Shown in pieces: positions 1-64,000 of a stretch of DNA of 64,000 nucleotides. Positions within the stretch are counted from its first letter, which is position 1; every line of letters begins with the position of its first letter. Location of the stretch: contig NZ_MBQD01000021.1 of NCBI RefSeq assembly GCF_001693815.1, positions 186,001 to 250,000 on the forward strand, in the 5' to 3' direction. The notes below the pieces were generated by a model. The model was not told the origin of the DNA and ran no database searches. It worked only from the letters and a program-made list of their open reading frames with translations. The translations under genes were made by a program, and so were the position numbers. Source of the DNA: Tessaracoccus lapidicaptus. GTDB taxonomy: Bacteria; Actinomycetota; Actinomycetes; Propionibacteriales; Propionibacteriaceae.

Positions 1-24
1 CCGCGAGATCGGCCGCTGACACGG

Positions 25-69
25 CGGAACCGGCCGCGGGTGGGTTCCCACCACCAGCGACCGGTTCCG
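25..69. terminator. Inverted repeat downstream of clpB, possible terminator
   Basis: CGGAACCGG (25-33) is repeated as its exact complement CCGGTTCCG (61-69). A smaller perfect hairpin, GGTGGG-TT-CCCACC (39-52), is nested inside. It lies just past the clpB stop codon. There is no T-tract, so intrinsic termination is only inferred. Confidence 0.35.
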
Positions 70-78
70 TGGAACGGC

Positions 79-2649
79 TCAGACCTGCGCGATCCCGTCG
101 CCCACCCGGTCGAACCGGACGGTCTGCCCGTCGTGGATCTCACCGGCGAGCAGCCCGCGCGCCAACTGGTCCTCGATGGTGGTCTGCACGAGCCGGCGCA
201 GCGGCCGGGCGCCGTAGACCGGGTCGAAGCCCACCTCTCCCAGCCACTGCTTCGCCGCCGCCGACACGTCGATCGAGATGCGCCGCGACTCCAGCCGCCG
301 GTTGAGCTTGGCGATCTGGATGTCGACGATCTGTCCCAGCTCCTCCGTCGTCAGCGCGTCGAAGAGCACGACGTCGTCGAGCCGGTTGAGGAACTCCGGC
401 CGGAACGCCTGCCGCACGACCCCCATGACGGCGTTGCGCTTCTCCCCCGGCTCCATGTGCTGGTCCGCCATAAACTGCGACCCAAGGTTCGAGGTGAGGA
501 TGAGCAGCGTGTTGCGGAAGTCGACCGTGCGACCCTGGCCGTCGGTGAGGCGGCCGTCGTCGAGGACCTGCAGCAGGATGTTGAACAGATCCGGATGCGC
601 CTTCTCCACCTCGTCGAGCAACACGACGGAGTAGGGGCGACGGCGCACGGCCTCGGTGAGCTGCCCGCCCTCCTCGTAGCCGATGTAGCCCGGAGGCGCC
701 CCGACGAGGCGCGCCACGGAGTGCTTCTCCGAGTACTCGCTCATGTCGATGCGCACCAGCGCCGTCTCGTCGTCGAAGAGGAAATCGGCCAGCGCCTTGG
801 CCAGCTCGGTCTTGCCGACACCGGTCGGTCCGAGGAACAGGAACGACCCCGTGGGCCGGTTGGGATCCGAGATCCCGGCCCGCGACCGCCGCACGGCGTC
901 CGACACCGCCTTGACGGCGGCCCGCTGCCCGATCAGGCGCTCGCCGATCCGCTCCTCCATGTGGAGCAGCTTCTCGGACTCCCCCTGCAGCAGGCGGCCG
1001 ACGGGGATGCCCGTCCAGGCGCCGACCACCTCGGCGATGTCCGGCGCGCCGACCTCCTCGGAGACCATCTGCGTCGTCGTGTCCTCGCTGGCCTCCGCCT
1101 CGGCGAGTTCTCGCTCGGCCGCGGGGATGTCGCCGTAGAGGATCTGCGACGCCCGGGTCAGGTCGCCCTCACGCTGGGCGCGATCCGCCTCGACCCGGAG
1201 CTGGTCGATGCGCTCCTTGAGGTCGCCGACGCGGTTGAGTCCGCTCTTCTCCGATTCCCAGCGGGCCTCGAGCCCGCGCAGCTTCTCCTGCGCGTCGGCC
1301 AGCTCGGCGCGCAGCGCCGCCAGCCGCTCCCGCGACGCCTCGTCGTCCTCCTTCTCGAGGTGGAACGCCTGCATCGTCATCCGGTCGACGTCGCGGCGGA
1401 GCATGTCGATCTCCTCGGGCGAGGAGTCGATCTCCATCCGCAGCCGCGACGCGGCCTCGTCGACGAGGTCGATGGCCTTGTCCGGCAGCTGCCGAGACGT
1501 GATGTAGCGATCCGAGAGGGACGCGGCCGCCACCAGCGCGGAATCGGTGATGCGCACCTTGTGGTGCGCCTCGTAGCGCTCGCGGAGCCCGCGCAGGATC
1601 GCGACGGTGTCGTCGACCGACGGCTCACCGACGTAGACCTGCTGGAAGCGGCGTTCCAGGGCCGGGTCCTTCTCGATGCGTTCCCGGTACTCGTCGAGCG
1701 TCGTCGCGCCGATCATGCGCAGCTCACCGCGCGCGAGCATCGGCTTGAGCATGTTGCCCGCGTCCATGGCGCCCTCACCCGACGCGCCCGCCCCGACGAC
1801 GGTGTGCAACTCGTCGATGAAGGTGACGATCTGGCCCTCGGCGTCGCGGATCTCGTTGAGCACGGCCTTGAGCCGCTCCTCGAACTCGCCGCGGTACTTC
1901 GCCCCCGCCACCATCGACGCGAGGTCGAGCGAGACGAGGCGCCGGTTCTTCAGCGAGTCCGGGACGTCGCCGGCCACGAGGCGCTGCGCGAGGCCCTCGA
2001 CGACGGCGGTCTTGCCGACGCCGGGCTCACCGATCAGGACGGGATTGTTCTTGGTGCGCCGGGCCAGCACCTGGACGACGCGGCGGATCTCGGAGTCCCG
2101 CCCGATGACCGGGTCGAGCTTGCCGGAGCGCGCCCGCTCGGTGAGGTCGATCGAGTACTTGTCGAGGGCGGACTCGCCGCCCTCAGACTCGGCCGACGTC
2201 ACACGCTTGCCGCCGCGCAGCTCCTCGAAGCGTTCCTTGAGGGCCTCGGCCGTCACTCCGGCGCGGTCGAGGATGGTCTTGGCGTCGGAGGGCACCATGG
2301 CCAGGCCGATCAGCAGGTGCTCGGTGGCGACGAAGTCGTCGCCCAGCGAGTCGGCCAGCGTCTCGGCCGAGGCCAGGACGCGCGCGAACGGGCCGGACAG
2401 CGCCGGCTGCGACACCGACGAGCCGCTCGTGGAGGGCAGTCGGCCGATGGCCGCGTCGGCCGCGGCGTCGACCTGCGCCGGATCCGCGCCGGCCGCCGTG
2501 AGCAGCGCGCCGACGGTGTTGTCAGGGGTCAGCAGGAGTCCGTGCAGCAGGTGCACGGGCTCGGTGTTCGGGTTGCCGTGCGTGAGGGCCTGCCGGACCG
2601 CCGCCGTGACGGCGTCTCGGGACTTCGTCGTGAGCTTCTCGGTGTTCAT
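79..2649 (-). CDS. clpB: ATP-dependent disaggregase ClpB
   Basis: 856-residue Hsp100 AAA+ unfoldase that rescues aggregated proteins together with DnaK/DnaJ/GrpE, whose operon is also in this window. Domains seen in order: N-terminal Clp repeat domain, AAA+ 1 with Walker [10 protein letters not shown] near residue 200, a charged coiled-coil middle domain (about 400-520), AAA+ 2 with Walker [10 protein letters not shown] near 600, and the C-terminal ClpB D2-small domain ending in [14 protein letters not shown]. Length matches the family. The start is the ATG at 2649, giving [11 protein letters not shown], the usual ClpB beginning; an in-frame start 51 nt upstream would place the HspR operator inside the gene. 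A GAGGAGA ribosome site precedes it. Regulation is probably by HspR through the HAIR element at 2681-2701. Confidence 0.97.
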
Positions 2650-2680
2650 GCGGATGGTCTCCTCAGAGTCAGGAATGCAA

Positions 2681-2701
2681 GTTGAGTCTACCTCACTCAA
2701 C
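2681..2701 (-). promoter_or_regulatory. HAIR element (HspR operator) of clpB
   Basis: GTTGAGT-N7-ACTCAAC, a near match to the HspR-associated inverted repeat CTTGAGT-N7-ACTCAAG and a perfect palindrome in its arms. On the clpB strand a -10-like TAGACT (2690-2685) lies inside it, so bound HspR would block the promoter. HspR itself is encoded at 22771-23190. Confidence 0.85.
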
Positions 2702-2746
2702 CTGATGTCGGGAGCCGGTATTCCCGCGGACCCTGGGGCGGCCCGG

Positions 2747-2752
2747 TAGCCT
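2747..2752 (+). promoter_or_regulatory. Candidate -10 box, leaderless start of the GH13 gene
   Basis: TAGCCT lies exactly 7 nt before the GTG at 2760, with no ribosome site between. Placement fits transcription starting at the start codon. Confidence 0.45.
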
Positions 2753-2759
2753 CGGAGCC

Positions 2760-5000
2760 GTGATCAAGCGCACCGAGGACCCCGCCGACCTGCCCGTCGC
2801 CCCCGATCTCCCGGTCGACGACTCCGCAGAGGAGGAGATGCCTGAGATCAGCTTCGACGAGGCACGGTTCGCCGCCCGTCCCGCCCGGCTGCGGCCCCGC
2901 GCCCGCCGTCGCCAGGTGGACGAGAGTCCGATCACACCCCCGTTCGAACCATCGGGCGCCAACCGCGCCTACGTCGAGTGGCTGGAGGAGCAGTCGATGC
3001 TGCACGACGCCGAGAAGGTGTCGCGGCAGCTGGCCGGCAAACACCTCATGTGGTCCAACCCCTACGCGCACCCGGATCCCCGGGCCGCCGTGCAGCGGGC
3101 CTCCGTCTGGTACACCGCCTACCCGCTGTCGCACATCACGACGCCGGGGCAGTCCTTCCTGTCCTCGCTGGGCGCGACCGAGTTGTGGGACGCATTCTCC
3201 GCCGTCGGGATCGACGCCGTCCACACGGGCCCGGTCAAGCTGGCCGGCGGACTCGACGGCTGGGACCTGACGCCCAGCGTCGACGGCCACTTCGACCGCA
3301 TGTCCATGGCGATCGACCCGCTGTTCGGCACCGAGGACGAGTTCCGCGACATGTGCGAGACCGCCGCCCGGCACAACGGCACGATCATCGACGACATCGT
3401 GCCCGGCCACACGGGCAAGGGCGCCGACTTCCGCCTCGCCGAACTCAACTACCGCGACTACCCGGGCATCTATCACATGATCGACATCCCGGAATCGGCG
3501 TGGCACCTGCTGCCCGACGTGCCCGAGGGCAGGGACTCGGTGAACCTCACGGCCGAGGCCGAGCTGGCCCTCGCGGACGAGGGCTACATCATCGGCGCAC
3601 TGCAGCGGGTGATCTTCTACGAGCCGGGCGTGAAGGAGACCAACTGGTCCGTCACGCCCCCCATCCGCGACTACAAGGGGACGCTGCGGCGCTGGGTCTA
3701 CCTGCACTACTTCAAGGAGGGCCAGCCCACCATCAACTGGCTGGACCCCACCTGCGCCGGGATGCGTCTGGTCATGGGCGACGCGCTGCACTCACTGCTG
3801 GACCTCGGCTCGGGCGGCCTGCGCCTCGACGCCAACGGGTTCCTCGGCGTCGAACGCTCCTTCGACCGGTCGCCGGCCTGGTCCGAGGGGCACCCGCTCT
3901 CCCAGGCGGCCAACCAGCTCATCGGCTCGATGGTGCGCAAGGTGGGTGGCTTCACGTTCCAGGAACTCAACCTGGCCATCGACGACATCCAGCGCACCAG
4001 CGCCGTCGGCCCGGACCTGTCGTACGACTTCATCACGCGCCCGGCCGCGCAGTTCTCCCTGGCCACGGGCGACACCGAGTTCCTGCGGCTGGTCCTGCGG
4101 GAGGCCATGGACATCGGCGTGGACCAGGCCTCGCTGGTGCACGCCATGCAGAACCACGACGAGCTCACCTACGAGCTGGTGCACTTCGCGGCTGCCCACC
4201 GCGACGACATCTACACCCTGGGCGGCGTCGACTACCGGGGCCACGAGCTGGCCGAACACATCCAGCAGACGATGCGCGACCTGCTGACCGGGCCCGCGGC
4301 CCCCTACAACTCGGTGTTCACCCAGAACGGCATCGCCAGCACCACGGCGTCGATCATCACCGCGTCCCTGGGCGTCACCGACCTCGACACCCTCACCGAC
4401 GCAGACATCCGGCGCATCGCCTCCGCCCACCTGCTGCTGTGCATGTACAACGCCTGGCAGCCGGGCGTGTTCGCCCTGTCCGGCTGGGATCTGGTCGGCG
4501 CCCTCCCGCTGGAGCGCGACGCGGTCAAGAGCCTGATCAGCACCGGCGACACCCGATGGATCGAGCGCGGCGCCTACGACATCCTCGGCGTGGCGCCCGA
4601 GGCGAAGAAGTCGCCGTCGGGCATGCCGCGGGCCCGCACGCTCTACGGGCCGCTGCCGGAGCAGCTGAAGAAGGACACGTCCTTCGCGTCGCGGCTGGCG
4701 GCGATCCTCAAGGTCCGCAAACGCAACGGGCTCGCGACCGGGCGCCTGCTGGACGTCCCCGAGGTGGGCCACCGGGCGCTACTGGTGCTGGTGAACGAGC
4801 TGGAGATCGGGGCGGTGCAGATCACCGCGCTGAACTTCGGTGGGGACCGCATCGAGGCCAGAGTGCAGTCGGACTTCCTTCCGGCGGGCCGCGTCTTCGA
4901 CCTCAGCACGCGCCGCAAGGTGGGCACCGTCGACGACCTGGGCGGCTTCACCGTCGACCTGCCTGCGTTCGGCGGTCTGGCGATGATCATCCGCGACTGA
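2760..5000 (+). CDS. GH13 family enzyme, trehalose synthase/maltosyl-type glucosyltransferase-like
   Basis: 746-residue alpha-amylase-superfamily protein. The GH13 catalytic signature is visible: nucleophile Asp357 in [10 protein letters not shown], acid/base Glu402 in FTFQELN, and Asp467 in MQNHDELT. The C-terminal all-beta domain (about 660-746) is also typical. Region I reads DDIVPGHTG, where most members have D-x-V-x-N-H. The first 75 residues are an acidic/Arg-rich extension outside the barrel. Close relatives in propionibacteria are annotated as trehalose synthase (maltose to trehalose isomerase); glucosyltransfer on another alpha-glucan is an alternative. Start GTG 2760 follows a TAGCCT box. 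Divergent from clpB. Substrate not proven by sequence. Confidence 0.7.
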
Positions 5001-5039
5001 ACCCCCCAGCGCGGTCCCGCCTGGTGACACAATCGACGC

Positions 5040-5999
5040 ATGTCTGAGGCCCGGAACAGAGAAGGCGCCAAGCTCGCGATCGTGGGCGCCGGCGCGGTTG
5101 GATCGTCGTTGGCCTACGCGGCCCTCATCCGGGGCGTCGCCCGGCACGTCGTGCTCCACGACATCAACGGCGCGAAGGTGCGCGCCGAGGCCCTGGATCT
5201 GGCGCACGGCGGCCAGTTCCTCCCCGAGGCGGTGGTCGAGGGGTCGGACGACGTCGACATCACGCGCGGCGCCGACGTCGTCGTCGTCACCGCCGGGGCC
5301 AAGCAGAAGCCCGGCCAGACCCGCATGGACCTCGCCGGCTCGACGGTGTCGCTGATGGAGAAGGTGATCCCGCCTCTGGTGGAGCGCTCGCCGGACGCGA
5401 CGTTTCTTATGGTCACCAACCCGGTCGACGTCACCACGCAGGCGGCGTTGAAGATCAGCGGGCTGCCCACCAACCGGCTGTTCGGTTCCGGCACGGTGCT
5501 GGACTCGTCGCGGCTGCGCCAGCTCATCGCGACCACCTGCGACGTCGCCGTCGGCAACGTCCACGCCTACGTGTGCGGCGAACACGGCGACACCGAGACC
5601 CCTCTGTGGTCGACCGCGACCATCGGCGGTGTGCCGCTGACCGAGTGGGAGCGCACGACGGGCCGGCTGGGCGCGGCGGAGCGTGACGAGATCGCCCACC
5701 GCGTCGTCAACGCGGCCTACGAGGTCATCGAGGGCAAGGGCGCCACGAACTACGCCATCGGCCTCGCCGCCACCCGCATCATCGAGTCGATCCTGCGCGA
5801 CGAACGTCGCGTGCTGCCGGTGTCGCGAATGCTGGACGGCTGGCACGGCATGTCGGGCGTCTGCATGGCTGTCCCCACGGTCGTCGGGCGGGACGGCGCC
5901 GGCACCCAGCTGGAGCCGCCGTTGTCGGCCGACGAGCTGCAGCGGCTGCGCACGAGCGCGGAGCACATCCGCTCGATGGCGGTCGGGCTCGGCTTCTAG
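5040..5999 (+). CDS. ldh: L-lactate dehydrogenase
   Basis: 319-residue NAD-dependent enzyme interconverting pyruvate and L-lactate in the cytoplasm. Rossmann motif GAGAVGSS is at the N-terminus. Lactate rather than malate specificity follows from Gln89 in KQKPGQTR, where malate dehydrogenases have Arg, with the mobile-loop Arg95. The proton-acceptor His182 is in GEHGDTE. Length is normal. The ATG at 5040 is preceded by CACAAT ending 6 nt upstream, a possible -10 for leaderless expression. Its stop overlaps that of the convergent gene at 5996 by 4 nt. Confidence 0.95.
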   Translation: MSEARNREGAKLAIVGAGAVGSSLAYAALIRGVARHVVLHDINGAKVRAEALDLAHGGQFLPEAVVEGSDDVDITRGADVVVVTAGAKQKPGQTRMDLAGSTVSLMEKVIPPLVERSPDATFLMVTNPVDVTTQAALKISGLPTNRLFGSGTVLDSSRLRQLIATTCDVAVGNVHAYVCGEHGDTETPLWSTATIGGVPLTEWERTTGRLGAAERDEIAHRVVNAAYEVIEGKGATNYAIGLAATRIIESILRDERRVLPVSRMLDGWHGMSGVCMAVPTVVGRDGAGTQLEPPLSADELQRLRTSAEHIRSMAVGLGF

Positions 6000-6565
6000 C
6001 GCAGGACGGCGACGACGTCGTGGCGGGGGCCCGCGTCGTCGGTCCAGCGGCTGACGAGCGAGCCGATGACGTCCTCCGGGGTGGGGGCCGCGCGGGTCAA
6101 CAGGCGCATGATCTCGAGACGGCCACCCTCGCCCGCGACCACCCCGGTGCCCTGCACCGTCATGGTGAGCGGGAGCTCGTCGCCGTGCACGTCGCGGATG
6201 TCCGCCTGCGTGTCGCCCTCGCGGATCACCCGGGTGGCCTCGGCGACGAACACCGGGTCGGTCTGCGCGTCGTAGCAGTAGCGCAGGCCGAGTTCCGAGT
6301 GATCCAGCGTGCCGATGAGGTCGCCGCCGTCGAGCGGTGCGGAGCGCCACGTGACGGGGACGAAGTAGTAGTCCCCTGAGGTGGTCACGACCATGCAGTC
6401 GAGCCCCACGGCGCCCGCCGGGTCGACGAACCGGAAGAACGCGGCGCGCGAGAGCTGCTCGGGGTCGCCGTCGAACCACGGCTGGCGCGGGAGCCACCCC
6501 GCCAGGAGCTCCATCTTCGACGGCGTCAGCGTCGCCCCGACGTGGACCTCGGCCGCCCCGCTCAC
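5996..6565 (-). CDS. Maltokinase N-terminal cap-like domain protein
   Basis: 189-residue protein resembling the N-terminal cap domain of actinobacterial maltokinase (motifs such as WLPRQPWF, GLDCMVV, YYFVPVTWR, GTLDHSELG). The kinase domain that normally follows is absent, so this is a stand-alone cap-like protein of unknown function. It starts with a GTG whose first bases overlap the TGA of the upstream gene (GTGA), so translation is probably coupled. A link to maltose/trehalose metabolism is suggested only by family resemblance and the GH13 gene two genes away. Confidence 0.6.
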   Translation of the reverse strand: MSGAAEVHVGATLTPSKMELLAGWLPRQPWFDGDPEQLSRAAFFRFVDPAGAVGLDCMVVTTSGDYYFVPVTWRSAPLDGGDLIGTLDHSELGLRYCYDAQTDPVFVAEATRVIREGDTQADIRDVHGDELPLTMTVQGTGVVAGEGGRLEIMRLLTRAAPTPEDVIGSLVSRWTDDAGPRHDVVAVLR

Positions 6566-6843
6566 GAGGCCACCTCGACGCCGTAGCGCTTGGCGGCGCG
6601 CGCCTGCGCCTTGAGGCGCTCGGCCTCGCGGTCCTTCGGCGGGGCGGTGGTCACCAGATGGTCGAGGAGGTCGGTCGTGATGGCGGCCACCGCCTCCACC
6701 GCACGGGTGAAGGCCTCCTCGTTCGCCTGACTGGGCTTCGTGGTGCCCGCCACCTTGCGGACGTACTGCAGCGCGGCCGCGTGGACCTCGTCAGGCGTGG
6801 CCGGCGGCTCGAAGTTGTTCAGGGGCCGGATGTTGCGACACAT
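6562..6843 (-). CDS. DUF2277 family protein
   Basis: 93-residue small protein with the characteristic beginning MCRNIRPLNNFEPPAT and a helical, Lys/Arg-rich C-terminal half, the pattern of the DUF2277 family. Function unknown. It is the first gene of a two-gene unit with the cap-like protein (4-nt overlap). A TAGGGT box (6855-6850) ends 6 nt before the ATG, suggesting a leaderless transcript. Confidence 0.8.
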   Translation of the reverse strand: MCRNIRPLNNFEPPATPDEVHAAALQYVRKVAGTTKPSQANEEAFTRAVEAVAAITTDLLDHLVTTAPPKDREAERLKAQARAAKRYGVEVAS

Positions 6844-6882
6844 GTCCCAACCCTACGCCGCGCTGGTGCCGCGGCACGACCC

Positions 6883-7803
6883 TCAGCCGCGCACGGCGAA
6901 CAGCTCGAGGGCCCGCTCAGCGGCGGCGCGGAAGGCGGCGTCGTCCGCCCCCGCCACGTGCGCCGCGGCGCAGGCGGACGCCCAGGCGACGGTGTCAAGC
7001 GCGCCGCGGTCCTCGAGGATGCCCGTCGCAAGGCCGGCCACGAAGGCGTCCCCCGCGCCCACCGACAGTCGCGGGTGCGCCACGGGGCAGGATCCGAGGC
7101 GGACCTCGCCGTAGTCGAGGAAGGCGACGCCGTCGGCCCCGCGAGTGATCACCGGCAGCCCGACCCCCGCCTCGGCCAGCACCCACAGATATCCGGCCAG
7201 GTCGGGGGCGTCGCCCAGGGCCGTGACCTCCTCGTTGTTCGGCTTCACGGCGGCCAGCACCCCGGTGCCGACCGCGGCCGCGAGATAGGGCCCCTGGTTG
7301 TCGGAGACGACCCGCGCGCCGCGCTCGGCCAGCGCGCGGACGGACTCCGCGAGGGCCTCCGGCGGCAGCGCCGCGGGGATCGAGCCGTTGAGCGTGACGA
7401 CGTCACCGGCGCGCGCGTCGTCGACAACCATGCGCAGCAGCGTCTCGGCGGGTGCCGCGGAGGCGAGCTGGTATCCCGGGGACACCATGTGCGCCGCGAC
7501 ACGGTCCTCCATCATCAGCGTGAGGTTGTGCCGGGTGCGGCCGGGCACCGCGACGGGATGCACGACGACCCCCGCCGCCTCGACGGCGCCGACATGGTGC
7601 GCCTGCTCCCGCTCCCCGATGAGGTAGTAGGCGTGGGCCGGCACCCCGCACGCGACCGTGCGGCGGGCCACGAACACACCCTTGCCCGACGGCTGCGACT
7701 CGAACGCCCGCGCCTTCTCGACGCCGCCCCACGTCACGCCGTCGACGAGGAAGTGGTCGTCGAATCCGGTGTTGAACGTCACCGTGCGCACCACCGGGCC
7801 CAT
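6883..7803 (-). CDS. PfkB family carbohydrate kinase
   Basis: 306-residue ribokinase/PfkB-fold kinase. The C-terminal signature LSVGAGDAFVAGL contains the catalytic Asp and the anion hole; the N-terminal region and AVKPNNEEV resemble 1-phosphofructokinase/tagatose-6-phosphate kinase members, so a phosphosugar substrate is plausible but not certain. The ATG at 7803 is chosen because a GGAGGGAG ribosome site precedes it and because the longer open frame overlaps the divergent tdh gene. No transporter or sugar-specific neighbour helps to name the substrate. Confidence 0.8.
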   Translation of the reverse strand: MGPVVRTVTFNTGFDDHFLVDGVTWGGVEKARAFESQPSGKGVFVARRTVACGVPAHAYYLIGEREQAHHVGAVEAAGVVVHPVAVPGRTRHNLTLMMEDRVAAHMVSPGYQLASAAPAETLLRMVVDDARAGDVVTLNGSIPAALPPEALAESVRALAERGARVVSDNQGPYLAAAVGTGVLAAVKPNNEEVTALGDAPDLAGYLWVLAEAGVGLPVITRGADGVAFLDYGEVRLGSCPVAHPRLSVGAGDAFVAGLATGILEDRGALDTVAWASACAAAHVAGADDAAFRAAAERALELFAVRG

Positions 7804-7903
7804 GGTTCTCCCTCCGCGCCGCGTCGTCGTCGGCGACGCAACCAACCTAGCGATCCCCCGCCCGCACCGCTCCCCCGCCGCCGCATCTGCCACGATGGGG
7901 GCC

Positions 7904-8932
7904 ATGTTGGCGCTTGCGAAGACGCGGCCGGGTCCGGGACTCGAACTCATCGAGCTCCCGCGCCCCACCCCGAGCCCGAACGAGGTCCTGATCCGCGTCC
8001 TGCGGACCGGCATCTGCGGCACGGATCTGCACATCGACAGCTGGGACGGCTGGGCAGCGCAGGTCGTGCGGACGCCGCTGGTGCTCGGCCACGAGTTCTG
8101 CGGGGAGATCGTCGAGCTGGGGTCGTCGGTGACCGGGCTCGAGGTCGGGCAGTTCGTGTCCGGCGAGGGGCACTACGTGTGCGGCCGTTGCCGCGCCTGC
8201 CTCGCCGGGCGGCGTCACCTCTGCAGCAACACCCGGGGCATCGGCTACCACGTCGACGGCGCGTTTTGTGAGTACTTCGCGATGCCCGCCGGGAACGTGT
8301 GGGTGCACCACACGCCGGTGGACCCGGATGTCGCGGCGATCTTCGACCCGTTCGGCAACGCGGTCCATGCCGCGCTGCAGTTCCCGGCGCTGGCCGAGGA
8401 CGTACTCGTCAGCGGCGCCGGCCCGATCGGGATCATGGCGGCACTGGTGGCGAAGTTCCAGGGGGCGCGCAACGTCGTCATCACCGACCTCGGGGACGAG
8501 CGCCTGGAGCTCGCACGGAGCGTCGGGCTGGCGAACACCGTCAACGTGTCGCGGGAGAACCTCGCGGACGTCTACGAGCGGTTCGACATGCACGAGGGCT
8601 TCGACATCGGGCTGGAGATGTCCGGCTCCGGCGCGGCGCTGACATCGATGATCGAGCACATGACGCACGGCGGCCGGATCGCCCTGCTCGGCACACCCAC
8701 CAAGCCGCTCGAGGTGGACTTCGCCACCATCATCTTCAACATGCTGACGATCCAGGGCGTGACCGGCCGGCAGATGTTCGAGACCTGGTACGCCATGAGC
8801 GCCCTGCTGCGCTCGGGGCTGGACATCTCCGGCGTCATCACGCACCGCTTCCCGGCGTCGTCGTTCCGGGAGGCGTTCGATGTCGCGGCGGGCGGGCACG
8901 CCGGCAAAGTCATCCTGACCTGGGACGAATGA
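7904..8932 (+). CDS. tdh: L-threonine 3-dehydrogenase
   Basis: 342-residue zinc-dependent medium-chain dehydrogenase that oxidises L-threonine to 2-amino-3-ketobutyrate with NAD. Seen: catalytic zinc Cys38 in GICGTD, the GHEFCGE motif, the structural-zinc cysteine cluster in YVCGRCRAC, and the nucleotide fold [11 protein letters not shown]. The ATG at 7904 gives the family length; an in-frame ATG 9 nt earlier is possible. The next gene, kbl, starts 7 nt after the stop and performs the second step, so the pair is an operon for threonine degradation to glycine and acetyl-CoA. Confidence 0.95.
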
Positions 8933-8939
8933 GGACACC

Positions 8940-10139
8940 ATGGCATTCCTGGACCACATCCGCGGCGAACTCGCGCAGCTGCGCGCCGACGGCCTGTACA
9001 AGACGGAGGCGCCGCTGACGACGGCGCAGGCGGCGCACGTCGGGACGCCGTCGGGCGAGGTGATCAACCTGTGCGCCAACAACTACCTGGGGCTGGCCAA
9101 CTCACCGGTGCTCATCGACGCCGCCAAGAAGGCCTACGACCGGTGGGGCTTCGGCATGGCGTCGGTGCGGTTCATCTGCGGCACCCAGACCCTGCACCAG
9201 GACCTCGAGGCACGCCTGACCGGGTTCCTGCGCTCCGGCCCCGAGGGCCACGACGGCTGGGACACCATCCTCTACTCGTCGTGCTTCGACGCCAACGGTG
9301 GCCTGTTCGAGACCCTGTTCGGCGCCGAGGACGCCATCATCTCCGACGAACTCAACCACGCCTCCATCATCGACGGCGTGCGGCTGAGCAAGGCCGCCCG
9401 CTACCGCTACCGCAACCGCGACATGGCGGACCTGCGAGCACAACTGGAGGCGTCGCGGGGGGCGCGGCATCGGGTGATCGCCACCGACGGCGTGTTCTCG
9501 ATGGACGGGTTCGTGGCGCCGCTTGACGAGATCTGCGCGCTGGCCGACGAGTACGACGCGCTGGTCATGGTCGACGACTCCCACGCGGTGGGCTTCGTCG
9601 GCGAGACGGGCTCGGGGACGCCGGAGCGCTTCGGGGTCATCGACCGCGTCGACATCCTGACCGGGACGCTGGGCAAGGCCTTGGGCGGGGCCTCCGGCGG
9701 CTACACGTGCGCGCGGTCCGAGGTGGTCGAGCTGCTGCGGCAGAGGTCGCGGCCGTACCTGTTCAGCAACTCGCTGGCGCCGTCGATCGTGGCGGCGACC
9801 ATTGCCTGCCTGGATCTGCTGGAGACGTCGTCGGCGCTGCTGGAGCGGCTGGCGGAGAACACCGCCTACTTCCGCCGCCGCATGGTCGAGGAGGGGTTCG
9901 AGATCCCCGAGTCGGACCATCCGATCGTCCCGGTGATGCTCGGCGACGCCGTGCTGGCCGGGCGGATAGCCGACGAGGTGCTCGCCCGCGGGGTGTATGT
10001 GCGGGCGTTCTCGTTCCCCGTCGTGCCGAGGGGCGCCGCGCGGATCCGGACCCAGATGTCGGCCGGGCTGTCGCGGGCGGACCTGGATGCGGCGATCGCG
10101 GCGTTCGTCGCGGCGCGCGCCGCCGTCGGTTCGTCCTGA
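8940..10139 (+). CDS. kbl: 2-amino-3-ketobutyrate coenzyme A ligase (glycine C-acetyltransferase)
   Basis: 399-residue PLP enzyme of the alpha-oxoamine synthase family that cleaves 2-amino-3-ketobutyrate with CoA to glycine and acetyl-CoA. PLP lysine is Lys246 in [13 protein letters not shown]; the DDSHAVGF motif supplies the cofactor-binding Asp and His. Length matches E. coli Kbl. GAGGA lies upstream of the ATG. Its last bases run directly into a short tandem repeat array. Confidence 0.95.
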
Positions 10140-10280
10140 CGCCTGTCCCCGGTCCCGACGCCTGCCCCCGGTCCCTGACGCCTGCCTCCGGTCCCGACGC
10201 CTGCCTTGGATCACGAAGCGCCTGCCTTCCGTGGCGACGCCTGCGCTGGAGGGCAGGCGTCACTAACTAGGGCAGGCGTC
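10138..10280. repeat. GACGCCTGC-type repeat array, left of the AbiEi-like gene
   Basis: Three near-identical 19-20 bp units of the form GACGCCTGYCCCCGGTCCC run from the kbl stop codon to 10195, followed by diverged units. At 10235-10261 the core forms a hairpin: GACGCCTGC pairs with GCAGGCGTC across an 8-9 nt loop. A last inverted core, GGCAGGCGTC, ends at 10280. No coding signal. Confidence 0.75.
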
Positions 10281-10320
10281 GAGCGCGCCAACGGACGCCC
10301 ATGAGGACAGATACCTATGG

Positions 10321-11232
10321 TCAGGAAGCGCGGGGCAGCGCGTTGCGCAGTCCGTCCTCAATGATCGTGGCCATCTTGCGACCATCCAGAATCTCGGCCC
10401 ACCCCCACCGGACAATCCAGTAGCCCGCGCGTCGGATCTCCTGCTCGCGCCGTTTCTCCCGCATGACCACGTCCTCGGCGCTCTGGCCCGGCTTGAGGAG
10501 CCGTCCGTACTTGGCCTTGCCGTCGACCTCCCCGACCAGGCCCAGTTCCGGCCAACCGAAGTCCGTCCTGGCAACCACCACGCCGTCCGCATCGATCACC
10601 TCGAACTGAAGGTGGGGCGAGGGCACTCCCCAGCGGCGCATCTGCACCCGGCTGAGCGACTCCGCCGCCGATTCACTGCGGGGGTCCGCGAACGCCATCA
10701 CGCGCTTGGCGACGTGGACTCCCTGCAGCCGCGGATGTAAGGCCAGGATCCGGCGGATCTCGGCCGGGTCAGCACCCCGCCTCAGGCCAGCATCGACCGC
10801 AGCCACCCCCCATTCGAGGGGCGAGAGCCGCGCGAGGTCGCATAGCGTGCGTTCCAGCGTCGTCACGGAGAACCCGTCGACGACGGTGATGTGCTCGCCC
10901 AGGAGGCTGGTGTTGCGCACTCTGAGCTGGGGGCTTCCGTTTCCATGGCCGGGCGTGGTGCGGATCATCGTGGCGACGCCCAGAGTGGTTTCGTCCACCG
11001 GCAGCCCGTGGAGGACGGCCGCCGATGTGTGGCTGAAGACACTCGACTGCGCCACGTCGAGCGCCGTCGCCCTCATGAGCCGCAGATGTTCAGCCTCCGG
11101 GCTGGCCTCGGAACCGATCGCGTAGTGCCCGCGCCTGAGGCGCACGAGAGCACCTGCCTTGGCGCGGGCGCGGAGGTCTGCGGGTGAGAGGCCGAGGTCG
11201 AGGAGTTGCTTGGCGGTCCATTGCGCGTTCAC
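10321..11232 (-). CDS. AbiEi-type winged-helix protein with DUF559/Vsr-like nuclease-fold C-terminus
   Basis: 303 residues. N-terminal part (WTAKQLLDLGLSPADL through RRGHYAI) resembles the AbiEi antitoxin winged helix. The C-terminal part (about 215-303) has the DUF559/very-short-patch-repair-like PD-(D/E)XK layout: Asp in RTDFGWPE, then GEVDGKAKY, then an Arg/Lys helix and IVRWGWAEI. The GTG at 11232 is chosen over an ATG at 11295 because a GGGAG site precedes it. No AbiEii toxin gene is adjacent, so it is not a complete type IV toxin-antitoxin pair. Such single genes are common in actinobacteria with unknown role. It lies between repeat arrays in opposite orientation. Confidence 0.65.
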   Translation of the reverse strand: MNAQWTAKQLLDLGLSPADLRARAKAGALVRLRRGHYAIGSEASPEAEHLRLMRATALDVAQSSVFSHTSAAVLHGLPVDETTLGVATMIRTTPGHGNGSPQLRVRNTSLLGEHITVVDGFSVTTLERTLCDLARLSPLEWGVAAVDAGLRRGADPAEIRRILALHPRLQGVHVAKRVMAFADPRSESAAESLSRVQMRRWGVPSPHLQFEVIDADGVVVARTDFGWPELGLVGEVDGKAKYGRLLKPGQSAEDVVMREKRREQEIRRAGYWIVRWGWAEILDGRKMATIIEDGLRNALPRAS

Positions 11233-11387
11233 GCTCCCATTGGACGACGGTGAGTGCCACCGTCGCCCGCCGCCTGGGCCAGTTGTGGATAACATCCGCG
11301 AGTTGAGGCTCGTTGTCCACAGCTCAGACCGCCCTCGCCGCTGGAGGATCCCTCACGAGCTGGAGTCGGCTCTGCGCGCGGGGGCGC

Positions 11388-11555
11388 CTGCCTTGGTGCC
11401 ATCCGCCTGCTCTGGAGGACAGGCGCCCAGCCTTAAGGCAGGCGCAAGGGGCACGCCTGCGCTCCAGGGCAGGCGCAACGACGGAGGGCAGGCGCCGCGA
11501 CGGAGGGCTGGCGCCACGACGGAGGGCAGGCGCCACGACGGAGGGCAGGCGCGGA
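11388..11555. repeat. GCAGGCGCC-type repeat array, right of the AbiEi-like gene
   Basis: The same core seen at 10138-10280, here mainly in the opposite sense (GGCAGGCGC). Four tandem 19-bp units, CGACGGAGGGCAGGCGCCA with small changes, occupy 11479-11552. Cores on both strands at 11388-11478 can pair as hairpins. It fills most of the 450-nt gap between the AbiEi-like gene and the thiamine riboswitch; nothing coding is seen there. Confidence 0.75.
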
Positions 11556-11597
11556 GCGTGGACCGGCGAGGGCGACGACGGGGACGCTGGTACGCTC

Positions 11598-11676
11598 GAC
11601 GACAGCCGGGGTGCCCCGAGGTCGGGGCTGAGAACACACCCGCAACACCTGATCTAGGTCGTGCTAGCGAAGGGAG
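11598..11676 (+). promoter_or_regulatory. TPP riboswitch (THI element) of the thiM operon
   Basis: Contains the conserved THI-box parts in order: GCCGGGGTGCC, the P3 hairpin CCCGA-GGT-CGGGG, GGCTGAGA, ACACCCG, ACCTGATCTAGG and the closing GCTAGCGAAGGGAG. The final AGGGAG is also the ribosome site of thiM (ATG at 11685, 8 nt on). Thiamine pyrophosphate binding would therefore be expected to hide the ribosome site, a translational switch. Family logic is established; mode is inferred from geometry. Confidence 0.93.
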
Positions 11677-11684
11677 CCACCTCC

Positions 11685-12485
11685 ATGACCGTGTCCGCCA
11701 TCCTCAGCGCCGTCCGCGCCTCCACCCCCCTCGTCCACTGCATGACCAACACCGTCGTGCCCGAGGTCACCGCGAACGTGCTGCTCGCCGCCGGCGCCGC
11801 CCCCGCGATGATCGACCTCCCCGAGGAGGCCGCGATCTTCGCCACCGTCGCCTCCGCCCTGCTCATCAACGTCGGCAACGGCCTGAGTGAGCAGCACGAG
11901 GGCATGCGCCGCGCGGCCGCGGCCGCCGACGGGGCGGGGACGCCCTGGGTGCTCGACCCGGTCGCGGTCGGGGCTCTGCCCGTGCGCACCCAGCTCGCCC
12001 GCGACCTCCTAGCCCACCGCCCCACCGCCATCCGCGGCAACGCGTCCGAGATCCTCGGCCTGGCCGGCGCCAGCGGCGGCGGCCGCGGCGTCGACGCCAC
12101 CGACGAGGTCGACGCGGCCATCGCCACCGCCCACCGCTTGTCCGCCGACACCGGCGCCGTCGTGGCCATCTCGGGTCCCGTCGATGTCATCGTCAGCGCC
12201 GGCCGCACCACCCGCGTCACGGGCGGAGACCCGCTGATGCCGCTGGTCATCGGCACGGGCTGCGCCCTCGGGGCGACGGTCGCCGCCGCGCTCGGCGCCA
12301 CCCGCGACACCCACGCCCCGCACGACGCCGTCGTCGCCGCCCACGCCCTCTTCGGCGCCGCGGGGCTGGCAGCCGCCGAGCTCGCGAGCCATCCGGGCAG
12401 CTTCCGGACGGCCTGGCTCGACGCGCTGCACGCGTTGACCCCCGACGAGGTCGCCGCGCTGGTCACCGTCGAGGACGAGCCGTGA
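11685..12485 (+). CDS. thiM: Hydroxyethylthiazole kinase
   Basis: 266-residue ThiM, which phosphorylates 4-methyl-5-(2-hydroxyethyl)thiazole for thiamine salvage. Motifs: VHCMTNTVVPEVTANVLLA near the N-terminus, VLDPVAVG, and the catalytic GTGCALGATVAAALG near the C-terminus. The ATG at 11685 is chosen because it is 8 nt from AGGGAG at the riboswitch end; a GTG 24 nt earlier lies inside the riboswitch. First gene of thiM-thiE-thiD-tenA, all joined by 4-nt overlaps. Confidence 0.95.
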   Translation: MTVSAILSAVRASTPLVHCMTNTVVPEVTANVLLAAGAAPAMIDLPEEAAIFATVASALLINVGNGLSEQHEGMRRAAAAADGAGTPWVLDPVAVGALPVRTQLARDLLAHRPTAIRGNASEILGLAGASGGGRGVDATDEVDAAIATAHRLSADTGAVVAISGPVDVIVSAGRTTRVTGGDPLMPLVIGTGCALGATVAAALGATRDTHAPHDAVVAAHALFGAAGLAAAELASHPGSFRTAWLDALHALTPDEVAALVTVEDEP

Positions 12486-13162
12486 GCCAGGCCTCCCCCG
12501 GCCTCGCCGACGCCGTCGACTGGCGGCTCTATGTCGTCACCGACACCGCACTCTCCGGCGGCCCGGACCGGGTCCCGTACATCGTCGAGCAGGCAGCTCT
12601 CGGCGGCGCCGGCGTGGTGCAGGTCCGCGACAAGCACCTCCCCGACGCCGATTTCCTGGCCCTCACCCGCGCCTGCCGCGGCGCCGCCCGCCGCGCGGAG
12701 GACGTCACCGGCCGCCCGGTGGCGCTGGTCGTCAACGACCGCCTCGACGTCGCCGAGGAGCTCGGGCTGCACTTCCACCAGGGCCAGGACGACGGTGACA
12801 TCCGCCAGGCGCGCCGCCGCCTGGGCACCGACCTCCTCATCGGCCTCAGCATCTCCAGCCTCGTCGAGCTCGAGGCGGAGCTGGCCGATCAGACGGCCGA
12901 CGTCCTGGGGCTTTCCCCCCTCTGGGCGACCCCGACCAAGACCGACGCCGCCCCCGCGCTCGGCCCCGACGGCGCCGTCCGCCTGATCGACGCGACGTCC
13001 GGCCGGGCCAAGACCGTCGCGATCGGCGGCATCAACGCCGCCACCGCCCCCGATGCGATCGCCACCGGCGTCGACGGCATCTGCGTCGTCTCCGCGATCG
13101 CCACCGCCCCGGACCCCCGCGCGGCAGCCGCGCACCTTCTCGCCCTCTGGAGGACCCGATGA
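12482..13162 (+). CDS. thiE: Thiamine phosphate synthase
   Basis: 226-residue TIM-barrel enzyme that joins hydroxymethylpyrimidine diphosphate and thiazole phosphate to make thiamine phosphate. Seen: VQVRDKHLPD (pyrophosphate-binding), VNDRLDVAEELG, GLSISS, GLSPLWATPTK and IGGINAA, all in the usual order. GTG start overlaps the thiM TGA (GTGA), so translation is coupled. Normal length. Confidence 0.95.
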   Translation: MSQASPGLADAVDWRLYVVTDTALSGGPDRVPYIVEQAALGGAGVVQVRDKHLPDADFLALTRACRGAARRAEDVTGRPVALVVNDRLDVAEELGLHFHQGQDDGDIRQARRRLGTDLLIGLSISSLVELEAELADQTADVLGLSPLWATPTKTDAAPALGPDGAVRLIDATSGRAKTVAIGGINAATAPDAIATGVDGICVVSAIATAPDPRAAAAHLLALWRTR

Positions 13163-14010
13163 CCACTCCGAAGATCGTCCTCAGCATCGCCGGCTCGGAC
13201 CCCAGTGGCGGCGCCGGCATCCAGGCCGACCTCAAGACCTTCACCGCACTCGGCGTCTACGGCGCCGCCGCCCTCGCCGGGCTGACCGTCCAGAACACCC
13301 AGGGCGTGCGCGCGGCTCGGCCCGTGGACCCCGACTTCGTCGCCGCGCAGATCCACGCCGTGTTCGACGACCTCCCGGTCGCCGCGACCAAGCTGGGCAT
13401 GCTGTCGAACGCCGAGGTGGCCTCCGCCGTCGCCGATGTGCTCGAGGCGCGACGCGACGACGCCGGCCTCATCGTGCTCGACCCCGTCATGATCGCGACC
13501 TCCGGCGACGCCCTCCTCACCGACGACGCCGTCGAGGTGGTCCGGACGCGCCTCGTGCCGCTGGCCGACGTCGTCACCCCCAACGTGCCCGAGGCCGCGG
13601 TCCTGCTCGGGGAGGCGCCGGTGTCCGACGACAACGGCCTCATCCGTCAGGCCCGCGCGCTGGTCGCCGCCGGCGCCCGCGCCGTCCTGGCCAAGGGCGG
13701 CCACCTCACGGGCGCGGAGATGACCGACGTCTACGCCCACGGCGACACGTTCGCGCTGCTCACGGGCCCCCGGATCGACACCCGGAACACGCACGGGACC
13801 GGCTGCACCCTGAGCTCGGCGATCGCCGCCGTCGCCGCCCGCCGGGGCGACACCCGCGCCACCGGGGTCCGGCTGGAGTCGGTCGAGGAGGCCCGCGACT
13901 ACCTCATGCGGGCACTCAACTCCGGTTCGACCTGGCGTCTTAGCCGGACGCCGGACCAGGGCCACGGGCCCGTCGATCACCTCGTCGGGCGGGCGGAGGT
14001 CGGCCTGTGA
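13159..14010 (+). CDS. thiD: Hydroxymethylpyrimidine/phosphomethylpyrimidine kinase
   Basis: 283-residue ribokinase-fold enzyme making hydroxymethylpyrimidine diphosphate, the partner substrate of ThiE. Diagnostic: AGSDPSGGAGIQADLKT at the N-terminus, VLDPVMIATSG mid-protein and GTGCTLSSAIAAV with the catalytic Cys/Gly region near the end. ATG overlaps the thiE stop (ATGA). The C-terminal 25 residues extend slightly past the core fold. Confidence 0.95.
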   Translation: MTTPKIVLSIAGSDPSGGAGIQADLKTFTALGVYGAAALAGLTVQNTQGVRAARPVDPDFVAAQIHAVFDDLPVAATKLGMLSNAEVASAVADVLEARRDDAGLIVLDPVMIATSGDALLTDDAVEVVRTRLVPLADVVTPNVPEAAVLLGEAPVSDDNGLIRQARALVAAGARAVLAKGGHLTGAEMTDVYAHGDTFALLTGPRIDTRNTHGTGCTLSSAIAAVAARRGDTRATGVRLESVEEARDYLMRALNSGSTWRLSRTPDQGHGPVDHLVGRAEVGL

Positions 14011-14693
14011 GCATCGACTGGACCCCCGGCGACTTCAGCGCCCGCGCCTGGGACGCCACCGCCGCCATCCGCGACCGCATCGACCGCCTCCCCCTGCTGA
14101 CCGAACTCGCCGACGGCACCCTCGAGCCGCACCGCTTCGTGGAGTACCTCGGCCAGGACGACTTCTACCTGCGCGGCTACACCCGCGCGCTCGCGACGCT
14201 CGCGTCCCGCGCCCCCACCTCGGCCGCGGCCGCGTTCTGGGCGCGCAGCGCGGGCGAGGCGGTCGAGGCCGAGGTGCTCATGCACGACGCGCTGCTCGCC
14301 GACGACCGGCTCCGCGACCTCCCCCGCCCCGCCGTCGCGTCCCCCACCACGCGGGCCTATGTCAACTCGCTGCTCGCGGCGACGGCGTTCGAGCCGTACC
14401 CGGTGGGCGTCGCGGCCGTGCTGCCCTGCTACTGGGTGTACGCCGACGTCGGCGCCACGCTCGCCGGCCGCGCCGCGGCGCTCAGCCCGCACCCCTACGC
14501 GGGCTGGGTCGCCGCGTACGCGGACCCGGCGTTCCAGGACGTGACGCGGCAGGCGATCGGCTGGCTCGACGACGCCGCGACGGCGGCCGACGAGGACACC
14601 CGGGCGCGCATGCTGACGGCCTTCGTCGACGCCACCCATTACGAGGAACTGTTCTGGGCGCGCTCTTACGATCTGGAGGCGTGGCAGGCCTGA
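14007..14693 (+). CDS. tenA: TenA/Thi-4 family aminopyrimidine aminohydrolase
   Basis: 228-residue all-helical TenA-family protein. These hydrolyse aminopyrimidine breakdown products of thiamine so the pyrimidine can be reused. The catalytic Cys141 sits in LPCYWVYADVG, and the Glu pair 213-214 lies in THYEELFW, matching the active-site Cys and Glu of the family. GTG start overlaps the thiD TGA. With ThiM, ThiD and ThiE it completes a salvage operon that needs no de novo ThiC/ThiG. Confidence 0.92.
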   Translation: MSIDWTPGDFSARAWDATAAIRDRIDRLPLLTELADGTLEPHRFVEYLGQDDFYLRGYTRALATLASRAPTSAAAAFWARSAGEAVEAEVLMHDALLADDRLRDLPRPAVASPTTRAYVNSLLAATAFEPYPVGVAAVLPCYWVYADVGATLAGRAAALSPHPYAGWVAAYADPAFQDVTRQAIGWLDDAATAADEDTRARMLTAFVDATHYEELFWARSYDLEAWQA

Positions 14694-14762
14694 CAACGGC
14701 GCGCTGACTTGGACCGTTATCTGGCCGTGACATGCGGTTACGACTTTCCGTTGGCGCTCAAC

Positions 14763-14768
14763 TAATCT
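14763..14768 (+). promoter_or_regulatory. Candidate -10 box of glgP
   Basis: TAATCT ends 7 nt before the glgP ATG at 14776, in an 82-nt gap after tenA. No ribosome site is visible before the ATG. Confidence 0.45.
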
Positions 14769-14775
14769 GTGCCCC

Positions 14776-17334
14776 ATGCCTGACATTGCGCAGCCCGGAC
14801 GCACACTCCCCGCAGACGAGTCGCCCAACACCGACACCCGTACGTACGGCCCCGCGTCGACCCCGACGCACCCGCTCGCGACGGCCCCCGTCGGCACGCC
14901 CCCGTTCTCCGTGGACGGGTTCGTGCGGGAGTTCCTGCACGAGCTCAACACGAACCAGGGCGTCACTCTCTCGCGTTCCAGCGTCAACGACCAGTACCTC
15001 GCGCTCGCCAGCACGGTGAAGAACTACCTCATGGCCCGCTGGCTCGAGACGAACCGCAAGACCCGCGAGGCCAAGGTCAAGACCATCGGCTACCTCTCCG
15101 CCGAATACCTGCTCGGCCGGCAGCTCGGCAACGCCCTGCTCGCCACCGACCTCAACGACATCGCCCGGCAGGGCCTGGAGCTCTGCGGCCTCGACCTGCC
15201 GACGCTGCGCGCGCAGGAGGTCGAGCCGGGCCTCGGCAACGGCGGCCTCGGCCGGCTCGCGGCCTGCTTCATCGACTCGATGGCTACCATGGACGTGCCC
15301 AGCATCGGCTACGGCATCCGCTACGAGTACGGCATCTTCCGTCAGACCTTCGTCGACGGCCGCCAGGTCGAGCAGCCCGACACGTGGCTGGCGCTCGGCT
15401 CGCCGTGGGAGTTCCCGCACCCCGAGGCCGCCGTACGGGTGGACTTCGGCGGACACACCGAGACCTATGTCGACGACGACGGCCGCGAGCGCTGCCGCTG
15501 GATCCCGGCCTGGAACGTGCTGGGCGTCCCCTACAACTACATGGTCCCCGGCTACCTCAACGGCCGCGTGAACACGCTGCGCCTGTGGAGCGCGCAGGCG
15601 ACCAAGGCGTTCGACCTGCAGATCTTCAACGCCGGTGACTACGCGCAGGCAGTCCGGGCCCAGACGTTCGCCGAGAACATCTCCAAGGTGCTCTACCCGG
15701 AGGACTCGACGCCGCAGGGCAAGGAGCTGCGCCTGCAGCAGCAGTACTTCTTCGTCGCCTGTTCGCTGCGTGACTTCCTCGACAACGAACTCGAGGAGGG
15801 CTTCGACCTGCACCACCTGTCGGAGCGGATCATCTTCCAGCTCAACGACACCCACCCGGTCATCGCCGTGCCGGAGCTCATGCGCATCCTCATGGACGAG
15901 AAGGGCTTCGAGTGGGAGGAGGCGTGGGAGGTCACGAAGTCCTGCTTCGCCTACACCTGCCACACCCTGCTGCCCGAGGCGCTGGAGGTGTGGTCGACGG
16001 AGCTGCTGGGCCGCCTGCTGCCCCGCCACCTGGAGATCATCTTCGGCATCAACGAGCGGTTCCTCAAGGAGGTCCGCGCCGCGTTCCCGGGCGATGAGAT
16101 GCGCGCCCGCCGCATGTCGATGATCGCCGAGTACCCGGAGCAGGGCGTGCGGATGGCCTACCTCGCCACCGTGGCCGGCACGAAGGTCAACGGCGTCGCC
16201 GAGCTGCACTCGCAGCTGCTGCGCGACAAGGTCCTGCCCGACTTCTCCCAGCTGTGGCCTGACAAGTTCACCAACGTCACCAACGGCGTCACCCCGCGTC
16301 GCTTCGTGCGCATGGCCAACCCCAAGCTGTCGGAGCTCATCACCGACGCGATCGGCAGCAACTGGGTGACCGACCTCGAGCGCCTGAAGGAGCTCGAGCC
16401 CTACGCCGACGACCCGGAGTTCCAGGCCCGGTTCAGCGAGATCAAGGCGTGGAACAAGAAGCGCCTGACCGACCTCCTGCGGCAGCGCGACGGCATCGAC
16501 CTGCCGTCGGGGCACCTGCTCGACGTCATGGTCAAGCGCCTCCACGAATACAAGCGGCAGTCGCTCAAGCTGCTGCACATCGTCTCCCTGTACGAGCGGG
16601 TCCTGTCCGGGACGCTCGCGGTGGAGGACCTGACGCCGCGCACCGTCGTGTTCGGCGCGAAGGCCGCCCCCGGCTACCGGATGGCGAAGGACACGATCCA
16701 CCTCATCAACAAGGTGGCCAAGGTCATCAACGCCGACGAGCGGCTCGAGGGCCGGCTCAAGGTCGCCTTCCCGGCGAACTACAACGTCACGCTCGCCGAG
16801 AAGCTCATCCCGGCGGCGGACCTGTCGGAGCAGATCTCGCTGGCGGGCATGGAGGCCTCCGGCACCGGCAACATGAAGTTCGCGCTCAACGGCGCGCTGA
16901 CCATCGGCACGGACGACGGCGCCAACGTCGAGATCCGCAGGCTGGTGGGCGACAAGCACTTCTTCCTGTTCGGCATGTCCGAGCCGGAGGTCGCCGAGTT
17001 GGGCGCGAAGGGGTACACCCCCGGCTCGTACTACGAGTCGAACCCGCAGCTCAAGGCCGCCCTTGACCTCATCCTGTCGGGCGAGTTCAGCGAGGGCGAC
17101 CGCCACATGTTCGACTCGGTGGTCTACAACCTGCTCCACCAGGACCGGTTCATGGCGCTGGCGGACTTCCAGTCCTACATCGACGCGCAGGCCAGGGTCG
17201 AGGCGAAGTACGCCGACGAGGCAGCCTGGACCCGCTCCGCCATCCTCAACGTGGCGCGCACGGGCTACTTCAGCTCGGACCGCTCGATGCGCGACTACCT
17301 GCAGCGCATCTGGCACACCACGCCGATGATCTGA
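14776..17334 (+). CDS. glgP: Glycogen/maltodextrin phosphorylase
   Basis: 852-residue GT35 phosphorylase that releases glucose 1-phosphate from alpha-1,4-glucans. The PLP-binding Lys701 is in GTGNMKFALNGALTIG; upstream are EPGLGNGGLGRLAACF, VKRLHEYKRQ and FNDTHPVIAVPELMR-type motifs, all typical. Length matches family. The first 45 residues are a Pro/Thr-rich extension of unclear purpose. ATG at 14776 follows a TAATCT box. With the GH13 enzyme at 2760 it indicates active storage-glucan metabolism. Confidence 0.96.
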   Translation: MPDIAQPGRTLPADESPNTDTRTYGPASTPTHPLATAPVGTPPFSVDGFVREFLHELNTNQGVTLSRSSVNDQYLALASTVKNYLMARWLETNRKTREAKVKTIGYLSAEYLLGRQLGNALLATDLNDIARQGLELCGLDLPTLRAQEVEPGLGNGGLGRLAACFIDSMATMDVPSIGYGIRYEYGIFRQTFVDGRQVEQPDTWLALGSPWEFPHPEAAVRVDFGGHTETYVDDDGRERCRWIPAWNVLGVPYNYMVPGYLNGRVNTLRLWSAQATKAFDLQIFNAGDYAQAVRAQTFAENISKVLYPEDSTPQGKELRLQQQYFFVACSLRDFLDNELEEGFDLHHLSERIIFQLNDTHPVIAVPELMRILMDEKGFEWEEAWEVTKSCFAYTCHTLLPEALEVWSTELLGRLLPRHLEIIFGINERFLKEVRAAFPGDEMRARRMSMIAEYPEQGVRMAYLATVAGTKVNGVAELHSQLLRDKVLPDFSQLWPDKFTNVTNGVTPRRFVRMANPKLSELITDAIGSNWVTDLERLKELEPYADDPEFQARFSEIKAWNKKRLTDLLRQRDGIDLPSGHLLDVMVKRLHEYKRQSLKLLHIVSLYERVLSGTLAVEDLTPRTVVFGAKAAPGYRMAKDTIHLINKVAKVINADERLEGRLKVAFPANYNVTLAEKLIPAADLSEQISLAGMEASGTGNMKFALNGALTIGTDDGANVEIRRLVGDKHFFLFGMSEPEVAELGAKGYTPGSYYESNPQLKAALDLILSGEFSEGDRHMFDSVVYNLLHQDRFMALADFQSYIDAQARVEAKYADEAAWTRSAILNVARTGYFSSDRSMRDYLQRIWHTTPMI

Positions 17335-17353
17335 GACGCGACGCCGTCGTCAG

Positions 17354-17385
17354 CGAGGGCCCTCACCGCACGGTGGGGGCCCTCG
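17354..17385. terminator. Bidirectional hairpin between glgP and the siderophore ABC operon
   Basis: CGAGGGCCC at 17354 pairs with GGGCCCTCG ending 17385, and the inner TCACCG/CGGTGG bases extend the stem with one G-T pair around a CA loop. It sits between two convergent genes. No T-tract, so strength is uncertain. Confidence 0.6.
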
Positions 17386-18180
17386 TCAGTGTCGCCGGTG
17401 GTGACGGCCGATCGGGACCACCAGCGGGGTGCCCGAGACCGGGTCCGGGACCACTCGGCTCGGGACGCCGAAGACGTCGTGGACCATCGCCTCCGTCACC
17501 ACGTCCGACGGCGCCCCCGCGGCGACGATCGCGCCGTCGCGCATCGCGATCAGCCGGTCGCTGTAGCGGGCCGCGAGGTTGAGGTCGTGCAGCACCATCA
17601 CCACCGTCGTGCCGCGCTGGCGGTTGAGGTCGACGACGAGGTCCAGCACCTCGACTGCCCGGGCGATGTCGAGGAACGAGATGGGCTCGTCGAGCAGCAG
17701 GGTCGCGGTGCGCTGCGCCAGCACCGTCGCGATCCACACCCGCTGCCGCTGACCCCCGGACAGCTGATCGACGCGTCGTCCGGCCAGGTCAGTCGTGCGG
17801 GTCATCTCGAGGGCCTCGTCGACGGCGTCCTGATCGGACCGCGACCACCCGCCGAGCATCGCCCGGTGCGGGTGCCGTCCGAGGCCCACCAGCTCCGCGA
17901 CCGTCATCGCCTCCGGCGTGATCGGCGACTGCGGCAGCAGCCCCAGCCGGCGCGCCAGCTCGCGGGCCGAGAGCGTGGCCACGTCGTCGCCGTCGAGCAG
18001 GATCTGCCCCGTCGACGGCGCCAGGAGCCGGCTGAAGCCGCGCAGCAGCGTGGACTTGCCGCAGCCGTTGGGCCCGACGATGCTGGTGATCCGCCCGGCG
18101 GGCACCTCCACGTCCAGGTCCCGGGCGACGACCCGGTCGCCGTAGCCCAGCGTCACCGAGCGCGCGATCAGCTCACCCAT
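17386..18180 (-). CDS. Siderophore ABC transporter ATP-binding protein (FepC/FecE family)
   Basis: 264-residue ABC ATPase. Walker A GPNGCGKST, signature LSGGQRQRVW, Walker B LLLDEP followed by SFLD as in iron-siderophore importers, and a switch His in VLHDLN. The ATG at 18180 (MGELIARSV) is chosen; upstream in-frame codons belong to the permease frame. It overlaps the permease stop by 8 nt and is the last gene of the iron-uptake operon that begins at 22081. Confidence 0.92.
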   Translation of the reverse strand: MGELIARSVTLGYGDRVVARDLDVEVPAGRITSIVGPNGCGKSTLLRGFSRLLAPSTGQILLDGDDVATLSARELARRLGLLPQSPITPEAMTVAELVGLGRHPHRAMLGGWSRSDQDAVDEALEMTRTTDLAGRRVDQLSGGQRQRVWIATVLAQRTATLLLDEPISFLDIARAVEVLDLVVDLNRQRGTTVVMVLHDLNLAARYSDRLIAMRDGAIVAAGAPSDVVTEAMVHDVFGVPSRVVPDPVSGTPLVVPIGRHHRRH

Positions 18181-19192
18181 GGATGTCCTCCTCCGAGGTC
18201 GAACGCAGCAGCAGCGCCACCAGCATGGGCGCGCCGAGAAGCCCGGTGATGATCCCCACCGGCAGGGGTCCCCAGGGCCAGCGGGCATCACCCAGCAGGT
18301 CCGCCCCGAGCACGACGGCGGCGCCGACGAGCGCCGCCAGCGGCAGCGACGACCGGCCGGCGTTGAGCCGGCGCGCGATCGGCCCGGCCAGCAGGCCGAC
18401 GAAGGCGATGGGCCCGGCCACCGAGGTGGCGGAGGCGGTGAGTAGCACCACCACCAGCAGCACCGCGAGCCGCACGCGCGGCACCCGAATGCCCAGCCCG
18501 CCGGCCAGGTCGTCGCCCACCTCGATGAGCCTGAGCGGGCGGCCCAGGAGCAGCAGCAGCGGCAGTCCCACCGCCACCGCGAGCCACAGCCGCGACACCC
18601 CGTCCCACGTCATGGCGTTCAGGCTCCCGCTCAGCCACCGCATGGCGTCACGCGCCTGGTAGACGCTGCCGCGGATGAGCACCCAGTGGATGACGGCCTG
18701 CAGCGCGAACGCCAGGCCGAGCCCGATGAGGATGATCCGGTTCGACGCCGAGTGCGCGCCCCCGGAGAGCACGAAGATGCCGAGCGCCACCGCCAGGCCG
18801 CCCGCGAACGCGGCGGCCGTGACCTGCGCCCCGGTGAGCCCCGCCACCACGAGCCCGGTGACCGCGGCCGCGCTGGCACCCAGCGTCACACCCATGACGT
18901 CGGGGCTGGCCAGGGGGTTGCGCAGCATCGACTGGAACGCCCCGCCGGAGCCGCCGAGCGCGAGCCCGGCCGCCAGCGCGACCAGCGCCGTCGGCAGCTT
19001 GGTCTCCAGGAAGAGGAAGCTGGCCGGTCCCAGATCGGCGCCGAGGAGGATTCGGACGGCGTCGGGGGCGGCGATCTGGTAATCACCGAGCAGCGCGCGG
19101 GCCACGAACAGCGCGACGGTCGCCGCCGCGGCGGCGGCGAGGACGAGCCGACGACGGCGCGCCGTCGCGGCCCGGAGGACGGCGGCGGTCAT
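18173..19192 (-). CDS. Iron-siderophore ABC transporter permease (FecCD family)
   Basis: 339 residues with about 9-10 hydrophobic segments and FecCD-family motifs LALGGSGGAFQSMLRNPLASPD and PIAFVGLLAGPIARRL (coupling region near the C-terminus). Forms a heterodimer with the permease encoded at 19189-20163. ATG overlaps the preceding stop (ATGA). FepG-like by position as the second permease. Confidence 0.92.
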   Translation of the reverse strand: MTAAVLRAATARRRRLVLAAAAAATVALFVARALLGDYQIAAPDAVRILLGADLGPASFLFLETKLPTALVALAAGLALGGSGGAFQSMLRNPLASPDVMGVTLGASAAAVTGLVVAGLTGAQVTAAAFAGGLAVALGIFVLSGGAHSASNRIILIGLGLAFALQAVIHWVLIRGSVYQARDAMRWLSGSLNAMTWDGVSRLWLAVAVGLPLLLLLGRPLRLIEVGDDLAGGLGIRVPRVRLAVLLVVVLLTASATSVAGPIAFVGLLAGPIARRLNAGRSSLPLAALVGAAVVLGADLLGDARWPWGPLPVGIITGLLGAPMLVALLLRSTSEEDIHG

Positions 19193-20163
19193 GCGTGCAC
19201 CGACCTGCGTACCAGGGCCACCAGCACGGGCGCGCCGAGCAGGAGGACGACGAGGCCGGCGGAGATCTCCGCGGGCGGCATGACGACGCGCCCGATGATG
19301 TCGGCGGTCAGCAGCAGCACCGGGCCCAGCAGCACGGAGCCGGCGATGACGACGCGGTAGTCAGGGCCCATGAGCAGGCGGACGATGTGCGGCACGACGA
19401 GGCCGACGAAACCGATGGGGCCGACGACGGCGACGGAGCCGGCCGCCAGCAGCACGGCGCCGGTGCCCAGCAGGGCCCTCGTCCGGCCGATCCTGGTGCC
19501 CAGAGCGGTGGCGAGGTCGTCGCCAACCGCCAGCGTGTTGAGCGTCGATCCGGCCCACACCGTCAGCACGGCGCCCATGATTAGGACGGGCAGGGACGGC
19601 AGCAGCAGCGGCAGCCCCCGTCCGCCGATGGACCCGACCTGCCAGAACCGCATCACCTCCAACGCGGCCTGGTTACGGATGGTGACGGCGGACACGGCGC
19701 TGAGGCAGGCGGCCGTGACCGCCGCGCCAAGCAGCACCAGAAGGACGGGGTCCGGTCTGCCGCGGCTGAGGAGCGCGACGAAGGCGGCCGCGGCGCCGGC
19801 CCCGAGCAGTGCGAGCGCCACGACGGTGCCCTGCGAGGCGCCGATCCCCGTGACGACGCCCACTGCGACGGCGAGCGCGGCCCCCGCATTGATCCCGAGC
19901 AGGCCCGGATCGGCGAGCGGGTTGCGGGTGACGCCTTGGAGGACCGCCCCGGACAGGGCGAGCGCCGCCCCGCAGACCACGCCCACGAGGGTGCGGTCCA
20001 CGCGGGCGGCCAGGATGGCGGCGGTGGCGGGGTCGGCGCCGGTGAGGAACCCGACGACGTCGCCGACGGGCACGCTCACCGCGCCGATCGCGAACGACGC
20101 CAGAACGCCCGCCGCCAGGCCGCCGACGGCGATGGCGCCGCCGGCCGCCCGGGGGACGGTCAC
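19189..20163 (-). CDS. Iron-siderophore ABC transporter permease (FecCD family)
   Basis: 324 residues, strongly hydrophobic, with LSGAVLQGVTRNPLADPGLLG and IGFVGLVVPHIVRLLMGPDYR, hallmarks of the first (FepD-like) permease. A longer open frame runs upstream into the binding-protein gene; the GTG at 20163 is chosen because it overlaps that gene's TGA (GTGA) and gives a normal-length protein. Confidence 0.92.
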   Translation of the reverse strand: MTVPRAAGGAIAVGGLAAGVLASFAIGAVSVPVGDVVGFLTGADPATAAILAARVDRTLVGVVCGAALALSGAVLQGVTRNPLADPGLLGINAGAALAVAVGVVTGIGASQGTVVALALLGAGAAAAFVALLSRGRPDPVLLVLLGAAVTAACLSAVSAVTIRNQAALEVMRFWQVGSIGGRGLPLLLPSLPVLIMGAVLTVWAGSTLNTLAVGDDLATALGTRIGRTRALLGTGAVLLAAGSVAVVGPIGFVGLVVPHIVRLLMGPDYRVVIAGSVLLGPVLLLTADIIGRVVMPPAEISAGLVVLLLGAPVLVALVRRSVHA

Positions 20164-21209
20164 TGGACCTTCGCCGCGGCCTCCGCGAGCAGCGGCACGA
20201 ACTTCTCGACTGCGATCGGGATGCTCAGCGGGGTCGGGCTGGACAGCGGGAGCGCCAGCGTGGGGTCGTCGGCCGCGACGAACGCACCGCTCTTCAGGGC
20301 CGGCAGGTCCTGGATGAGGGGCGCGGCCTGAATGTCGGCGAGCTTCACCGAGTCGTCGGTGTAGAAGACGATGACGTCGGCGTCGAACTCGGCGGCCCGC
20401 TCGGCCGACACATCGACGGAGAACTGGCCGGGGGCGCCGCCGCTCAGCTCCGTGACGATGGCCGGGGTCTCGAAGCCGACGGCGTCGAGGAACCGCGGCC
20501 GGGCGTCCGTCGCGGTGTACACCCCGAACTTGGAGTAGTCCGCGGCGGCGAACCACAGCCAGGCCGCGCTCGTGCCGGCGATCTCCGGGTACTCGGCTCC
20601 GGCCTGCTGCAGCAGGGCAGTGGTCTCGGCCTCGACCTCAGCGGCCAGCTCGCTGCGGCCCACCGCCCGGCCGACGAGTTCGAGCGAGTCCTGCCAGGAC
20701 GTGGACCACGGCGCCTCCGGGTACGCGACGACCGGTGCCACGCGGCTGAGCGTGTCGTACTCCTCCTGGGTCAGGCCGGAGTTGGTGGCGAGGATGAGGT
20801 CGGGCTCGAGCGCCACGATCTCCTCGATGGGCGCGCCCGCGGAGTCGTCGTAGCGGGTGGGCTGCTCGCCGCCCAGCTCGGCGACGGCGGCGTCGAACCA
20901 GTCGGTGGACCCCTGGGCGTTGCCGCCCCACGTGATCTCCACGGCGCCGACGGGCACCACGCCCAGCGAGACGAGGGTCTCGTGGTCGGTCCAGCCGACG
21001 GTGGCGATGCGGGTGGGCTCGGCCTCGATGACCGCCTCGCCGAGGGCGTGGGTGACGGTGACCGGGAAGGCGTCGGTCGCCGGCGCCGAGGACGCGGCCG
21101 GCGCGGTCGAGGAGGCGGCGTCCGGGGTCGGCGTCGCGGGGCCGGTGCTGCAGGCCGTCAGGGCGAGCGCGGCGAGCGCCGCCCCCGCCACGCGGAGGGA
21201 GAGGGACAT
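20160..21209 (-). CDS. Iron-siderophore substrate-binding lipoprotein
   Basis: 349-residue FepB/FhuD-type (TroA superfamily) binding protein. The N-terminus MSLSLRVAGAALAALALTAC is a lipoprotein signal with Cys20 as the anchor, followed by an Ala/Thr/Ser/Pro-rich linker. Family motifs include RIATVGWTDHETLVSLG and IVALEPDLILATNS. AAGGAAA precedes the ATG. Captures ferric siderophore at the outer membrane face for the permeases encoded next. Confidence 0.92.
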   Translation of the reverse strand: MSLSLRVAGAALAALALTACSTGPATPTPDAASSTAPAASSAPATDAFPVTVTHALGEAVIEAEPTRIATVGWTDHETLVSLGVVPVGAVEITWGGNAQGSTDWFDAAVAELGGEQPTRYDDSAGAPIEEIVALEPDLILATNSGLTQEEYDTLSRVAPVVAYPEAPWSTSWQDSLELVGRAVGRSELAAEVEAETTALLQQAGAEYPEIAGTSAAWLWFAAADYSKFGVYTATDARPRFLDAVGFETPAIVTELSGGAPGQFSVDVSAERAAEFDADVIVFYTDDSVKLADIQAAPLIQDLPALKSGAFVAADDPTLALPLSSPTPLSIPIAVEKFVPLLAEAAAKVQ

Positions 21210-21238
21210 ATCGGTTTCCTTCGGGGTGATCGTGCCGG

Positions 21239-22081
21239 TCAGACGCGCGCCTGGCCGAGCTTCCAATAGCCGGAGAACAGCACCTGCCGGCGCGCGACGC
21301 CGCGCTCGCTGACGAGCAGCCGGCGGCACGAGGCGGCGAGGTCGCTCTCTCCGCAGAGGTAGAAGTAGTCGAACGCTGTGGCGTCGGCGTCGGCGAGGGC
21401 CGCGCGGGCGACCTCACCCGGGCTCCGGTCGTGGCGGGTCAGCACGGTGAGGCCGGGATGCCACGGCAGCGGCGTGAGGTGGGCCAGGTCCGGTGTCTCG
21501 ACGATGATGCGGCAGTCGGGTCCGAGGTCGTGCCGCTCCATGATGGCCGCGAGCCCGGGGGCCGCGGTCTCGTCGACGACGAAGCAGATCCGGTCGGAGT
21601 CGCCGGGCAGGAACAGTGCGCCGCACTGGCGGACGCCGACCCGGTCCCCCGGGCGGACGGTCAACGCCCAGGCCGACCCGGGGCCAGAGGTGCCGTGGGT
21701 GACGATGTCGACGTCGATGGTGCCCGCGACGTCGTCGTGTCGACGCACTGTGTACCACCGCAGGGCCGGCCGGGCGTGCTCGGGCAGCTCGGCGACGGCG
21801 GCCCGGATGTCGACCCGATCTGGATCGGGGAGGACGAGCCCCTGCCCGGTGGGCGGCATCAGCAATCCGAGGAACTCGTCGGCTCCGGCCGTGGGGAGTC
21901 CGACGAATTCCGCGGCCCCGAGGGTGACCCGGCGCACCGCGGCGGCGGGGGCGGCGACCGCCAGGACCTCGGCCTCGACGAGGAGCTGTCCGCTCGGCTC
22001 GGGGGTCGCGGCCATGGCGCTGCTGGCGCGGCGCCGTGCCGTTCGGGATCGGGCCTGCTCGGCCTGCGTCGCGATGCTCAC
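21239..22081 (-). CDS. Siderophore-interacting flavoprotein (ViuB/SIP family)
   Basis: 280-residue SIP protein. FAD-binding 9 region includes the RWYTVRR motif and GTSGPGSAWA; the C-terminal SIP domain has YLCGESD and ends FSGYWKLGQARV, a typical family ending. Reduces ferric siderophore in the cytoplasm to free iron. First gene of the uptake operon. The GTG at 22081 is directly behind an iron box and a -10-like TAGCCT 6 nt upstream, fitting leaderless translation; Met23 is an alternative start without a ribosome site. Confidence 0.9.
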   Translation of the reverse strand: MSIATQAEQARSRTARRRASSAMAATPEPSGQLLVEAEVLAVAAPAAAVRRVTLGAAEFVGLPTAGADEFLGLLMPPTGQGLVLPDPDRVDIRAAVAELPEHARPALRWYTVRRHDDVAGTIDVDIVTHGTSGPGSAWALTVRPGDRVGVRQCGALFLPGDSDRICFVVDETAAPGLAAIMERHDLGPDCRIIVETPDLAHLTPLPWHPGLTVLTRHDRSPGEVARAALADADATAFDYFYLCGESDLAASCRRLLVSERGVARRQVLFSGYWKLGQARV

Positions 22082-22083
22082 GC

Positions 22084-22101
22084 GGTAAGGCTAGCCTAAC
22101 C
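22084..22101 (-). promoter_or_regulatory. DtxR/IdeR-type iron box and promoter of the siderophore operon
   Basis: GGTAAGGCTAGCCTAACC, an 18-bp palindrome with one mismatch in the arms, closely matching the DtxR/IdeR consensus TTAGGTTAGGCTAACCTAA. On the operon strand it contains TAGCCT (22093-22088), 6 nt before the GTG, with TTGCCA 16 nt further up as a possible -35. Iron-loaded repressor would cover the -10. Confidence 0.85.
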
Positions 22102-22162
22102 TGCGCTTTTGGCAAACGGTGTCTTGCGAAATATGCCAGGATCTTCGGAACCCGGGGCGGCC

Positions 22163-22168
22163 TAGACT
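22163..22168 (+). promoter_or_regulatory. Candidate -10 box of the DUF1707 gene
   Basis: TAGACT ends 7 nt before the ATG at 22176. The following GACGGGC spacer is identical to that of the gene at 27040. Confidence 0.45.
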
Positions 22169-22175
22169 GACGGGC

Positions 22176-22766
22176 ATGCCCGACGAACTGGTCCCGCGGC
22201 CTCGGATGCGCGCCGGCGATGCCGACCGCGACGATGCCTTGCGTGTGCTGCAGCAGGCGCACGCGGCCGGCCGGCTCAGCGTCGAGGAGCTGGGCTCCCG
22301 GCAGGACGCTGTGCTCGCCGCGCAGTACGTCGACGACCTGCTGCCGGTTGTCGCGGACCTGCCGGAGGGAGCGCTCCTGCAGGCCGGGCCGGCCGTCGCC
22401 ACGCCTTCGCCGGCGACGACCGACGTCGGCATGTCCGTCACCTTCATGACCGGCCGCGACGTCGACCTGGCGCCGGGCACGAGCCTCTACCGCAACTTCG
22501 CGTGGTGGGGCGGCGACGACATCATCCTCGACCGGGCGCTCGGCCCAGGGGTGCTGCTCACGCTCGAACTGTCCGCCGTGATGGCCGGACACGACATCTA
22601 CGTACCCGAGGGCGTGCGGGTCATCGACGAGTCGTTCGCCATCATGGCGGGCAACGACATCGACAGGGACGCGCGCGGCGACGGCTCCAACGGCACTCTG
22701 ATCCTCAAGGGATTTCTCTTCTGGGCCGGCCACGACGTCAAGCTGTCGCGGCGGCAGCGGGGCTGA
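22176..22766 (+). CDS. DUF1707 (SHOCT-like) domain protein
   Basis: 196 residues. The N-terminal 60 (RMRAGDADRDDALRVLQQAH, LSVEELGSR) form a DUF1707 helical domain, found in many actinobacterial envelope and regulatory proteins. The C-terminal half has short beta-rich repeats (GGDDIIL, MAGHDIYV, MAGNDIDR, WAGHDVKL) resembling DUF2154/LiaF-like bactofilin-type turns. No membrane segment. Function unknown. The ATG at 22176 fits the TAGACT box. Divergent from the iron operon, convergent with hspR 4 nt away. Confidence 0.75.
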   Translation: MPDELVPRPRMRAGDADRDDALRVLQQAHAAGRLSVEELGSRQDAVLAAQYVDDLLPVVADLPEGALLQAGPAVATPSPATTDVGMSVTFMTGRDVDLAPGTSLYRNFAWWGGDDIILDRALGPGVLLTLELSAVMAGHDIYVPEGVRVIDESFAIMAGNDIDRDARGDGSNGTLILKGFLFWAGHDVKLSRRQRG

Positions 22767-22770
22767 CTGC

Positions 22771-23190
22771 TCAGCGCGACGGCGGCAGCGCGAGGCGGCG
22801 TACGGGCCGGAACCGCCCGGCGTGCACGGCGCCCGACGACTCCGCCGTGAACACGCGCGCCGCGCGGTCCGACGACTGCAGCCGGCGCACCAGGTCGGCC
22901 AGGCGATCGAGCTGTTCGCGCACGCCGTCGAGTTCGGCCTCCAGCGCCAGGATGCGCCGGATCCCTTCGAGGTTGATCCCCTCGTTCTGGCTCAGGTGCT
23001 GGACGTGGCGCAGCTTGGCGATGTCGCGCAGCGAGTATCGCCGCCCGCGGCCGCGCGTGCGCTGCGGGACGACGAGGCCGAGCCTGTCGTAGCCGCGCAG
23101 CGTCTGCGCATGCATGTCCGCCAGCGACGCCGCCACCGAGACGGTGAAGACCGGGGCATCGATGTCAAACCGCTGGGGAAGGCCGTCCAT
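22771..23190 (-). CDS. hspR: Heat-shock repressor HspR (MerR family)
   Basis: 139-residue MerR-family DNA-binding protein. The N-terminal winged helix is recognisable from AASLADMHAQTLRGYDRLGLV and GRRYSLRDIAKLRHVQHLSQNEGINLEGIRRIL, the HspR signature, followed by a coiled-coil. HspR binds HAIR sequences and, with DnaK as co-repressor, shuts off chaperone genes. Start ATG 23190 (MDGLPQ) is 2 nt after the dnaJ stop. Last gene of the dnaK operon; targets are visible upstream of dnaK and clpB. Confidence 0.95.
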   Translation of the reverse strand: MDGLPQRFDIDAPVFTVSVAASLADMHAQTLRGYDRLGLVVPQRTRGRGRRYSLRDIAKLRHVQHLSQNEGINLEGIRRILALEAELDGVREQLDRLADLVRRLQSSDRAARVFTAESSGAVHAGRFRPVRRLALPPSR

Positions 23191-23192
23191 GG

Positions 23193-24350
23193 TCAGCTCC
23201 CGAACAGTGCGTCGCGCGGGTTGGCCTGGTGCGCCTTCTCGGCGTACTCCTGCAGCGCGCGCTTGGCGTCGTCGGTCAGGCCGTCGGGCACCTGGACGTT
23301 GAGCGTCACCAGCAGGTCGCCCAGCGAGCCGTCCGGCTTGCGGGCGCCCTTGCCGCGGACCCGCATGGTGCGCCCGTTCGGCGTGCCCGGGGGGACGCGG
23401 AGCTTGACGTTGGGCCCGGCGAGGGTCGGGATGGTGATCTCCGCGCCCAGCGTCGCCTCCGTGAACGTGACCGGCACCTCCAGCGTGAGGTTGTGGCCCG
23501 TGCGCCCGAACAGCCGGTGGGGCGTCACCGCGACCGTCACGTACAGATCGCCCGGCGCACCGCCGTTCTCGCCGGCCGCGCCCTTGCCCTTGAGCCGGAT
23601 GCGCTGCCCGTCCGAGACGCCGGCCGGGATGCGGACCTGCATGGTCTTGGCGGACCGGCCGCGGCCGGAACCGGCGCAGTCGGGGCAGGGGGTGTCGACG
23701 ATCAGGCCGCGGCCCAGGCACTCCGTGCAGGGCTCGCTCATGTGGAAGACGCCGCCCGCCTGCGTGGACTGCATGCCGGAGCCCTCACACTTGGGGCAGA
23801 CGCGCGGCAGCGTGCCGGCCTTGGCGCCGGTCCCCCGGCACGACGGGCACGGCTGGTCGCTGATGGTGCGCATCGTGACGGTGGCGCCCTCGACGGCCTG
23901 CTCGAAGCTGATGGTCACGTCGCCTTCGATGTCGGCGCCGCGGCGGGGGCCGCGCTGCGTGGTGCGCCGCGTGCCCCCCGTCGCGCCGAACAGACCGCCG
24001 AACAGGTCGCCGAAGCCCGCCGTCGAGGCGGTGCCCCCGCCGGCGTTGCGGAAGAGGTCCTCGAACCCCGCCGGTCCGCCGCCCGGGCCGGGCTTGGAGA
24101 ACTTGAAGCCGCCGCCGAACAGGCTACGGGCCTCGTCGTACTCCTTGCGCTTCTCGGCGTCGCTGAGGATCGCGTTGGCCTCGGACGCCTCCTTGAACCG
24201 GGCGAGGGCGGCCTGGTCGTCGGGGTTCTGATCCGGGTGGTTGTCCCGGGCGATCCTCCGGAACGCCTTCTTGATGTCGTCGGCCGACGCGGTCTTGGAG
24301 ACGCCGAGGACCTTGTAGTAGTCCTTCTCGAGCCAGTCCTTCGTGCTCAT
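23193..24350 (-). CDS. dnaJ: Chaperone DnaJ
   Basis: 385-residue type I J-protein: J domain with HPD in RDNHPDQNPDD, Gly/Phe-rich stretch (about 80-125), zinc domain with four CxxCxGxG motifs (CPSCRGTG, CPKCEGSG, CTECLGRG, CPDCAGSG), and C-terminal substrate domains. Stimulates DnaK ATPase and hands over clients. An AAGGAG site precedes the ATG. Actinobacteria often carry a second dnaJ elsewhere; this is the one linked to hspR. Confidence 0.96.
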   Translation of the reverse strand: MSTKDWLEKDYYKVLGVSKTASADDIKKAFRRIARDNHPDQNPDDQAALARFKEASEANAILSDAEKRKEYDEARSLFGGGFKFSKPGPGGGPAGFEDLFRNAGGGTASTAGFGDLFGGLFGATGGTRRTTQRGPRRGADIEGDVTISFEQAVEGATVTMRTISDQPCPSCRGTGAKAGTLPRVCPKCEGSGMQSTQAGGVFHMSEPCTECLGRGLIVDTPCPDCAGSGRGRSAKTMQVRIPAGVSDGQRIRLKGKGAAGENGGAPGDLYVTVAVTPHRLFGRTGHNLTLEVPVTFTEATLGAEITIPTLAGPNVKLRVPPGTPNGRTMRVRGKGARKPDGSLGDLLVTLNVQVPDGLTDDAKRALQEYAEKAHQANPRDALFGS

Positions 24351-24382
24351 CTACTCGATCATCTCCTTTCGGCGTGGGTCGA

Positions 24383-24978
24383 TCAGGGGTGGGCGACGGC
24401 GACCCGCGCCGGGCGGATCACGCGGCCGTGCAGCGAATAGCCCTGCTGCATGACCTGGGAGACGGTGACGACCTCGACGGGCTGGTCGAGCGGCGCGGAC
24501 ATCAGCGCCTCGTGGCGGGTGGGGTCGAACTCCTCCCCCACGTCACCGAACGCGACCAGGCCGTGCTTGGCCGCCACCTTCTGCAGCTCGTCGGCGATCA
24601 TCTTGAATCCGCCCTCGAGGGTCTCGTGCTGCTTGGCCAGCTCGATGTGGTCGAGCACGGGCATGAGATCCCCGACGACGACCTCGATCCCGGCCTGGCG
24701 CGCCAGGTCCCGGTCGCGGTCGACGCGCTTCTTGTAGTTGACGTACTCGGCGTGGACCCGCTGGAGGTCGAGCGTCCGCTCGGCCACGAGGGACTCCAGC
24801 TCGGCGAGGCGCGCGTCACGCGGGTCCTGGTGGACGCCCCCCTCGTGCTCGTCGACGAGTGCTTCGGCCTCCTCGGCCCGCGCGTCGGCTGCTTCCATGT
24901 CCTGAACGGCCTCGGGCGAGGGTGCCGAGTCGGCACCCCCACCCTGAGCCTCGCCGTTCGGACCGAACTGCGAATCGG

Positions 24979-24982
<4 letters not shown>
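24383..24982 (-). CDS. grpE: Nucleotide exchange factor GrpE
   Basis: 199 residues: acidic disordered N-terminus, long coiled-coil ([18 protein letters not shown] onward) and a small beta domain with [13 protein letters not shown], the GrpE signature. Releases ADP from DnaK. Starts with a GTG overlapping the dnaK TGA (GTGA), so translation is coupled to dnaK. Confidence 0.95.
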
Positions 24983-26829
<1,847 letters not shown>

Positions 26830-26875
26830 GGGTTCCTCCTGTGTAGGTGGGTTCAAGTCTTCAAGTTCGATGGTT

Positions 26876-26896
26876 CTTGAGCCGAGCTGACTCAAG
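26876..26896 (-). promoter_or_regulatory. HAIR element 1 (HspR operator) of the dnaK operon
   Basis: CTTGAGC-N7-ACTCAAG, matching the HspR consensus with one change. It lies 47 nt upstream of the dnaK ATG and so around the expected promoter. Confidence 0.88.
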
Positions 26897-26928
26897 TTAA
26901 CCACAAGCCGGCGTCCCGCTCAAGCCGG

Positions 26929-26949
26929 GTTGAGTCGACCCGGCTCAAC
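26929..26949 (-). promoter_or_regulatory. HAIR element 2 (HspR operator) of the dnaK operon
   Basis: GTTGAGT-N7-GCTCAAC, a second, slightly weaker operator 32 nt upstream of the first. Tandem HAIRs before dnaK are known in other actinobacteria. Confidence 0.8.
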
Positions 26950-27026
26950 CTTTGTGCGCCCACTCAGCTCGCCCGGGGCGACTCCCTCAGGGTCGCCGGC
27001 CAAGGCTCCAGGGAGGCCGTCCCGGC

Positions 27027-27032
27027 TAGGCT
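27027..27032 (+). promoter_or_regulatory. Candidate -10 box of the lactonase gene
   Basis: TAGGCT ends 7 nt before the ATG at 27040, with no ribosome site between. Confidence 0.45.
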
Positions 27033-27039
27033 GACGGGC

Positions 27040-28056
27040 ATGGAACCCCTCCTCGCCCTCATCGCGAACGCCAAGGACGGCACCATCACGACGCTGCGCG
27101 TCGCCGACGGGAGCCTCGCCGCTGTCGCCACCACCGCCGTCGCCCCCGGGCTCCCCCTGGCGGTCGACCGCGACCGCCGGTTGGTGTTCGCCGGCACGAG
27201 CGACCCGACGGGGGTCAGCGTCCTGCGGCTGGCCGACGACGGCTCGTTGGAGCCCATCGCGTCGTACCCCGCGCATGGGGCCCCGGTGTACCTCACGCTG
27301 TCGAGCGACGGCGGGCTGCTGTTCAGCGCGTCCTATCACGACCACGTCGGAGAGGTGTGGCAGGTCTCGGCGGAGGGCGCGCTCACTCCCGTCGGGGAGC
27401 CCATCCGCCGGCAGAACATGCACAGCGTCATCCTCAGCCCCGACGACCGCTTCGCCTACTTCGTCTCCCTGCGCGAGGACCTGGTGGCGCAGTTCGCCGT
27501 CGGTCCCGACGGCGCGCTCACGCCGCTCGACCCGCCCACCGCCCCGGCGCCGGAGGGATCGGGCCCGCGGCATCTCATCCTCGACGCCGCCGCCACCTCG
27601 CTGTACGTGAACACGGAGTACTCCGGCGAGGCCCTGCGCTACCGGCGGGATCCCGAGACGGGGACGCTGGACGTGGCCGAGCGGGTCACCAACATCCCGA
27701 TCGACCGAGGGCTGTCGCACAGCCGCTTCGGCGCCGACCCCCGCGCCGAGGACCTGATCTGGGGCTCAGACCTGCGCCTCAGCACCGACGGCCGGCGTCT
27801 CTACAGCGCCGAGCGCACGCGCGGCACGATCACCGCCGTGGAGGTCGGCGCCGACGGCGCCCTGGGCCGGGCCACGGCGCACTCAGACGTGGTCGCGCAA
27901 CCGCGACACTTCGTCGTCCTTCCCGACGACACCCTGCTGGTGGCGTCGGAGATCGATCGGGTCGTTGCCCTGTACCGGCCGGATGCCGACGGGGCGCTGA
28001 CGGAAATCGCGCGGCACGCCGTCGGCCTCGGGGCCAACTGGATCGAGATCCTCTGA
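27040..28056 (+). CDS. Lactonase family protein (6-phosphogluconolactonase-like beta-propeller)
   Basis: 338 residues made of repeated blades (SLEPIASYPAHGAPVYLTLSS, HSVILSPDDRFAYFV, DLRLSTDGRRLYSAERT, RHFVVLPDDTLLVASE), the seven-bladed YbhE/Pgl2-type lactonase fold. No signal peptide. Probable hydrolysis of 6-phosphogluconolactone or another sugar lactone; exact substrate is unproven. Divergent from the dnaK operon; convergent with the ATP-grasp gene, the two stop codons lying in one palindrome (28051-28065). Confidence 0.8.
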   Translation: MEPLLALIANAKDGTITTLRVADGSLAAVATTAVAPGLPLAVDRDRRLVFAGTSDPTGVSVLRLADDGSLEPIASYPAHGAPVYLTLSSDGGLLFSASYHDHVGEVWQVSAEGALTPVGEPIRRQNMHSVILSPDDRFAYFVSLREDLVAQFAVGPDGALTPLDPPTAPAPEGSGPRHLILDAAATSLYVNTEYSGEALRYRRDPETGTLDVAERVTNIPIDRGLSHSRFGADPRAEDLIWGSDLRLSTDGRRLYSAERTRGTITAVEVGADGALGRATAHSDVVAQPRHFVVLPDDTLLVASEIDRVVALYRPDADGALTEIARHAVGLGANWIEIL

Positions 28057-28059
28057 CGG

Positions 28060-29100
28060 TCAGAGGGTCGCGAGGTCGACGTTGCCGATGCCGGGGTTGT
28101 GGCGGCGGATGTCGAGCTTGCGCTCCAGATCCTCGATGATCGCGACCGAGAAGTTCTCCTCGTACAGCGACTGACAGCTGCCCAGCCCACCGGGGCTGAA
28201 CACGTTGACCTCCATGAGCTTGTCGCCCACGATGTCGAGCCCGACGAGGAACATGCCGTCGGCGACGAGCTTGGGCCGCACGACGTCGACCATGGCCAGC
28301 ATCTCGTCGGTCACCTTGACCGCGAATGCCTCACCGCCCGCGGACATGTTGGACCGGATGTCCGACCCGCTCGATTTGCGCCGGAAGGCCGCGTACTTGC
28401 CGTTGACGACGAGCGGCTTGCCGTTCATGACGAACATCCGCACGTCGCCGTTCTTCGCCTCCTCCAGATACTCCTGCGTCACGACGTAGCCGTCACGCGC
28501 GATGGCCTCGATGATCTGGTTGAGGTTCGGCGACTCGTCGGTGTTGACGAGGAAGACCCCGCTGCCCCCTGAGCCCTGCAGCGGCTTGAGGACAGCCCGC
28601 CCCCCGAGGTCGCTGACGAAGGAGGCGATCTGCTCGCGGTCGCGCGAGATGAGGGTGCGGGGTCGCACGACCTCCGGGAAGTGCTGGAAGTACGCCTTGG
28701 ACAGCGCGTTGGCCAGGCTGCCCGGGTCGTTGACCACCAGGACGCCGGTCGAGGCGATGAGCTGTCCGAACGCGACGCCGGCGTTGTTCGCCCACGCCGC
28801 CTCGTGCGCGTCGTCGGCGGGGTCGCTGCGCAGCATCACGACGTCCATCTCCGACAGCGTGACCCGCTCCTCCACCTCAGGCTTCTGCACGTCGTCGAGA
28901 TAGCGCTCGAGCGACCGGTAGTTTTTGCCCGTCACTCCCCGTGCCCGGGCGCTGAGCGAACCGTCCGGCTCGTAGGCGAAGTTGCCCATGCCGATGAGCC
29001 ACGCCTCGTGGCCCATGGTCGTGGCCTGCATGGCGAGCCGGGTCGTGGTGTACGTAGCCTTCTCGGTGAGGACGTCGTTGACGACGAATCCGATTCTCAT
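28060..29100 (-). CDS. ATP-grasp ligase, glutathione synthetase-like
   Basis: 346 residues. N-terminal MRIGFVVNDVLTEKATYTTTRLA and the central ATP-grasp part resemble GshB: KPLQGSGGSGVFLV (phosphate loop), VTQEYLEE, GDVRMFVMNG, GKYAAFRRK, and the metal site LVGLDIVGDKLMEVNVFSPGG. Such enzymes ligate an amino acid to a carboxylate with ATP. No gshA or other glutathione gene is nearby, so true glutathione synthesis is doubtful. It overlaps the QEGLA-motif gene upstream by 4 nt (ATGA), the third gene of an operon. Confidence 0.8.
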   Translation of the reverse strand: MRIGFVVNDVLTEKATYTTTRLAMQATTMGHEAWLIGMGNFAYEPDGSLSARARGVTGKNYRSLERYLDDVQKPEVEERVTLSEMDVVMLRSDPADDAHEAAWANNAGVAFGQLIASTGVLVVNDPGSLANALSKAYFQHFPEVVRPRTLISRDREQIASFVSDLGGRAVLKPLQGSGGSGVFLVNTDESPNLNQIIEAIARDGYVVTQEYLEEAKNGDVRMFVMNGKPLVVNGKYAAFRRKSSGSDIRSNMSAGGEAFAVKVTDEMLAMVDVVRPKLVADGMFLVGLDIVGDKLMEVNVFSPGGLGSCQSLYEENFSVAIIEDLERKLDIRRHNPGIGNVDLATL

Positions 29101-30269
29101 GCTGCAGCACCTTTCTGGATGAGTGCGGTGGGGTCGGTGGTCCGGGCCGCGACGTCGAGCCGCTCCCGTCCGGTCGGGTCGTCGAACCAGCGCGGGATGA
29201 GCACAGGCGGGTGCAGGACCCCGCGGGCCTCGAGGTCGTCGGCCAGCGGGAGGTCGACGAGGGAGAACTTCCCGAGGAACAGCGCATCGAGTGTCCCGCC
29301 GCGGCGCAGGTGCGCCAACAGGTCGAGCAGGCCGCGGAGATAGATCGCATCCTTGGTCAGGCCGCCGGAGCGGAAAACGCGCATGACGGTCGTGTAGGCG
29401 CCGCCCGGGTGGAAGCCCTCGTCGACGAGGGCGGACCAGCACTCGCGGAACCCGGCCCCACCGAGCATGCGGTGCACGCTGACGACCCGGCCGGCCAGCT
29501 GGCGCAGCCGGGTCGCGGTCAGCTCCCCGCTGGCGATCTCGGCCAGGACGGCGAGCCCCTCCTGCGTCTCGTCGTAGCCCGCCAGACCCGTGCCGAGCAC
29601 CTGGAGGGGCTGGTGCGAGCCGTTGACCTGGGTGACCAGGTGGGTCCCCACTTCGTGCTGGATCAGGGCCGTGGCACGGTCGCAGGCCACCGACGCCTCC
29701 GGTCCGATGAGCAGCAGGTTGCCGGAGACCATGACCCCGGTGGAGTCCGGCCGGATCTCGGCGTGGATGTCGACGTCGGGCTCGAGCGAGCGGTAGTAGT
29801 CGATCTCCTCGCGGGCCAGGTCGAGGAACTCCTCGGCTGTCAGCCGGTCCCCGCCCCAGGACTGCGGCTCGACCCGGGCCAGGATGGCGTCGGCCGCGGT
29901 GAGGAGGTCGGGGTGCACGCCTCCGTAGAGCTCCACGCTGAGCGTTCGGAAGTCGGCGGAGTCCCGCGCGCGGAGCATGGCCAGCTGCAGCCCGAGCTCG
30001 CGCTTCTTGCCCTCAAGCAGGGACGCGACGGTGCCGTCCCGCACCGCACCGACGTCGATGCGCTCGAGCACCGTTTGGAGCACCTCCGGATCGGTTTCGA
30101 GTTCGCGGTAGGTGAAGGTGGGCTCGTCGACGTCGCCGGCCAGGAAGGCGTCCTTGACGTCGTCGGCGTCGACCGGCGTCACGTCGAGGACGAACCGGAA
30201 GCTCTGCCCGAGCTGGGACAGCTGATGATCGATGGCGCGGTCGATGACCGCCACTGGGTTGTCAGTCAC
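29097..30269 (-). CDS. QEGLA-motif (DUF1704/tyrosine carboxypeptidase-like) metallopeptidase family protein
   Basis: 390 residues. Contains HEVGTH at 205-210 (His205, Glu206, His210) and Glu237 within YDETQEGLAVLAE, the spacing expected for a gluzincin zinc site. This matches the DUF1704 family, often annotated as flavohemoglobin expression-modulating QEGLA protein; eukaryotic relatives (MATCAP) are tyrosine carboxypeptidases. Peptidase activity here is inferred from motif and family. GTG start at 30269 overlaps the preceding gene by 8 nt. The middle gene of an amidohydrolase-peptidase-ligase operon. Confidence 0.78.
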   Translation of the reverse strand: MTDNPVAVIDRAIDHQLSQLGQSFRFVLDVTPVDADDVKDAFLAGDVDEPTFTYRELETDPEVLQTVLERIDVGAVRDGTVASLLEGKKRELGLQLAMLRARDSADFRTLSVELYGGVHPDLLTAADAILARVEPQSWGGDRLTAEEFLDLAREEIDYYRSLEPDVDIHAEIRPDSTGVMVSGNLLLIGPEASVACDRATALIQHEVGTHLVTQVNGSHQPLQVLGTGLAGYDETQEGLAVLAEIASGELTATRLRQLAGRVVSVHRMLGGAGFRECWSALVDEGFHPGGAYTTVMRVFRSGGLTKDAIYLRGLLDLLAHLRRGGTLDALFLGKFSLVDLPLADDLEARGVLHPPVLIPRWFDDPTGRERLDVAARTTDPTALIQKGAAA

Positions 30270-31026
30270 GGGGCAGCGCCTCCAGGACCGGGTCCATCGT
30301 GGCGGCGAGCGCCCGCGACAGGAAGGTGATGCGGTCGTCGTCGGGGACGCCCGTCCACTCGTCCATGAAGGTCTTCTTGAACTCGATCGCGAGCACGCAG
30401 CCGACGCCGGCGTAGCGGTCGTGGACCCACCAGGCAAGGTTCTGTCCCTTGAACTTCACGTTCTCGCGGATGTCGAAGCCCTGGCCGAGCATCGAGCCGC
30501 GGAACGCGTCGACCACGCCCTGGAAGCGGTCGAGATCTACCGAGCCGGTACCCAGGTTGATCTCCGGGTTCTCGACCCACGGCTCGGCGTCGGCCTCCTC
30601 ACCGTGGCGGCGGTGGTTGTAGGAGTGCACGTCGTAGAGGACGAAGGGGCCACGGGCCGCCACGGCGTCGAGGCGCTCCCCCAGCGCCGCGAAGAAGCCG
30701 TCATAGACCTCGAGCGAGCGAGCGACGACGTCGTCCGGGAGCGGATCGACCGACCACATGTGCAGGCCCCACGCGTCCTCGGGCCGGCGGTACACCGCCT
30801 TCTCCCGGACGCGGTTCAGATCGGTCTCGAAGCGCGAGCGGTGCACCCGCACCCTGGCGGGCGCCAGCGCCGCGATGCGGTCGGTGTAGGGGTCCTCCTC
30901 GCGGAACCGGTCGTCCTCGGGCAGCACCATCAGGTCTGCGACCTCCGGCCGCAGATCATGCCCCCCGTGGATGGACGTGGCGACGAGTTGCCCGGACCAG
31001 TCCCCGACGAATTCGAATGGTTCCAT
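30262..31026 (-). CDS. N-formylglutamate amidohydrolase family protein
   Basis: 254 residues of the N-formylglutamate amidohydrolase (zinc hydrolase) family: SIHGGHD near the N-terminus, VHRSRFETDLNR, VLYDVHSYNHRR and CVLAIEFKKTFMDE. Members cleave N-formyl-glutamate or related N-acyl amino acids. No hut (histidine degradation) genes are adjacent, arguing for another role. The ATG at 31026 (MEPFEFVG) is preceded by an AAGGAT box 6 nt upstream. First gene of the operon. Confidence 0.82.
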   Translation of the reverse strand: MEPFEFVGDWSGQLVATSIHGGHDLRPEVADLMVLPEDDRFREEDPYTDRIAALAPARVRVHRSRFETDLNRVREKAVYRRPEDAWGLHMWSVDPLPDDVVARSLEVYDGFFAALGERLDAVAARGPFVLYDVHSYNHRRHGEEADAEPWVENPEINLGTGSVDLDRFQGVVDAFRGSMLGQGFDIRENVKFKGQNLAWWVHDRYAGVGCVLAIEFKKTFMDEWTGVPDDDRITFLSRALAATMDPVLEALPRD

Positions 31027-31078
31027 GCCCCCATCCTTACCCCGCTCCGGGGAGGACGACACGGATCCGGGTGAAGAT

Positions 31079-32491
31079 TCAGCCCTCGATGAGTGCGCGC
31101 AGCGCGCCGGCGTCGCGCGGCAGCTCCACCACGTGCCGAGGCAGATCCTCGATGCCGGCGAATCGCTCAGGGCGGGGCGGCACCTGGCCGGTCGCCTCGA
31201 CGATGGTGGCGGCGAACTTCACTGGCAGCGCCGTCTCGAGGACGACGATGGGTGCCGGCACCCCGCTGGCGCGCGCGACGTGCACGGCGTCGGCGGTGTG
31301 CGGGTCGATCATCACGCCGTCGGCGTCGAGGACGCGGCGGATCTCCGCCAGCCGGTCCGCATGCGTGGAGGTGCCGGCCACGAACCCGAACCGCTCGAGC
31401 TGGCCGGCGAACTCGGGTGTCGCCGAGAGGTCGAACTCGCCGTCGGCCAGGTCGTCGACGAACAGCGCCCGCAGGCGGTCGGCGTCGCGGCCCAGGAGAT
31501 CGAAGACGAACCGCTCGAAGTTCGAGGCCTTGGAGATGTCCATGGACGGCGACGACGTGGCCAGCGTCTCGGACGCCCCGCGGATTCGGTATCGCCCGGT
31601 GCGGAAGAACTCCTCGAGCACGTTGTTCTCGTTGGTCGCCAGGATCAGGCGATGGATCGGCAGCCCCATCTGGCGGGCGATGTGCCCGGCCGCGATGTTG
31701 CCGAAGTTGCCCGACGGAACCGCGAAGCTCACCGGGGCGTCCCCGGGGATCTGCAGCCAGGCGGCGAAGTAGTACACGATCTGCGCCATGAGCCGGGCCC
31801 AGTTGATCGAGTTCACGGCGCCGAGGCGGTGCCGGGCCTTGAAGTCGGCGTCGGCGTTGAGCTCCTTGACCAGGTCCTGGCAGTCGTCGAACACGCCCTC
31901 GACGGCGATGTTGACGATGCCGGGGTCGTCGATCGAGAACATCTGCGCCTGTTGGAAGGGGGTCATGCGCCCCCGCGGCGACAGCATGAACACCCGCACG
32001 CCCGGCTTACCGAGCAGCGCGTACTCCGCCGAGGAGCCGGTGTCACCGGACGTGGCCCCCACGATGGTGATGGTCTCGCCCCGCCGGGCCAGTTCGTAGG
32101 CGAACAGCTCCCCCAGCAGCTGCATCGCCATGTCCTTGAAGGCCGCGGACGGCCCGTTGCTGAGGTGCGCCAGCCACAGCCCGTCGCTGAGGCGAGTGAC
32201 CGGCACGACGGCCGGATCGAGGAACTTCTCCGGGGCGTAGGCCCGTTCGACGATGCCGCGGAGGTCGTCGGCCGGGATGTCGTCGACGAAGAGGCGCACG
32301 ATCTCGAAGGCCAACCCCGCGTATCCGTCGCGGGCGAGGAGTTCCCGCCACGCCTCCAGGGTCTCGGGGGTCACCGTCGGGTAGGCCTCCGGCAGGTACA
32401 GGCCGCCGTCGGCGGCCAGGCCCTCGAGCAGGATGTCGCTGAACCGCTTGCCGGGCCGGCCCGAGGTGTCACGGGTGGAGATGTAGCGCAT
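31079..32491 (-). CDS. thrC: Threonine synthase
   Basis: 470-residue PLP enzyme converting O-phosphohomoserine to L-threonine. PLP lysine is Lys119 in GPSAAFKDMAMQ, with the phosphate loop GATSGDTGSSAEYALL and SGNFGNIAAG. It is the long (bacterial/yeast-like) type. Start ATG 32491 (MRYISTRDTSG) is chosen over 32500 because it matches the family and because TAGCAT (32504-32499) ends 7 nt before it. Not clustered with hom/thrB. Confidence 0.95.
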   Translation of the reverse strand: MRYISTRDTSGRPGKRFSDILLEGLAADGGLYLPEAYPTVTPETLEAWRELLARDGYAGLAFEIVRLFVDDIPADDLRGIVERAYAPEKFLDPAVVPVTRLSDGLWLAHLSNGPSAAFKDMAMQLLGELFAYELARRGETITIVGATSGDTGSSAEYALLGKPGVRVFMLSPRGRMTPFQQAQMFSIDDPGIVNIAVEGVFDDCQDLVKELNADADFKARHRLGAVNSINWARLMAQIVYYFAAWLQIPGDAPVSFAVPSGNFGNIAAGHIARQMGLPIHRLILATNENNVLEEFFRTGRYRIRGASETLATSSPSMDISKASNFERFVFDLLGRDADRLRALFVDDLADGEFDLSATPEFAGQLERFGFVAGTSTHADRLAEIRRVLDADGVMIDPHTADAVHVARASGVPAPIVVLETALPVKFAATIVEATGQVPPRPERFAGIEDLPRHVVELPRDAGALRALIEG

Positions 32492-32509
32492 GCGCGCCAT
32501 GCTACCGAG

Positions 32510-33385
32510 CTAGTTCTTGATGTCGCGCCGCTCGAACAGCGGGAGCGTGACCGCCGCCACCAGCAGGACCACCAGCAGGTGGTAGACGACCGCCTCCACC
32601 CGGCCGATCGTCAGGAACATCTCGCCCGCTATGTTGTAGGACTCGGCCGATCCGTGGAGCAACGCGTAGGCCTGCTGGGTCGGCAGGAGGTGGTACACCC
32701 ACCCCGGCAGAGTGGCCTCGACGCTCAGCGACAGCGTCAGCACGTCGACGACGAACACCCCGAGCAGGAGCGTGGCCGCGACGCTGGCCCCGCCGGCCAG
32801 CACCGTCAGCAGCCCGCCCAGGGCGCCGAGCACGAGCCCGTAGAAGAGGGCCGCCAGCACGAGTCCCAGGAGGACCGGTGTGGCGTCGAACGCCTGGTAG
32901 CCGTTGAGGGCGATGAACCAGATCGCGGACACGACGGTGCTGACCACGGTCGCGATGGCCATCACGCTCCCGCCCAGGAGCCCCGAGACGGCGCTGCGCG
33001 TGAGCACCAGCGCCGTCCTGCGCGGGGTGAAGGTGAGCTGGGTGGCCACGGCGCCGGACCGGAAGTCGGAGCCGACGTAGAGCACGGTGATCCCGAGCGT
33101 CATGAGCGCGATCATCACGACGAACGGCAGGATGCCCGACTCGACGACGACCGAGAACGGCCACGGGCTCCGCAGATAGTCCGCGACGCTGCACTCCGGG
33201 CACTCACCGCCGGGGATGCTGTCGAACGCGGCCTGGCCCTCCGCCAGTTCCGCCTGCGAGAGCGGCCGGGCTGCGTCCATCCACAGCATCGGCGCCGCGA
33301 GGCTGACGAGCAGCACGGCGAGCAGTCCCCAGAGGAACCGGCGCCGGTAGCGGAGCCGGTTGAGTTCGGCGCGCAACAGATCCAT
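32510..33385 (-). CDS. ABC transporter permease (ABC-2 type)
   Basis: 291 residues, about six hydrophobic segments, beginning MDLLRAELNRLRYRRRF with a first helix at 15-35 and a short extracytoplasmic loop holding CPEC (about residues 60-65). Partner of the ATPase upstream: the ATG overlaps that TGA by one base (TGATG); a GTG three nt earlier is possible. Substrate unknown. Confidence 0.8.
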   Translation of the reverse strand: MDLLRAELNRLRYRRRFLWGLLAVLLVSLAAPMLWMDAARPLSQAELAEGQAAFDSIPGGECPECSVADYLRSPWPFSVVVESGILPFVVMIALMTLGITVLYVGSDFRSGAVATQLTFTPRRTALVLTRSAVSGLLGGSVMAIATVVSTVVSAIWFIALNGYQAFDATPVLLGLVLAALFYGLVLGALGGLLTVLAGGASVAATLLLGVFVVDVLTLSLSVEATLPGWVYHLLPTQQAYALLHGSAESYNIAGEMFLTIGRVEAVVYHLLVVLLVAAVTLPLFERRDIKN

Positions 33386-34359
33386 CACGCCACCTCCCGC
33401 CGGCGACCTTGGGCGCCGACGAGGTCCGCGCCCGAGGTGAGATCCAGGAAGACGCGCTCGAGGCTCTCCCGCTCCAGGGACAGGTGGTCGGGCCAGAGGT
33501 CGGCCCGACCGAGCTCGCGCGCGATGTCGGCGGGGCAGGGCGCGGCCGCGCTCCGGGCGAGGACCCGCACCCCGCCCTCGGCCGGTTCGACGCGCCACCC
33601 GGCGCGCCGCAGCACCTCCGCCGCGGCCACCGGCCGGTCGATCCCGACCCGGACGTGCGGCGTCGCTCCCTCCAGGAACTGGCCCATGGGGCCCGCCGCG
33701 ACGACGCGGCCCTGCGCGATGATCGACACCGAGTCGGCGACCTGCTCGATCTCGGACAGGATGTGCGACGACACCAACACGGTGATCCCCGCGTCAGCCA
33801 GGTCGCGCATCGTGGCACGGATGTCGCGGATGCCGACGGGGTCCAGCCCGTTGGTGGGTTCGTCGAAGATGAGCAGCTCGGGGCGCTTGAGCAGGGTCGC
33901 CGCGATGGCCAGCCGCTGCTTCATCCCGAGCGAGTAGGTGCCGAAGTCGCGGTCGGCGTCGGCGCCCAGGCCGACCTCGAGGAGCACCTCCGTCACGCGT
34001 CGGCGGTAGACGCCGATCGAGTCGGCCAGCACGTCGAGGTTGTGCCGCCCGGTCATGCGCGGCGCGAAGCGGGGCGACTCGACGATGGCGCCGACCCGGC
34101 CGATAACCCGCGGCAGCTCGGCCGGGACCTCGTGCCCCAGCAGCCGCACCGTGCCGGCGTCGGCCCGCACGAGCCCCAGGAGGATGCGGATCGACGTGGT
34201 CTTGCCCGAGCCGTTGGGGCCGAGGAGCCCGTGGACGCCACCACGCGGCACCCGCAGGTCCAACCCGGCCAGGACGCGCCGCCCCCCGTAGCGCTTCACC
34301 AACCCCGTGGCCTCGACGGCCCAGTCGGATGCCCCGTCGGGCCAGGCGATGTGAGTCAT
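33385..34359 (-). CDS. ABC transporter ATP-binding protein (BcrA/lantibiotic-efflux type)
   Basis: 324-residue ATPase: Walker A GPNGSGKTT, Q-loop followed by signature YSLGMKQRLA, Walker B LLIFDEP, switch SSHILSE. The C-terminal 90 residues match the extension of bacitracin/antimicrobial-peptide transporters. Start ATG 34359 follows TAGCGT at 34372-34367, 7 nt upstream. With the single permease it forms a two-gene efflux or envelope-stress module; no sensor kinase is adjacent, so its inducer is unknown. Confidence 0.85.
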   Translation of the reverse strand: MTHIAWPDGASDWAVEATGLVKRYGGRRVLAGLDLRVPRGGVHGLLGPNGSGKTTSIRILLGLVRADAGTVRLLGHEVPAELPRVIGRVGAIVESPRFAPRMTGRHNLDVLADSIGVYRRRVTEVLLEVGLGADADRDFGTYSLGMKQRLAIAATLLKRPELLIFDEPTNGLDPVGIRDIRATMRDLADAGITVLVSSHILSEIEQVADSVSIIAQGRVVAAGPMGQFLEGATPHVRVGIDRPVAAAEVLRRAGWRVEPAEGGVRVLARSAAAPCPADIARELGRADLWPDHLSLERESLERVFLDLTSGADLVGAQGRRREVA

Positions 34360-34433
34360 GGCACCGACGCTAGCCCGTGCGGCGCACGCCCCGGATCCGC
34401 CCGTGGTCCCTGCGGAATGGGCCCGCGGTCGTC

Positions 34434-35900
34434 CTAGCGGCCCGCTGCGGGCAGGGGGCTGACCGCGGCGCGGGCCATCCACCGCCACAACAGCCCCAGG
34501 GGGACCGCCACCAGCGGCATCGCGATGAGCGGCGGCATCATCGTCTGGAGCGCGGGGAGCAGGGTGAAGCCGACCACGACCACCAGCCAGGCCCGATGCC
34601 AGCGGGCCCCGGTGCGCCAGAAGACGTACAGCGGCAGCAGCCAGGTCAGGTACCAGGGCTGCAACGCAGGGCCCAGGACACAGAACGCCGCCAGCACGGC
34701 CATCGCGAAGGCCCAGGGGTCGCGCGGGTCGTCGCCGCGGGGCCCCAGCTTGACCCAGGCCACGGCTACTGCGGCGAGGATGAGCAGTGTCGACACGGCG
34801 GTGACGATCGAGTTGGCGGCGTCGTCGGTGAGGGGGTAGCGCAGCCCCTCGGCCACCCATGACAGCGGCGCGTTGCTCATGGCTCCGACGGGGTTGCCGG
34901 CGGTCGGGCTCCGCCACCCGAAGCCGAACCGCAGCGACGTCAACGCGAACACCGCGATGGTCACCACCCCGGGGACGACCGCGGTGAGGGCCAGTCGCCA
35001 CCATCCCGCAGCGCTCCCGCGGGCCGGGTGGGCATCCGACCCGGCGACGGCGGGCGCCGCCCCCCAGGACCGGAACCGCACCGCCCAGGCCACGGCGACC
35101 ACGCCCAGCCCGTAGAGGGCGGCCGACTGCTTGATGCCCATCGCCAGGCCCAGCAGCACGCCCGCGACGAGCAGCCCGCGCCACCCCCGCCAGCCGAGGT
35201 CGGTGGCGGCGAGCAGCGCGGCCACGCCCAGCGCCACCATGAGCGCGTCGTTGTGCACGCCGCCCACCCACTGGATCAGCATGATCGGGTTGGTGAGGCC
35301 GGCCCAGATCACCAAGCCCTCGTCGAGGGCGAATCGCCGGGCCAGCCGCCGCAGCACGAGGCCGAGCAGCAGCAGCGCCAGCAGGTTCGGCAGGCGCAGC
35401 GCCACGGTGGTCCAGTACGGATGGCTGCCCGTCAGCTGCGCGAGGGCCCCGAACAGCTCCAGTGACAACGCCGGGTACACCGCGGTGGTCTCGAACCAGT
35501 GCACTCCGACGAGCAGGCCCGGCTGCCCCGCGTCGCCTAGGGCGGTCGTGTACGGGTCGACCCCGCGGGCCACCATCCACCCCTGGGCGGCGTAGGCGTA
35601 CGCGTCCCGGGAGTACATCGGCAGTGCCATCAGCATCGGGGCGGACCAGACGGCGGAGGGGATCCACTGGCGCCGGAAACGCGGGCCGATCTGCCACCAG
35701 GCCAGCAGCAGGACCGCCAGCGCCGGCAGCGAGACCGCGGCCCGCCACCAGGAGTCGCCGCGCTCCAGGAGCCCCGGCGCGTCGACGAACTGGGTGCCGA
35801 CCAGCGACAGGATGGCCACGAGACCCGCGACAGTCCACCACCACGGCGCCCGGGGATGACCGCCGGGGGCGGGCCGCAGCCAGCCGATCCATCGGTCCAC
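34434..35900 (-). CDS. Polyprenol-phosphomannose-dependent alpha-1,6-mannosyltransferase-like (MptA/B family)
   Basis: 488-residue GT-C glycosyltransferase with about 12-13 hydrophobic segments. An acidic/polar loop with MYSRDAYAYAAQGWMVARGVDPY follows the second segment, and ALQPWYLTWLLPLY lies near the C-terminus; both are typical of MptA/MptB and related mannosyltransferases making lipomannan-type glycolipids. GTG 35900 is preceded by GGAGGAG and by TAGGCT at 35938-35933, so this gene has a leader. Donor and acceptor are inferred from family only. Confidence 0.7.
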   Translation of the reverse strand: MDRWIGWLRPAPGGHPRAPWWWTVAGLVAILSLVGTQFVDAPGLLERGDSWWRAAVSLPALAVLLLAWWQIGPRFRRQWIPSAVWSAPMLMALPMYSRDAYAYAAQGWMVARGVDPYTTALGDAGQPGLLVGVHWFETTAVYPALSLELFGALAQLTGSHPYWTTVALRLPNLLALLLLGLVLRRLARRFALDEGLVIWAGLTNPIMLIQWVGGVHNDALMVALGVAALLAATDLGWRGWRGLLVAGVLLGLAMGIKQSAALYGLGVVAVAWAVRFRSWGAAPAVAGSDAHPARGSAAGWWRLALTAVVPGVVTIAVFALTSLRFGFGWRSPTAGNPVGAMSNAPLSWVAEGLRYPLTDDAANSIVTAVSTLLILAAVAVAWVKLGPRGDDPRDPWAFAMAVLAAFCVLGPALQPWYLTWLLPLYVFWRTGARWHRAWLVVVVGFTLLPALQTMMPPLIAMPLVAVPLGLLWRWMARAAVSPLPAAGR

Positions 35901-35995
35901 GCGGCGCCTCCTCCCCGACTCCAAGCCGCACCAGCCTACCGGCCGGAGCGCCGCGACCCCTCCCCCGCCCCTGCGGGGGCGGTTACCCTGGGTCA

Positions 35996-36373
35996 ATGCG
36001 ACTCGCCATGTGCAGCCTCCACGTCACGGATCCGGGAGCGGCCCACCGCTTCTACACCGACGTGCTCGGCTTCGAGACCATGATCGCGATGCCGGAGCAT
36101 CACGTGTTCGTCATCACCGGCCGCGGGCAGGACGTCGGCCTGCTGCTGGAGCCGAGCGACCATCCGGTGGCCTCCGCCTACCGGGCGGGCCTGTACGCCG
36201 AGCGCATCCCGGCCCTCGTCGTCGGCACCGACGACCTGGATGCGGACATCGAACGGCTGTCGGCGCAGGGCATCGGCTTCGTGAGCGAACGCTTCACCGA
36301 CGCGTCGGGCTCGTCGATCAACCTCGACGACACCGTCGGCAACATCATCCAGCTGCATGAGGCCGCGCGATGA
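35996..36373 (+). CDS. VOC (glyoxalase/bleomycin resistance) superfamily protein
   Basis: 125 residues with two beta-alpha-beta-beta-beta units: MRLAMCSLHVTDPGAAHRFY and VVGTDDLDADIERLSAQG, ending FTDASGSSINLDDTVGNIIQL. Possible metal ligands are present, but which reaction it performs cannot be told. ATG at 35996 follows TACCCT (35984-35989), and a hairpin (35965-35982) lies just upstream. Its stop overlaps the ndh start (ATGA). Confidence 0.75.
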   Translation: MRLAMCSLHVTDPGAAHRFYTDVLGFETMIAMPEHHVFVITGRGQDVGLLLEPSDHPVASAYRAGLYAERIPALVVGTDDLDADIERLSAQGIGFVSERFTDASGSSINLDDTVGNIIQLHEAAR

Positions 36374-37728
36374 GCCGGCACCGCGTCGTCATCATCGGCT
36401 CCGGCTTCGGGGGGCTGTTCGCCGCCAAGGCGCTCCGCCGCGCCGACGTCGAGGTGACGCTGATCGCCAAGACCACGCATCACCTCTTCCAGCCGCTCCT
36501 GTACCAGGTGGCCACCGGGGTGCTGTCCGAGGGCGAGATCGCGCCGGCCACGCGGGAGATCCTGCGCCGGCAGGCCAACGCGCAGGTCCTCCTCGGGCTG
36601 GTCGAGGACATCGACCTCACCAACCGCGTCGTGAAGTGGCGGTTCCACAACGAGTACAACGAGACGCCCTACGACTCGCTGATCGTGGCCGCCGGCGCCG
36701 GGCAGTCCTACTTCGGCAACGACCACTTCGCCACGTTCGCCCCCGGCATGAAGTCCATCGACGACGCCCTCGAGCTCCGGGCCCGGATCTTCAGCGCGTT
36801 CGAGATCGCCGAATTCACCCACGACCCGGACGAGCGCACCCGCATGCTGACGTTCACCGTCGTGGGCGCCGGCCCCACCGGTGTGGAGATGGCCGGCCAG
36901 ATCCGCGAGCTGGCCACCTCGACGCTGCGCAACGAGTTCCGCACCATCGACCCGGCGAGCGCGCGGGTGCTGCTCATCGACGGCGCCGACCAGGTGCTGC
37001 CCCCGTTCGGACCCGAACTCGGCGCCAAGTCCCAGGAGACGCTGGAACGGCTCGGGGTTGAGGTGAAGCTGGGCGCCCTGGTCACCGACGTCGACGACAA
37101 CGGGCTGACCATCCGGTACAAGGACGGGACCACGGAGCGCATCGAGTCGTTCGCGAAGGTGTGGGCGGCCGGTGTGCAGGGCAACGAGCTGGGCCGGACG
37201 CTGGCCGAGCAGTCGGGGGCCGAGCTCGACCGCGCGGGCCGGGTCGTCGTGGAGCCTGACCTCAGCCTCCCCGGTCACCCCGAGGTGTTCGTCGTCGGCG
37301 ACCTGATGGCGGTGCCGGGGGTGCCGGGGGTGGCGCAGGGCGCGATTCAGGGCGCGCGGCACGCCGCCGCGAAGATCCGCTCCCGCCTCGAGCACACCGG
37401 GGATCCGGGCGCGTTCAAGTACAAGGACAAGGGCTCGATGGCGACGATCTCCAAGTTCGCGGCCGTCGCGAAGATCGGGTCGATCAAGCTCAGCGGCTTC
37501 ATCGCCTGGGTCGCGTGGCTGTTCCTGCACCTGCTCTACATCGCCGGCTTCAAGCAGCGGGTCACCACGCTGCTCAGCTGGGCCATCACCTTCATCACCA
37601 ACGGCCGCTCCCAGCGGGTCGTCACGAACCAGCAGATGGTCGGTCGGCTCGCGCTCGAGCACCTCGGCCGTGGCAGTTCGGGTCGGCTCATCAAGGGCCG
37701 CCGCGACGAACTCACCCCGGGATCCTGA
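36370..37728 (+). CDS. ndh: Type II NADH dehydrogenase (NADH:quinone oxidoreductase)
   Basis: 452-residue flavoprotein: FAD motif GSGFGGLFAAKAL at the N-terminus, NADH motif VVGAGPTGVEMAGQI near 170, and VFVVGDLM with FAD contact near 300. C-terminal amphipathic and hydrophobic stretch (SGFIAWVAWLFLHLLYIAGF) is a membrane anchor, as in bacterial NDH-2. Oxidises NADH and reduces menaquinone without proton pumping. Translation coupled to the VOC gene. Confidence 0.93.
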   Translation: MSRHRVVIIGSGFGGLFAAKALRRADVEVTLIAKTTHHLFQPLLYQVATGVLSEGEIAPATREILRRQANAQVLLGLVEDIDLTNRVVKWRFHNEYNETPYDSLIVAAGAGQSYFGNDHFATFAPGMKSIDDALELRARIFSAFEIAEFTHDPDERTRMLTFTVVGAGPTGVEMAGQIRELATSTLRNEFRTIDPASARVLLIDGADQVLPPFGPELGAKSQETLERLGVEVKLGALVTDVDDNGLTIRYKDGTTERIESFAKVWAAGVQGNELGRTLAEQSGAELDRAGRVVVEPDLSLPGHPEVFVVGDLMAVPGVPGVAQGAIQGARHAAAKIRSRLEHTGDPGAFKYKDKGSMATISKFAAVAKIGSIKLSGFIAWVAWLFLHLLYIAGFKQRVTTLLSWAITFITNGRSQRVVTNQQMVGRLALEHLGRGSSGRLIKGRRDELTPGS

Positions 37729-37729
37729 C

Positions 37730-38200
37730 GTGCGGGGCTTTCTTCGCGTCCTGCGCGATCTCGGACTGCTCGTCGCGCGCGTCGTCGCGGGCGTGACCCT
37801 CGTGGCCCGCGGCTGGCACCGGTGGCAGGTCACCGGGCTCGACGCCCAGGAGGCGGTCCTCCGGGCCGCCGGACTGCCGAACCCTGAGGTGCTCGCGCTC
37901 GCCGCCGTCGCCTTCGAACTCATCGGGGGCGTCCTGCTGGTCTTCGGACTGGCCACCCCGCTGGTGGGGCTCGGGATCGTCGCGGTGAACGTCGCCGTCA
38001 TCCTGACGACCCGCGCCGACGCCGGCTTCTATCAGCACGGGGGCGGCTGGGAGTACAACGCCGCCCAGGCGGCCCTGGGGCTGGTGTTCCTGGTGTTCGG
38101 CGCCGGCCGGACCGGTCTGGACCATCTGTTCGTCCGCCCCCGCGACGACCACGACCGCCTGATCGCCGACCCGCACGACGCACAGCTCGCTCACAGCTGA
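37730..38200 (+). CDS. DoxX family membrane protein
   Basis: 156 residues, four hydrophobic segments, with the DoxX pattern LLVARVVAGVTLVARGWHRW and a Gly-rich GGVLLVFG. The GTG at 37730 is 1 nt after the ndh stop, so it is in the same operon. DoxX proteins are linked to quinone/redox or thiol stress in other bacteria; the function here is not shown by sequence. Confidence 0.8.
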   Translation: MRGFLRVLRDLGLLVARVVAGVTLVARGWHRWQVTGLDAQEAVLRAAGLPNPEVLALAAVAFELIGGVLLVFGLATPLVGLGIVAVNVAVILTTRADAGFYQHGGGWEYNAAQAALGLVFLVFGAGRTGLDHLFVRPRDDHDRLIADPHDAQLAHS

Positions 38201-38240
38201 CGCATAGCGTCGGCCCTGTCGGGGGTGCCAGAGTAGGCGC

Positions 38241-38966
38241 ATGCCAGTGACCGAACCCCTGACGCGCCCCGACGGCACGCCGATCCGGATCCTCACCGTC
38301 GACGACGAGCCCAGCCTCATCGAACTGCTGGCCATGGCGATGCGCTACGAGGGCTGGGAGGTGTTCACGGCGTCGTCGGGTGGCGACGCCGTGCGGGTGG
38401 CCCGAGACGCCAAGCCGGACGCGCTGGTCCTCGACATGATGCTGCCGGACTTCGACGGGCTCGAGGTCATGCGGCGCATCCGGACGGAGCAGCCGGATGT
38501 TCCGGTGATCTTCCTCACCGCCAAGGACGGTGTCACCGACCGCGTCGCGGGGCTCACCGCCGGCGGCGACGACTACGTCACCAAACCGTTCTCGCTCGAG
38601 GAGGTGATCGCCCGGCTGCGGGGGCTGCTGCGCCGCAGTGGGGCGACCAGTGTCCGGCCAGACACCCAACTGGTCGTGGGGGACCTCATCCTCGACGAGG
38701 ACTCCCACGAGGTCAGCCGCGGTGGCGTCCCGATCAAACTCACCGCCACCGAGTTCGAGCTGCTGCGGTTCCTCATGCGCAACCCCAAGCGCGTCCTCAG
38801 CAAGGCCCAGATCCTGGATCGGGTGTGGAACTACGACTTCGGGGGCCAGGCCAACGTCGTCGAGCTGTACATCTCCTACCTGCGCAAGAAGATCGACGCC
38901 GACCGCGAGCCCATGATCCACACGATGCGCGGCGCCGGCTACGTCCTGCGCCCGGCGGGGTCGTGA
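38241..38966 (+). CDS. OmpR/PhoB-family response regulator
   Basis: 241 residues: receiver domain with acidic pair DDE (21-23), phospho-acceptor Asp65 in LVLDMMLPD and Lys115 in YVTKPFS; winged-helix output domain (about 145-236) with [12 protein letters not shown] and [12 protein letters not shown]. Cytoplasmic DNA-binding regulator controlled by the kinase encoded next (4-nt overlap). CAGAGT ends 6 nt before the ATG. Targets unknown. Confidence 0.93.
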
Positions 38967-40417
38967 CCCGCGCGCAGCGCCGCGGCTCGCTCGCCGCCCA
39001 GCTGCAGCCGCGGCTGGTCCTGACGGTCGCGGTGATGGCGATCCTGGTCGTGATCACCACGCTCGTCGCGCTGCGCACGATCCTCTACAACCAGCTCGAC
39101 GCCGAACTCGACGCCGCGCAGGTGCGCCAGAGCCGCAGCAGCATCCACGACGACGGCCCGCCCGGGCTGGAGACCCCCGGGATGCGGGTCGGGACCGCGA
39201 TCGCGGTGCGTCTGATCGACGGGCGGGCTGTGGGCGGCGTCGTCGGCGACGGCTCCACCAACGCGTCGATGACCATCGAGGCATGGTCGGCGCTGACGTC
39301 CGTGCCCGTCGACGGCGGCAAGTACACCGTCGACGTCCCCGGGCTCGGCACCTACCGCGTGGAGGCCCGCGAGTCCTCGCTCGGCACGGTCGCCGTCGGG
39401 CTGCCGGTCGCGGACATCCGCCGCACCCTGCTGTGGCTGGCGGCGTTCGCTGGCGCGCTCGGCGTGTTCGCCGTCGCGGCCACCGCGTTCGTCACGCGGG
39501 CGGTCCTCGACCGCGCCACCAAGCCGCTCGTCGCGCTCACCGACACGGCCGACGAGGTGAGCCGTCTGGAGCTCGAGCGCGGCTCGGTGGCCGTGCCCCG
39601 CGTCGAGACCGGCCCCCTCCCCCAGCACAGCGAGGTCACCCGCCTGTCGACGGCCTTCAACGACATGCTCGGCCGCGTCGAGGGAGCCCTCCAGGCCCGC
39701 GAGCTGTCCGAGGCCAAGCTCCGCCGTTTCGTCGCCGACGCCTCCCACGAGCTGCGGAATCCGTTGGCCGCTATCCGCGGGTACGCCGAGCTCGGTCAGC
39801 GGTCGCCGGAGGGCACCGCGCACGCGCTGGGGCGCATCGGCGCCGAGTCCGAGCGCATGACCAAGCTCGTCAACGACCTGCTGTTGCTCGCGCGGCTCGA
39901 TGCGGACGCGCGCGTCGAGCCCCGGCCCGTGGACGCCGTCGAGGTGGTCCTCAACGCCGTCAGCGACGCCCAGGCCGCCAGCCGCGACCACCGGTGGCTC
40001 CTCGACGTCCCCGAGGACCCGGTCGAGGTCCTCGCCGATGCGGATCAGCTGCACCAGGTGATGGTCAACCTGCTCGCCAACGCCCGGACCCACACCCCGC
40101 CGGGGACGAGCGTCACCGCGACGGTGGAGCGGCGCGGGGCGTCCGCGCAGCGGGGCGGCGGGGTCGCGATCATCCGGGTCCTGGACGACGGGCCCGGCAT
40201 CGCGCCGGAGGTGCTGCCGCGGGTGTTCGAGCGGTTCGCCCGCGCCGACGACGCCCGGGCGCACTCGGCCGCGCAGTCGACCGGCCTGGGCCTGGCGATC
40301 GTGCGGGCCGTCGTCGAGAGCTTCGGCGGGTCCGCGTCGGTGGAGTCGCGGCCGGGGCTGACGGTGTTCACGGTGGTGCTGCCGTTGGCCCACCGCGACG
40401 AGGGAGGCCCGCAGTAA
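38963..40417 (+). CDS. Two-component sensor histidine kinase
   Basis: 484 residues: first membrane helix (about 20-40), extracytoplasmic sensor region (41-155), second helix (156-178), HAMP linker (180-245), dimerisation domain with His262 in [17 protein letters not shown], and ATPase domain with [16 protein letters not shown] (N box), [10 protein letters not shown] and GLGLAIV. GTG overlaps the regulator stop (GTGA). Similar in layout to actinobacterial MtrB/TcrY-like kinases; signal unknown. Confidence 0.93.
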
Positions 40418-40467
40418 GCTCGGCTGCGACGGTGCCCGCCGGGGCCCGCACGCCCGGAAGGACCGCC

Positions 40468-41163
40468 ATGGAGATCACGCGCTCGGCACTCGCCCAGATG
40501 GTCGACCACACCCTGCTGAAGACCGACGCCACCCGCGCGCAGGTGTCCGCGCTCGTCGCCGAGGCGCGTGAGCTGGGGGCGTTCTCCGTGTGCGTGTCGC
40601 CGTCGATGCTGCCGATCACCGACGAGCTGGGCGACGTGAAGGTCGCCACCGTGTGCGGGTTCCCGTCAGGCAACCACACCTCCTCGGCGAAGGCGGCGGA
40701 GGCTGCCGAGTCGTCGCGGCTGGGTGCCGACGAGATCGACATGGTGATCAACATCGGCCTGCTCAAGGAGGGCCGGCCGGACGCCGTCGAGGCGGAGATC
40801 CGGGCCGTGCGCGAAGCGACGACCGGCCTGCTCAAGGTCATCATCGAGTCCGCGGCGCTGACCGATGAGGAGATCGTCGCTGCCTGCAGGGCCGCCGAGG
40901 CCGCGGGGGCGGACTACGTGAAGACCTCCACCGGGTTCCACCCGGCCGGCGGGGCGTCGGTGCACGCCGTGGAGTTGATGGCGGCGACGGTGGGCGACCG
41001 CCTCGGCGTCAAGGCCAGCGGCGGGATCCGCGACTACGCCACCGCCAATGCGATGGTCGAGGCGGGTGCGACGCGGCTGGGCCTCTCCGGTACTCGCGCG
41101 GTCCTCGACGGCGCTGACGGCGACGAGCCGGGCGGCCAGGTCGGGATGGGCTCGGCCTACTAG
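40468..41163 (+). CDS. deoC: Deoxyribose-phosphate aldolase
   Basis: 231-residue class I aldolase cleaving 2-deoxyribose 5-phosphate to glyceraldehyde 3-phosphate and acetaldehyde. Schiff-base Lys152 in YVKTSTGF; second lysines in LLKVIIES and [10 protein letters not shown]. The ATG at 40468 has GGAAGGA upstream. A longer open frame reaching back through the kinase gene is spurious. Ends convergent to the ABC exporter gene, 4 nt away. Confidence 0.95.
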
Positions 41164-41167
41164 AGAT

Positions 41168-43042
41168 TCAGTCGCTGAACTGGGTGGCGTAGAGCGTCGC
41201 GTAGGCGCCGCCGGCGTCCAGTAGCTGCGCGTGCGTCCCCCGCTCGACGACACGCCCCGCCTCGACGACGAGGATCTGGTCGGCGTGCCGCACCGTCGAG
41301 AGGCGGTGCGCGATAACGATGGCGGTGCGCCCGGCCCGGGCGGTGTCGAGGGCCCGCTGGACCAGCGTCTCGGACTCGGAGTCCAGGTGCGCGGTCGCCT
41401 CGTCGAGGACGAGGATCGGCGGGGCCTTGAGCAGCAGGCGCGCGATCGCGAACCGCTGCCGCTCCCCGCCGCTGAGCCGGTAGCCGCGTTCGCCGACGAC
41501 GGTGCCGAGCCCGTCGGGCAACCGCCGCACGAGCCCGGCGATCTGGGCGGCGTCCAGCGCGCCCCACAGCTCCTCGACGGTCGCGGTGGGCTTCGCGTAG
41601 CGCAGATTGGCCTCGATGGTGTCGTGGAAGAGGTGGGCGTCCTGGGTGACGTAGCCGATCTCGTCCTGCAGCGACGCCAGCGTCAGCCGGCGCACGTCCT
41701 CGCCGGCGATCTCGACGACGCCGGAGTCGACGTCGTACAGCCGGGCGAGCAGGTGCGTGATGGTGGTCTTCCCCGCTCCGGACGGTCCCACCAGGGCAAC
41801 CGTCTGACCCGGCTCGGCCTGGAAGGAGATCCCCCGCAGCACCGGCGTGTTGGCAGACTCCCCCGCGGCCGCCGTCGGCTCGAGCGACTCCAGCGACACC
41901 GTCGCGGCGTCGGGATAGGTGAACCAGACGTCGCGGAAGGCCACCGACGGCGGACCCGAGACCGGCCGGGCGTCCGGGGCGTCGACGATGAGCGGCTCCA
42001 GGTCCAGGACCTCGAAGACGCGTTCGAAGCTCACCAGGGCGCTCATGATGTCCACCCGCAAGTTCGACAGCTGCATCAGCGGGCCGTAGAGCCGCGCCAG
42101 CAGGGCGACGAGGGCCGTGAGGGTCCCCACGGTGAGGTCGCCGGCCACCGCCGCCACGCCGCCGAAGCCGTAGAACAGTGCGGTCGCGAGCGCCCCCACG
42201 AGCGCCATGGCGGTCATGAAGACACGCGAGATCATCGCGATCTTCACGCCCGAGTCGGCGACGTCCTTCGACTGGCGGGCGAACGTGGCGTGCTCGGTGT
42301 CGAGATCGCCGAAGAGCTTCACCAGCAGGGCTCCGGAGACGGTGAACCGCTCGGTCATGGTCGCCGACATCTCCGCGTTCTGGGTCATCCGGAGCCGCGA
42401 CAGGTCCGCGAGCCGCGTCCCCACCATCCGCGCCGGGACCATGAAGATCGGCAGCAGGACCAGCGCCGCCAGGGTCAGCGGCCAGGACAGCGCCAGCATC
42501 GAGCCCAACACCAGCACCAGCGTGATGGAGTTGCTCACGACCGTGGACAGCGTCGAGGTGAACGCCTGCTGGGCGCCGTTGACGTCGGACTGCAGCCGCG
42601 ACACCAACTTCCCGGTGTGCGAGCGGCTGAAGAACGCGATCGGCATCCGCAGCATGTGGTCGAAGATCTGCGTGCGCATCGAGTAGATGAGCCCCTCGCC
42701 GATGCGCGCCGAGCACCAGCGCTCCACGATCTGCAGCAGGGCGGACCCCAGTGCCATGGCGGCGACGGCGACCGAGAGCCAGACGATGACGTCGACGTCG
42801 CCGGCGAGCACGCCGTCGTCGATGATCCTTTGGAACAGAAGCAGCGGGGCGACGGACAGCGCGCTGCTGACGATCACCGTGACGAGGAAGACGACGATGA
42901 GTCCCTTGAAGGGGGCCCCATAGGCGACGACCCGGCGAGCGGTGCCGCGGTCGAGCTTGTGCTGCCGGATCTCCGGGTCTGCCGCGAGGCGCCCGAGCAT
43001 GCGGCCGCCGCCCATGCCGCCCCCGCCGTGCCCGACGCTCAT
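41168..43042 (-). CDS. ABC exporter, fused membrane and ATPase domains (MsbA/LmrA type)
   Basis: 624 residues: Gly-rich N-terminus, six-helix membrane domain (about 35-330), ATPase domain with Walker A GPSGAGKTT, signature LSGGERQRFA, Walker B ILVLDEA and switch VIAHRLSTV. Length fits a half-transporter that homodimerises. ATG 43042 is preceded by GAGGAG. Between the two domains is a short acidic insert (TAAAGESANTP). Exported compound unknown. Confidence 0.9.
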   Translation of the reverse strand: MSVGHGGGGMGGGRMLGRLAADPEIRQHKLDRGTARRVVAYGAPFKGLIVVFLVTVIVSSALSVAPLLLFQRIIDDGVLAGDVDVIVWLSVAVAAMALGSALLQIVERWCSARIGEGLIYSMRTQIFDHMLRMPIAFFSRSHTGKLVSRLQSDVNGAQQAFTSTLSTVVSNSITLVLVLGSMLALSWPLTLAALVLLPIFMVPARMVGTRLADLSRLRMTQNAEMSATMTERFTVSGALLVKLFGDLDTEHATFARQSKDVADSGVKIAMISRVFMTAMALVGALATALFYGFGGVAAVAGDLTVGTLTALVALLARLYGPLMQLSNLRVDIMSALVSFERVFEVLDLEPLIVDAPDARPVSGPPSVAFRDVWFTYPDAATVSLESLEPTAAAGESANTPVLRGISFQAEPGQTVALVGPSGAGKTTITHLLARLYDVDSGVVEIAGEDVRRLTLASLQDEIGYVTQDAHLFHDTIEANLRYAKPTATVEELWGALDAAQIAGLVRRLPDGLGTVVGERGYRLSGGERQRFAIARLLLKAPPILVLDEATAHLDSESETLVQRALDTARAGRTAIVIAHRLSTVRHADQILVVEAGRVVERGTHAQLLDAGGAYATLYATQFSD

Positions 43043-43153
43043 TCGCACTCCTCGCCGCCCGCCGACGGGCTGGTCGCCGCGGCCTCCGCCGACGGCTCCC
43101 CCAGCGTAGCCGCGCCCCCATGGGCCGAGGGAGACGCAGCCACCGCGGGGCAT

Positions 43154-43159
43154 TAGGCT
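43154..43159 (+). promoter_or_regulatory. Candidate -10 box of dcd
   Basis: TAGGCT ends 6 nt before the dcd ATG at 43166, with only CACCCC between. Confidence 0.45.
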
Positions 43160-43165
43160 CACCCC

Positions 43166-43741
43166 ATGCTGCTGAGCGACCGCGACATCTTGGGCGAAGT
43201 GCACACCGGGGGGATCCTCCTCGATCCATGGGACCCGGCCATGGTGCAGCCGTCGAGCGTGGACGTGCGGCTGGACAAGTTTTTCCGGGTGTTCGAGAAC
43301 CACCGGTATCCCTCGATCGACCCGTCGATCGAGCAGCCGGACCTCACGCGCCTCATCGAGACGCCCGCGGACGAGCCGTTCGTGCTGCATCCCGGGGAGT
43401 TCGTGCTGGGGTCGACGTTCGAGCGCGTGACGCTGGGGTCGTCGGTCGCGGCGCGCCTCGAGGGCAAGTCGTCACTGGGCAGGCTCGGGCTGCTCACGCA
43501 CTCGACGGCGGGCTTCATCGACCCTGGTTTCTCCGGCCACGTCACCCTCGAGTTGTCGAACATGGCCACGCTGCCGGTGAAGCTCTGGCCGGGGATGAAG
43601 ATCGGCCAGCTGTGCTTCTTCCGGCTGAGTTCCCCGGCGGAGCATCCGTACGGGTCGGCGCAGTACGGGTCGCGGTACCAAGGGCAGCGGGGCCCGACGC
43701 CGTCGCGGTCGCATCTGAACTTCCACCGCACCCAGGTCTGA
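43166..43741 (+). CDS. dcd: dCTP deaminase
   Basis: 191-residue trimeric enzyme of the dCTP deaminase/dUTPase fold, making dUTP (or dUMP directly in the bifunctional actinobacterial type). Motifs [30 protein letters not shown] (catalytic Glu region), [15 protein letters not shown] and [18 protein letters not shown] follows a TAGGCT box. Whether it also hydrolyses the triphosphate cannot be told here. Confidence 0.95.
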
Positions 43742-43800
43742 CGAGGGTCGGGGTCGCCGCTGCGGTCGCGCCTGCCCGCCCCCCGAGGTCACGCGGCCCC

Positions 43801-43871
43801 GCTCGCTGAGGTCGCGCCCGGTGCGCGGCACCGCGGCGAGTCTCGAAGCCGACGCCGCAGGCGTCGATCCC
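43801..43871 (+). repeat. Two-hairpin repeat, copy 1 (variant first hairpin)
   Basis: Same frame as the other copies (GCTGAGGTCGCGCC ... GCGAGTCTCGAAGC ... GTCGATCCC), but the first stem is GGTGC-GCG-GCACC instead of GACGGC-GGA-GCCGTC. The second stem CGACGCC-GCA-GGCGTCG is kept. The base changes on both sides preserve pairing. Confidence 0.8.
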
Positions 43872-43901
43872 CCAACCCCGCTCGCTGCGGTCGTGCCTGT
43901 C

Positions 43902-44255
43902 CGTTCGCTGAGGTCGCGCCCGACGGCGGAGCCGTCCGGGCGAGTCTCGAAGCCGACGCCGTAGGCGTCGATCCCTTGACCCCATCCTCTGAAGGTGCGG
44001 GGAGCCGCGACCCGTCGCTCGGGCGGCCCTTGTGGCCGGGTGTTCTGTTCAGGTGAACGGATGGCTGGGGTTGAGTAGTCGAGGCCGCCCGAGCGTCGGT
44101 TCCCGTCTCCCCACACTGGTTCCGACGGTTGCGTGGCCGGGTCCGGGTGCGGCCCGGCGGGGCGGCCCTGGGTCGGGTCTGTCTAGGCGGGACGCCAGTT
44201 TGGTGATCGTCGGGTTGGGCGTCCCTGCGCGCAGCCGCCCCACCGTCCCACCCCT
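43902..44255 (+). repeat. Left arm of a roughly 350-bp diverged inverted repeat around the HNH gene (includes repeat copy 2)
   Basis: Read on the + strand it matches the reverse complement of 46177-46531 over its whole length, at an estimated 80-85%. Long shared blocks include GGGCGGCCCTTGTGGCCGGG, CGAGCGTCGGTTCCCGTCTC, GGGCGGCCCTGGG, GTCTGTCTAGGCGGGACGCC and GCGCGCAGCCGCCCCACCG. The outer 75 bp are a two-hairpin repeat unit. No credible protein is encoded. It fills most of the 735-nt gap after dcd. Confidence 0.85.
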
Positions 44256-44291
44256 TCGCAGGAACACCCAGCGACGCTGAGGTCGCGCCAC

Positions 44292-44367
44292 CCGTTCGCT
44301 GAGGTCGCGCCCGACGGCGGAGCCGTCGGGGCGAGTCTCGAAGCCGACGCCGCAGGCGTCGATCCCC
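44292..44367 (+). repeat. Two-hairpin repeat, copy 3
   Basis: TTCGCTGAGGTCGCGCCCGA, then GACGGC-GGA-GCCGTC, then CGAGTCTCGAAGC, then CGACGCC-GCA-GGCGTCG and ATCCCC. Directly preceded by a partial copy (GACGCTGAGGTCGCGCC, 44274-44290). Same orientation as copies 1 and 2; copies right of the HNH gene are reversed. Confidence 0.85.
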
Positions 44368-44476
44368 CTTGGATGCAGGTCAGGTGCCGTCGCCCCAGAT
44401 GGCGGCGGAGCGGCGGATGAGATCATCCAGGTCGGGCCCGCCAGCGTCGGACAACTCCGTGTCCGGCGGGTCGACG

Positions 44477-45829
44477 TCAGGTGGGTCCCCCGTTGGCCGG
44501 CCCGGGGTCTGGGTCAGGTGGTGCCCCGGCGCGGATCTGTCGGAGTCGGAAGCGGCGGTGTTGCCGCGGGCGTCTGACCGGGTCGATGTGTCGCGGTGGG
44601 GTGAACCACGGCAGGCCGGTCACCGGGTCGAGGTGCACCTGCCATTGGGAGGTTTCGGATTGGAGTGGGTCGGGTTCCACGAGGCGGTGGTGGTGCGGGC
44701 AGAGCAAGACGCCGTTTCCTAGCCGGGTGTCGCCGCCTTGCCACCACGGGACGATGTGATGCGCCTCGCAGCACGCGGGGGTTGCCGAGCAGCCGGGGAA
44801 CGCGCAGCCACCGTCGCGCTGCATCAGCGCTGCCCGCAGGCCGGGGGTGAACGTGCGGTAGGTCCGGCCCACATCCAACAACCGCGACGCTCCGCCGAGC
44901 ACGACGGGAATGATGCCGGCGTCGCACGCCAACCGGCGCACCTCCCCGGCTGGCAGGCCGTCGACGTCGTCGAGCCCGATCAAGCCAACCCGACCGAGGC
45001 CGGTGGTGAGGGTGTCGAGGTCGAGGGTGACGTGCATCTGCGGCCGATCCCCACCATGCGCCGGCAGCGCACCACTGGAGGCGGCCTTCTGGGTCAGCAG
45101 GACCAGCGCATCCGCCCGGCGCGCGTCCCGGGACGCGACCTCACCGGCGGCGGTGTAGGTGGAGGCGTCCGGCATCAACGCATCCAACTGCGCGCTCAAC
45201 AACGCCGCGTCCGCGACCGGCAACTGTCCGCTGATGCGCATCGAGCCGTGATAGTCCGGCGCCAGCCGCAGGAACCGACCCCGATGAGCCGCCGCCTCCT
45301 CCCGCGCCAACCGCTTCGCATCATCCGCATCCGAGGCGTCCGGATCGATCACCTCCACCAGCCGCGCCGCGAGCACCCGCAGTTCCGAGGGGCCCAGGGT
45401 GTCGACGTGGGCAAGGATCTCCTCCTCGCAGCGCGTCAGCTCCGCCCGGGTCAACCGGGCGGGCAGTTTCCGCAAGCCGGCGACGATGGCGTCGGCCTGC
45501 GCCAATGAGATCGAGCCGTCGTTGAGCGCGGCTCCGATCAGCGGAAACCTGTCGTGCAGATCAGCGGCTAGGCGAAGGCTCGCCGTGGCTTGGGCGGGGG
45601 TGGTGCGCACCGACTGCCGCACCCCGTCGATCACGGCCTCCGCCGCGGCGAGCTTTGCCTCATGCAGGAGGTGAAGGCGTAGACCGGCGAGCTGCGCCTC
45701 GGCCTCGGTGACCGCCGCGACGAGGCCGGCAAGGCGGTCCACGGGGGTGTCGTCGGTGGTGAGTGACAGCGCGGCGTCCCACAGTGCAGCGATGGATCGC
45801 TGCATCTGCTCGCGCACGGAATCACTCAT
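44477..45829 (-). CDS. DUF222/HNH endonuclease family protein (13E12-repeat type)
   Basis: 450 residues: helical DUF222 domain (about 1-300) and C-terminal HNH nuclease motif with CAFPGCSATPACCEAHHIV, then WWQGGDTRLGNGVLLC and HHHRLVE, which supply the two zinc-type cysteine pairs and catalytic His-His/Asn/His. Family members are multicopy in actinobacterial genomes and of unknown role; DNA cleavage is inferred. ATG 45829 chosen (MSDSVREQ); a TTG 30 nt upstream is possible. After the TGA another frame continues with protein-like sequence (see findings). Embedded in inverted repeats. Confidence 0.85.
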   Translation of the reverse strand: MSDSVREQMQRSIAALWDAALSLTTDDTPVDRLAGLVAAVTEAEAQLAGLRLHLLHEAKLAAAEAVIDGVRQSVRTTPAQATASLRLAADLHDRFPLIGAALNDGSISLAQADAIVAGLRKLPARLTRAELTRCEEEILAHVDTLGPSELRVLAARLVEVIDPDASDADDAKRLAREEAAAHRGRFLRLAPDYHGSMRISGQLPVADAALLSAQLDALMPDASTYTAAGEVASRDARRADALVLLTQKAASSGALPAHGGDRPQMHVTLDLDTLTTGLGRVGLIGLDDVDGLPAGEVRRLACDAGIIPVVLGGASRLLDVGRTYRTFTPGLRAALMQRDGGCAFPGCSATPACCEAHHIVPWWQGGDTRLGNGVLLCPHHHRLVEPDPLQSETSQWQVHLDPVTGLPWFTPPRHIDPVRRPRQHRRFRLRQIRAGAPPDPDPGPANGGPT

Positions 45830-45881
45830 GTGAACTATTCTTGCGGAGGCCACTGACAATTTCGGATTTCCAAGGCCGGAA

Positions 45882-45954
45882 GATCGACGCCTGCGGCGTC
45901 GGCTTCGAGACTCGCCCGGACGGCTCCGCCGTCGGGCGCGACCTCAGCGAACGG
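45882..45954 (-). repeat. Two-hairpin repeat, copy 4
   Basis: Reverse-oriented unit: GATCGACGCC-TGC-GGCGTCG, GCTTCGAGACTCG, then the GACGGC/GCCGTC hairpin and GCGCGACCTCAGCGAAC. A partial copy (CGCGACCTCAGCGAACGG) follows at about 45961-45980. Confidence 0.85.
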
Positions 45955-46077
45955 TGCAGGCGCGACCTCAGCGAACGGACCGCCCCCACCAGCACGACAC
46001 GCCGTCGAACTCCGCCCTCGAGGCTCTATGCCGGCGCCGGGCCCGAGTGGGGCTGCTATTCGTGCTGGGGTCGGGTG

Positions 46078-46148
46078 GATCGACGCTATGGCGTCGGCTT
46101 CGAGACTCGCGCGGACGGCTCCGCCGTCGGGCGCGACCTCAGCGAACG
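46078..46148 (-). repeat. Two-hairpin repeat, copy 5
   Basis: Reverse-oriented unit. Its first hairpin is CGACGC-TATG-GCGTCG, a changed loop with the stem kept; the rest matches copy 4. The stretch 45981-46077 between copies 4 and 5 shows no gene or recognisable site. Confidence 0.85.
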
Positions 46149-46176
46149 AGTGGGCGCGACCTCAGCCATCGAGAGA

Positions 46177-46531
46177 GGGGGCGGGACGGTGGGGCGGCTG
46201 CGCGCAGTGATGCCCAACCCGAGGGTCACACAGCTGGCGTCCCGCCTAGACAGACCCGGCCCAGGGCCGCCCCACCTGCACGCACCCGAACCCGCCCACG
46301 CCACCGCCGAGACGAGTGCGGGGAGACGGGAACCGACGCTCGGTCGGCCTCGCCTACCCAACCCCAGCCGGCCGGTCACCTGGACAGAACACCCGGCCAC
46401 AAGGGCCGCCCGAGCGTCGGATCACGGCTCCCCACACCAACAGCGGATGGGGTCAAGGGATCGACGCCTACGGCGTCGGCTTAGGGGCTCGCCCGGACGG
46501 CTCCGCCGTCGGGCGCGACCTCAGCAAACGG
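46177..46531 (-). repeat. Right arm of the roughly 350-bp inverted repeat around the HNH gene (includes repeat copy 6)
   Basis: Inverted counterpart of 43902-44255, nearly the same length. Ends with a reversed two-hairpin unit (46459-46531), mirroring the left arm. The copies have diverged by scattered substitutions, so they are old rather than freshly duplicated. Confidence 0.85.
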
Positions 46532-46539
46532 GGAGGGCA

Positions 46540-46660
46540 TCGGCTTCGAGACTCGCCCGGACGGCTCCGCCGTCGGGCGCGATCTCAGCAGACGGGGAGG
46601 GCGTCGGCTTCGAGACTCGCCCGGACGGCTCCGGCGTCGGGCGCGACCTCAGCAAACGGG
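46540..46660 (-). repeat. Two-hairpin repeats, partial copies 7 and 8 in tandem
   Basis: Two successive units of about 60 bp (46540-46594, 46598-46660), each starting at CGTCGGCTTCGAGACTCGCC or CATCGGCTTC and keeping only the GACGGC/GCCGTC hairpin. Confidence 0.8.
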
Positions 46661-46702
46661 CACGTGCGACCTCAGCGAACGGGCACGTGCGACCTCAGCG
46701 AA
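46657..46702. repeat. Exact 23-bp tandem duplication
   Basis: Two perfect consecutive copies of CGGGCACGTGCGACCTCAG plus CGAA (46657-46679 and 46680-46702), derived from the end of the neighbouring repeat unit. Confidence 0.85.
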
Positions 46703-46750
46703 CGGGCAAGCTCACCTCGGCCAGCCGCGGTCGAGGCACCCGCCGGCCGG

Positions 46751-48391
46751 TCAGGGGGTCTCACGCGGGGGCTCGATCCGCAACGACACGCCCTCGCCGA
46801 TGTCCAGGATCGTGCCCACCTCCACCTGCGCCGACGCCCCATCGCGGAGGGTGAACGGCGAGCCGTTCGGGGGTACCACCACGGTGCCGTTGACGGAATG
46901 CAGGTCCCGCACAATCACGTCGCCCTTGTGGACCTCGACCGCCACGTGGTTGCGGGAGATGTCGAGGTGGGGGCTCGACACCCGCAGGACATGGGCACGT
47001 TCGTACCCCGCCGTCGCACGCGGCTCCCGCCCGACCACGACCGCGGTGACGACGTTGACGAACTCCCCGCTGTTGGTGTGCAGGCCCGCCAAAGCGGGCG
47101 GCGCCATCCGTGCTGTCGCAGGACCCGGATCCTCGACCGCCCGCATCGGAGCGGTCACGGGTTCGGCGGGGACGACAGGCATGGGCGCCGTCGGCGGTCC
47201 CGGCTCGACGACGCGCGTCGGCTCCGCATCGGAGTCCTCCTCCGCGGGAACCTGCAGGGCGGCCGGCCGCCCCGCCGCCCGCACCTCCTGCAGCGACGCG
47301 GCCATCCGCTCGACGGCCTCGGCGATGATCTCCCGCGACGTCGCCAGGTTCACTCGCACGAAACCGGTCGTGGCCGGGGAGAACTCGCGGCCCAGGTTGA
47401 ACCGAACCCGGCCGACCTGATGGAAGTGCCGGCCCGGCTCGTCGAGCCCGAGGGGGCCGCAGTCCAGCCACGCCAGGTAGGTGCCCTGGGACGGCTCGTA
47501 GTGCAGCTCGGGAATGAGACGGGCCAGCTCGGCGGCGAAGAACTCCTTGTTGGCGGCGACCTCGGCGGAGGCTTCCCCCACCCAGTCGCGGGCATCGTTC
47601 AAGGCCGTGGCGTGGGCCAGGACCCCGAAGTAGCTGGCGCCGTCGGGCATCATCGGGTTGAGGCGCTCGAGCAGGGCCGCGTCGCCGATCACGAGGCCCG
47701 CCTTGAGCGCCGCGAGGTTCCAGGACTTCGACGCCGACGTGACGACGAGTGCGTTGCCCGCCCCCGGCACCGTCAGGTACGGAACGTGCGCCGCCCCTGC
47801 CAGGGGGGCGTGGATCTCATCCGAAACCACCACGACCCCGTGCCGCTCCGCGAGGCGCGCGACGGCGGCGAGCTCCTCGGCGGTGTGGATCGTGCCGTTC
47901 GGGTTGTGCGGCGAACACAGCAGGTACACCGCCGGCCGCTCTGTGGCGAAGGCCTCCTCGAGGCCGGGGAGGTCGAGCCGGTCATCCACCAGGGGCACGT
48001 CGACGATGCGGCGCCCCGTGGTGGTGACCACGTGCCGGAAGGGGGGATAGACCGGGGAGTTGATGACGACGCCGTCGCCCGGCTCCGACAGCCCCAAGAC
48101 GGCCTCCCGCATGCCCGTGACGACGTCGGTGGCCAGCTTCTGGTCCGCGACACCGACCCGCCAGCCCCACTGCCACTCGGCGTACGCGGCGAAGGCCTCC
48201 TGGTAGGCGGGGAGCTCCGGGTATCCGGTGTCGCCGTCGGCCAGCGCCCGCTCCAGGGCCTCGCGGATGGGGGGCGCCAGGTGCGCGTCCATCTCCGCGA
48301 CGAACAGCGGCAGCACGTCCGGCTCCCAGCGGCGCCACTTGATGGTGCCGCGCCGCCGCAGATCGCCGAGGGGGACGTCGAAGATGGCCAT
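46751..48391 (-). CDS. MalY/PatB-type PLP C-S lyase/aminotransferase fused to a C-terminal FHA domain
   Basis: 546 residues in one open frame. Residues 1-375 are a fold-type I PLP enzyme of the MalY/PatB family: MDAHLAPPIREAL, CSPHNPNGTIHT, SDEIHAPL, and PLP-binding Lys222 in TSASKSWNLAALKAG. Such enzymes cleave cystathionine/cysteine. Residues 376-440 are a Pro/Ala/Thr-rich linker with repeated TAPM/TARM. Residues 441-546 are an FHA domain (VGREPR, SPHLDISRNHVAV, DLHSVNGTVV), which binds phosphothreonine. Family enzymes are about 390 residues without FHA, so the fusion is unusual. TAGGTT (48403-48398) ends 6 nt before the ATG. Confidence 0.85.
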   Translation of the reverse strand: MAIFDVPLGDLRRRGTIKWRRWEPDVLPLFVAEMDAHLAPPIREALERALADGDTGYPELPAYQEAFAAYAEWQWGWRVGVADQKLATDVVTGMREAVLGLSEPGDGVVINSPVYPPFRHVVTTTGRRIVDVPLVDDRLDLPGLEEAFATERPAVYLLCSPHNPNGTIHTAEELAAVARLAERHGVVVVSDEIHAPLAGAAHVPYLTVPGAGNALVVTSASKSWNLAALKAGLVIGDAALLERLNPMMPDGASYFGVLAHATALNDARDWVGEASAEVAANKEFFAAELARLIPELHYEPSQGTYLAWLDCGPLGLDEPGRHFHQVGRVRFNLGREFSPATTGFVRVNLATSREIIAEAVERMAASLQEVRAAGRPAALQVPAEEDSDAEPTRVVEPGPPTAPMPVVPAEPVTAPMRAVEDPGPATARMAPPALAGLHTNSGEFVNVVTAVVVGREPRATAGYERAHVLRVSSPHLDISRNHVAVEVHKGDVIVRDLHSVNGTVVVPPNGSPFTLRDGASAQVEVGTILDIGEGVSLRIEPPRETP

Positions 48392-48397
48392 GGCCCC

Positions 48398-48403
48398 AAC
48401 CTA
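48398..48403 (-). promoter_or_regulatory. Candidate -10 box of the lyase-FHA gene
   Basis: TAGGTT on the minus strand, followed by GGGGCC and the ATG at 48391. The same GGGGCC-ATG spacer follows the box of the gene starting at 52790. Confidence 0.45.
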
Positions 48404-48432
48404 GCGAAACGACCCCGACTTGACGTCGACGG

Positions 48433-48610
48433 CATAATGGACCGCGTCGCACGGCGTCGATGAGGCCATCACCTCGGAGCTGCCGGAAGAACGGCGGGGT
48501 GTCCCGCTCACTAGACCCGGCCGCGGCGGACGAACAAGTGGGGCGCCCCGGCGCCCAAGAAGGGTGGTACCGCGGGCTTCGGCTCGTCCCTTCACCTCAG
48601 CGACGATTCG
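48433..48610 (+). promoter_or_regulatory. T-box riboswitch leader of ileS (translational type)
   Basis: Contains the invariant T-box AGGGTGGTACCGCG at 48561-48574, which pairs with the tRNA acceptor end. Upstream a short hairpin GAGG-CCATCA-CCTC (48462-48475) shows an isoleucine codon ATC (48468-48470) in its loop, as in ultrashort stem I T-boxes of actinobacteria. CATAAT at 48433-48438 may be the -10. GGACGA (48527-48532) can pair with TCGTCC (48584-48589). No terminator is seen, so uncharged tRNA-Ile most likely frees the ribosome site. Confidence 0.92.
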
Positions 48611-48625
48611 ATGAAGGACCACCCG

Positions 48626-51600
48626 ATGACCGACCAGGCTGCCAGCCAGTCCCCCGGCTACCGCGCCGTGCCCGCGCAGGTTGACTTCCCGACCCTCGAG
48701 CACGAGATCCTGAGCCTGTGGGAGGAGCGCGATACCTTCGCCCGCTCCCTGGAACGCACGGCCGACGGCGAGCCGTGGACCTTCTACGAGGGCCCGCCCA
48801 CCGCGAACGGCATGCCGGGCACGCACCACATCGAGGCGCGTGTTTTCAAGGACCTGTTCCCCCGCTACAAGACGATGCGGGGCCACCGCGTTGAGCGGAA
48901 GGCCGGCTGGGACTGCCACGGCCTCCCGGTCGAGTTGGCCGTCGAGAAGGAGCTCGGTTTCTCCGGCAAGGCGGACATCGAGGCCTTCGGCGTCGAGGCG
49001 TTCAACGCGAAGTGCCGGGAATCTGTGCTGCGGCACGTCGACGCGTTCACCGAGCTCACGGAGCGTATGGGCTACTGGGTCAACATCGACGACGCCTACG
49101 TGACGATGACACCGCAGTACGTCGAGTCGCTGTGGTGGGCGCTCAAGCAGATCCACGGCAAGGGCCTCCTCGAGGAGGACTACCGCGTGGCGCCGTACTG
49201 CCCGCGGTGTGGCACCGCGCTGTCGGACCACGAGCTCGCGCAGGGCTACGAGGACATCACCGACCCGTCGATCTACGTCCGCTTCCCGCTCACCTCCGGC
49301 CCGCTCGCCGGCGAGGTGGACCTGTTGGTCTGGACGACGACGCCCTGGACGCTGGTCTCCAACACCGCGGTCGCGGTGCACCCGGACGTGACCTACCGCG
49401 TCGCCACGCACCCGCAGCAGAAGGCGCTGGTCGTCGCCGAGCCCCTGGCCGACAAGGTGCTGGGCGACGAGTGGACCCTCACCGACACCTTCCTCGGCCG
49501 CGACCTCGAGCGCTGGACCTACCAGCGGCCCCTCGAACTCGTGGAGTTCCCGGCCCCGGCCCACTTCGTGGTGCTCGCCGAGTACGTCACCACCGAGGAC
49601 GGCTCCGGCCTGGTCCACCAGGCGCCCGCCTTCGGCGAGGACGACATGCACGTGTGCCGCTCCTACGGCCTGCCCTTCGTCAACCCCGTCCGCCGCGACG
49701 GCACGTTCGACGAGGACCTCGACCTGGTGGGCGGTCTGTTCTTCAAGGACGCCGACACCGCCATCGTCGCCGACCTCAAGGCCCGTGGACTCATGTTCCG
49801 CGTCCTCGACTACACGCACAGCTACCCGCACTGCTGGCGCTGCCACACCCCCCTGCTCTACTACGCCATGCCGTCGTGGTACATCCGCACCACGCACATC
49901 AAGGATGAGCTGCTCGCGGAGAATGAGGCCACCACCTGGTACCCGGACACCATCAAGCACGGCAGGTACGGCGACTGGCTGAACAACAACATCGACTGGG
50001 CGCTGTCGCGGACCCGCTACTGGGGGACGCCGCTGCCGATCTGGCGCTGTGAGGACGACCACCAGGTCTGCGTCGGCTCCCGCGCCGAACTCAGCGAACT
50101 CACCGGCGCGGACCAGAGCGACCTGGATCCGCACCGTCCGTTCGTCGACGACATCGTCTTCCCATGCCCGACCTGCGGCAAGGAGTCGCGCCGCGTGCCG
50201 GAGGTCATCGACGCCTGGTTCGATTCCGGCGCCATGCCCTTCGCGCAGTGGGGCTACCCGCATGTGCCCGGCTCCGAGGAGGTGTTCGCCGAGCGGTATC
50301 CGGCTGACTTCATCTGCGAGGCCATCGACCAGACCCGCGGCTGGTTCTACTCGCTCATGGCCGTCGGCACCCTGGTGTTCGACCAGAGCTCGTACCGCAA
50401 CGTCGTCTGCCTGGGCCACATCCTCGCCGACGACGGGCGCAAGATGAGCAAGCACCTCGGCAACGTGCTGGAGCCGATCCCGCTCATGGACCAGCACGGC
50501 GCGGACGCGGTGCGCTGGTTCATGGCCTGCTCCGGGTCGCCGTGGATGGCGCGACGCGTCGGCCATCAGGCGATCGGCGAGACGGTCCGCAAGGTTCTGC
50601 TGACCTACTGGAACACCGTCGCGTTCCACACGCTGTACGCGCGGGCGTCGGACTGGACGCCCGCCGGTGAGGCGCCGCCCGTCGCGGAGCGTCACGTGCT
50701 CGACCGCTGGCTGACGTCGGCCACGCAGCAGCTGATCGTGGACACCACCCGGGCCCTCGACACGTTCGACACGCAGCACTACGGCGCGGTGCTGAGCCAG
50801 TTCATCGACGACCTGTCGAACTGGCACGTGCGCCGCTCCCGCCGCCGGTTCTGGGCCGGCGACCCGGGCGCCCTGTGGACGCTGCACGAGACCCTCAACG
50901 TCCTCACCCGCCTGCTGGCGCCGATCATGCCGTTCGTCACCGAGCGCGTGTGGCAGGACCTGTTCTACGCCGCCGACCCCGACGGCGTGGACTCGGTGCA
51001 CCTCACGCAGTGGCCGGTGGCCGACGAGTCGCTCATCGACGTCGACCTCACCGAGGCCATGCGCCTGACGAGGCGCACCGTTGAGCTGGGCCGGGCGGCC
51101 CGGGCGGAGTCCAAGGTGAAGATCCGCCAGCCGCTGCGCCGGATGCTCGTGGCGTCCACCGTCGTCGAGCGCCTCACCCCTGAGCTGCGTGAGGAGATCA
51201 TGGCGGAGCTGAACCTCGCCGCCGTCGAGTCGTTCGCCTCGCACGGTGATCTGGTCGACTACTCCGCGAAGGGCAACTTCCGCAACCTCGGGAAGCGGTT
51301 CGCGAAGCGCACGCCGGTGATCGCCCAGGCGGTCGCAGACGCCGACGCCGCCGACCTGGCCGCGTCGCTGCGCGGCACGGGGGCGGCCCGGGTGGTCGTC
51401 GACGGCGAGGAGATCGAGCTCACCGCCGACGACGTGCTGATCACGGAGCGGCCCCGCGAGGGCTGGTCGGTGGTCAACGAGCAGGGCGAGACGGTGGCGC
51501 TCGACCTCGAGCTGACGCCGGAGCTGATCCGCTCCGGGCTCGCGCGCGAGGCGATCCGGTTCATCCAGGAGTCGCGGAAGCGCGCCGGGTTGGACGTCTC

Positions 51601-51775
51601 GGACCGCATCACGGTCGTGATCGAGGCCGACGACGAGCTCGCTGCCGCCGTCGAGGCCCACCGGGCGCAGATCGCCGACGAAGTGCTGGCCGTCGAGCTG
51701 GCCGTCGGCCCCGTCGAGGCACCCACGGACGAGGACGCCGACCTCGGCATCAAGCTGGCGCTGCGTAAGGCCTAG
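48626..51775 (+). CDS. ileS: Isoleucyl-tRNA synthetase
   Basis: 1049-residue class Ia synthetase. HIGH-equivalent motif GPPTANGMPGTHHI at 57-69, editing-domain motifs such as LVWTTTPWTL and GLVHQAPAFGEDD, CP and zinc-like CPTCGK, DQTRGWFYSL, and the KMSKS motif as KMSKH at 606-610. Length fits the actinobacterial/eukaryote-like IleRS2 type. ATG 48626 is preferred over 48611 because AAGGA precedes it by 7 nt, and this is the site the T-box would control. Confidence 0.96.
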   Translation: MTDQAASQSPGYRAVPAQVDFPTLEHEILSLWEERDTFARSLERTADGEPWTFYEGPPTANGMPGTHHIEARVFKDLFPRYKTMRGHRVERKAGWDCHGLPVELAVEKELGFSGKADIEAFGVEAFNAKCRESVLRHVDAFTELTERMGYWVNIDDAYVTMTPQYVESLWWALKQIHGKGLLEEDYRVAPYCPRCGTALSDHELAQGYEDITDPSIYVRFPLTSGPLAGEVDLLVWTTTPWTLVSNTAVAVHPDVTYRVATHPQQKALVVAEPLADKVLGDEWTLTDTFLGRDLERWTYQRPLELVEFPAPAHFVVLAEYVTTEDGSGLVHQAPAFGEDDMHVCRSYGLPFVNPVRRDGTFDEDLDLVGGLFFKDADTAIVADLKARGLMFRVLDYTHSYPHCWRCHTPLLYYAMPSWYIRTTHIKDELLAENEATTWYPDTIKHGRYGDWLNNNIDWALSRTRYWGTPLPIWRCEDDHQVCVGSRAELSELTGADQSDLDPHRPFVDDIVFPCPTCGKESRRVPEVIDAWFDSGAMPFAQWGYPHVPGSEEVFAERYPADFICEAIDQTRGWFYSLMAVGTLVFDQSSYRNVVCLGHILADDGRKMSKHLGNVLEPIPLMDQHGADAVRWFMACSGSPWMARRVGHQAIGETVRKVLLTYWNTVAFHTLYARASDWTPAGEAPPVAERHVLDRWLTSATQQLIVDTTRALDTFDTQHYGAVLSQFIDDLSNWHVRRSRRRFWAGDPGALWTLHETLNVLTRLLAPIMPFVTERVWQDLFYAADPDGVDSVHLTQWPVADESLIDVDLTEAMRLTRRTVELGRAARAESKVKIRQPLRRMLVASTVVERLTPELREEIMAELNLAAVESFASHGDLVDYSAKGNFRNLGKRFAKRTPVIAQAVADADAADLAASLRGTGAARVVVDGEEIELTADDVLITERPREGWSVVNEQGETVALDLELTPELIRSGLAREAIRFIQESRKRAGLDVSDRITVVIEADDELAAAVEAHRAQIADEVLAVELAVGPVEAPTDEDADLGIKLALRKA

Positions 51776-51779
51776 GCAT

Positions 51780-51823
51780 ACCAGGAGGCTGCTGTCACCC
51801 CAGGTCGACGGCGGCCTCCTGGT
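51780..51823. terminator. Inverted repeat at the end of ileS
   Basis: Perfect 10-bp arms ACCAGGAGGC (51780-51789) and GCCTCCTGGT (51814-51823). It begins 5 nt after the ileS stop and runs into the last codons of the convergent oxidoreductase gene. No T-tract. Confidence 0.45.
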
Positions 51824-52790
51824 GCGTCACGCCGGACTGGCGCAGGCACTTCTCCAGGACCCGCATCACCTCGAGCGTGTCGCTGAGCGGCATGGTGGGC
51901 GATTCGGTGGCGCCCTCGCGGATCCGCTGGGTCACCTCCGCGAACTCGTGGCTGTAGCCGCGCCCCGTCGGCATCGCCTCGATGATCCGCGGTAGCACCC
52001 CGTTGCGATGGACGGTGATCATGGACGGGTGGTGGAAGCGCGGCTCGATCTCGATCCAGCCCTTCGTCCCGACGACGATCAGCCGGCCGGGCCCGTAGCC
52101 GTCGAAGCCGAACGTCAGCGACGACAACCCCTCGCCGGCGTGCACCAGGTTGACGGTCGCGGCGCGCTCCACCCCCGAAGGGTAGAGCCGGGCGCGGCAG
52201 TCGATCTCCTTCACCTCGCCGAGGAAGGCCTGCGCCACGTTGATGGGGTACACGCCGAGGTCCAGGATGGCCCCACCCCCCAGCTCCCGGGAGAACAGCC
52301 GATGATCGGGCTGGTACTCGCGGAAGGCGTACAAGTCGCCCTGCACCCCGACCACGTCACCGATGCGCCCCCAGGCGACCACTTCGCGTGCGGCGGCGAT
52401 GACCGGCAGGAACCTGGTCCACATCGCCTCCATCGCGAAGACGCCCTTGGCGCGGGCCGCGTCGACCACCTGGCGCGCTCCCGCGAGGGTGGCGGTGAAC
52501 GCCTTCTCGACGAGCACCGCCTTGCCACGCTCGATGGCCGCGAGCGCCACGTCGCGGTGCTGCGGGTGCGGGGTGGCGATGTAGACGACGTCGATGTCGG
52601 GGGAATCCAGGAGCTCTCGGTACGAGCCGAACGCCTTGGGCACCTGGTGCTCGGCCGCGAAGTCGCGCGCCTTCGCCCACGTCCGCGACGCCACCGCCGT
52701 CAGTTCGGCCCCCGGCACGAACTGGAAGTCCCCGGCGACGCCGTGCGCGATGGCGCCTGTCCCCACGATGCCCCAGCGAACGGTAGTCAT
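51795..52790 (-). CDS. Gfo/Idh/MocA family oxidoreductase
   Basis: 331-residue NAD(P)-dependent oxidoreductase. Rossmann motif GIVGTGAIAHGVAGDF at the N-terminus, the family EKA signature in AVLVEKAFTATLAG, and DLGVYPINVA with the catalytic Asp/Tyr/Asn area. Resembles trans-dihydrodiol dehydrogenase/glucose-fructose oxidoreductase-like members. Substrate unknown. TAGCCT (52802-52797) ends 6 nt before the ATG. Confidence 0.88.
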   Translation of the reverse strand: MTTVRWGIVGTGAIAHGVAGDFQFVPGAELTAVASRTWAKARDFAAEHQVPKAFGSYRELLDSPDIDVVYIATPHPQHRDVALAAIERGKAVLVEKAFTATLAGARQVVDAARAKGVFAMEAMWTRFLPVIAAAREVVAWGRIGDVVGVQGDLYAFREYQPDHRLFSRELGGGAILDLGVYPINVAQAFLGEVKEIDCRARLYPSGVERAATVNLVHAGEGLSSLTFGFDGYGPGRLIVVGTKGWIEIEPRFHHPSMITVHRNGVLPRIIEAMPTGRGYSHEFAEVTQRIREGATESPTMPLSDTLEVMRVLEKCLRQSGVTHQEAAVDLG

Positions 52791-52796
52791 GGCCCC

Positions 52797-52802
52797 AGGC
52801 TA
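52797..52802 (-). promoter_or_regulatory. Candidate -10 box of the Gfo/Idh/MocA gene
   Basis: TAGCCT on the minus strand, GGGGCC, then ATG at 52790; no ribosome site. Confidence 0.45.
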
Positions 52803-52840
52803 GTGGTGTGACCGCCCTCCGGCGCCGGAACCGGCGGTCA

Positions 52841-53995
52841 TCAGCGGCGCGCGATGAGATACAGCCGTTCGTCATCGCCGCCGTCGGAGACGAGATAGCT
52901 CTCCACAGCGGTCAGCCCCGCCGCGGCCACGGCGCGCCGCACCTCCACCGCCTCGTGCCGGACGACGGCGAGTCCGTCGGGGCCCACCCGGCCGTCGCGC
53001 CCGCCGACCGGCAGCGCGATGGCCAGCACCCCGTCGGGGACCAGCACCGACCCGAGCCCACCGACCACGGCCGGCAGCTCACTGGGCGCGAAGTGCAGCA
53101 GGGAGAACCAGGCGACGACGGCGCCCCAGCCGGGAGCCGCGGCCGGGCGCAGGAGACGCCTGAGGTCGCCGACGGAGAAGTCGACCCCCGGATAACGCGC
53201 CTGGGCCGCCGCGACCATCCCCGGGGAGACGTCGATGCCGGAGACATCGGCCCCGGCCGCGGCGAGGGCACCCGCGGCGGTACCGGCGCCGCACCCGACG
53301 TCGACTACCGGTCGCCCGTGCGCCAGCGCGGCCACGCGGTCGAGGAACCAGCCCTCGAAGGGGCTCACCGAGGCGGTCAGAGCCTCCGCATCCGCCACGG
53401 CGTCGTAGCCCGCGACGACCGCGGCGTCACGCTCGGCCGGCCCGCCCGCCCGGATCGCCTCCCGGTCCTCCGCCGCCGGCGCCGCGTCGGGCGGCGGGTC
53501 ACCCAGCAGGTGGATCCACCGGTGGTCCTGCTGGCCGGGGCGCCGCTCCAGCCGGAGCACGAGCGGCTCGTCGCGCGCGGCCATCCGCTCCAGACAGGCC
53601 TCGACTGCCTCGCGATCCGCGAAGGTGTACAGCCGGTCGGTGCGCGCCCTCAGCTCGCCTGGCGACTGCGGGCCGCGCAGCAGGAGGACTGTGATGAGCG
53701 CCCGCTCGTCGTCGGCCAGGCCGAGGAGGTGCGTCGCGGTCTGCAGGTACTTGAGCGTCCGCCGCCCGTAGTCGGCCCAGGCCACGCGCGCCAGACCCCC
53801 GTCCTTGAGGGCGCGCACCGCGTCCTGCACCGTCCGCTCGTCGAAGTCGACGATGGGGTCCCGGCTGCTCTTCTGGTTGCAGGCGGAGCGTAGGGCGTTG
53901 AGCGTCAGCGGGTAGGTGTCCGGCACGGTGACCTCCTTCTCGAGGAGGCACCCGAGCACGCGCTGTTCGTCGGCGGTGAGTCTCGGCAGCGTCAC
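52841..53995 (-). CDS. YceH (DUF480) domain fused to a class I SAM-dependent methyltransferase
   Basis: 384 residues. Residues 1-165 are the YceH/DUF480 double winged-helix domain ([50 protein letters not shown]). Residues 190-384 are a methyltransferase with SAM loop [15 protein letters not shown] (230-244), acidic GIDVSPGM and LHFAPSE. In E. coli YceH is a stand-alone domain of unknown function; the substrate of this methyltransferase is unknown. GTG start at 53995 follows TAGGGT (54008-54003), 7 nt upstream. Divergent from lysC. Confidence 0.85.
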
Positions 53996-54002
53996 ACCGT
54001 CG

Positions 54003-54008
54003 ACCCTA
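54003..54008 (-). promoter_or_regulatory. Candidate -10 box of the YceH-methyltransferase gene
   Basis: TAGGGT on the minus strand with a 7-nt spacer to the GTG at 53995. The divergent lysC has TATCCT at 54056-54061 followed by a short leader with GAGGAGG. Confidence 0.45.
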
Positions 54009-54084
54009 CTCCGCGGGGTCCACGGACGAGGTTCCCCGTCGCGGCCCGCGACAACTATCCTGTGACGGTCCAGAGGAGGTTCGC

Positions 54085-55359
54085 ATGGGTCGCATTGTCC
54101 AGAAGTTCGGCGGGTCGTCGGTGGCCGACGCCGAGTCGATCAAGCGCGTGGCGCGCCGCATCGCCCGCACGCGGGCCGAAGGGCACGACGTCATCATCGT
54201 CATCTCGGCCATGGGGGACACGACCGACGAGCTCATGGACTTGGCGCTCCAGGTGTCACCGCGCCCCAAGTCCCGCGAGCTGGACATGCTCCTCACCACC
54301 GGCGAGCGCCAGTCGGCGGCACTCCTGGCCATGGCGCTGTCGGACCTCGGCGTCGACGCCGTCTCCTACACCGGCTCCCAGGCCGGCGTCATCACCACGC
54401 CGACGCACGGCAACGCACGCATCATCGACATCACCCCTGGGCGGGTCATCAGGGCGCTCGAGGAGGGCAACGTCGCGATCGTCGCGGGGTTCCAGGGCGT
54501 CGCGCAGACCACCAAGGACATCACCACCCTCGGCCGGGGCGCCTCCGACACCACCGCCGTCGCGCTCGCCGCGGCCCTCGACGCCGACTACTGCGAGATC
54601 TACTCCGACGTCGACGGCGTCTACACCGCCGATCCGCGCATCGTGCCCTCGGCTCGGCACATCGACCAGATCGGCTACGAGGACATGATGGAGATGGCCG
54701 CCTCCGGGGCCAAGATCCTGCACCTGCGCTGCGTCGAGTACGCGCGCCGCGAGGGCGTGCCGGTACACGTGCGCTCCTCCTTCACCGACCGGCCGGGGAC
54801 CTGGGTCAAGAGCCAGGACGAGATCGACAAGGACGAATCCATGGAAGAAGCCATCATCACCGGAGTCGCGCACGACCGCGGCGAGGCCAAGATCACCATC
54901 GCGGGTGTCCCGGACAAGATCGGCGAGGCCGCCCGCATCTTCAAGGCGATCGCGGAGCACGAGATCAACATCGACATGATCGTGCAGAACGTGTCGCGGC
55001 TCTCCGATGTCAAGACCGACATCTCGTTCACCCTCCCGATGACCGACGGCTCCCGCGCCATCGAGGCGTTGGAGGCCATCAAGGACGAGGTCGGCTACGA
55101 CGAGGTCCTCTACGACGACCAGATCGGCAAGGTGTCCGTCGTCGGCGTCGGGATGCGGTCCCACCCGGGCGTCTCCGCGACGTTCTTCGAGGCACTCGCC
55201 GGTGCCGAGGTGAACCTGCAGATGATCTCGACCTCGGAGATCCGCATCTCGGTCATCGTCGGCGCCGACGACGTCGACCGCGCCGTGCGCGCGGCCCACA
55301 CCGCATTCGGCCTCGACGCGGAGGAGACGGCGAAGGTCTACGCCGGGACCGGCCGCTGA
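54085..55359 (+). CDS. lysC: Aspartate kinase
   Basis: 424 residues: kinase domain ([52 protein letters not shown]) and two C-terminal ACT domains (about 265-424) for feedback control by lysine/threonine. First step to lysine, threonine, methionine and diaminopimelate. GAGGAGG precedes the ATG. An in-frame ATG at 54841 (MEEAIITGV), with AAGGA upstream, corresponds to the internal start that makes the separate beta subunit in Corynebacterium. Unlike many actinobacteria, asd does not follow. Confidence 0.96.
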
Positions 55360-55401
55360 CCCGTCATGGCATAAAGTTGGGCTGTTCTTCGGAAGGTGCC
55401 C

Positions 55402-56781
55402 ATGCCACGTCCTAGCCGCCGTCAGCTGCTCACGGCGTTCGCCGTCGCCGCTGTGGGGCCGCTGGCCGCCTGCACGGGCACCCCGTCCCCGGGGCCGTCG
55501 TCGCCGACCAGCCCGTCGCCGTCGCCGAGCGGCCTGCCCTTCGGGCTCGTCACCCCCTCGCGGGTGGAGGCCGTCGTCTTCGACGGCGCGTTCGGCGTCG
55601 GCTACGTGGAGGCCGCGGCGGCCACCATGAGCGCGAACCATCCGGGCGTCACCGTCCGGGTCCGCCCGGTCCAGGACATCATCGCCGTCGTGGAACCCCG
55701 CCTGGCCGAGGGCGGCACCCCGCCCGATCTGGTCGACAACTCCGGCGCCCGCCTGCTCCCGGTGGCGAAGCTGGCTGACCAGTTCGCCGAGCTCGACGAC
55801 CTCATGGACTCGGCCTCCCTGGACGGCGGGGTGCTGCGGGACACCCTGCAGCACGACGTGCTCGCCACCGGCACGTTCAACGACCGGCTCATCGCCCTCA
55901 ACTACGCCCTCAGCGTGTTCGGGCTCTGGCACTCGGCCGCGGACTTCGCCGCCGCGGGGTGGGAGGTGCCGCGCACCTGGGACCGCATGTTCGAGCTCGG
56001 CGCGGCCGCGAAGGAGCAGGGCCGGTTCTTGTTCGCGTGGGGCGACGAGGCCGCCGACTACTACCAGGAGCTGGCCATCGCGTCAGCGGTCAAGGAGGGC
56101 GGTCACGAGGTACGGATCGCCCTCGATTCCCTGGCCGAGGGGGCCTGGTCCCATCCGGCCGTCACCGGGGTCCTCGAGCAGCTCGAGGCGATCGTCGCGG
56201 CGGGCTTCGTGGTCCACCGCGGGGACTACCTGGCGGCCCAGGCGTCCTGGCTGAAGGACCGCGCCGCCCTGCTGTATCCGGCCGGATCCTGGCTCCCGAC
56301 GGAGATGTCCGAGCAGATCCCCGCCGACTACGAGTTGAGCGTGGCGCCGGTCCCGACCCTGACCGCGGCGCCCGTCCTGCCGCACGCCGCCGTCCACGCG
56401 ACCCCGACGGAGCAGTTCCTCGTGCCGCGGCGCGCATCCAACGTCGCGGGCGCGTTCGAGCTCCTGCGCACCATGCTGACGCGGGAGGCGGCCACCGAGT
56501 TCTCCCGCGAGCATCTGGTGCCGACGATCGTGCGAGAGAGCGTCCCGGCGGACGTGACGGACACGGCGCTCACGTCGCAGGCCAGGCTGCTGGCGGACGC
56601 CGGCGCCAACGTCTTCTCGTGGCGGTTCGTCGCCCACTACGGGCTGAGCGGCGAATCGAATGTCGCCTGGGCGGACTTCCTGTCCGGCCAGATCACGGCC
56701 TCCGTGCTCGCGGCACGGTTGCAGACCCTCGCGAACCGGGTTCGCAACGACCCAGCGGTGGAGCGCTACGCCGTCGAGTGA
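55402..56781 (+). CDS. Carbohydrate ABC transporter substrate-binding lipoprotein (NgcE-like)
   Basis: 459 residues. N-terminal signal PSRRQLLTAFAVAAVGPLAAC has a twin Arg and a lipobox with Cys24, then a Ser/Pro-rich linker (TPSPGPSSPTSPSPSPS). The body is a type 1 sugar-binding protein most similar in motifs (FGLWHSAADF, WDRMFELGAAAKEQG, LLYPAGSWLPTEM) to N-acetylglucosamine/chitobiose-binding NgcE. ATG 55402 has GGAAGG upstream; a GTG at 55396 is possible. No permease or ATPase genes flank it, so it works with components encoded elsewhere or is a relic. Confidence 0.8.
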   Translation: MPRPSRRQLLTAFAVAAVGPLAACTGTPSPGPSSPTSPSPSPSGLPFGLVTPSRVEAVVFDGAFGVGYVEAAAATMSANHPGVTVRVRPVQDIIAVVEPRLAEGGTPPDLVDNSGARLLPVAKLADQFAELDDLMDSASLDGGVLRDTLQHDVLATGTFNDRLIALNYALSVFGLWHSAADFAAAGWEVPRTWDRMFELGAAAKEQGRFLFAWGDEAADYYQELAIASAVKEGGHEVRIALDSLAEGAWSHPAVTGVLEQLEAIVAAGFVVHRGDYLAAQASWLKDRAALLYPAGSWLPTEMSEQIPADYELSVAPVPTLTAAPVLPHAAVHATPTEQFLVPRRASNVAGAFELLRTMLTREAATEFSREHLVPTIVRESVPADVTDTALTSQARLLADAGANVFSWRFVAHYGLSGESNVAWADFLSGQITASVLAARLQTLANRVRNDPAVERYAVE

Positions 56782-56784
56782 GGG

Positions 56785-58398
56785 TCAGCGCCGCCGGCCG
56801 GTGCCGAAGATCCCCCGGACGATCTCGCGTCCGGCCGTGCGGACGAGGTCGCGGAAGACTGCGGACTTGGTGACCTGCTGGATCAACCCCGGATTCTCCC
56901 GCTCGTAGCGGCGGCGTGCGGCCTCCTCCGCGCGGGCCTCACGTTCGCGCCGCGCCAACTCCTTCTCGGCCGCAGCCATCTCCTTCTCCGCCTCTTCCCG
57001 GCGGCGCCGCTCCTCCTCGGCCCGGGCCTCGGCCTCAGCGGCCGCGGCTCCCTCGGCCAGCTGGCGGGTCAGCACTTCGTAGGCCGACTGCCGGTCCAGC
57101 GGCGTGCCGTACCGCGCCATCAGCGCGGACTGCTCGACGCCGGCCCTCAGGTGGTCGGGGTCGGTCGGCCCCATCCGCGACTCGGGCGCGAAGATGCGCG
57201 TCCAGGCCACCGGCGTCGGCGCACCCCGCTCGCTCATGACGGTGACGACGGCCTCCCCGATCCCGAGCTGCTGCAGGACCTCCTCGAGGTCGTAGTCGGA
57301 CGTCGGGTAGGTCGACACGGTGGCCCGCAGCGCCTTGGCGTCGTTGGGGGTGTGGGCGCGCAGCTGATGCTGCACCCGCGATCCGAGCTGCGCCAACACG
57401 TCGTCGGGGACGTCCTTCGGGGTCTGGGTGACGAAGAAGATGCCGACCCCCTTGGACCGGATGAGACGCACCGTCTGCGTGATGGCGTCGAGGAACGCGT
57501 CGGAGGCGTCGTTGAAGAGCAGGTGGGCTTCGTCGAAGAAGAACACGAGCTTCGGCCGGTCGAGGTCGCCCACCTCCGGCAGGGACGAGAAGAGGTCGGC
57601 GAGGAGCCACATCAGGAACGTCGAGAACAGCGCCGGCTTGCTCGCCAACTGGGGCAGCTCGAGCAGGGACACGACGCCGCGGCCGTCCGGCGCGACGCGG
57701 AGCAGGTCCGCCGGATCGAACTCCGGCTCGCCGAAGAAGGCGTCCCCGCCCTGGTCGGCGAGCGTGACCAGGGAGCGCAGGATGACGCCCGCGGTCGCCG
57801 TCGAGACGCCGCCGATCCCCTTGAGCTCCGGCTTGCCCTCGTCCGACGTCAGGTACTTCAGCAGCTCGACGAGATCCTTGAGATCCAGCAGCGCCAGACC
57901 CGCCTTGTCCGCGTAGTGGAACACCAGGCCCAGCGACGACTCCTGGACCTTGTTCAGGTCGAGGATCTTCGACAGCAGGATGGGGCCGAACGACGACACC
58001 GTCGCCCGGATCGGCACGCCGACCCCTTCGCCGCCCAGCGAGAAGAACTCGCAGGGGTACGCCCTCGGCTGCCAGTCCTGGCCCTGCTTGGCGACCCGGG
58101 CCAGGAGCTTCTCCGACGGCTCCGCCGGGGTGGCCATCCCGCTGAGGTCGCCCTTGATGTCGGCGGCGAACACGGGGACGCCGGCGGCGCTGAGCGCCTC
58201 GGCCAGCACCTGGAGGGTGACGGTCTTGCCGGTGCCGGTGGCGCCCGCGACGAGGCCGTGCCGGTTGAACATCGACAGGGGGATCCGGATGCGGGCGTCC
58301 ACCACCGGCTCCTCGTCGTGCAGCACGCCCAGCGTGACCGACGGGGCTTCGAACGCGTAGCCGGTGGTGATGGTCTCGATCAGGGCCTCGTTACTCAC
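56785..58398 (-). CDS. HerA-like (DUF853) ATPase
   Basis: 537 residues. Walker A GATGTGKTVTLQVLA near residue 55, AADIKGDLSG, Walker B LVFFFDEAHLLF, TVRLIRSKGVGIFFVTQTP and arginine-finger region LGSRVQHQLRA; the last 120 residues are an Ala/Glu/Arg-rich coiled coil. Matches the DUF853 branch of HerA/FtsK-type hexameric ATPases, whose role is unclear (possibly DNA handling or anti-phage). GTG 58398 follows CAGAGT 6 nt upstream. No NurA nuclease is adjacent. Confidence 0.85.
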   Translation of the reverse strand: MSNEALIETITTGYAFEAPSVTLGVLHDEEPVVDARIRIPLSMFNRHGLVAGATGTGKTVTLQVLAEALSAAGVPVFAADIKGDLSGMATPAEPSEKLLARVAKQGQDWQPRAYPCEFFSLGGEGVGVPIRATVSSFGPILLSKILDLNKVQESSLGLVFHYADKAGLALLDLKDLVELLKYLTSDEGKPELKGIGGVSTATAGVILRSLVTLADQGGDAFFGEPEFDPADLLRVAPDGRGVVSLLELPQLASKPALFSTFLMWLLADLFSSLPEVGDLDRPKLVFFFDEAHLLFNDASDAFLDAITQTVRLIRSKGVGIFFVTQTPKDVPDDVLAQLGSRVQHQLRAHTPNDAKALRATVSTYPTSDYDLEEVLQQLGIGEAVVTVMSERGAPTPVAWTRIFAPESRMGPTDPDHLRAGVEQSALMARYGTPLDRQSAYEVLTRQLAEGAAAAEAEARAEEERRRREEAEKEMAAAEKELARREREARAEEAARRRYERENPGLIQQVTKSAVFRDLVRTAGREIVRGIFGTGRRR

Positions 58399-58425
58399 CG
58401 TCCTACTCTGGCACAGCCCAGCCGC

Positions 58426-58431
58426 TAGGGT
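58426..58431 (+). promoter_or_regulatory. Candidate -10 box of the small conserved gene at 58438
   Basis: TAGGGT, GGGGCC, then the GTG start at 58438. Confidence 0.45.
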
Positions 58432-58437
58432 GGGGCC

Positions 58438-58731
58438 GTGATCTTCAAGCGAGTAGGCGACTCCCGCCCGTACCCGGACCACGGCTACACCCAGAAGCAG
58501 TGGATCGCGATCGCCCCGCATCAGGTCCGGCTGGACGAGCTGGTCACCACAAAGCGGACCCTGGACCTGGAGGCGCTCTTGGAGGAGGACTCCACGTTCT
58601 ACGGGGACCTGTTCGCGCATGTCGTGTCCTACCGCGGCGAGCTGTACCTGGAGGACGGCCTCCACCGCGCCCTGCGCGCCGCACTCCAACAGAGGCAGAC
58701 GATGCACGCCCGCGTGCTGGAGCTGACGTAA
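58438..58731 (+). CDS. Conserved actinobacterial small protein, possible ParB-like fold
   Basis: 97 residues: YPDHGYTQKQWIAI, VRLDELVTTKRTLDLEALL, and YLEDGLHRALRAALQQRQ. The DGLHR piece resembles the ParB/Srx motif DG-x-H-R, but this is only suggestive. Similar proteins are widely conserved in actinobacteria directly before a LytR_C gene, as here (28 nt apart), and are sometimes annotated as VapB-like without clear basis. Function unknown. Confidence 0.75.
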   Translation: MIFKRVGDSRPYPDHGYTQKQWIAIAPHQVRLDELVTTKRTLDLEALLEEDSTFYGDLFAHVVSYRGELYLEDGLHRALRAALQQRQTMHARVLELT

Positions 58732-58759
58732 CAGTCCCCGACCAGAGGAAAGAACACCC

Positions 58760-59290
58760 GTGCGCATCTTCCGGCTCATCGCCACCCCGATCCTGCTGCT
58801 CAGCCTGCTGGGCCTGCTCGTCTGGGGTGCGACGTGGGGGTGGAAGGCGCTGACCGAGCCGCTACCGTCGCCGTCGCCGACGCCGTGCGTGATGGAGCCG
58901 GCGGAGATCGTGACCGTCCGCGACGTGACCGTGCGCATCTACAACGGCGGCTTCACCAGCGGGCTGGCCAACCGCGTCGGGAACCAGCTCACGGAGGCGG
59001 GCTTCGACGTCGCCCGCGTCACCAACACCGAGGAACGCGTCACCGGCACCGTGATCCGCGCGAACCGGCGTGAGACCCCGCAGATCCGGCTGGCTGCCTC
59101 CTACTTCGTCGAGCCGGTCATCCAGTACGACGATCGGGTGGACGGCGTCGTCGACATCCTCGTCGGCACGGACTTCGCCGGCTTCTCGGAGGCCCCGTTC
59201 GCCCAGGTGAGCTCCACGGACGGCCAGCTGTGCCGGGTCCCGACGCCGTCGGCGAGCGCCCCGGAACCGTCGCCGTCGCCCAGCTCCTGA
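58760..59290 (+). CDS. LytR C-terminal domain (LytR_C) membrane protein
   Basis: 176 residues: one N-terminal membrane helix (about 5-28), Pro/Ser linker, and a LytR_C domain (VTVRIYNGGFTSGLANRVGNQL, FDVARVTNTE, RLAASYFV, DILVGTDFAGF), ending in a Ser/Pro/Ala tail. No LCP catalytic domain is present, so it may be an accessory envelope protein. GTG start with AGGAAAG upstream; same operon as the small protein before it. Confidence 0.82.
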   Translation: MRIFRLIATPILLLSLLGLLVWGATWGWKALTEPLPSPSPTPCVMEPAEIVTVRDVTVRIYNGGFTSGLANRVGNQLTEAGFDVARVTNTEERVTGTVIRANRRETPQIRLAASYFVEPVIQYDDRVDGVVDILVGTDFAGFSEAPFAQVSSTDGQLCRVPTPSASAPEPSPSPSS

Positions 59291-59300
59291 GTCTGCACAC

Positions 59301-59340
59301 GTTGAGGGCCCCCAAACCTGGTGGATCGGGGGCCCTCAAC
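59301..59340. terminator. Strong hairpin after the LytR_C gene
   Basis: GTTGAGGGCCCCC pairs with GGGGGCCCTCAAC over 13 bp around a 14-nt loop. It separates the LytR_C gene from the convergent tRNA gene and could end both transcripts. No T-run follows. Confidence 0.75.
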
Positions 59341-59359
59341 TGGTCCCTCAGGACCGTGG

Positions 59360-59444
59360 CGGTGATGGAGGGATTTGAACCCCCGGTGGGTTGCCCCACA
59401 CCCGCTTTCGAGGCGGGCTCTTTCGGCCGCTCAGACACATCACC
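59360..59444 (-). tRNA. tRNA-Ser (anticodon CGA)
   Basis: 85-nt gene on the minus strand. Acceptor arms GGTGATG/CATCACC with discriminator G, D-arm GAGCGGCCGAAAGAGC, anticodon stem CCCGC/GCGGG with loop CTCGAAA (anticodon CGA, reading UCG), long variable arm GTGGGGCAACCCAC typical of serine tRNA, and GGGTTCAAATCCC T-arm. The 3' CCA is not encoded. Confidence 0.95.
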
Positions 59445-59451
59445 GCCGGAT

Positions 59452-59482
59452 ACTGTACCGGCGGACCCCGGGGTTTGACCAA
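59452..59482 (-). promoter_or_regulatory. Possible tRNA-Ser promoter
   Basis: On the minus strand TTGGTC (59482-59477) and TACAGT (59457-59452) are 19 nt apart, the latter 7 nt before the mature tRNA 5' end. The remaining gap to 59616 shows nothing recognisable. Confidence 0.35.
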
Positions 59483-59616
59483 TTGGCGGCCGGCTCGCGC
59501 GGGCCCGCCCCGGCTGCGCGCCACCCGAGCGTTGAGCCTGATCCACGTCCCGACGCCGAAATTGGACGGCTTGAACGATCCAAGACCTGCCGAGACCAGG
59601 CGCAGGCTCAACCGAC

Positions 59617-59622
59617 TAAGGT
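59617..59622 (+). promoter_or_regulatory. Candidate -10 box of the MFS transporter
   Basis: TAAGGT, GAGCGG, then the GTG at 59629. Confidence 0.45.
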
Positions 59623-59628
59623 GAGCGG

Positions 59629-60810
59629 GTGCGTGACTTCGCGACGCTGATGCGGGCTCCGGGGCTGGCCCACATCCTCATCGCCCAGCTGGCCGCCCGC
59701 TTCCCGGCGGGGATGTATTCGCTCGGCATCCTCATGCACGTCCGGGCCACGCAGGGCAGCTACACCGCCGCCGGTCTCGTCCTCGCGGCGTTCTCGATCG
59801 GTATGGCGGTCGCCGGCCCCGTCGTGTCGCGGCTGCTCAGCCGGCTGGGCACCTTCCGGGTCCTGACCGCGACCCTCCTCATCTCGGTGACGGCCTTCGC
59901 CCTCCTCGCGCTGCTCCCCCTCCCCCTGGCCGGCGCGATGGCGCTCGCCGGCCTCGGCGGGGCCGCGATGCCGCCGGTGATCCCCGCCGTCCGCACGCTG
60001 TACCCGCAGCTGGCGCCCCAGCACCTGCTGACGGGCCTGTTCAGCCTCGACGCCGCCCTGCAGGAGATCATCTGGATCATCGGCCCCGTGGCGATCACCC
60101 TGCTGGTGGGCACGCTCGGGTCCGGGCCCGCGCTCCTGGTGGTCATCGGCATCCAGATCGTCGGCGGGCTGCTGTTCATCCTGGCCCGACGGGTGCGGCA
60201 GCTGCGCATCCCGCCGACGACGCGGCGGTTCGGCCGCGTCCTGGCCAACCCGTCGGTACTCCTCATGACGGTGACGTCGCTGCTGATGATCGGGGCGTTC
60301 GCGGCGATGGAGGCGGCCATCGTCGCCTCGTTCGGAGACGGTTCCGTGCAAGCCGGCGGCGTGCTGGCGCTGTCGGCCGTCGGATCCCTGATGGGTGGCC
60401 TGGCGGCGGGGAACCGGCCGATCAGCCGCTGGTCCCTGGCCCTGCGCATGCTGGTCGTCGTCGCGGGGTTCGGCCTCGCGGCGATCCTCAGCGGATTCTG
60501 GGGCCTCGCGCTGGCCCTCTTCCTCGCGGGATTCGGGATCGCGCCGGCGCTGGCGGCCGTGTCATCGGTCATCGCCGGCAGCGTCCCGTTCTCGGACACC
60601 GCCGAGGCCTACGGATGGATCGGCACCGGTCAGCTCCTCGGCGCCTCCTTCGGCTCAGCGCTGGCCGGCATCGCCATCGACACCGGGGGCGGCCACGCGG
60701 GCATCCTCGTCGCGGTGGCCATCGCCGGGTCGGCCGCACTCGTGGCGCTGGTGTTCCGCGACGCCCAGCCAGACCTCCGCGGCGGCATCGTGGCCGTCCG
60801 GGAGGGCTAG
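59629..60810 (+). CDS. Major facilitator superfamily transporter
   Basis: 393 residues, about 12 hydrophobic segments in two halves joined by a loop near 185-200 (RRVRQLRIPPTTRRFG). Gly/Ala-rich helices with GMAVAGPVVSRLLSR after the second helix resemble the MFS A-motif region. Substrate not deducible. Stop overlaps the convergent tadA stop by 4 nt. Confidence 0.85.
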   Translation: MRDFATLMRAPGLAHILIAQLAARFPAGMYSLGILMHVRATQGSYTAAGLVLAAFSIGMAVAGPVVSRLLSRLGTFRVLTATLLISVTAFALLALLPLPLAGAMALAGLGGAAMPPVIPAVRTLYPQLAPQHLLTGLFSLDAALQEIIWIIGPVAITLLVGTLGSGPALLVVIGIQIVGGLLFILARRVRQLRIPPTTRRFGRVLANPSVLLMTVTSLLMIGAFAAMEAAIVASFGDGSVQAGGVLALSAVGSLMGGLAAGNRPISRWSLALRMLVVVAGFGLAAILSGFWGLALALFLAGFGIAPALAAVSSVIAGSVPFSDTAEAYGWIGTGQLLGASFGSALAGIAIDTGGGHAGILVAVAIAGSAALVALVFRDAQPDLRGGIVAVREG

Positions 60811-61262
60811 CGCCGGTCGCGGAAGAAGCCGTCGAGCAGGGCGGCGCAGTCGTCGGCCAGGACGCCGGAGGTCACCCGCGGGCGATGGTTGAGCCGCGGG
60901 TCGCGCACGACGTCCCACAGCGAGGCGACCGCGCCGGCCTTCTCGTCGAACGCGCCGAAGACCAGATGGTCGATCCGGCTGGCGACGACGGCCCCGGCGC
61001 ACATGGTGCACGGCTCGAGCGTGACGACCAGCGTGCAGCCGCTCAAGCGCCACTCCCCGATCGTCTCCGCGGCCCTGCGGATGGCCACGATCTCGGCGTG
61101 CGCCGTCGGATCGCCGTGCAGTTCGCGTTCGTTACCTCCGCGACCCAGCACCTGTCCGTCGGGTCCCAGCACCACGGCCCCGATCGGCACGTCGCCGTGC
61201 CGGCCCGCCGCGACCGCCTCGGCGAGCGCCAGGCGCATCGCCGGGTGCCAGCGGGTGGCCAC
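60807..61262 (-). CDS. tadA: tRNA-specific adenosine deaminase
   Basis: 151-residue zinc deaminase that makes inosine at position 34 of tRNA-Arg(ACG). Zinc ligands His55 (with Glu57, HAE) and Cys85/Cys88 in PCTMCAGA. GTG at 61262 shares one base with the preceding TAG (TAGTG), coupling it to the associated acidic protein upstream; an internal ATG (residue 9) is an alternative. Confidence 0.93.
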   Translation of the reverse strand: MATRWHPAMRLALAEAVAAGRHGDVPIGAVVLGPDGQVLGRGGNERELHGDPTAHAEIVAIRRAAETIGEWRLSGCTLVVTLEPCTMCAGAVVASRIDHLVFGAFDEKAGAVASLWDVVRDPRLNHRPRVTSGVLADDCAALLDGFFRDRR

Positions 61263-61855
61263 TAGTCGTCGAAGGCCTCGACGGCGGCGTCGAACTCGGC
61301 CCGGATCTTCAGCTTGGACGCGATGCGGCCGAGGAGCACGTCGGAGTCCTCGTCGTAGTCCGTGGCGATCGACTCCATCTCGAACGCACGCAGCCCGCTG
61401 GCGGCGTACATACCGAGGTCCCCGAGCGGCGCCGGGTCGGCGTCCTCGTCCGGGGGTTCCTCGCCCAGGTAGTCGACGACGTCGCGGGCGATGGGCCAGT
61501 CCGTGGCCGCCGTGGCGTCGGAGAGCAGCACCTCGACGGTGCGGCCGCGCACGCGGCAGATCACGAAGAACTCCCCGGCGACGGACACCCACCCGTCGGC
61601 GCCCGAGTCCCCGGGCAGCCGGCTCAGCTGGGTGATCAGCTCGTCGAGGTCGTTGGCGAGGTCGACATCCAGCGGGACCGCGACGGCCCGGCCGTCCTCG
61701 CGGTAGAGAGCGATGACGAGATCGACCTCGTCCTCGGTGGCATCCTCCAGATCGTCGTACTCGTCGTAGTCGTCGTCGGAGTCCTCCGGCTCGTCGGAGT
61801 CGTCGTCCACGCTGTTGAGGTCGAAGGGCTCAGCGTCCTCGTCAAACACGTCCAC
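61262..61855 (-). CDS. tRNA adenosine deaminase-associated protein
   Basis: 197 residues, strongly acidic: the first 55 are mostly Asp/Glu (DDDSDEPEDSDDDYDEYDD), followed by a globular domain (VDLVIALYREDGRAVAV, ELITQLSRLPGDSG, WPIARDVVDYLG). Matches the actinobacterial family always found beside tadA. Function unknown; the coupling suggests a partner or modulator of TadA. GTG with AAAGGAG upstream. Confidence 0.88.
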   Translation of the reverse strand: MDVFDEDAEPFDLNSVDDDSDEPEDSDDDYDEYDDLEDATEDEVDLVIALYREDGRAVAVPLDVDLANDLDELITQLSRLPGDSGADGWVSVAGEFFVICRVRGRTVEVLLSDATAATDWPIARDVVDYLGEEPPDEDADPAPLGDLGMYAASGLRAFEMESIATDYDEDSDVLLGRIASKLKIRAEFDAAVEAFDD

Positions 61856-61976
61856 GGCTCACTCCTTTCGGTCGGTGCCCGTCCATCCTTGCATGAGTGG
61901 CCACGCGACACACCCTCGGGCCGTGATCTCACCGGCCCGCTTCGCCGCCTGAGGAGGATGTGGGACGCTTAGCGTC

Positions 61977-62618
61977 GTGGAACTCTGCGTCGTCACTCAC
62001 CCCCTCGTCGATCACAAGCTCACGGTCCTGCGGAACAAGCACACGGAGCAGCCGGTGTTCCGGCGGCTCGTCGAGGAGCTCGTGACGCTGCTGGCCTACG
62101 AGGCCACCCGCGGTGTCCGCATCACCGAGACCCGGATCGAGACGCCGGTGACGGCGACGACGGGCGTCAAGCTGGCCCAGCCGGCGCCGCTGGTGGTGCC
62201 GATCCTGCGCGCCGGGCTCGGGATGCTCGACGGCATGCTGCGACTCATGCCCACCGCCGAGGTCGGCTTCCTGGGCATGATCCGCGACGAGGAGACGCTC
62301 CAGCCGGTCACCTACGCGGAGCGCCTGCCGAAGGATCTGTCCGGGCGCCAGTGCTACGTCCTGGACCCGATGCTGGCCACCGGCGGCTCACTCGGCGGAG
62401 CGGTGCAGTACCTCGTCGACCGCGGCGCCGACGACATCACCTGCATCTGCCTGCTGGCCGCCCCCGAGGGGATCGAGAAGCTCAACCGGCTCCTGGCCGA
62501 TCTCGACGTGCCGTGCACGCTGGTCGTCGCCGCCGTTGACGAGCGCCTCAACGAGCACGGCTACATCGTGCCCGGTCTCGGCGATGCCGGCGACCGCCTG
62601 TACGGCCTGGCCGACTGA
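61977..62618 (+). CDS. upp: Uracil phosphoribosyltransferase
   Basis: 213-residue enzyme converting uracil and PRPP to UMP (pyrimidine salvage). Motifs [45 protein letters not shown] (PRPP loop) and [14 protein letters not shown] start by homology; the upstream region has GAGGAGG 20 nt away, too far for a normal site, so initiation is not clear. Confidence 0.96.
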
Positions 62619-62672
62619 CGGCCTTCGGGGCCCCACGGCCGGGGCGGGTGCCGCGCCCCGGGAGCCGTCGGA

Positions 62673-62678
62673 TACCGT
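62673..62678 (+). promoter_or_regulatory. Candidate -10 box of the YwiC-like gene
   Basis: TACCGT, GACCGG, then the ATG at 62685. Confidence 0.4.
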
Positions 62679-62684
62679 GACCGG

Positions 62685-63446
62685 ATGGCTGGTCTGACGG
62701 CGGGCTGGGTGCCGAAGCAACACGGGGCGTGGGCGATGATCCTCGTGCCCTACCTCGCCGGCCTCGTCATGGCCCGCGACGCCCGCCCGCTGGGCCCCGG
62801 GGACCTCACGCTGGGGCTCACCTGGCTGCTGGGCTACTTCGCCTACAACGCCGCGACCCTCACCCTCAAGGCGCCGGCGCAGCGCCGCACCCGCTACACA
62901 CCTGCGCTGGTCGTCTACGCGGTGGCGGCCGGTGTCTCGGGGCTCGTGACGCTCGCCCTCACCGGGCCGGTGCTCCTGTGGTGGGCGCCGGCCTACGCGG
63001 TCCTGGTCACCTGGGCGCTGTACCTCGCCGCGTCTCGGCGGGAGCGGTCGCTGCAGTCGGGCGTGCTCACCGTCGTCGCGTCCTGCGGACTGATGGCGGT
63101 GCTTCAGCCGTGGGGGGCCGACGACCCCACCCGATGGCGCGACGTGGCCATGATGGTGGTGCTGACCGCGTACTTCGTGGGAACGGTCCTACACGTCAAG
63201 GCACTCATCCGCGAACGCAACGAGCCGGCCTCGGCCGTGCGGTCGCAGGCGTATCACGCGGGCGTGGCGCTCGTGACGGTCGCGGCGGTGGGCGCCGGTT
63301 GGCTGGGATGGTGGTGGCTGACCTGGGCCGCGGCGCTGGCCGCGAGGTCGTTCTGGATGCCGCGCGCGCCCCGCCGCCCCGCCCAGATCGGTGTGATGGA
63401 GATCCTGCTGTCGGCCTGGGCCCTGACCCTGGTGCTCCTGGGCTGA
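62685..63446 (+). CDS. YwiC-like integral membrane protein
   Basis: 253 residues, about 7-8 hydrophobic segments, beginning MAGLTAGWVPKQHGAWAMIL; the PKQHGAWAM motif identifies the YwiC-like family. Function unknown; the B. subtilis relative lies in a nitrate-respiration region. Convergent with menB, 12 nt apart. Confidence 0.85.
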   Translation: MAGLTAGWVPKQHGAWAMILVPYLAGLVMARDARPLGPGDLTLGLTWLLGYFAYNAATLTLKAPAQRRTRYTPALVVYAVAAGVSGLVTLALTGPVLLWWAPAYAVLVTWALYLAASRRERSLQSGVLTVVASCGLMAVLQPWGADDPTRWRDVAMMVVLTAYFVGTVLHVKALIRERNEPASAVRSQAYHAGVALVTVAAVGAGWLGWWWLTWAAALAARSFWMPRAPRRPAQIGVMEILLSAWALTLVLLG

Positions 63447-63458
63447 GCGCCCGGAACC

Positions 63459-64000
63459 TCAGTAGTAGTAGGGGAACTTCGACCAGTCGGGCGCGCGCTT
63501 CTCGAGGAACGAGTCGCGGCCCTCGACGGCCTCGTCGGTCATGTACGCCAGCCGAGTGGTCTCCCCCGCGAACACCTGCTGGCCGATGAGCCCGTCGTCG
63601 ATGGCGTTGAAGGCGAACTTCAGCATGCGCTGCGCCGTTGGCGACTTGCCGCAGATCTTCGCGGCCCATTCCAGGCCCATGTCCTCGAGCTCCGCGTGCG
63701 GCACGACGCGGTTGACCATGCCCATCCGGTGGGCGTCCTCGGCGTCGTGGACGTCGCCCAGGAAGAAGATCTCACGCGCGAACTTCTGGCCCACCTGGCG
63801 GGCCAGATAGGCCGAACCGAACCCGGCGTCGAAGGAGCCGACGTCGGCGTCGGTCTGCTTGAACATCGCGTGCTCCCGCGACGCCAACGTGAGGTCCGCG
63901 ACGACGTGCAGCGAGTGTCCGCCCCCGGCGGCCCACCCGTTGACCAGCGCGATGACCACCTTCGGCATGAACCGGATCAGGCGCTGCACCTCGAGGATGT
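63459..64000 (-). CDS. menB: 1,4-dihydroxy-2-naphthoyl-CoA synthase, 3' part
   Basis: C-terminal 180 residues of a crotonase-fold enzyme; the 5' end is beyond the window. Motifs ALVNGWAAGGGHSLHVVADL (oxyanion hole), KQTDADVGSFDAGFGSAYLAR, REIFFLG and the ending FLEKRAPDWSKFPYYY are diagnostic of MenB. The frame is open through base 64000. Makes the naphthoquinone ring of menaquinone, the likely electron acceptor for the type II NADH dehydrogenase at 36370. Confidence 0.95.
   Translation of the reverse strand, partial: ILEVQRLIRFMPKVVIALVNGWAAGGGHSLHVVADLTLASREHAMFKQTDADVGSFDAGFGSAYLARQVGQKFAREIFFLGDVHDAEDAHRMGMVNRVVPHAELEDMGLEWAAKICGKSPTAQRMLKFAFNAIDDGLIGQQVFAGETTRLAYMTDEAVEGRDSFLEKRAPDWSKFPYYY

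Follow-up and report, generated by a model that had tools for sequence, protein, structure and literature searches.

Three overlapping genes in Tessaracoccus lapidicaptus

The window analysed here, a 64,000-nucleotide stretch of the Tessaracoccus lapidicaptus genome, contains three genes that we call FG, MC, and GS and that are read in the order amidohydrolase, peptidase, ligase (Table 1). FG and MC overlap by 8 nt, and MC and GS by 4 nt (ATGA). A preliminary description of the locus had noted three overlapping genes with intact active-site motifs, including HEVGTH plus Glu237 in the middle protein and an ATP-grasp metal site in the third. All of these features were confirmed, and the Pfam matches of the proteins lie above the family cut-offs.

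Table 1. Genes and active-site features of the operon, in window positions
Feature	Position	Strand	Remarks
FG, FGase (N-formylglutamate amidohydrolase-like, PF05013)	30262..31026	-	ATG start, 254 aa, first gene
MC, MATCAP/DUF1704 gluzincin-type metallopeptidase (PF08014)	29097..30269	-	GTG start, 390 aa, second gene
GS, GshB/RimK-like ATP-grasp ligase (NF009110/PRK12458 subfamily)	28060..29100	-	ATG start, 346 aa, third gene
HEVGTH metal motif of MC (H205, E206, H210)	29640..29657	-	
E237 codon of MC (QEG motif), presumed third metal ligand	29559..29561	-	
Metal-binding E-x-N of GS (E297, N299)	28204..28212	-	equivalent to E. coli GshB E281/N283

A threonine synthase gene lies 52 nt upstream of the trio; it adjoins these genes only in the four closest relatives, so we rejected it as an operon member. 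Downstream, a convergent lactonase-family beta-propeller gene ends 3 nt from the GS stop. A promoter and terminator scan of the window region around the trio found none. The nearest relative in our genome collection has an MC of 89% identity. Just downstream of the convergent neighbour, dnaK (HSP70) and same-strand ORFs reading as grpE (24383-24982) and dnaJ (23193-24350) make up an ordinary chaperone cluster (23193-26904).

Conservation and co-inheritance

Related loci were gathered with MC alone as the query, which gave 70 loci, and partners were then sought by profile search. In 68 of the 70, FG, MC, and GS follow one another in this order on a single strand; the exceptions are L099, without a GS match, and L107, without FG. 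The phyla represented among these loci include Actinomycetota, Planctomycetota (Rhodopirellula, Roseimaritima), Acidobacteriota, and Campylobacterota (Hydrogenimonas), and the trio was found in bacteria of at least five phyla. Of about 68 related loci, 56 share the 4-nt overlap of MC and GS, which is therefore not a matter of chance. The distances computed for FG, MC, and GS are correlated (r = 0.84-0.92, compared with at most 0.37 in permutations), with host relatedness contributing to the correlation. GS has diverged least among them (mean distance 0.29 vs 0.41).

Presence is also all-or-none in the family of the host. Among 31 Propionibacteriaceae genomes, which are related and do not count as independent events, the 11 with MC all have FG together with a GS above the family cut-off; in the 20 without MC, FG is absent and no match to GS exceeds 22 bits. 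An additional Tessaracoccus (G416) has a divergent MC alone, with no partners in the stretch read. From the ligase side, 349 Pseudomonadota yielded ten GS-type ligases of at least 417 bits, nine of which adjoin MC; the tenth (G560) begins at base 48 of its contig and is cut by the contig end. The next GS score in this set is 177 bits and belongs to a GshB-type protein. The survey of co-occurrence and fixed order that the preliminary description had proposed thus speaks for the operon: neighbourhoods in relatives are not random, and the linkage is reciprocal. FG-MC-GS is a genuine co-inherited module.

Its distribution is patchy and accessory, plasmids included. Rhizobial plasmids bear the trio under the annotations N-formylglutamate amidohydrolase, QEGLA protein, and glutathione synthase; in Sinorhizobium meliloti 1021, it lies on pSymB at 1122942-1126743. 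In three actinobacteria (L231-L233), MC and GS occur as a pair and the stretch read contains no FG; a neighbouring FG is therefore not required in every case. The GS sequences of these three form a branch of their own inside the module clade. Across the loci, we found no conserved fourth gene and no conserved substrate, target, or transporter gene beside the trio.

Two loci have additional ligase genes. In Ensifer adhaerens, a second GS copy stands alone on a plasmid (L301); its neighbours are general-stress-type genes (CsbD, ferritin-like, PRC-barrel), and EcfG-like promoter motifs are frequent in this region. One planctomycete copy (L230) has two GS genes, in the order FG, GS, MC, GS.

The peptidase MC

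MC matches Pfam MATCAP (PF08014) at 259.2 bits (cut-off 27). Its predicted model (pLDDT 93.9) matches human MATCAP (7z6s) with Z 24.1 and rmsd 3.1 over 290 aligned residues, and the next fold follows at Z 16.8. The residues H205, E206, H210, and E237 are invariant in 24 and in 32 diverse members, so that zinc ligands are not lost in orthologues; E244, R254, R261, R297, K306, D307, Y310, and K334 are invariant among diverse members as well. The human TMCPs act as carboxypeptidases in the processing of tubulin tails and remove glutamates, and the glutamate of the EEG motif described for TMCP1 is equivalent to E237 of MC (PMC10499314). The fold and the conserved catalytic residues suggest that MC is a C-terminal carboxypeptidase.

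Against the TIGR02421 QEGLA equivalog, MC scores 278.8 bits, below the cut-off of 338.65, and the name "flavohemoglobin expression-modulating" should therefore not be transferred to it. The stand-alone TIGR02421-type MATCAP homologues are a different class and score lower against the module profile.

The amidohydrolase FG and its fusions with MC

FG matches Pfam FGase (PF05013) at 76.7 bits (cut-off 28.9) and has no NCBIfam match at E 0.1. Its conserved catalytic pattern comprises H20, E44, R65, DLNR, D132-x-H134-S, and E215; residues H20, E43, E44, R65, D69, N71, R72, D132, H134, and E215 are invariant among module members. In Tessaracoccus antarcticus (L047, 8345-10001), two tandem FGase genes lie upstream of MC, the first copy with N189 changed to E and G194 to P.

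The module occurs in three architectures. In actinobacteria, FG, MC, and GS are separate (type A). In Pseudomonadota, Planctomycetota, Acidobacteriota, and Campylobacterota, separate FG and GS genes flank an MC that has an N-terminal extension of about 250 residues (type B). In type B' (L217, L218, L219, L222, L227, L292), GS precedes a fused FG-MC. A separate in-frame fusion is found in Tessaracoccus sp. SD287 (L093, 9167-11152), where FG and MC share one open frame; this fusion is apparently independent of the proteobacterial ones.

For the type-B extension, hhalign gives a relationship with the FGase domain of type B' at a probability of 97.5%; the direct comparison with stand-alone FG is weak (33.8%). 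The best match of the AlphaFold model of the extension (pLDDT 80) is the N-formylglutamate amidohydrolase 2q7s (Z 12.2), ahead of the Agrobacterium protein 2odf (Z 10.4) and of M14-like and amidase folds at about 10. A Foldseek ranking had put forward purine nucleoside phosphorylases (TM ~0.37), to which we preferred the FGase match together with the profile link. In the alignment, the zinc-site histidines of the extension are replaced, and the fused FGase domain of L217 is also without active-site residues. The type-B extension thus looks like a degenerate, zinc-less pseudo-FGase fused to MC, with an intact FG gene beside it. Since the two are fused in some lineages of the module, we infer that FG and MC physically associate; together with the pseudo-FGase domain, this suggests that they most probably work as a single two-headed hydrolase complex.

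The ligase GS is very probably not a glutathione synthase

GS matches Pfam GSH-S_ATP at 161 bits (cut-off 23) and also has a GSH-S_N domain. It exceeds the cut-off of NF009110/PRK12458 (438.2 bits, cut-off 408), a family that bears the name glutathione synthetase, and falls below both GshB equivalogs, TIGR01380 (181.6 of 299.05) and NF003573 (199.3 of 272). The ATP and metal residues K135, K172, R221, R241, R249, D289, E297, and N299 are conserved, and K125, K160, R210, R225, R233, D273, E281, and N283 of GshB are kept in GS. GshB T288 is replaced by G in both module GS groups, and D9 by N or Y. In a tree of 19 GshB, 26 module GS, and 6 B' GS sequences, module GS and B' GS are separate, fully supported groups apart from GshB (module clade support 100/99), with long branches that call for caution on the relation of the two to each other.

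The genomic context points the same way. The preliminary description had noted that glutathione genes are absent nearby. This stands for the trio, beside which no gshA-type gene lies, but a GCS2-family gene is present elsewhere in the T. lapidicaptus genome. GCS2 occurs in 9 of the 11 module-bearing Propionibacteriaceae versus about half of the non-carriers, which rules it out as an obligatory partner. GshA (PF04262) was not found in 34 of 37 genomes tested, so it is not required as a partner of the ligase elsewhere. Four module-bearing genomes (G405, G442, G443, G445) yielded neither GshA nor GCS2, although metagenome drafts such as G442 and G445 may be incomplete. In another (G694), contig C1 bears a canonical GshB and a GshA separated by about 3 kb, and the module copy lies on C2. 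Because the equivalog cut-offs are missed, GS forms its own clade, neither GshA nor GCS2 was found in those four carriers, and a separate GshB exists in G694, we consider GS very probably not a glutathione synthase. The placement of the trio outside conventional glutathione metabolism, as first suggested for this locus, is thus very probably correct.

Regulation

A LysR-type regulator gene adjoins several proteobacterial copies of the module. EcfG-like promoter motifs lie 34 nt upstream of the Shinella copy and 333 nt upstream of the S. meliloti copy; the background frequency of strict sites is about one in 7.5 kb of strand. Two further rhizobial copies showed no such motif upstream. The LysR neighbour and these motifs weakly hint at a conditional metabolic role. 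At two proteobacterial loci (L220, 5237-5506; L223, 11539-11838), the interval that separates the LysR gene from the module encodes a small acidic protein of 90-100 aa with an apparent signal peptide.

Proposed function and alternatives

Our main reading, to which we give a probability of about 0.5, is that the trio is one module for making, editing, and recycling a small non-ribosomal peptide or amide, probably of a glutamate-like or glutathione-like kind. GS, with its intact GshB/RimK-type catalytic site, would activate a carboxylate with ATP and join an amino acid to it. MC, as a MATCAP-type metallo-carboxypeptidase, may trim C-terminal residues, and FG, judging from its fold and catalytic residues, may hydrolyse an N-acyl or amide linkage in the compound on which MC acts. 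The product would be a small, peptide-like accessory metabolite of stress or nutrition. A small-molecule pathway is favoured because the distribution is patchy and accessory with plasmids, a LysR gene lies at some copies, and no fourth gene is conserved; a small-molecule substrate fits this evidence somewhat better than a protein tail. Counting against the main reading, the trio has neither a conserved transporter gene nor additional conserved biosynthetic genes next to it, the MC-GS pairs of L231-L233 lack a nearby FG, and the second GS of Ensifer adhaerens stands alone.

A possible but less probable alternative, close to the write-and-erase idea of the preliminary description, is that the module adds an amino-acid tag to the C-terminus of a protein or ribosomal peptide and takes it off again, with GS writing, MC erasing, and FG trimming. 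GS would then act in analogy to RimK and tubulin tyrosine ligase, and MC to MATCAP on tubulin. GS does match RimK-type models too, and the fold and catalytic residues of MC are those of protein-tail carboxypeptidases such as the deglutamylating human TMCPs (PMC10499314), but no target or precursor gene is conserved beside the module, and a patchy accessory distribution is unusual for the modification of a core protein. It is doubtful that the module is a bacterial write/erase counterpart, possibly the ancestor, of the tubulin tyrosine ligase/MATCAP pair acting on C-terminal amino acids. A RiPP system was rejected on the lack of a conserved precursor or fourth gene beside the trio and on the 3-nt gap between GS and the convergent gene, the search for small ORFs being non-exhaustive.

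Somewhat less likely than such tagging is salvage or catabolism, in which MC and FG would dismantle an exogenous or cellular peptide and GS would rebuild a useful product from the fragments. The probable coupling of the two hydrolases, the LysR-type regulator beside several proteobacterial copies, and the plasmid location are all consistent with this, but GS shows the strongest conservation in the trio, which points to synthesis as the core activity, and no importer is conserved. Self-protection, with the hydrolases inactivating a peptide antibiotic or toxic peptide and GS modifying it, would suit the accessory distribution and the plasmid copies but is improbable, as the annotated neighbourhoods have no link to antibiotic or defence genes. 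Ordinary glutathione biosynthesis, with GS as a glutathione synthetase served by an unlinked gamma-glutamylcysteine ligase, has the family name and the GCS2 gene of T. lapidicaptus in its favour and is the least credible reading in view of the scores, clade, and gene content described above.

Significance and comparison with known systems

A literature search for the DUF1704, QEGLA, and PF08014 families and their combinations found no description of the module, although an earlier mention in comparative genomics is possible; Iyer et al., writing on amidoligases in Mol BioSyst in 2009, reportedly may mention such neighbourhoods. The FG-MC-GS pathway thus appears to be undescribed so far. The module is widespread and has been annotated piecemeal and misleadingly, as "glutathione synthase," "flavohemoglobin expression-modulating," and "N-formylglutamate amidohydrolase." The reciprocal linkage sets a distinct ligase clade apart from true GshB, an FG-MC complex that includes a pseudoenzyme subunit can be predicted, and bacterial relatives of a tubulin-tail peptidase gain a testable biochemical context. 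With the pSymB copy in S. meliloti 1021, a genetic model, the question of the substrate can be addressed directly.

Each member of the trio resembles a known system and departs from it. GS shares its domain architecture and ATP/Mg catalytic residues with E. coli GshB (1GSA) but differs in its separate clade, missed cut-offs, changes of T288 to G and D9 to N, and lack of an obligatory GshA. RimK/MptN-type ATP-grasp alpha-L-glutamate ligases give weaker but significant matches (57-79 bits), whereas their NCBIfam cut-offs are far from reached and GS has the GSH-S_N domain. FG is above the PF05013 cut-off and has the catalytic residues of the N-formylglutamate amidohydrolase (HutG) family, but it is coupled to MC and lacks an NCBIfam match, and its use of N-formylglutamate is putative. 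The TIGR02421 "flavohemoglobin expression-modulating QEGLA motif" proteins belong to the same superfamily as MC and have the same metal ligands, but the stand-alone proteins of this type (e.g., L132-L154) have no FG or GS beside them. Finally, MC shares its fold, the HExxxH + E site, and the K-D-x-x-Y-L region with the eukaryotic tubulin metallocarboxypeptidases MATCAP/TMCP (KIAA0895L, KIAA0895); at about 20% identity, it is a bacterial enzyme whose gene shares an operon with those of a ligase and an FGase.
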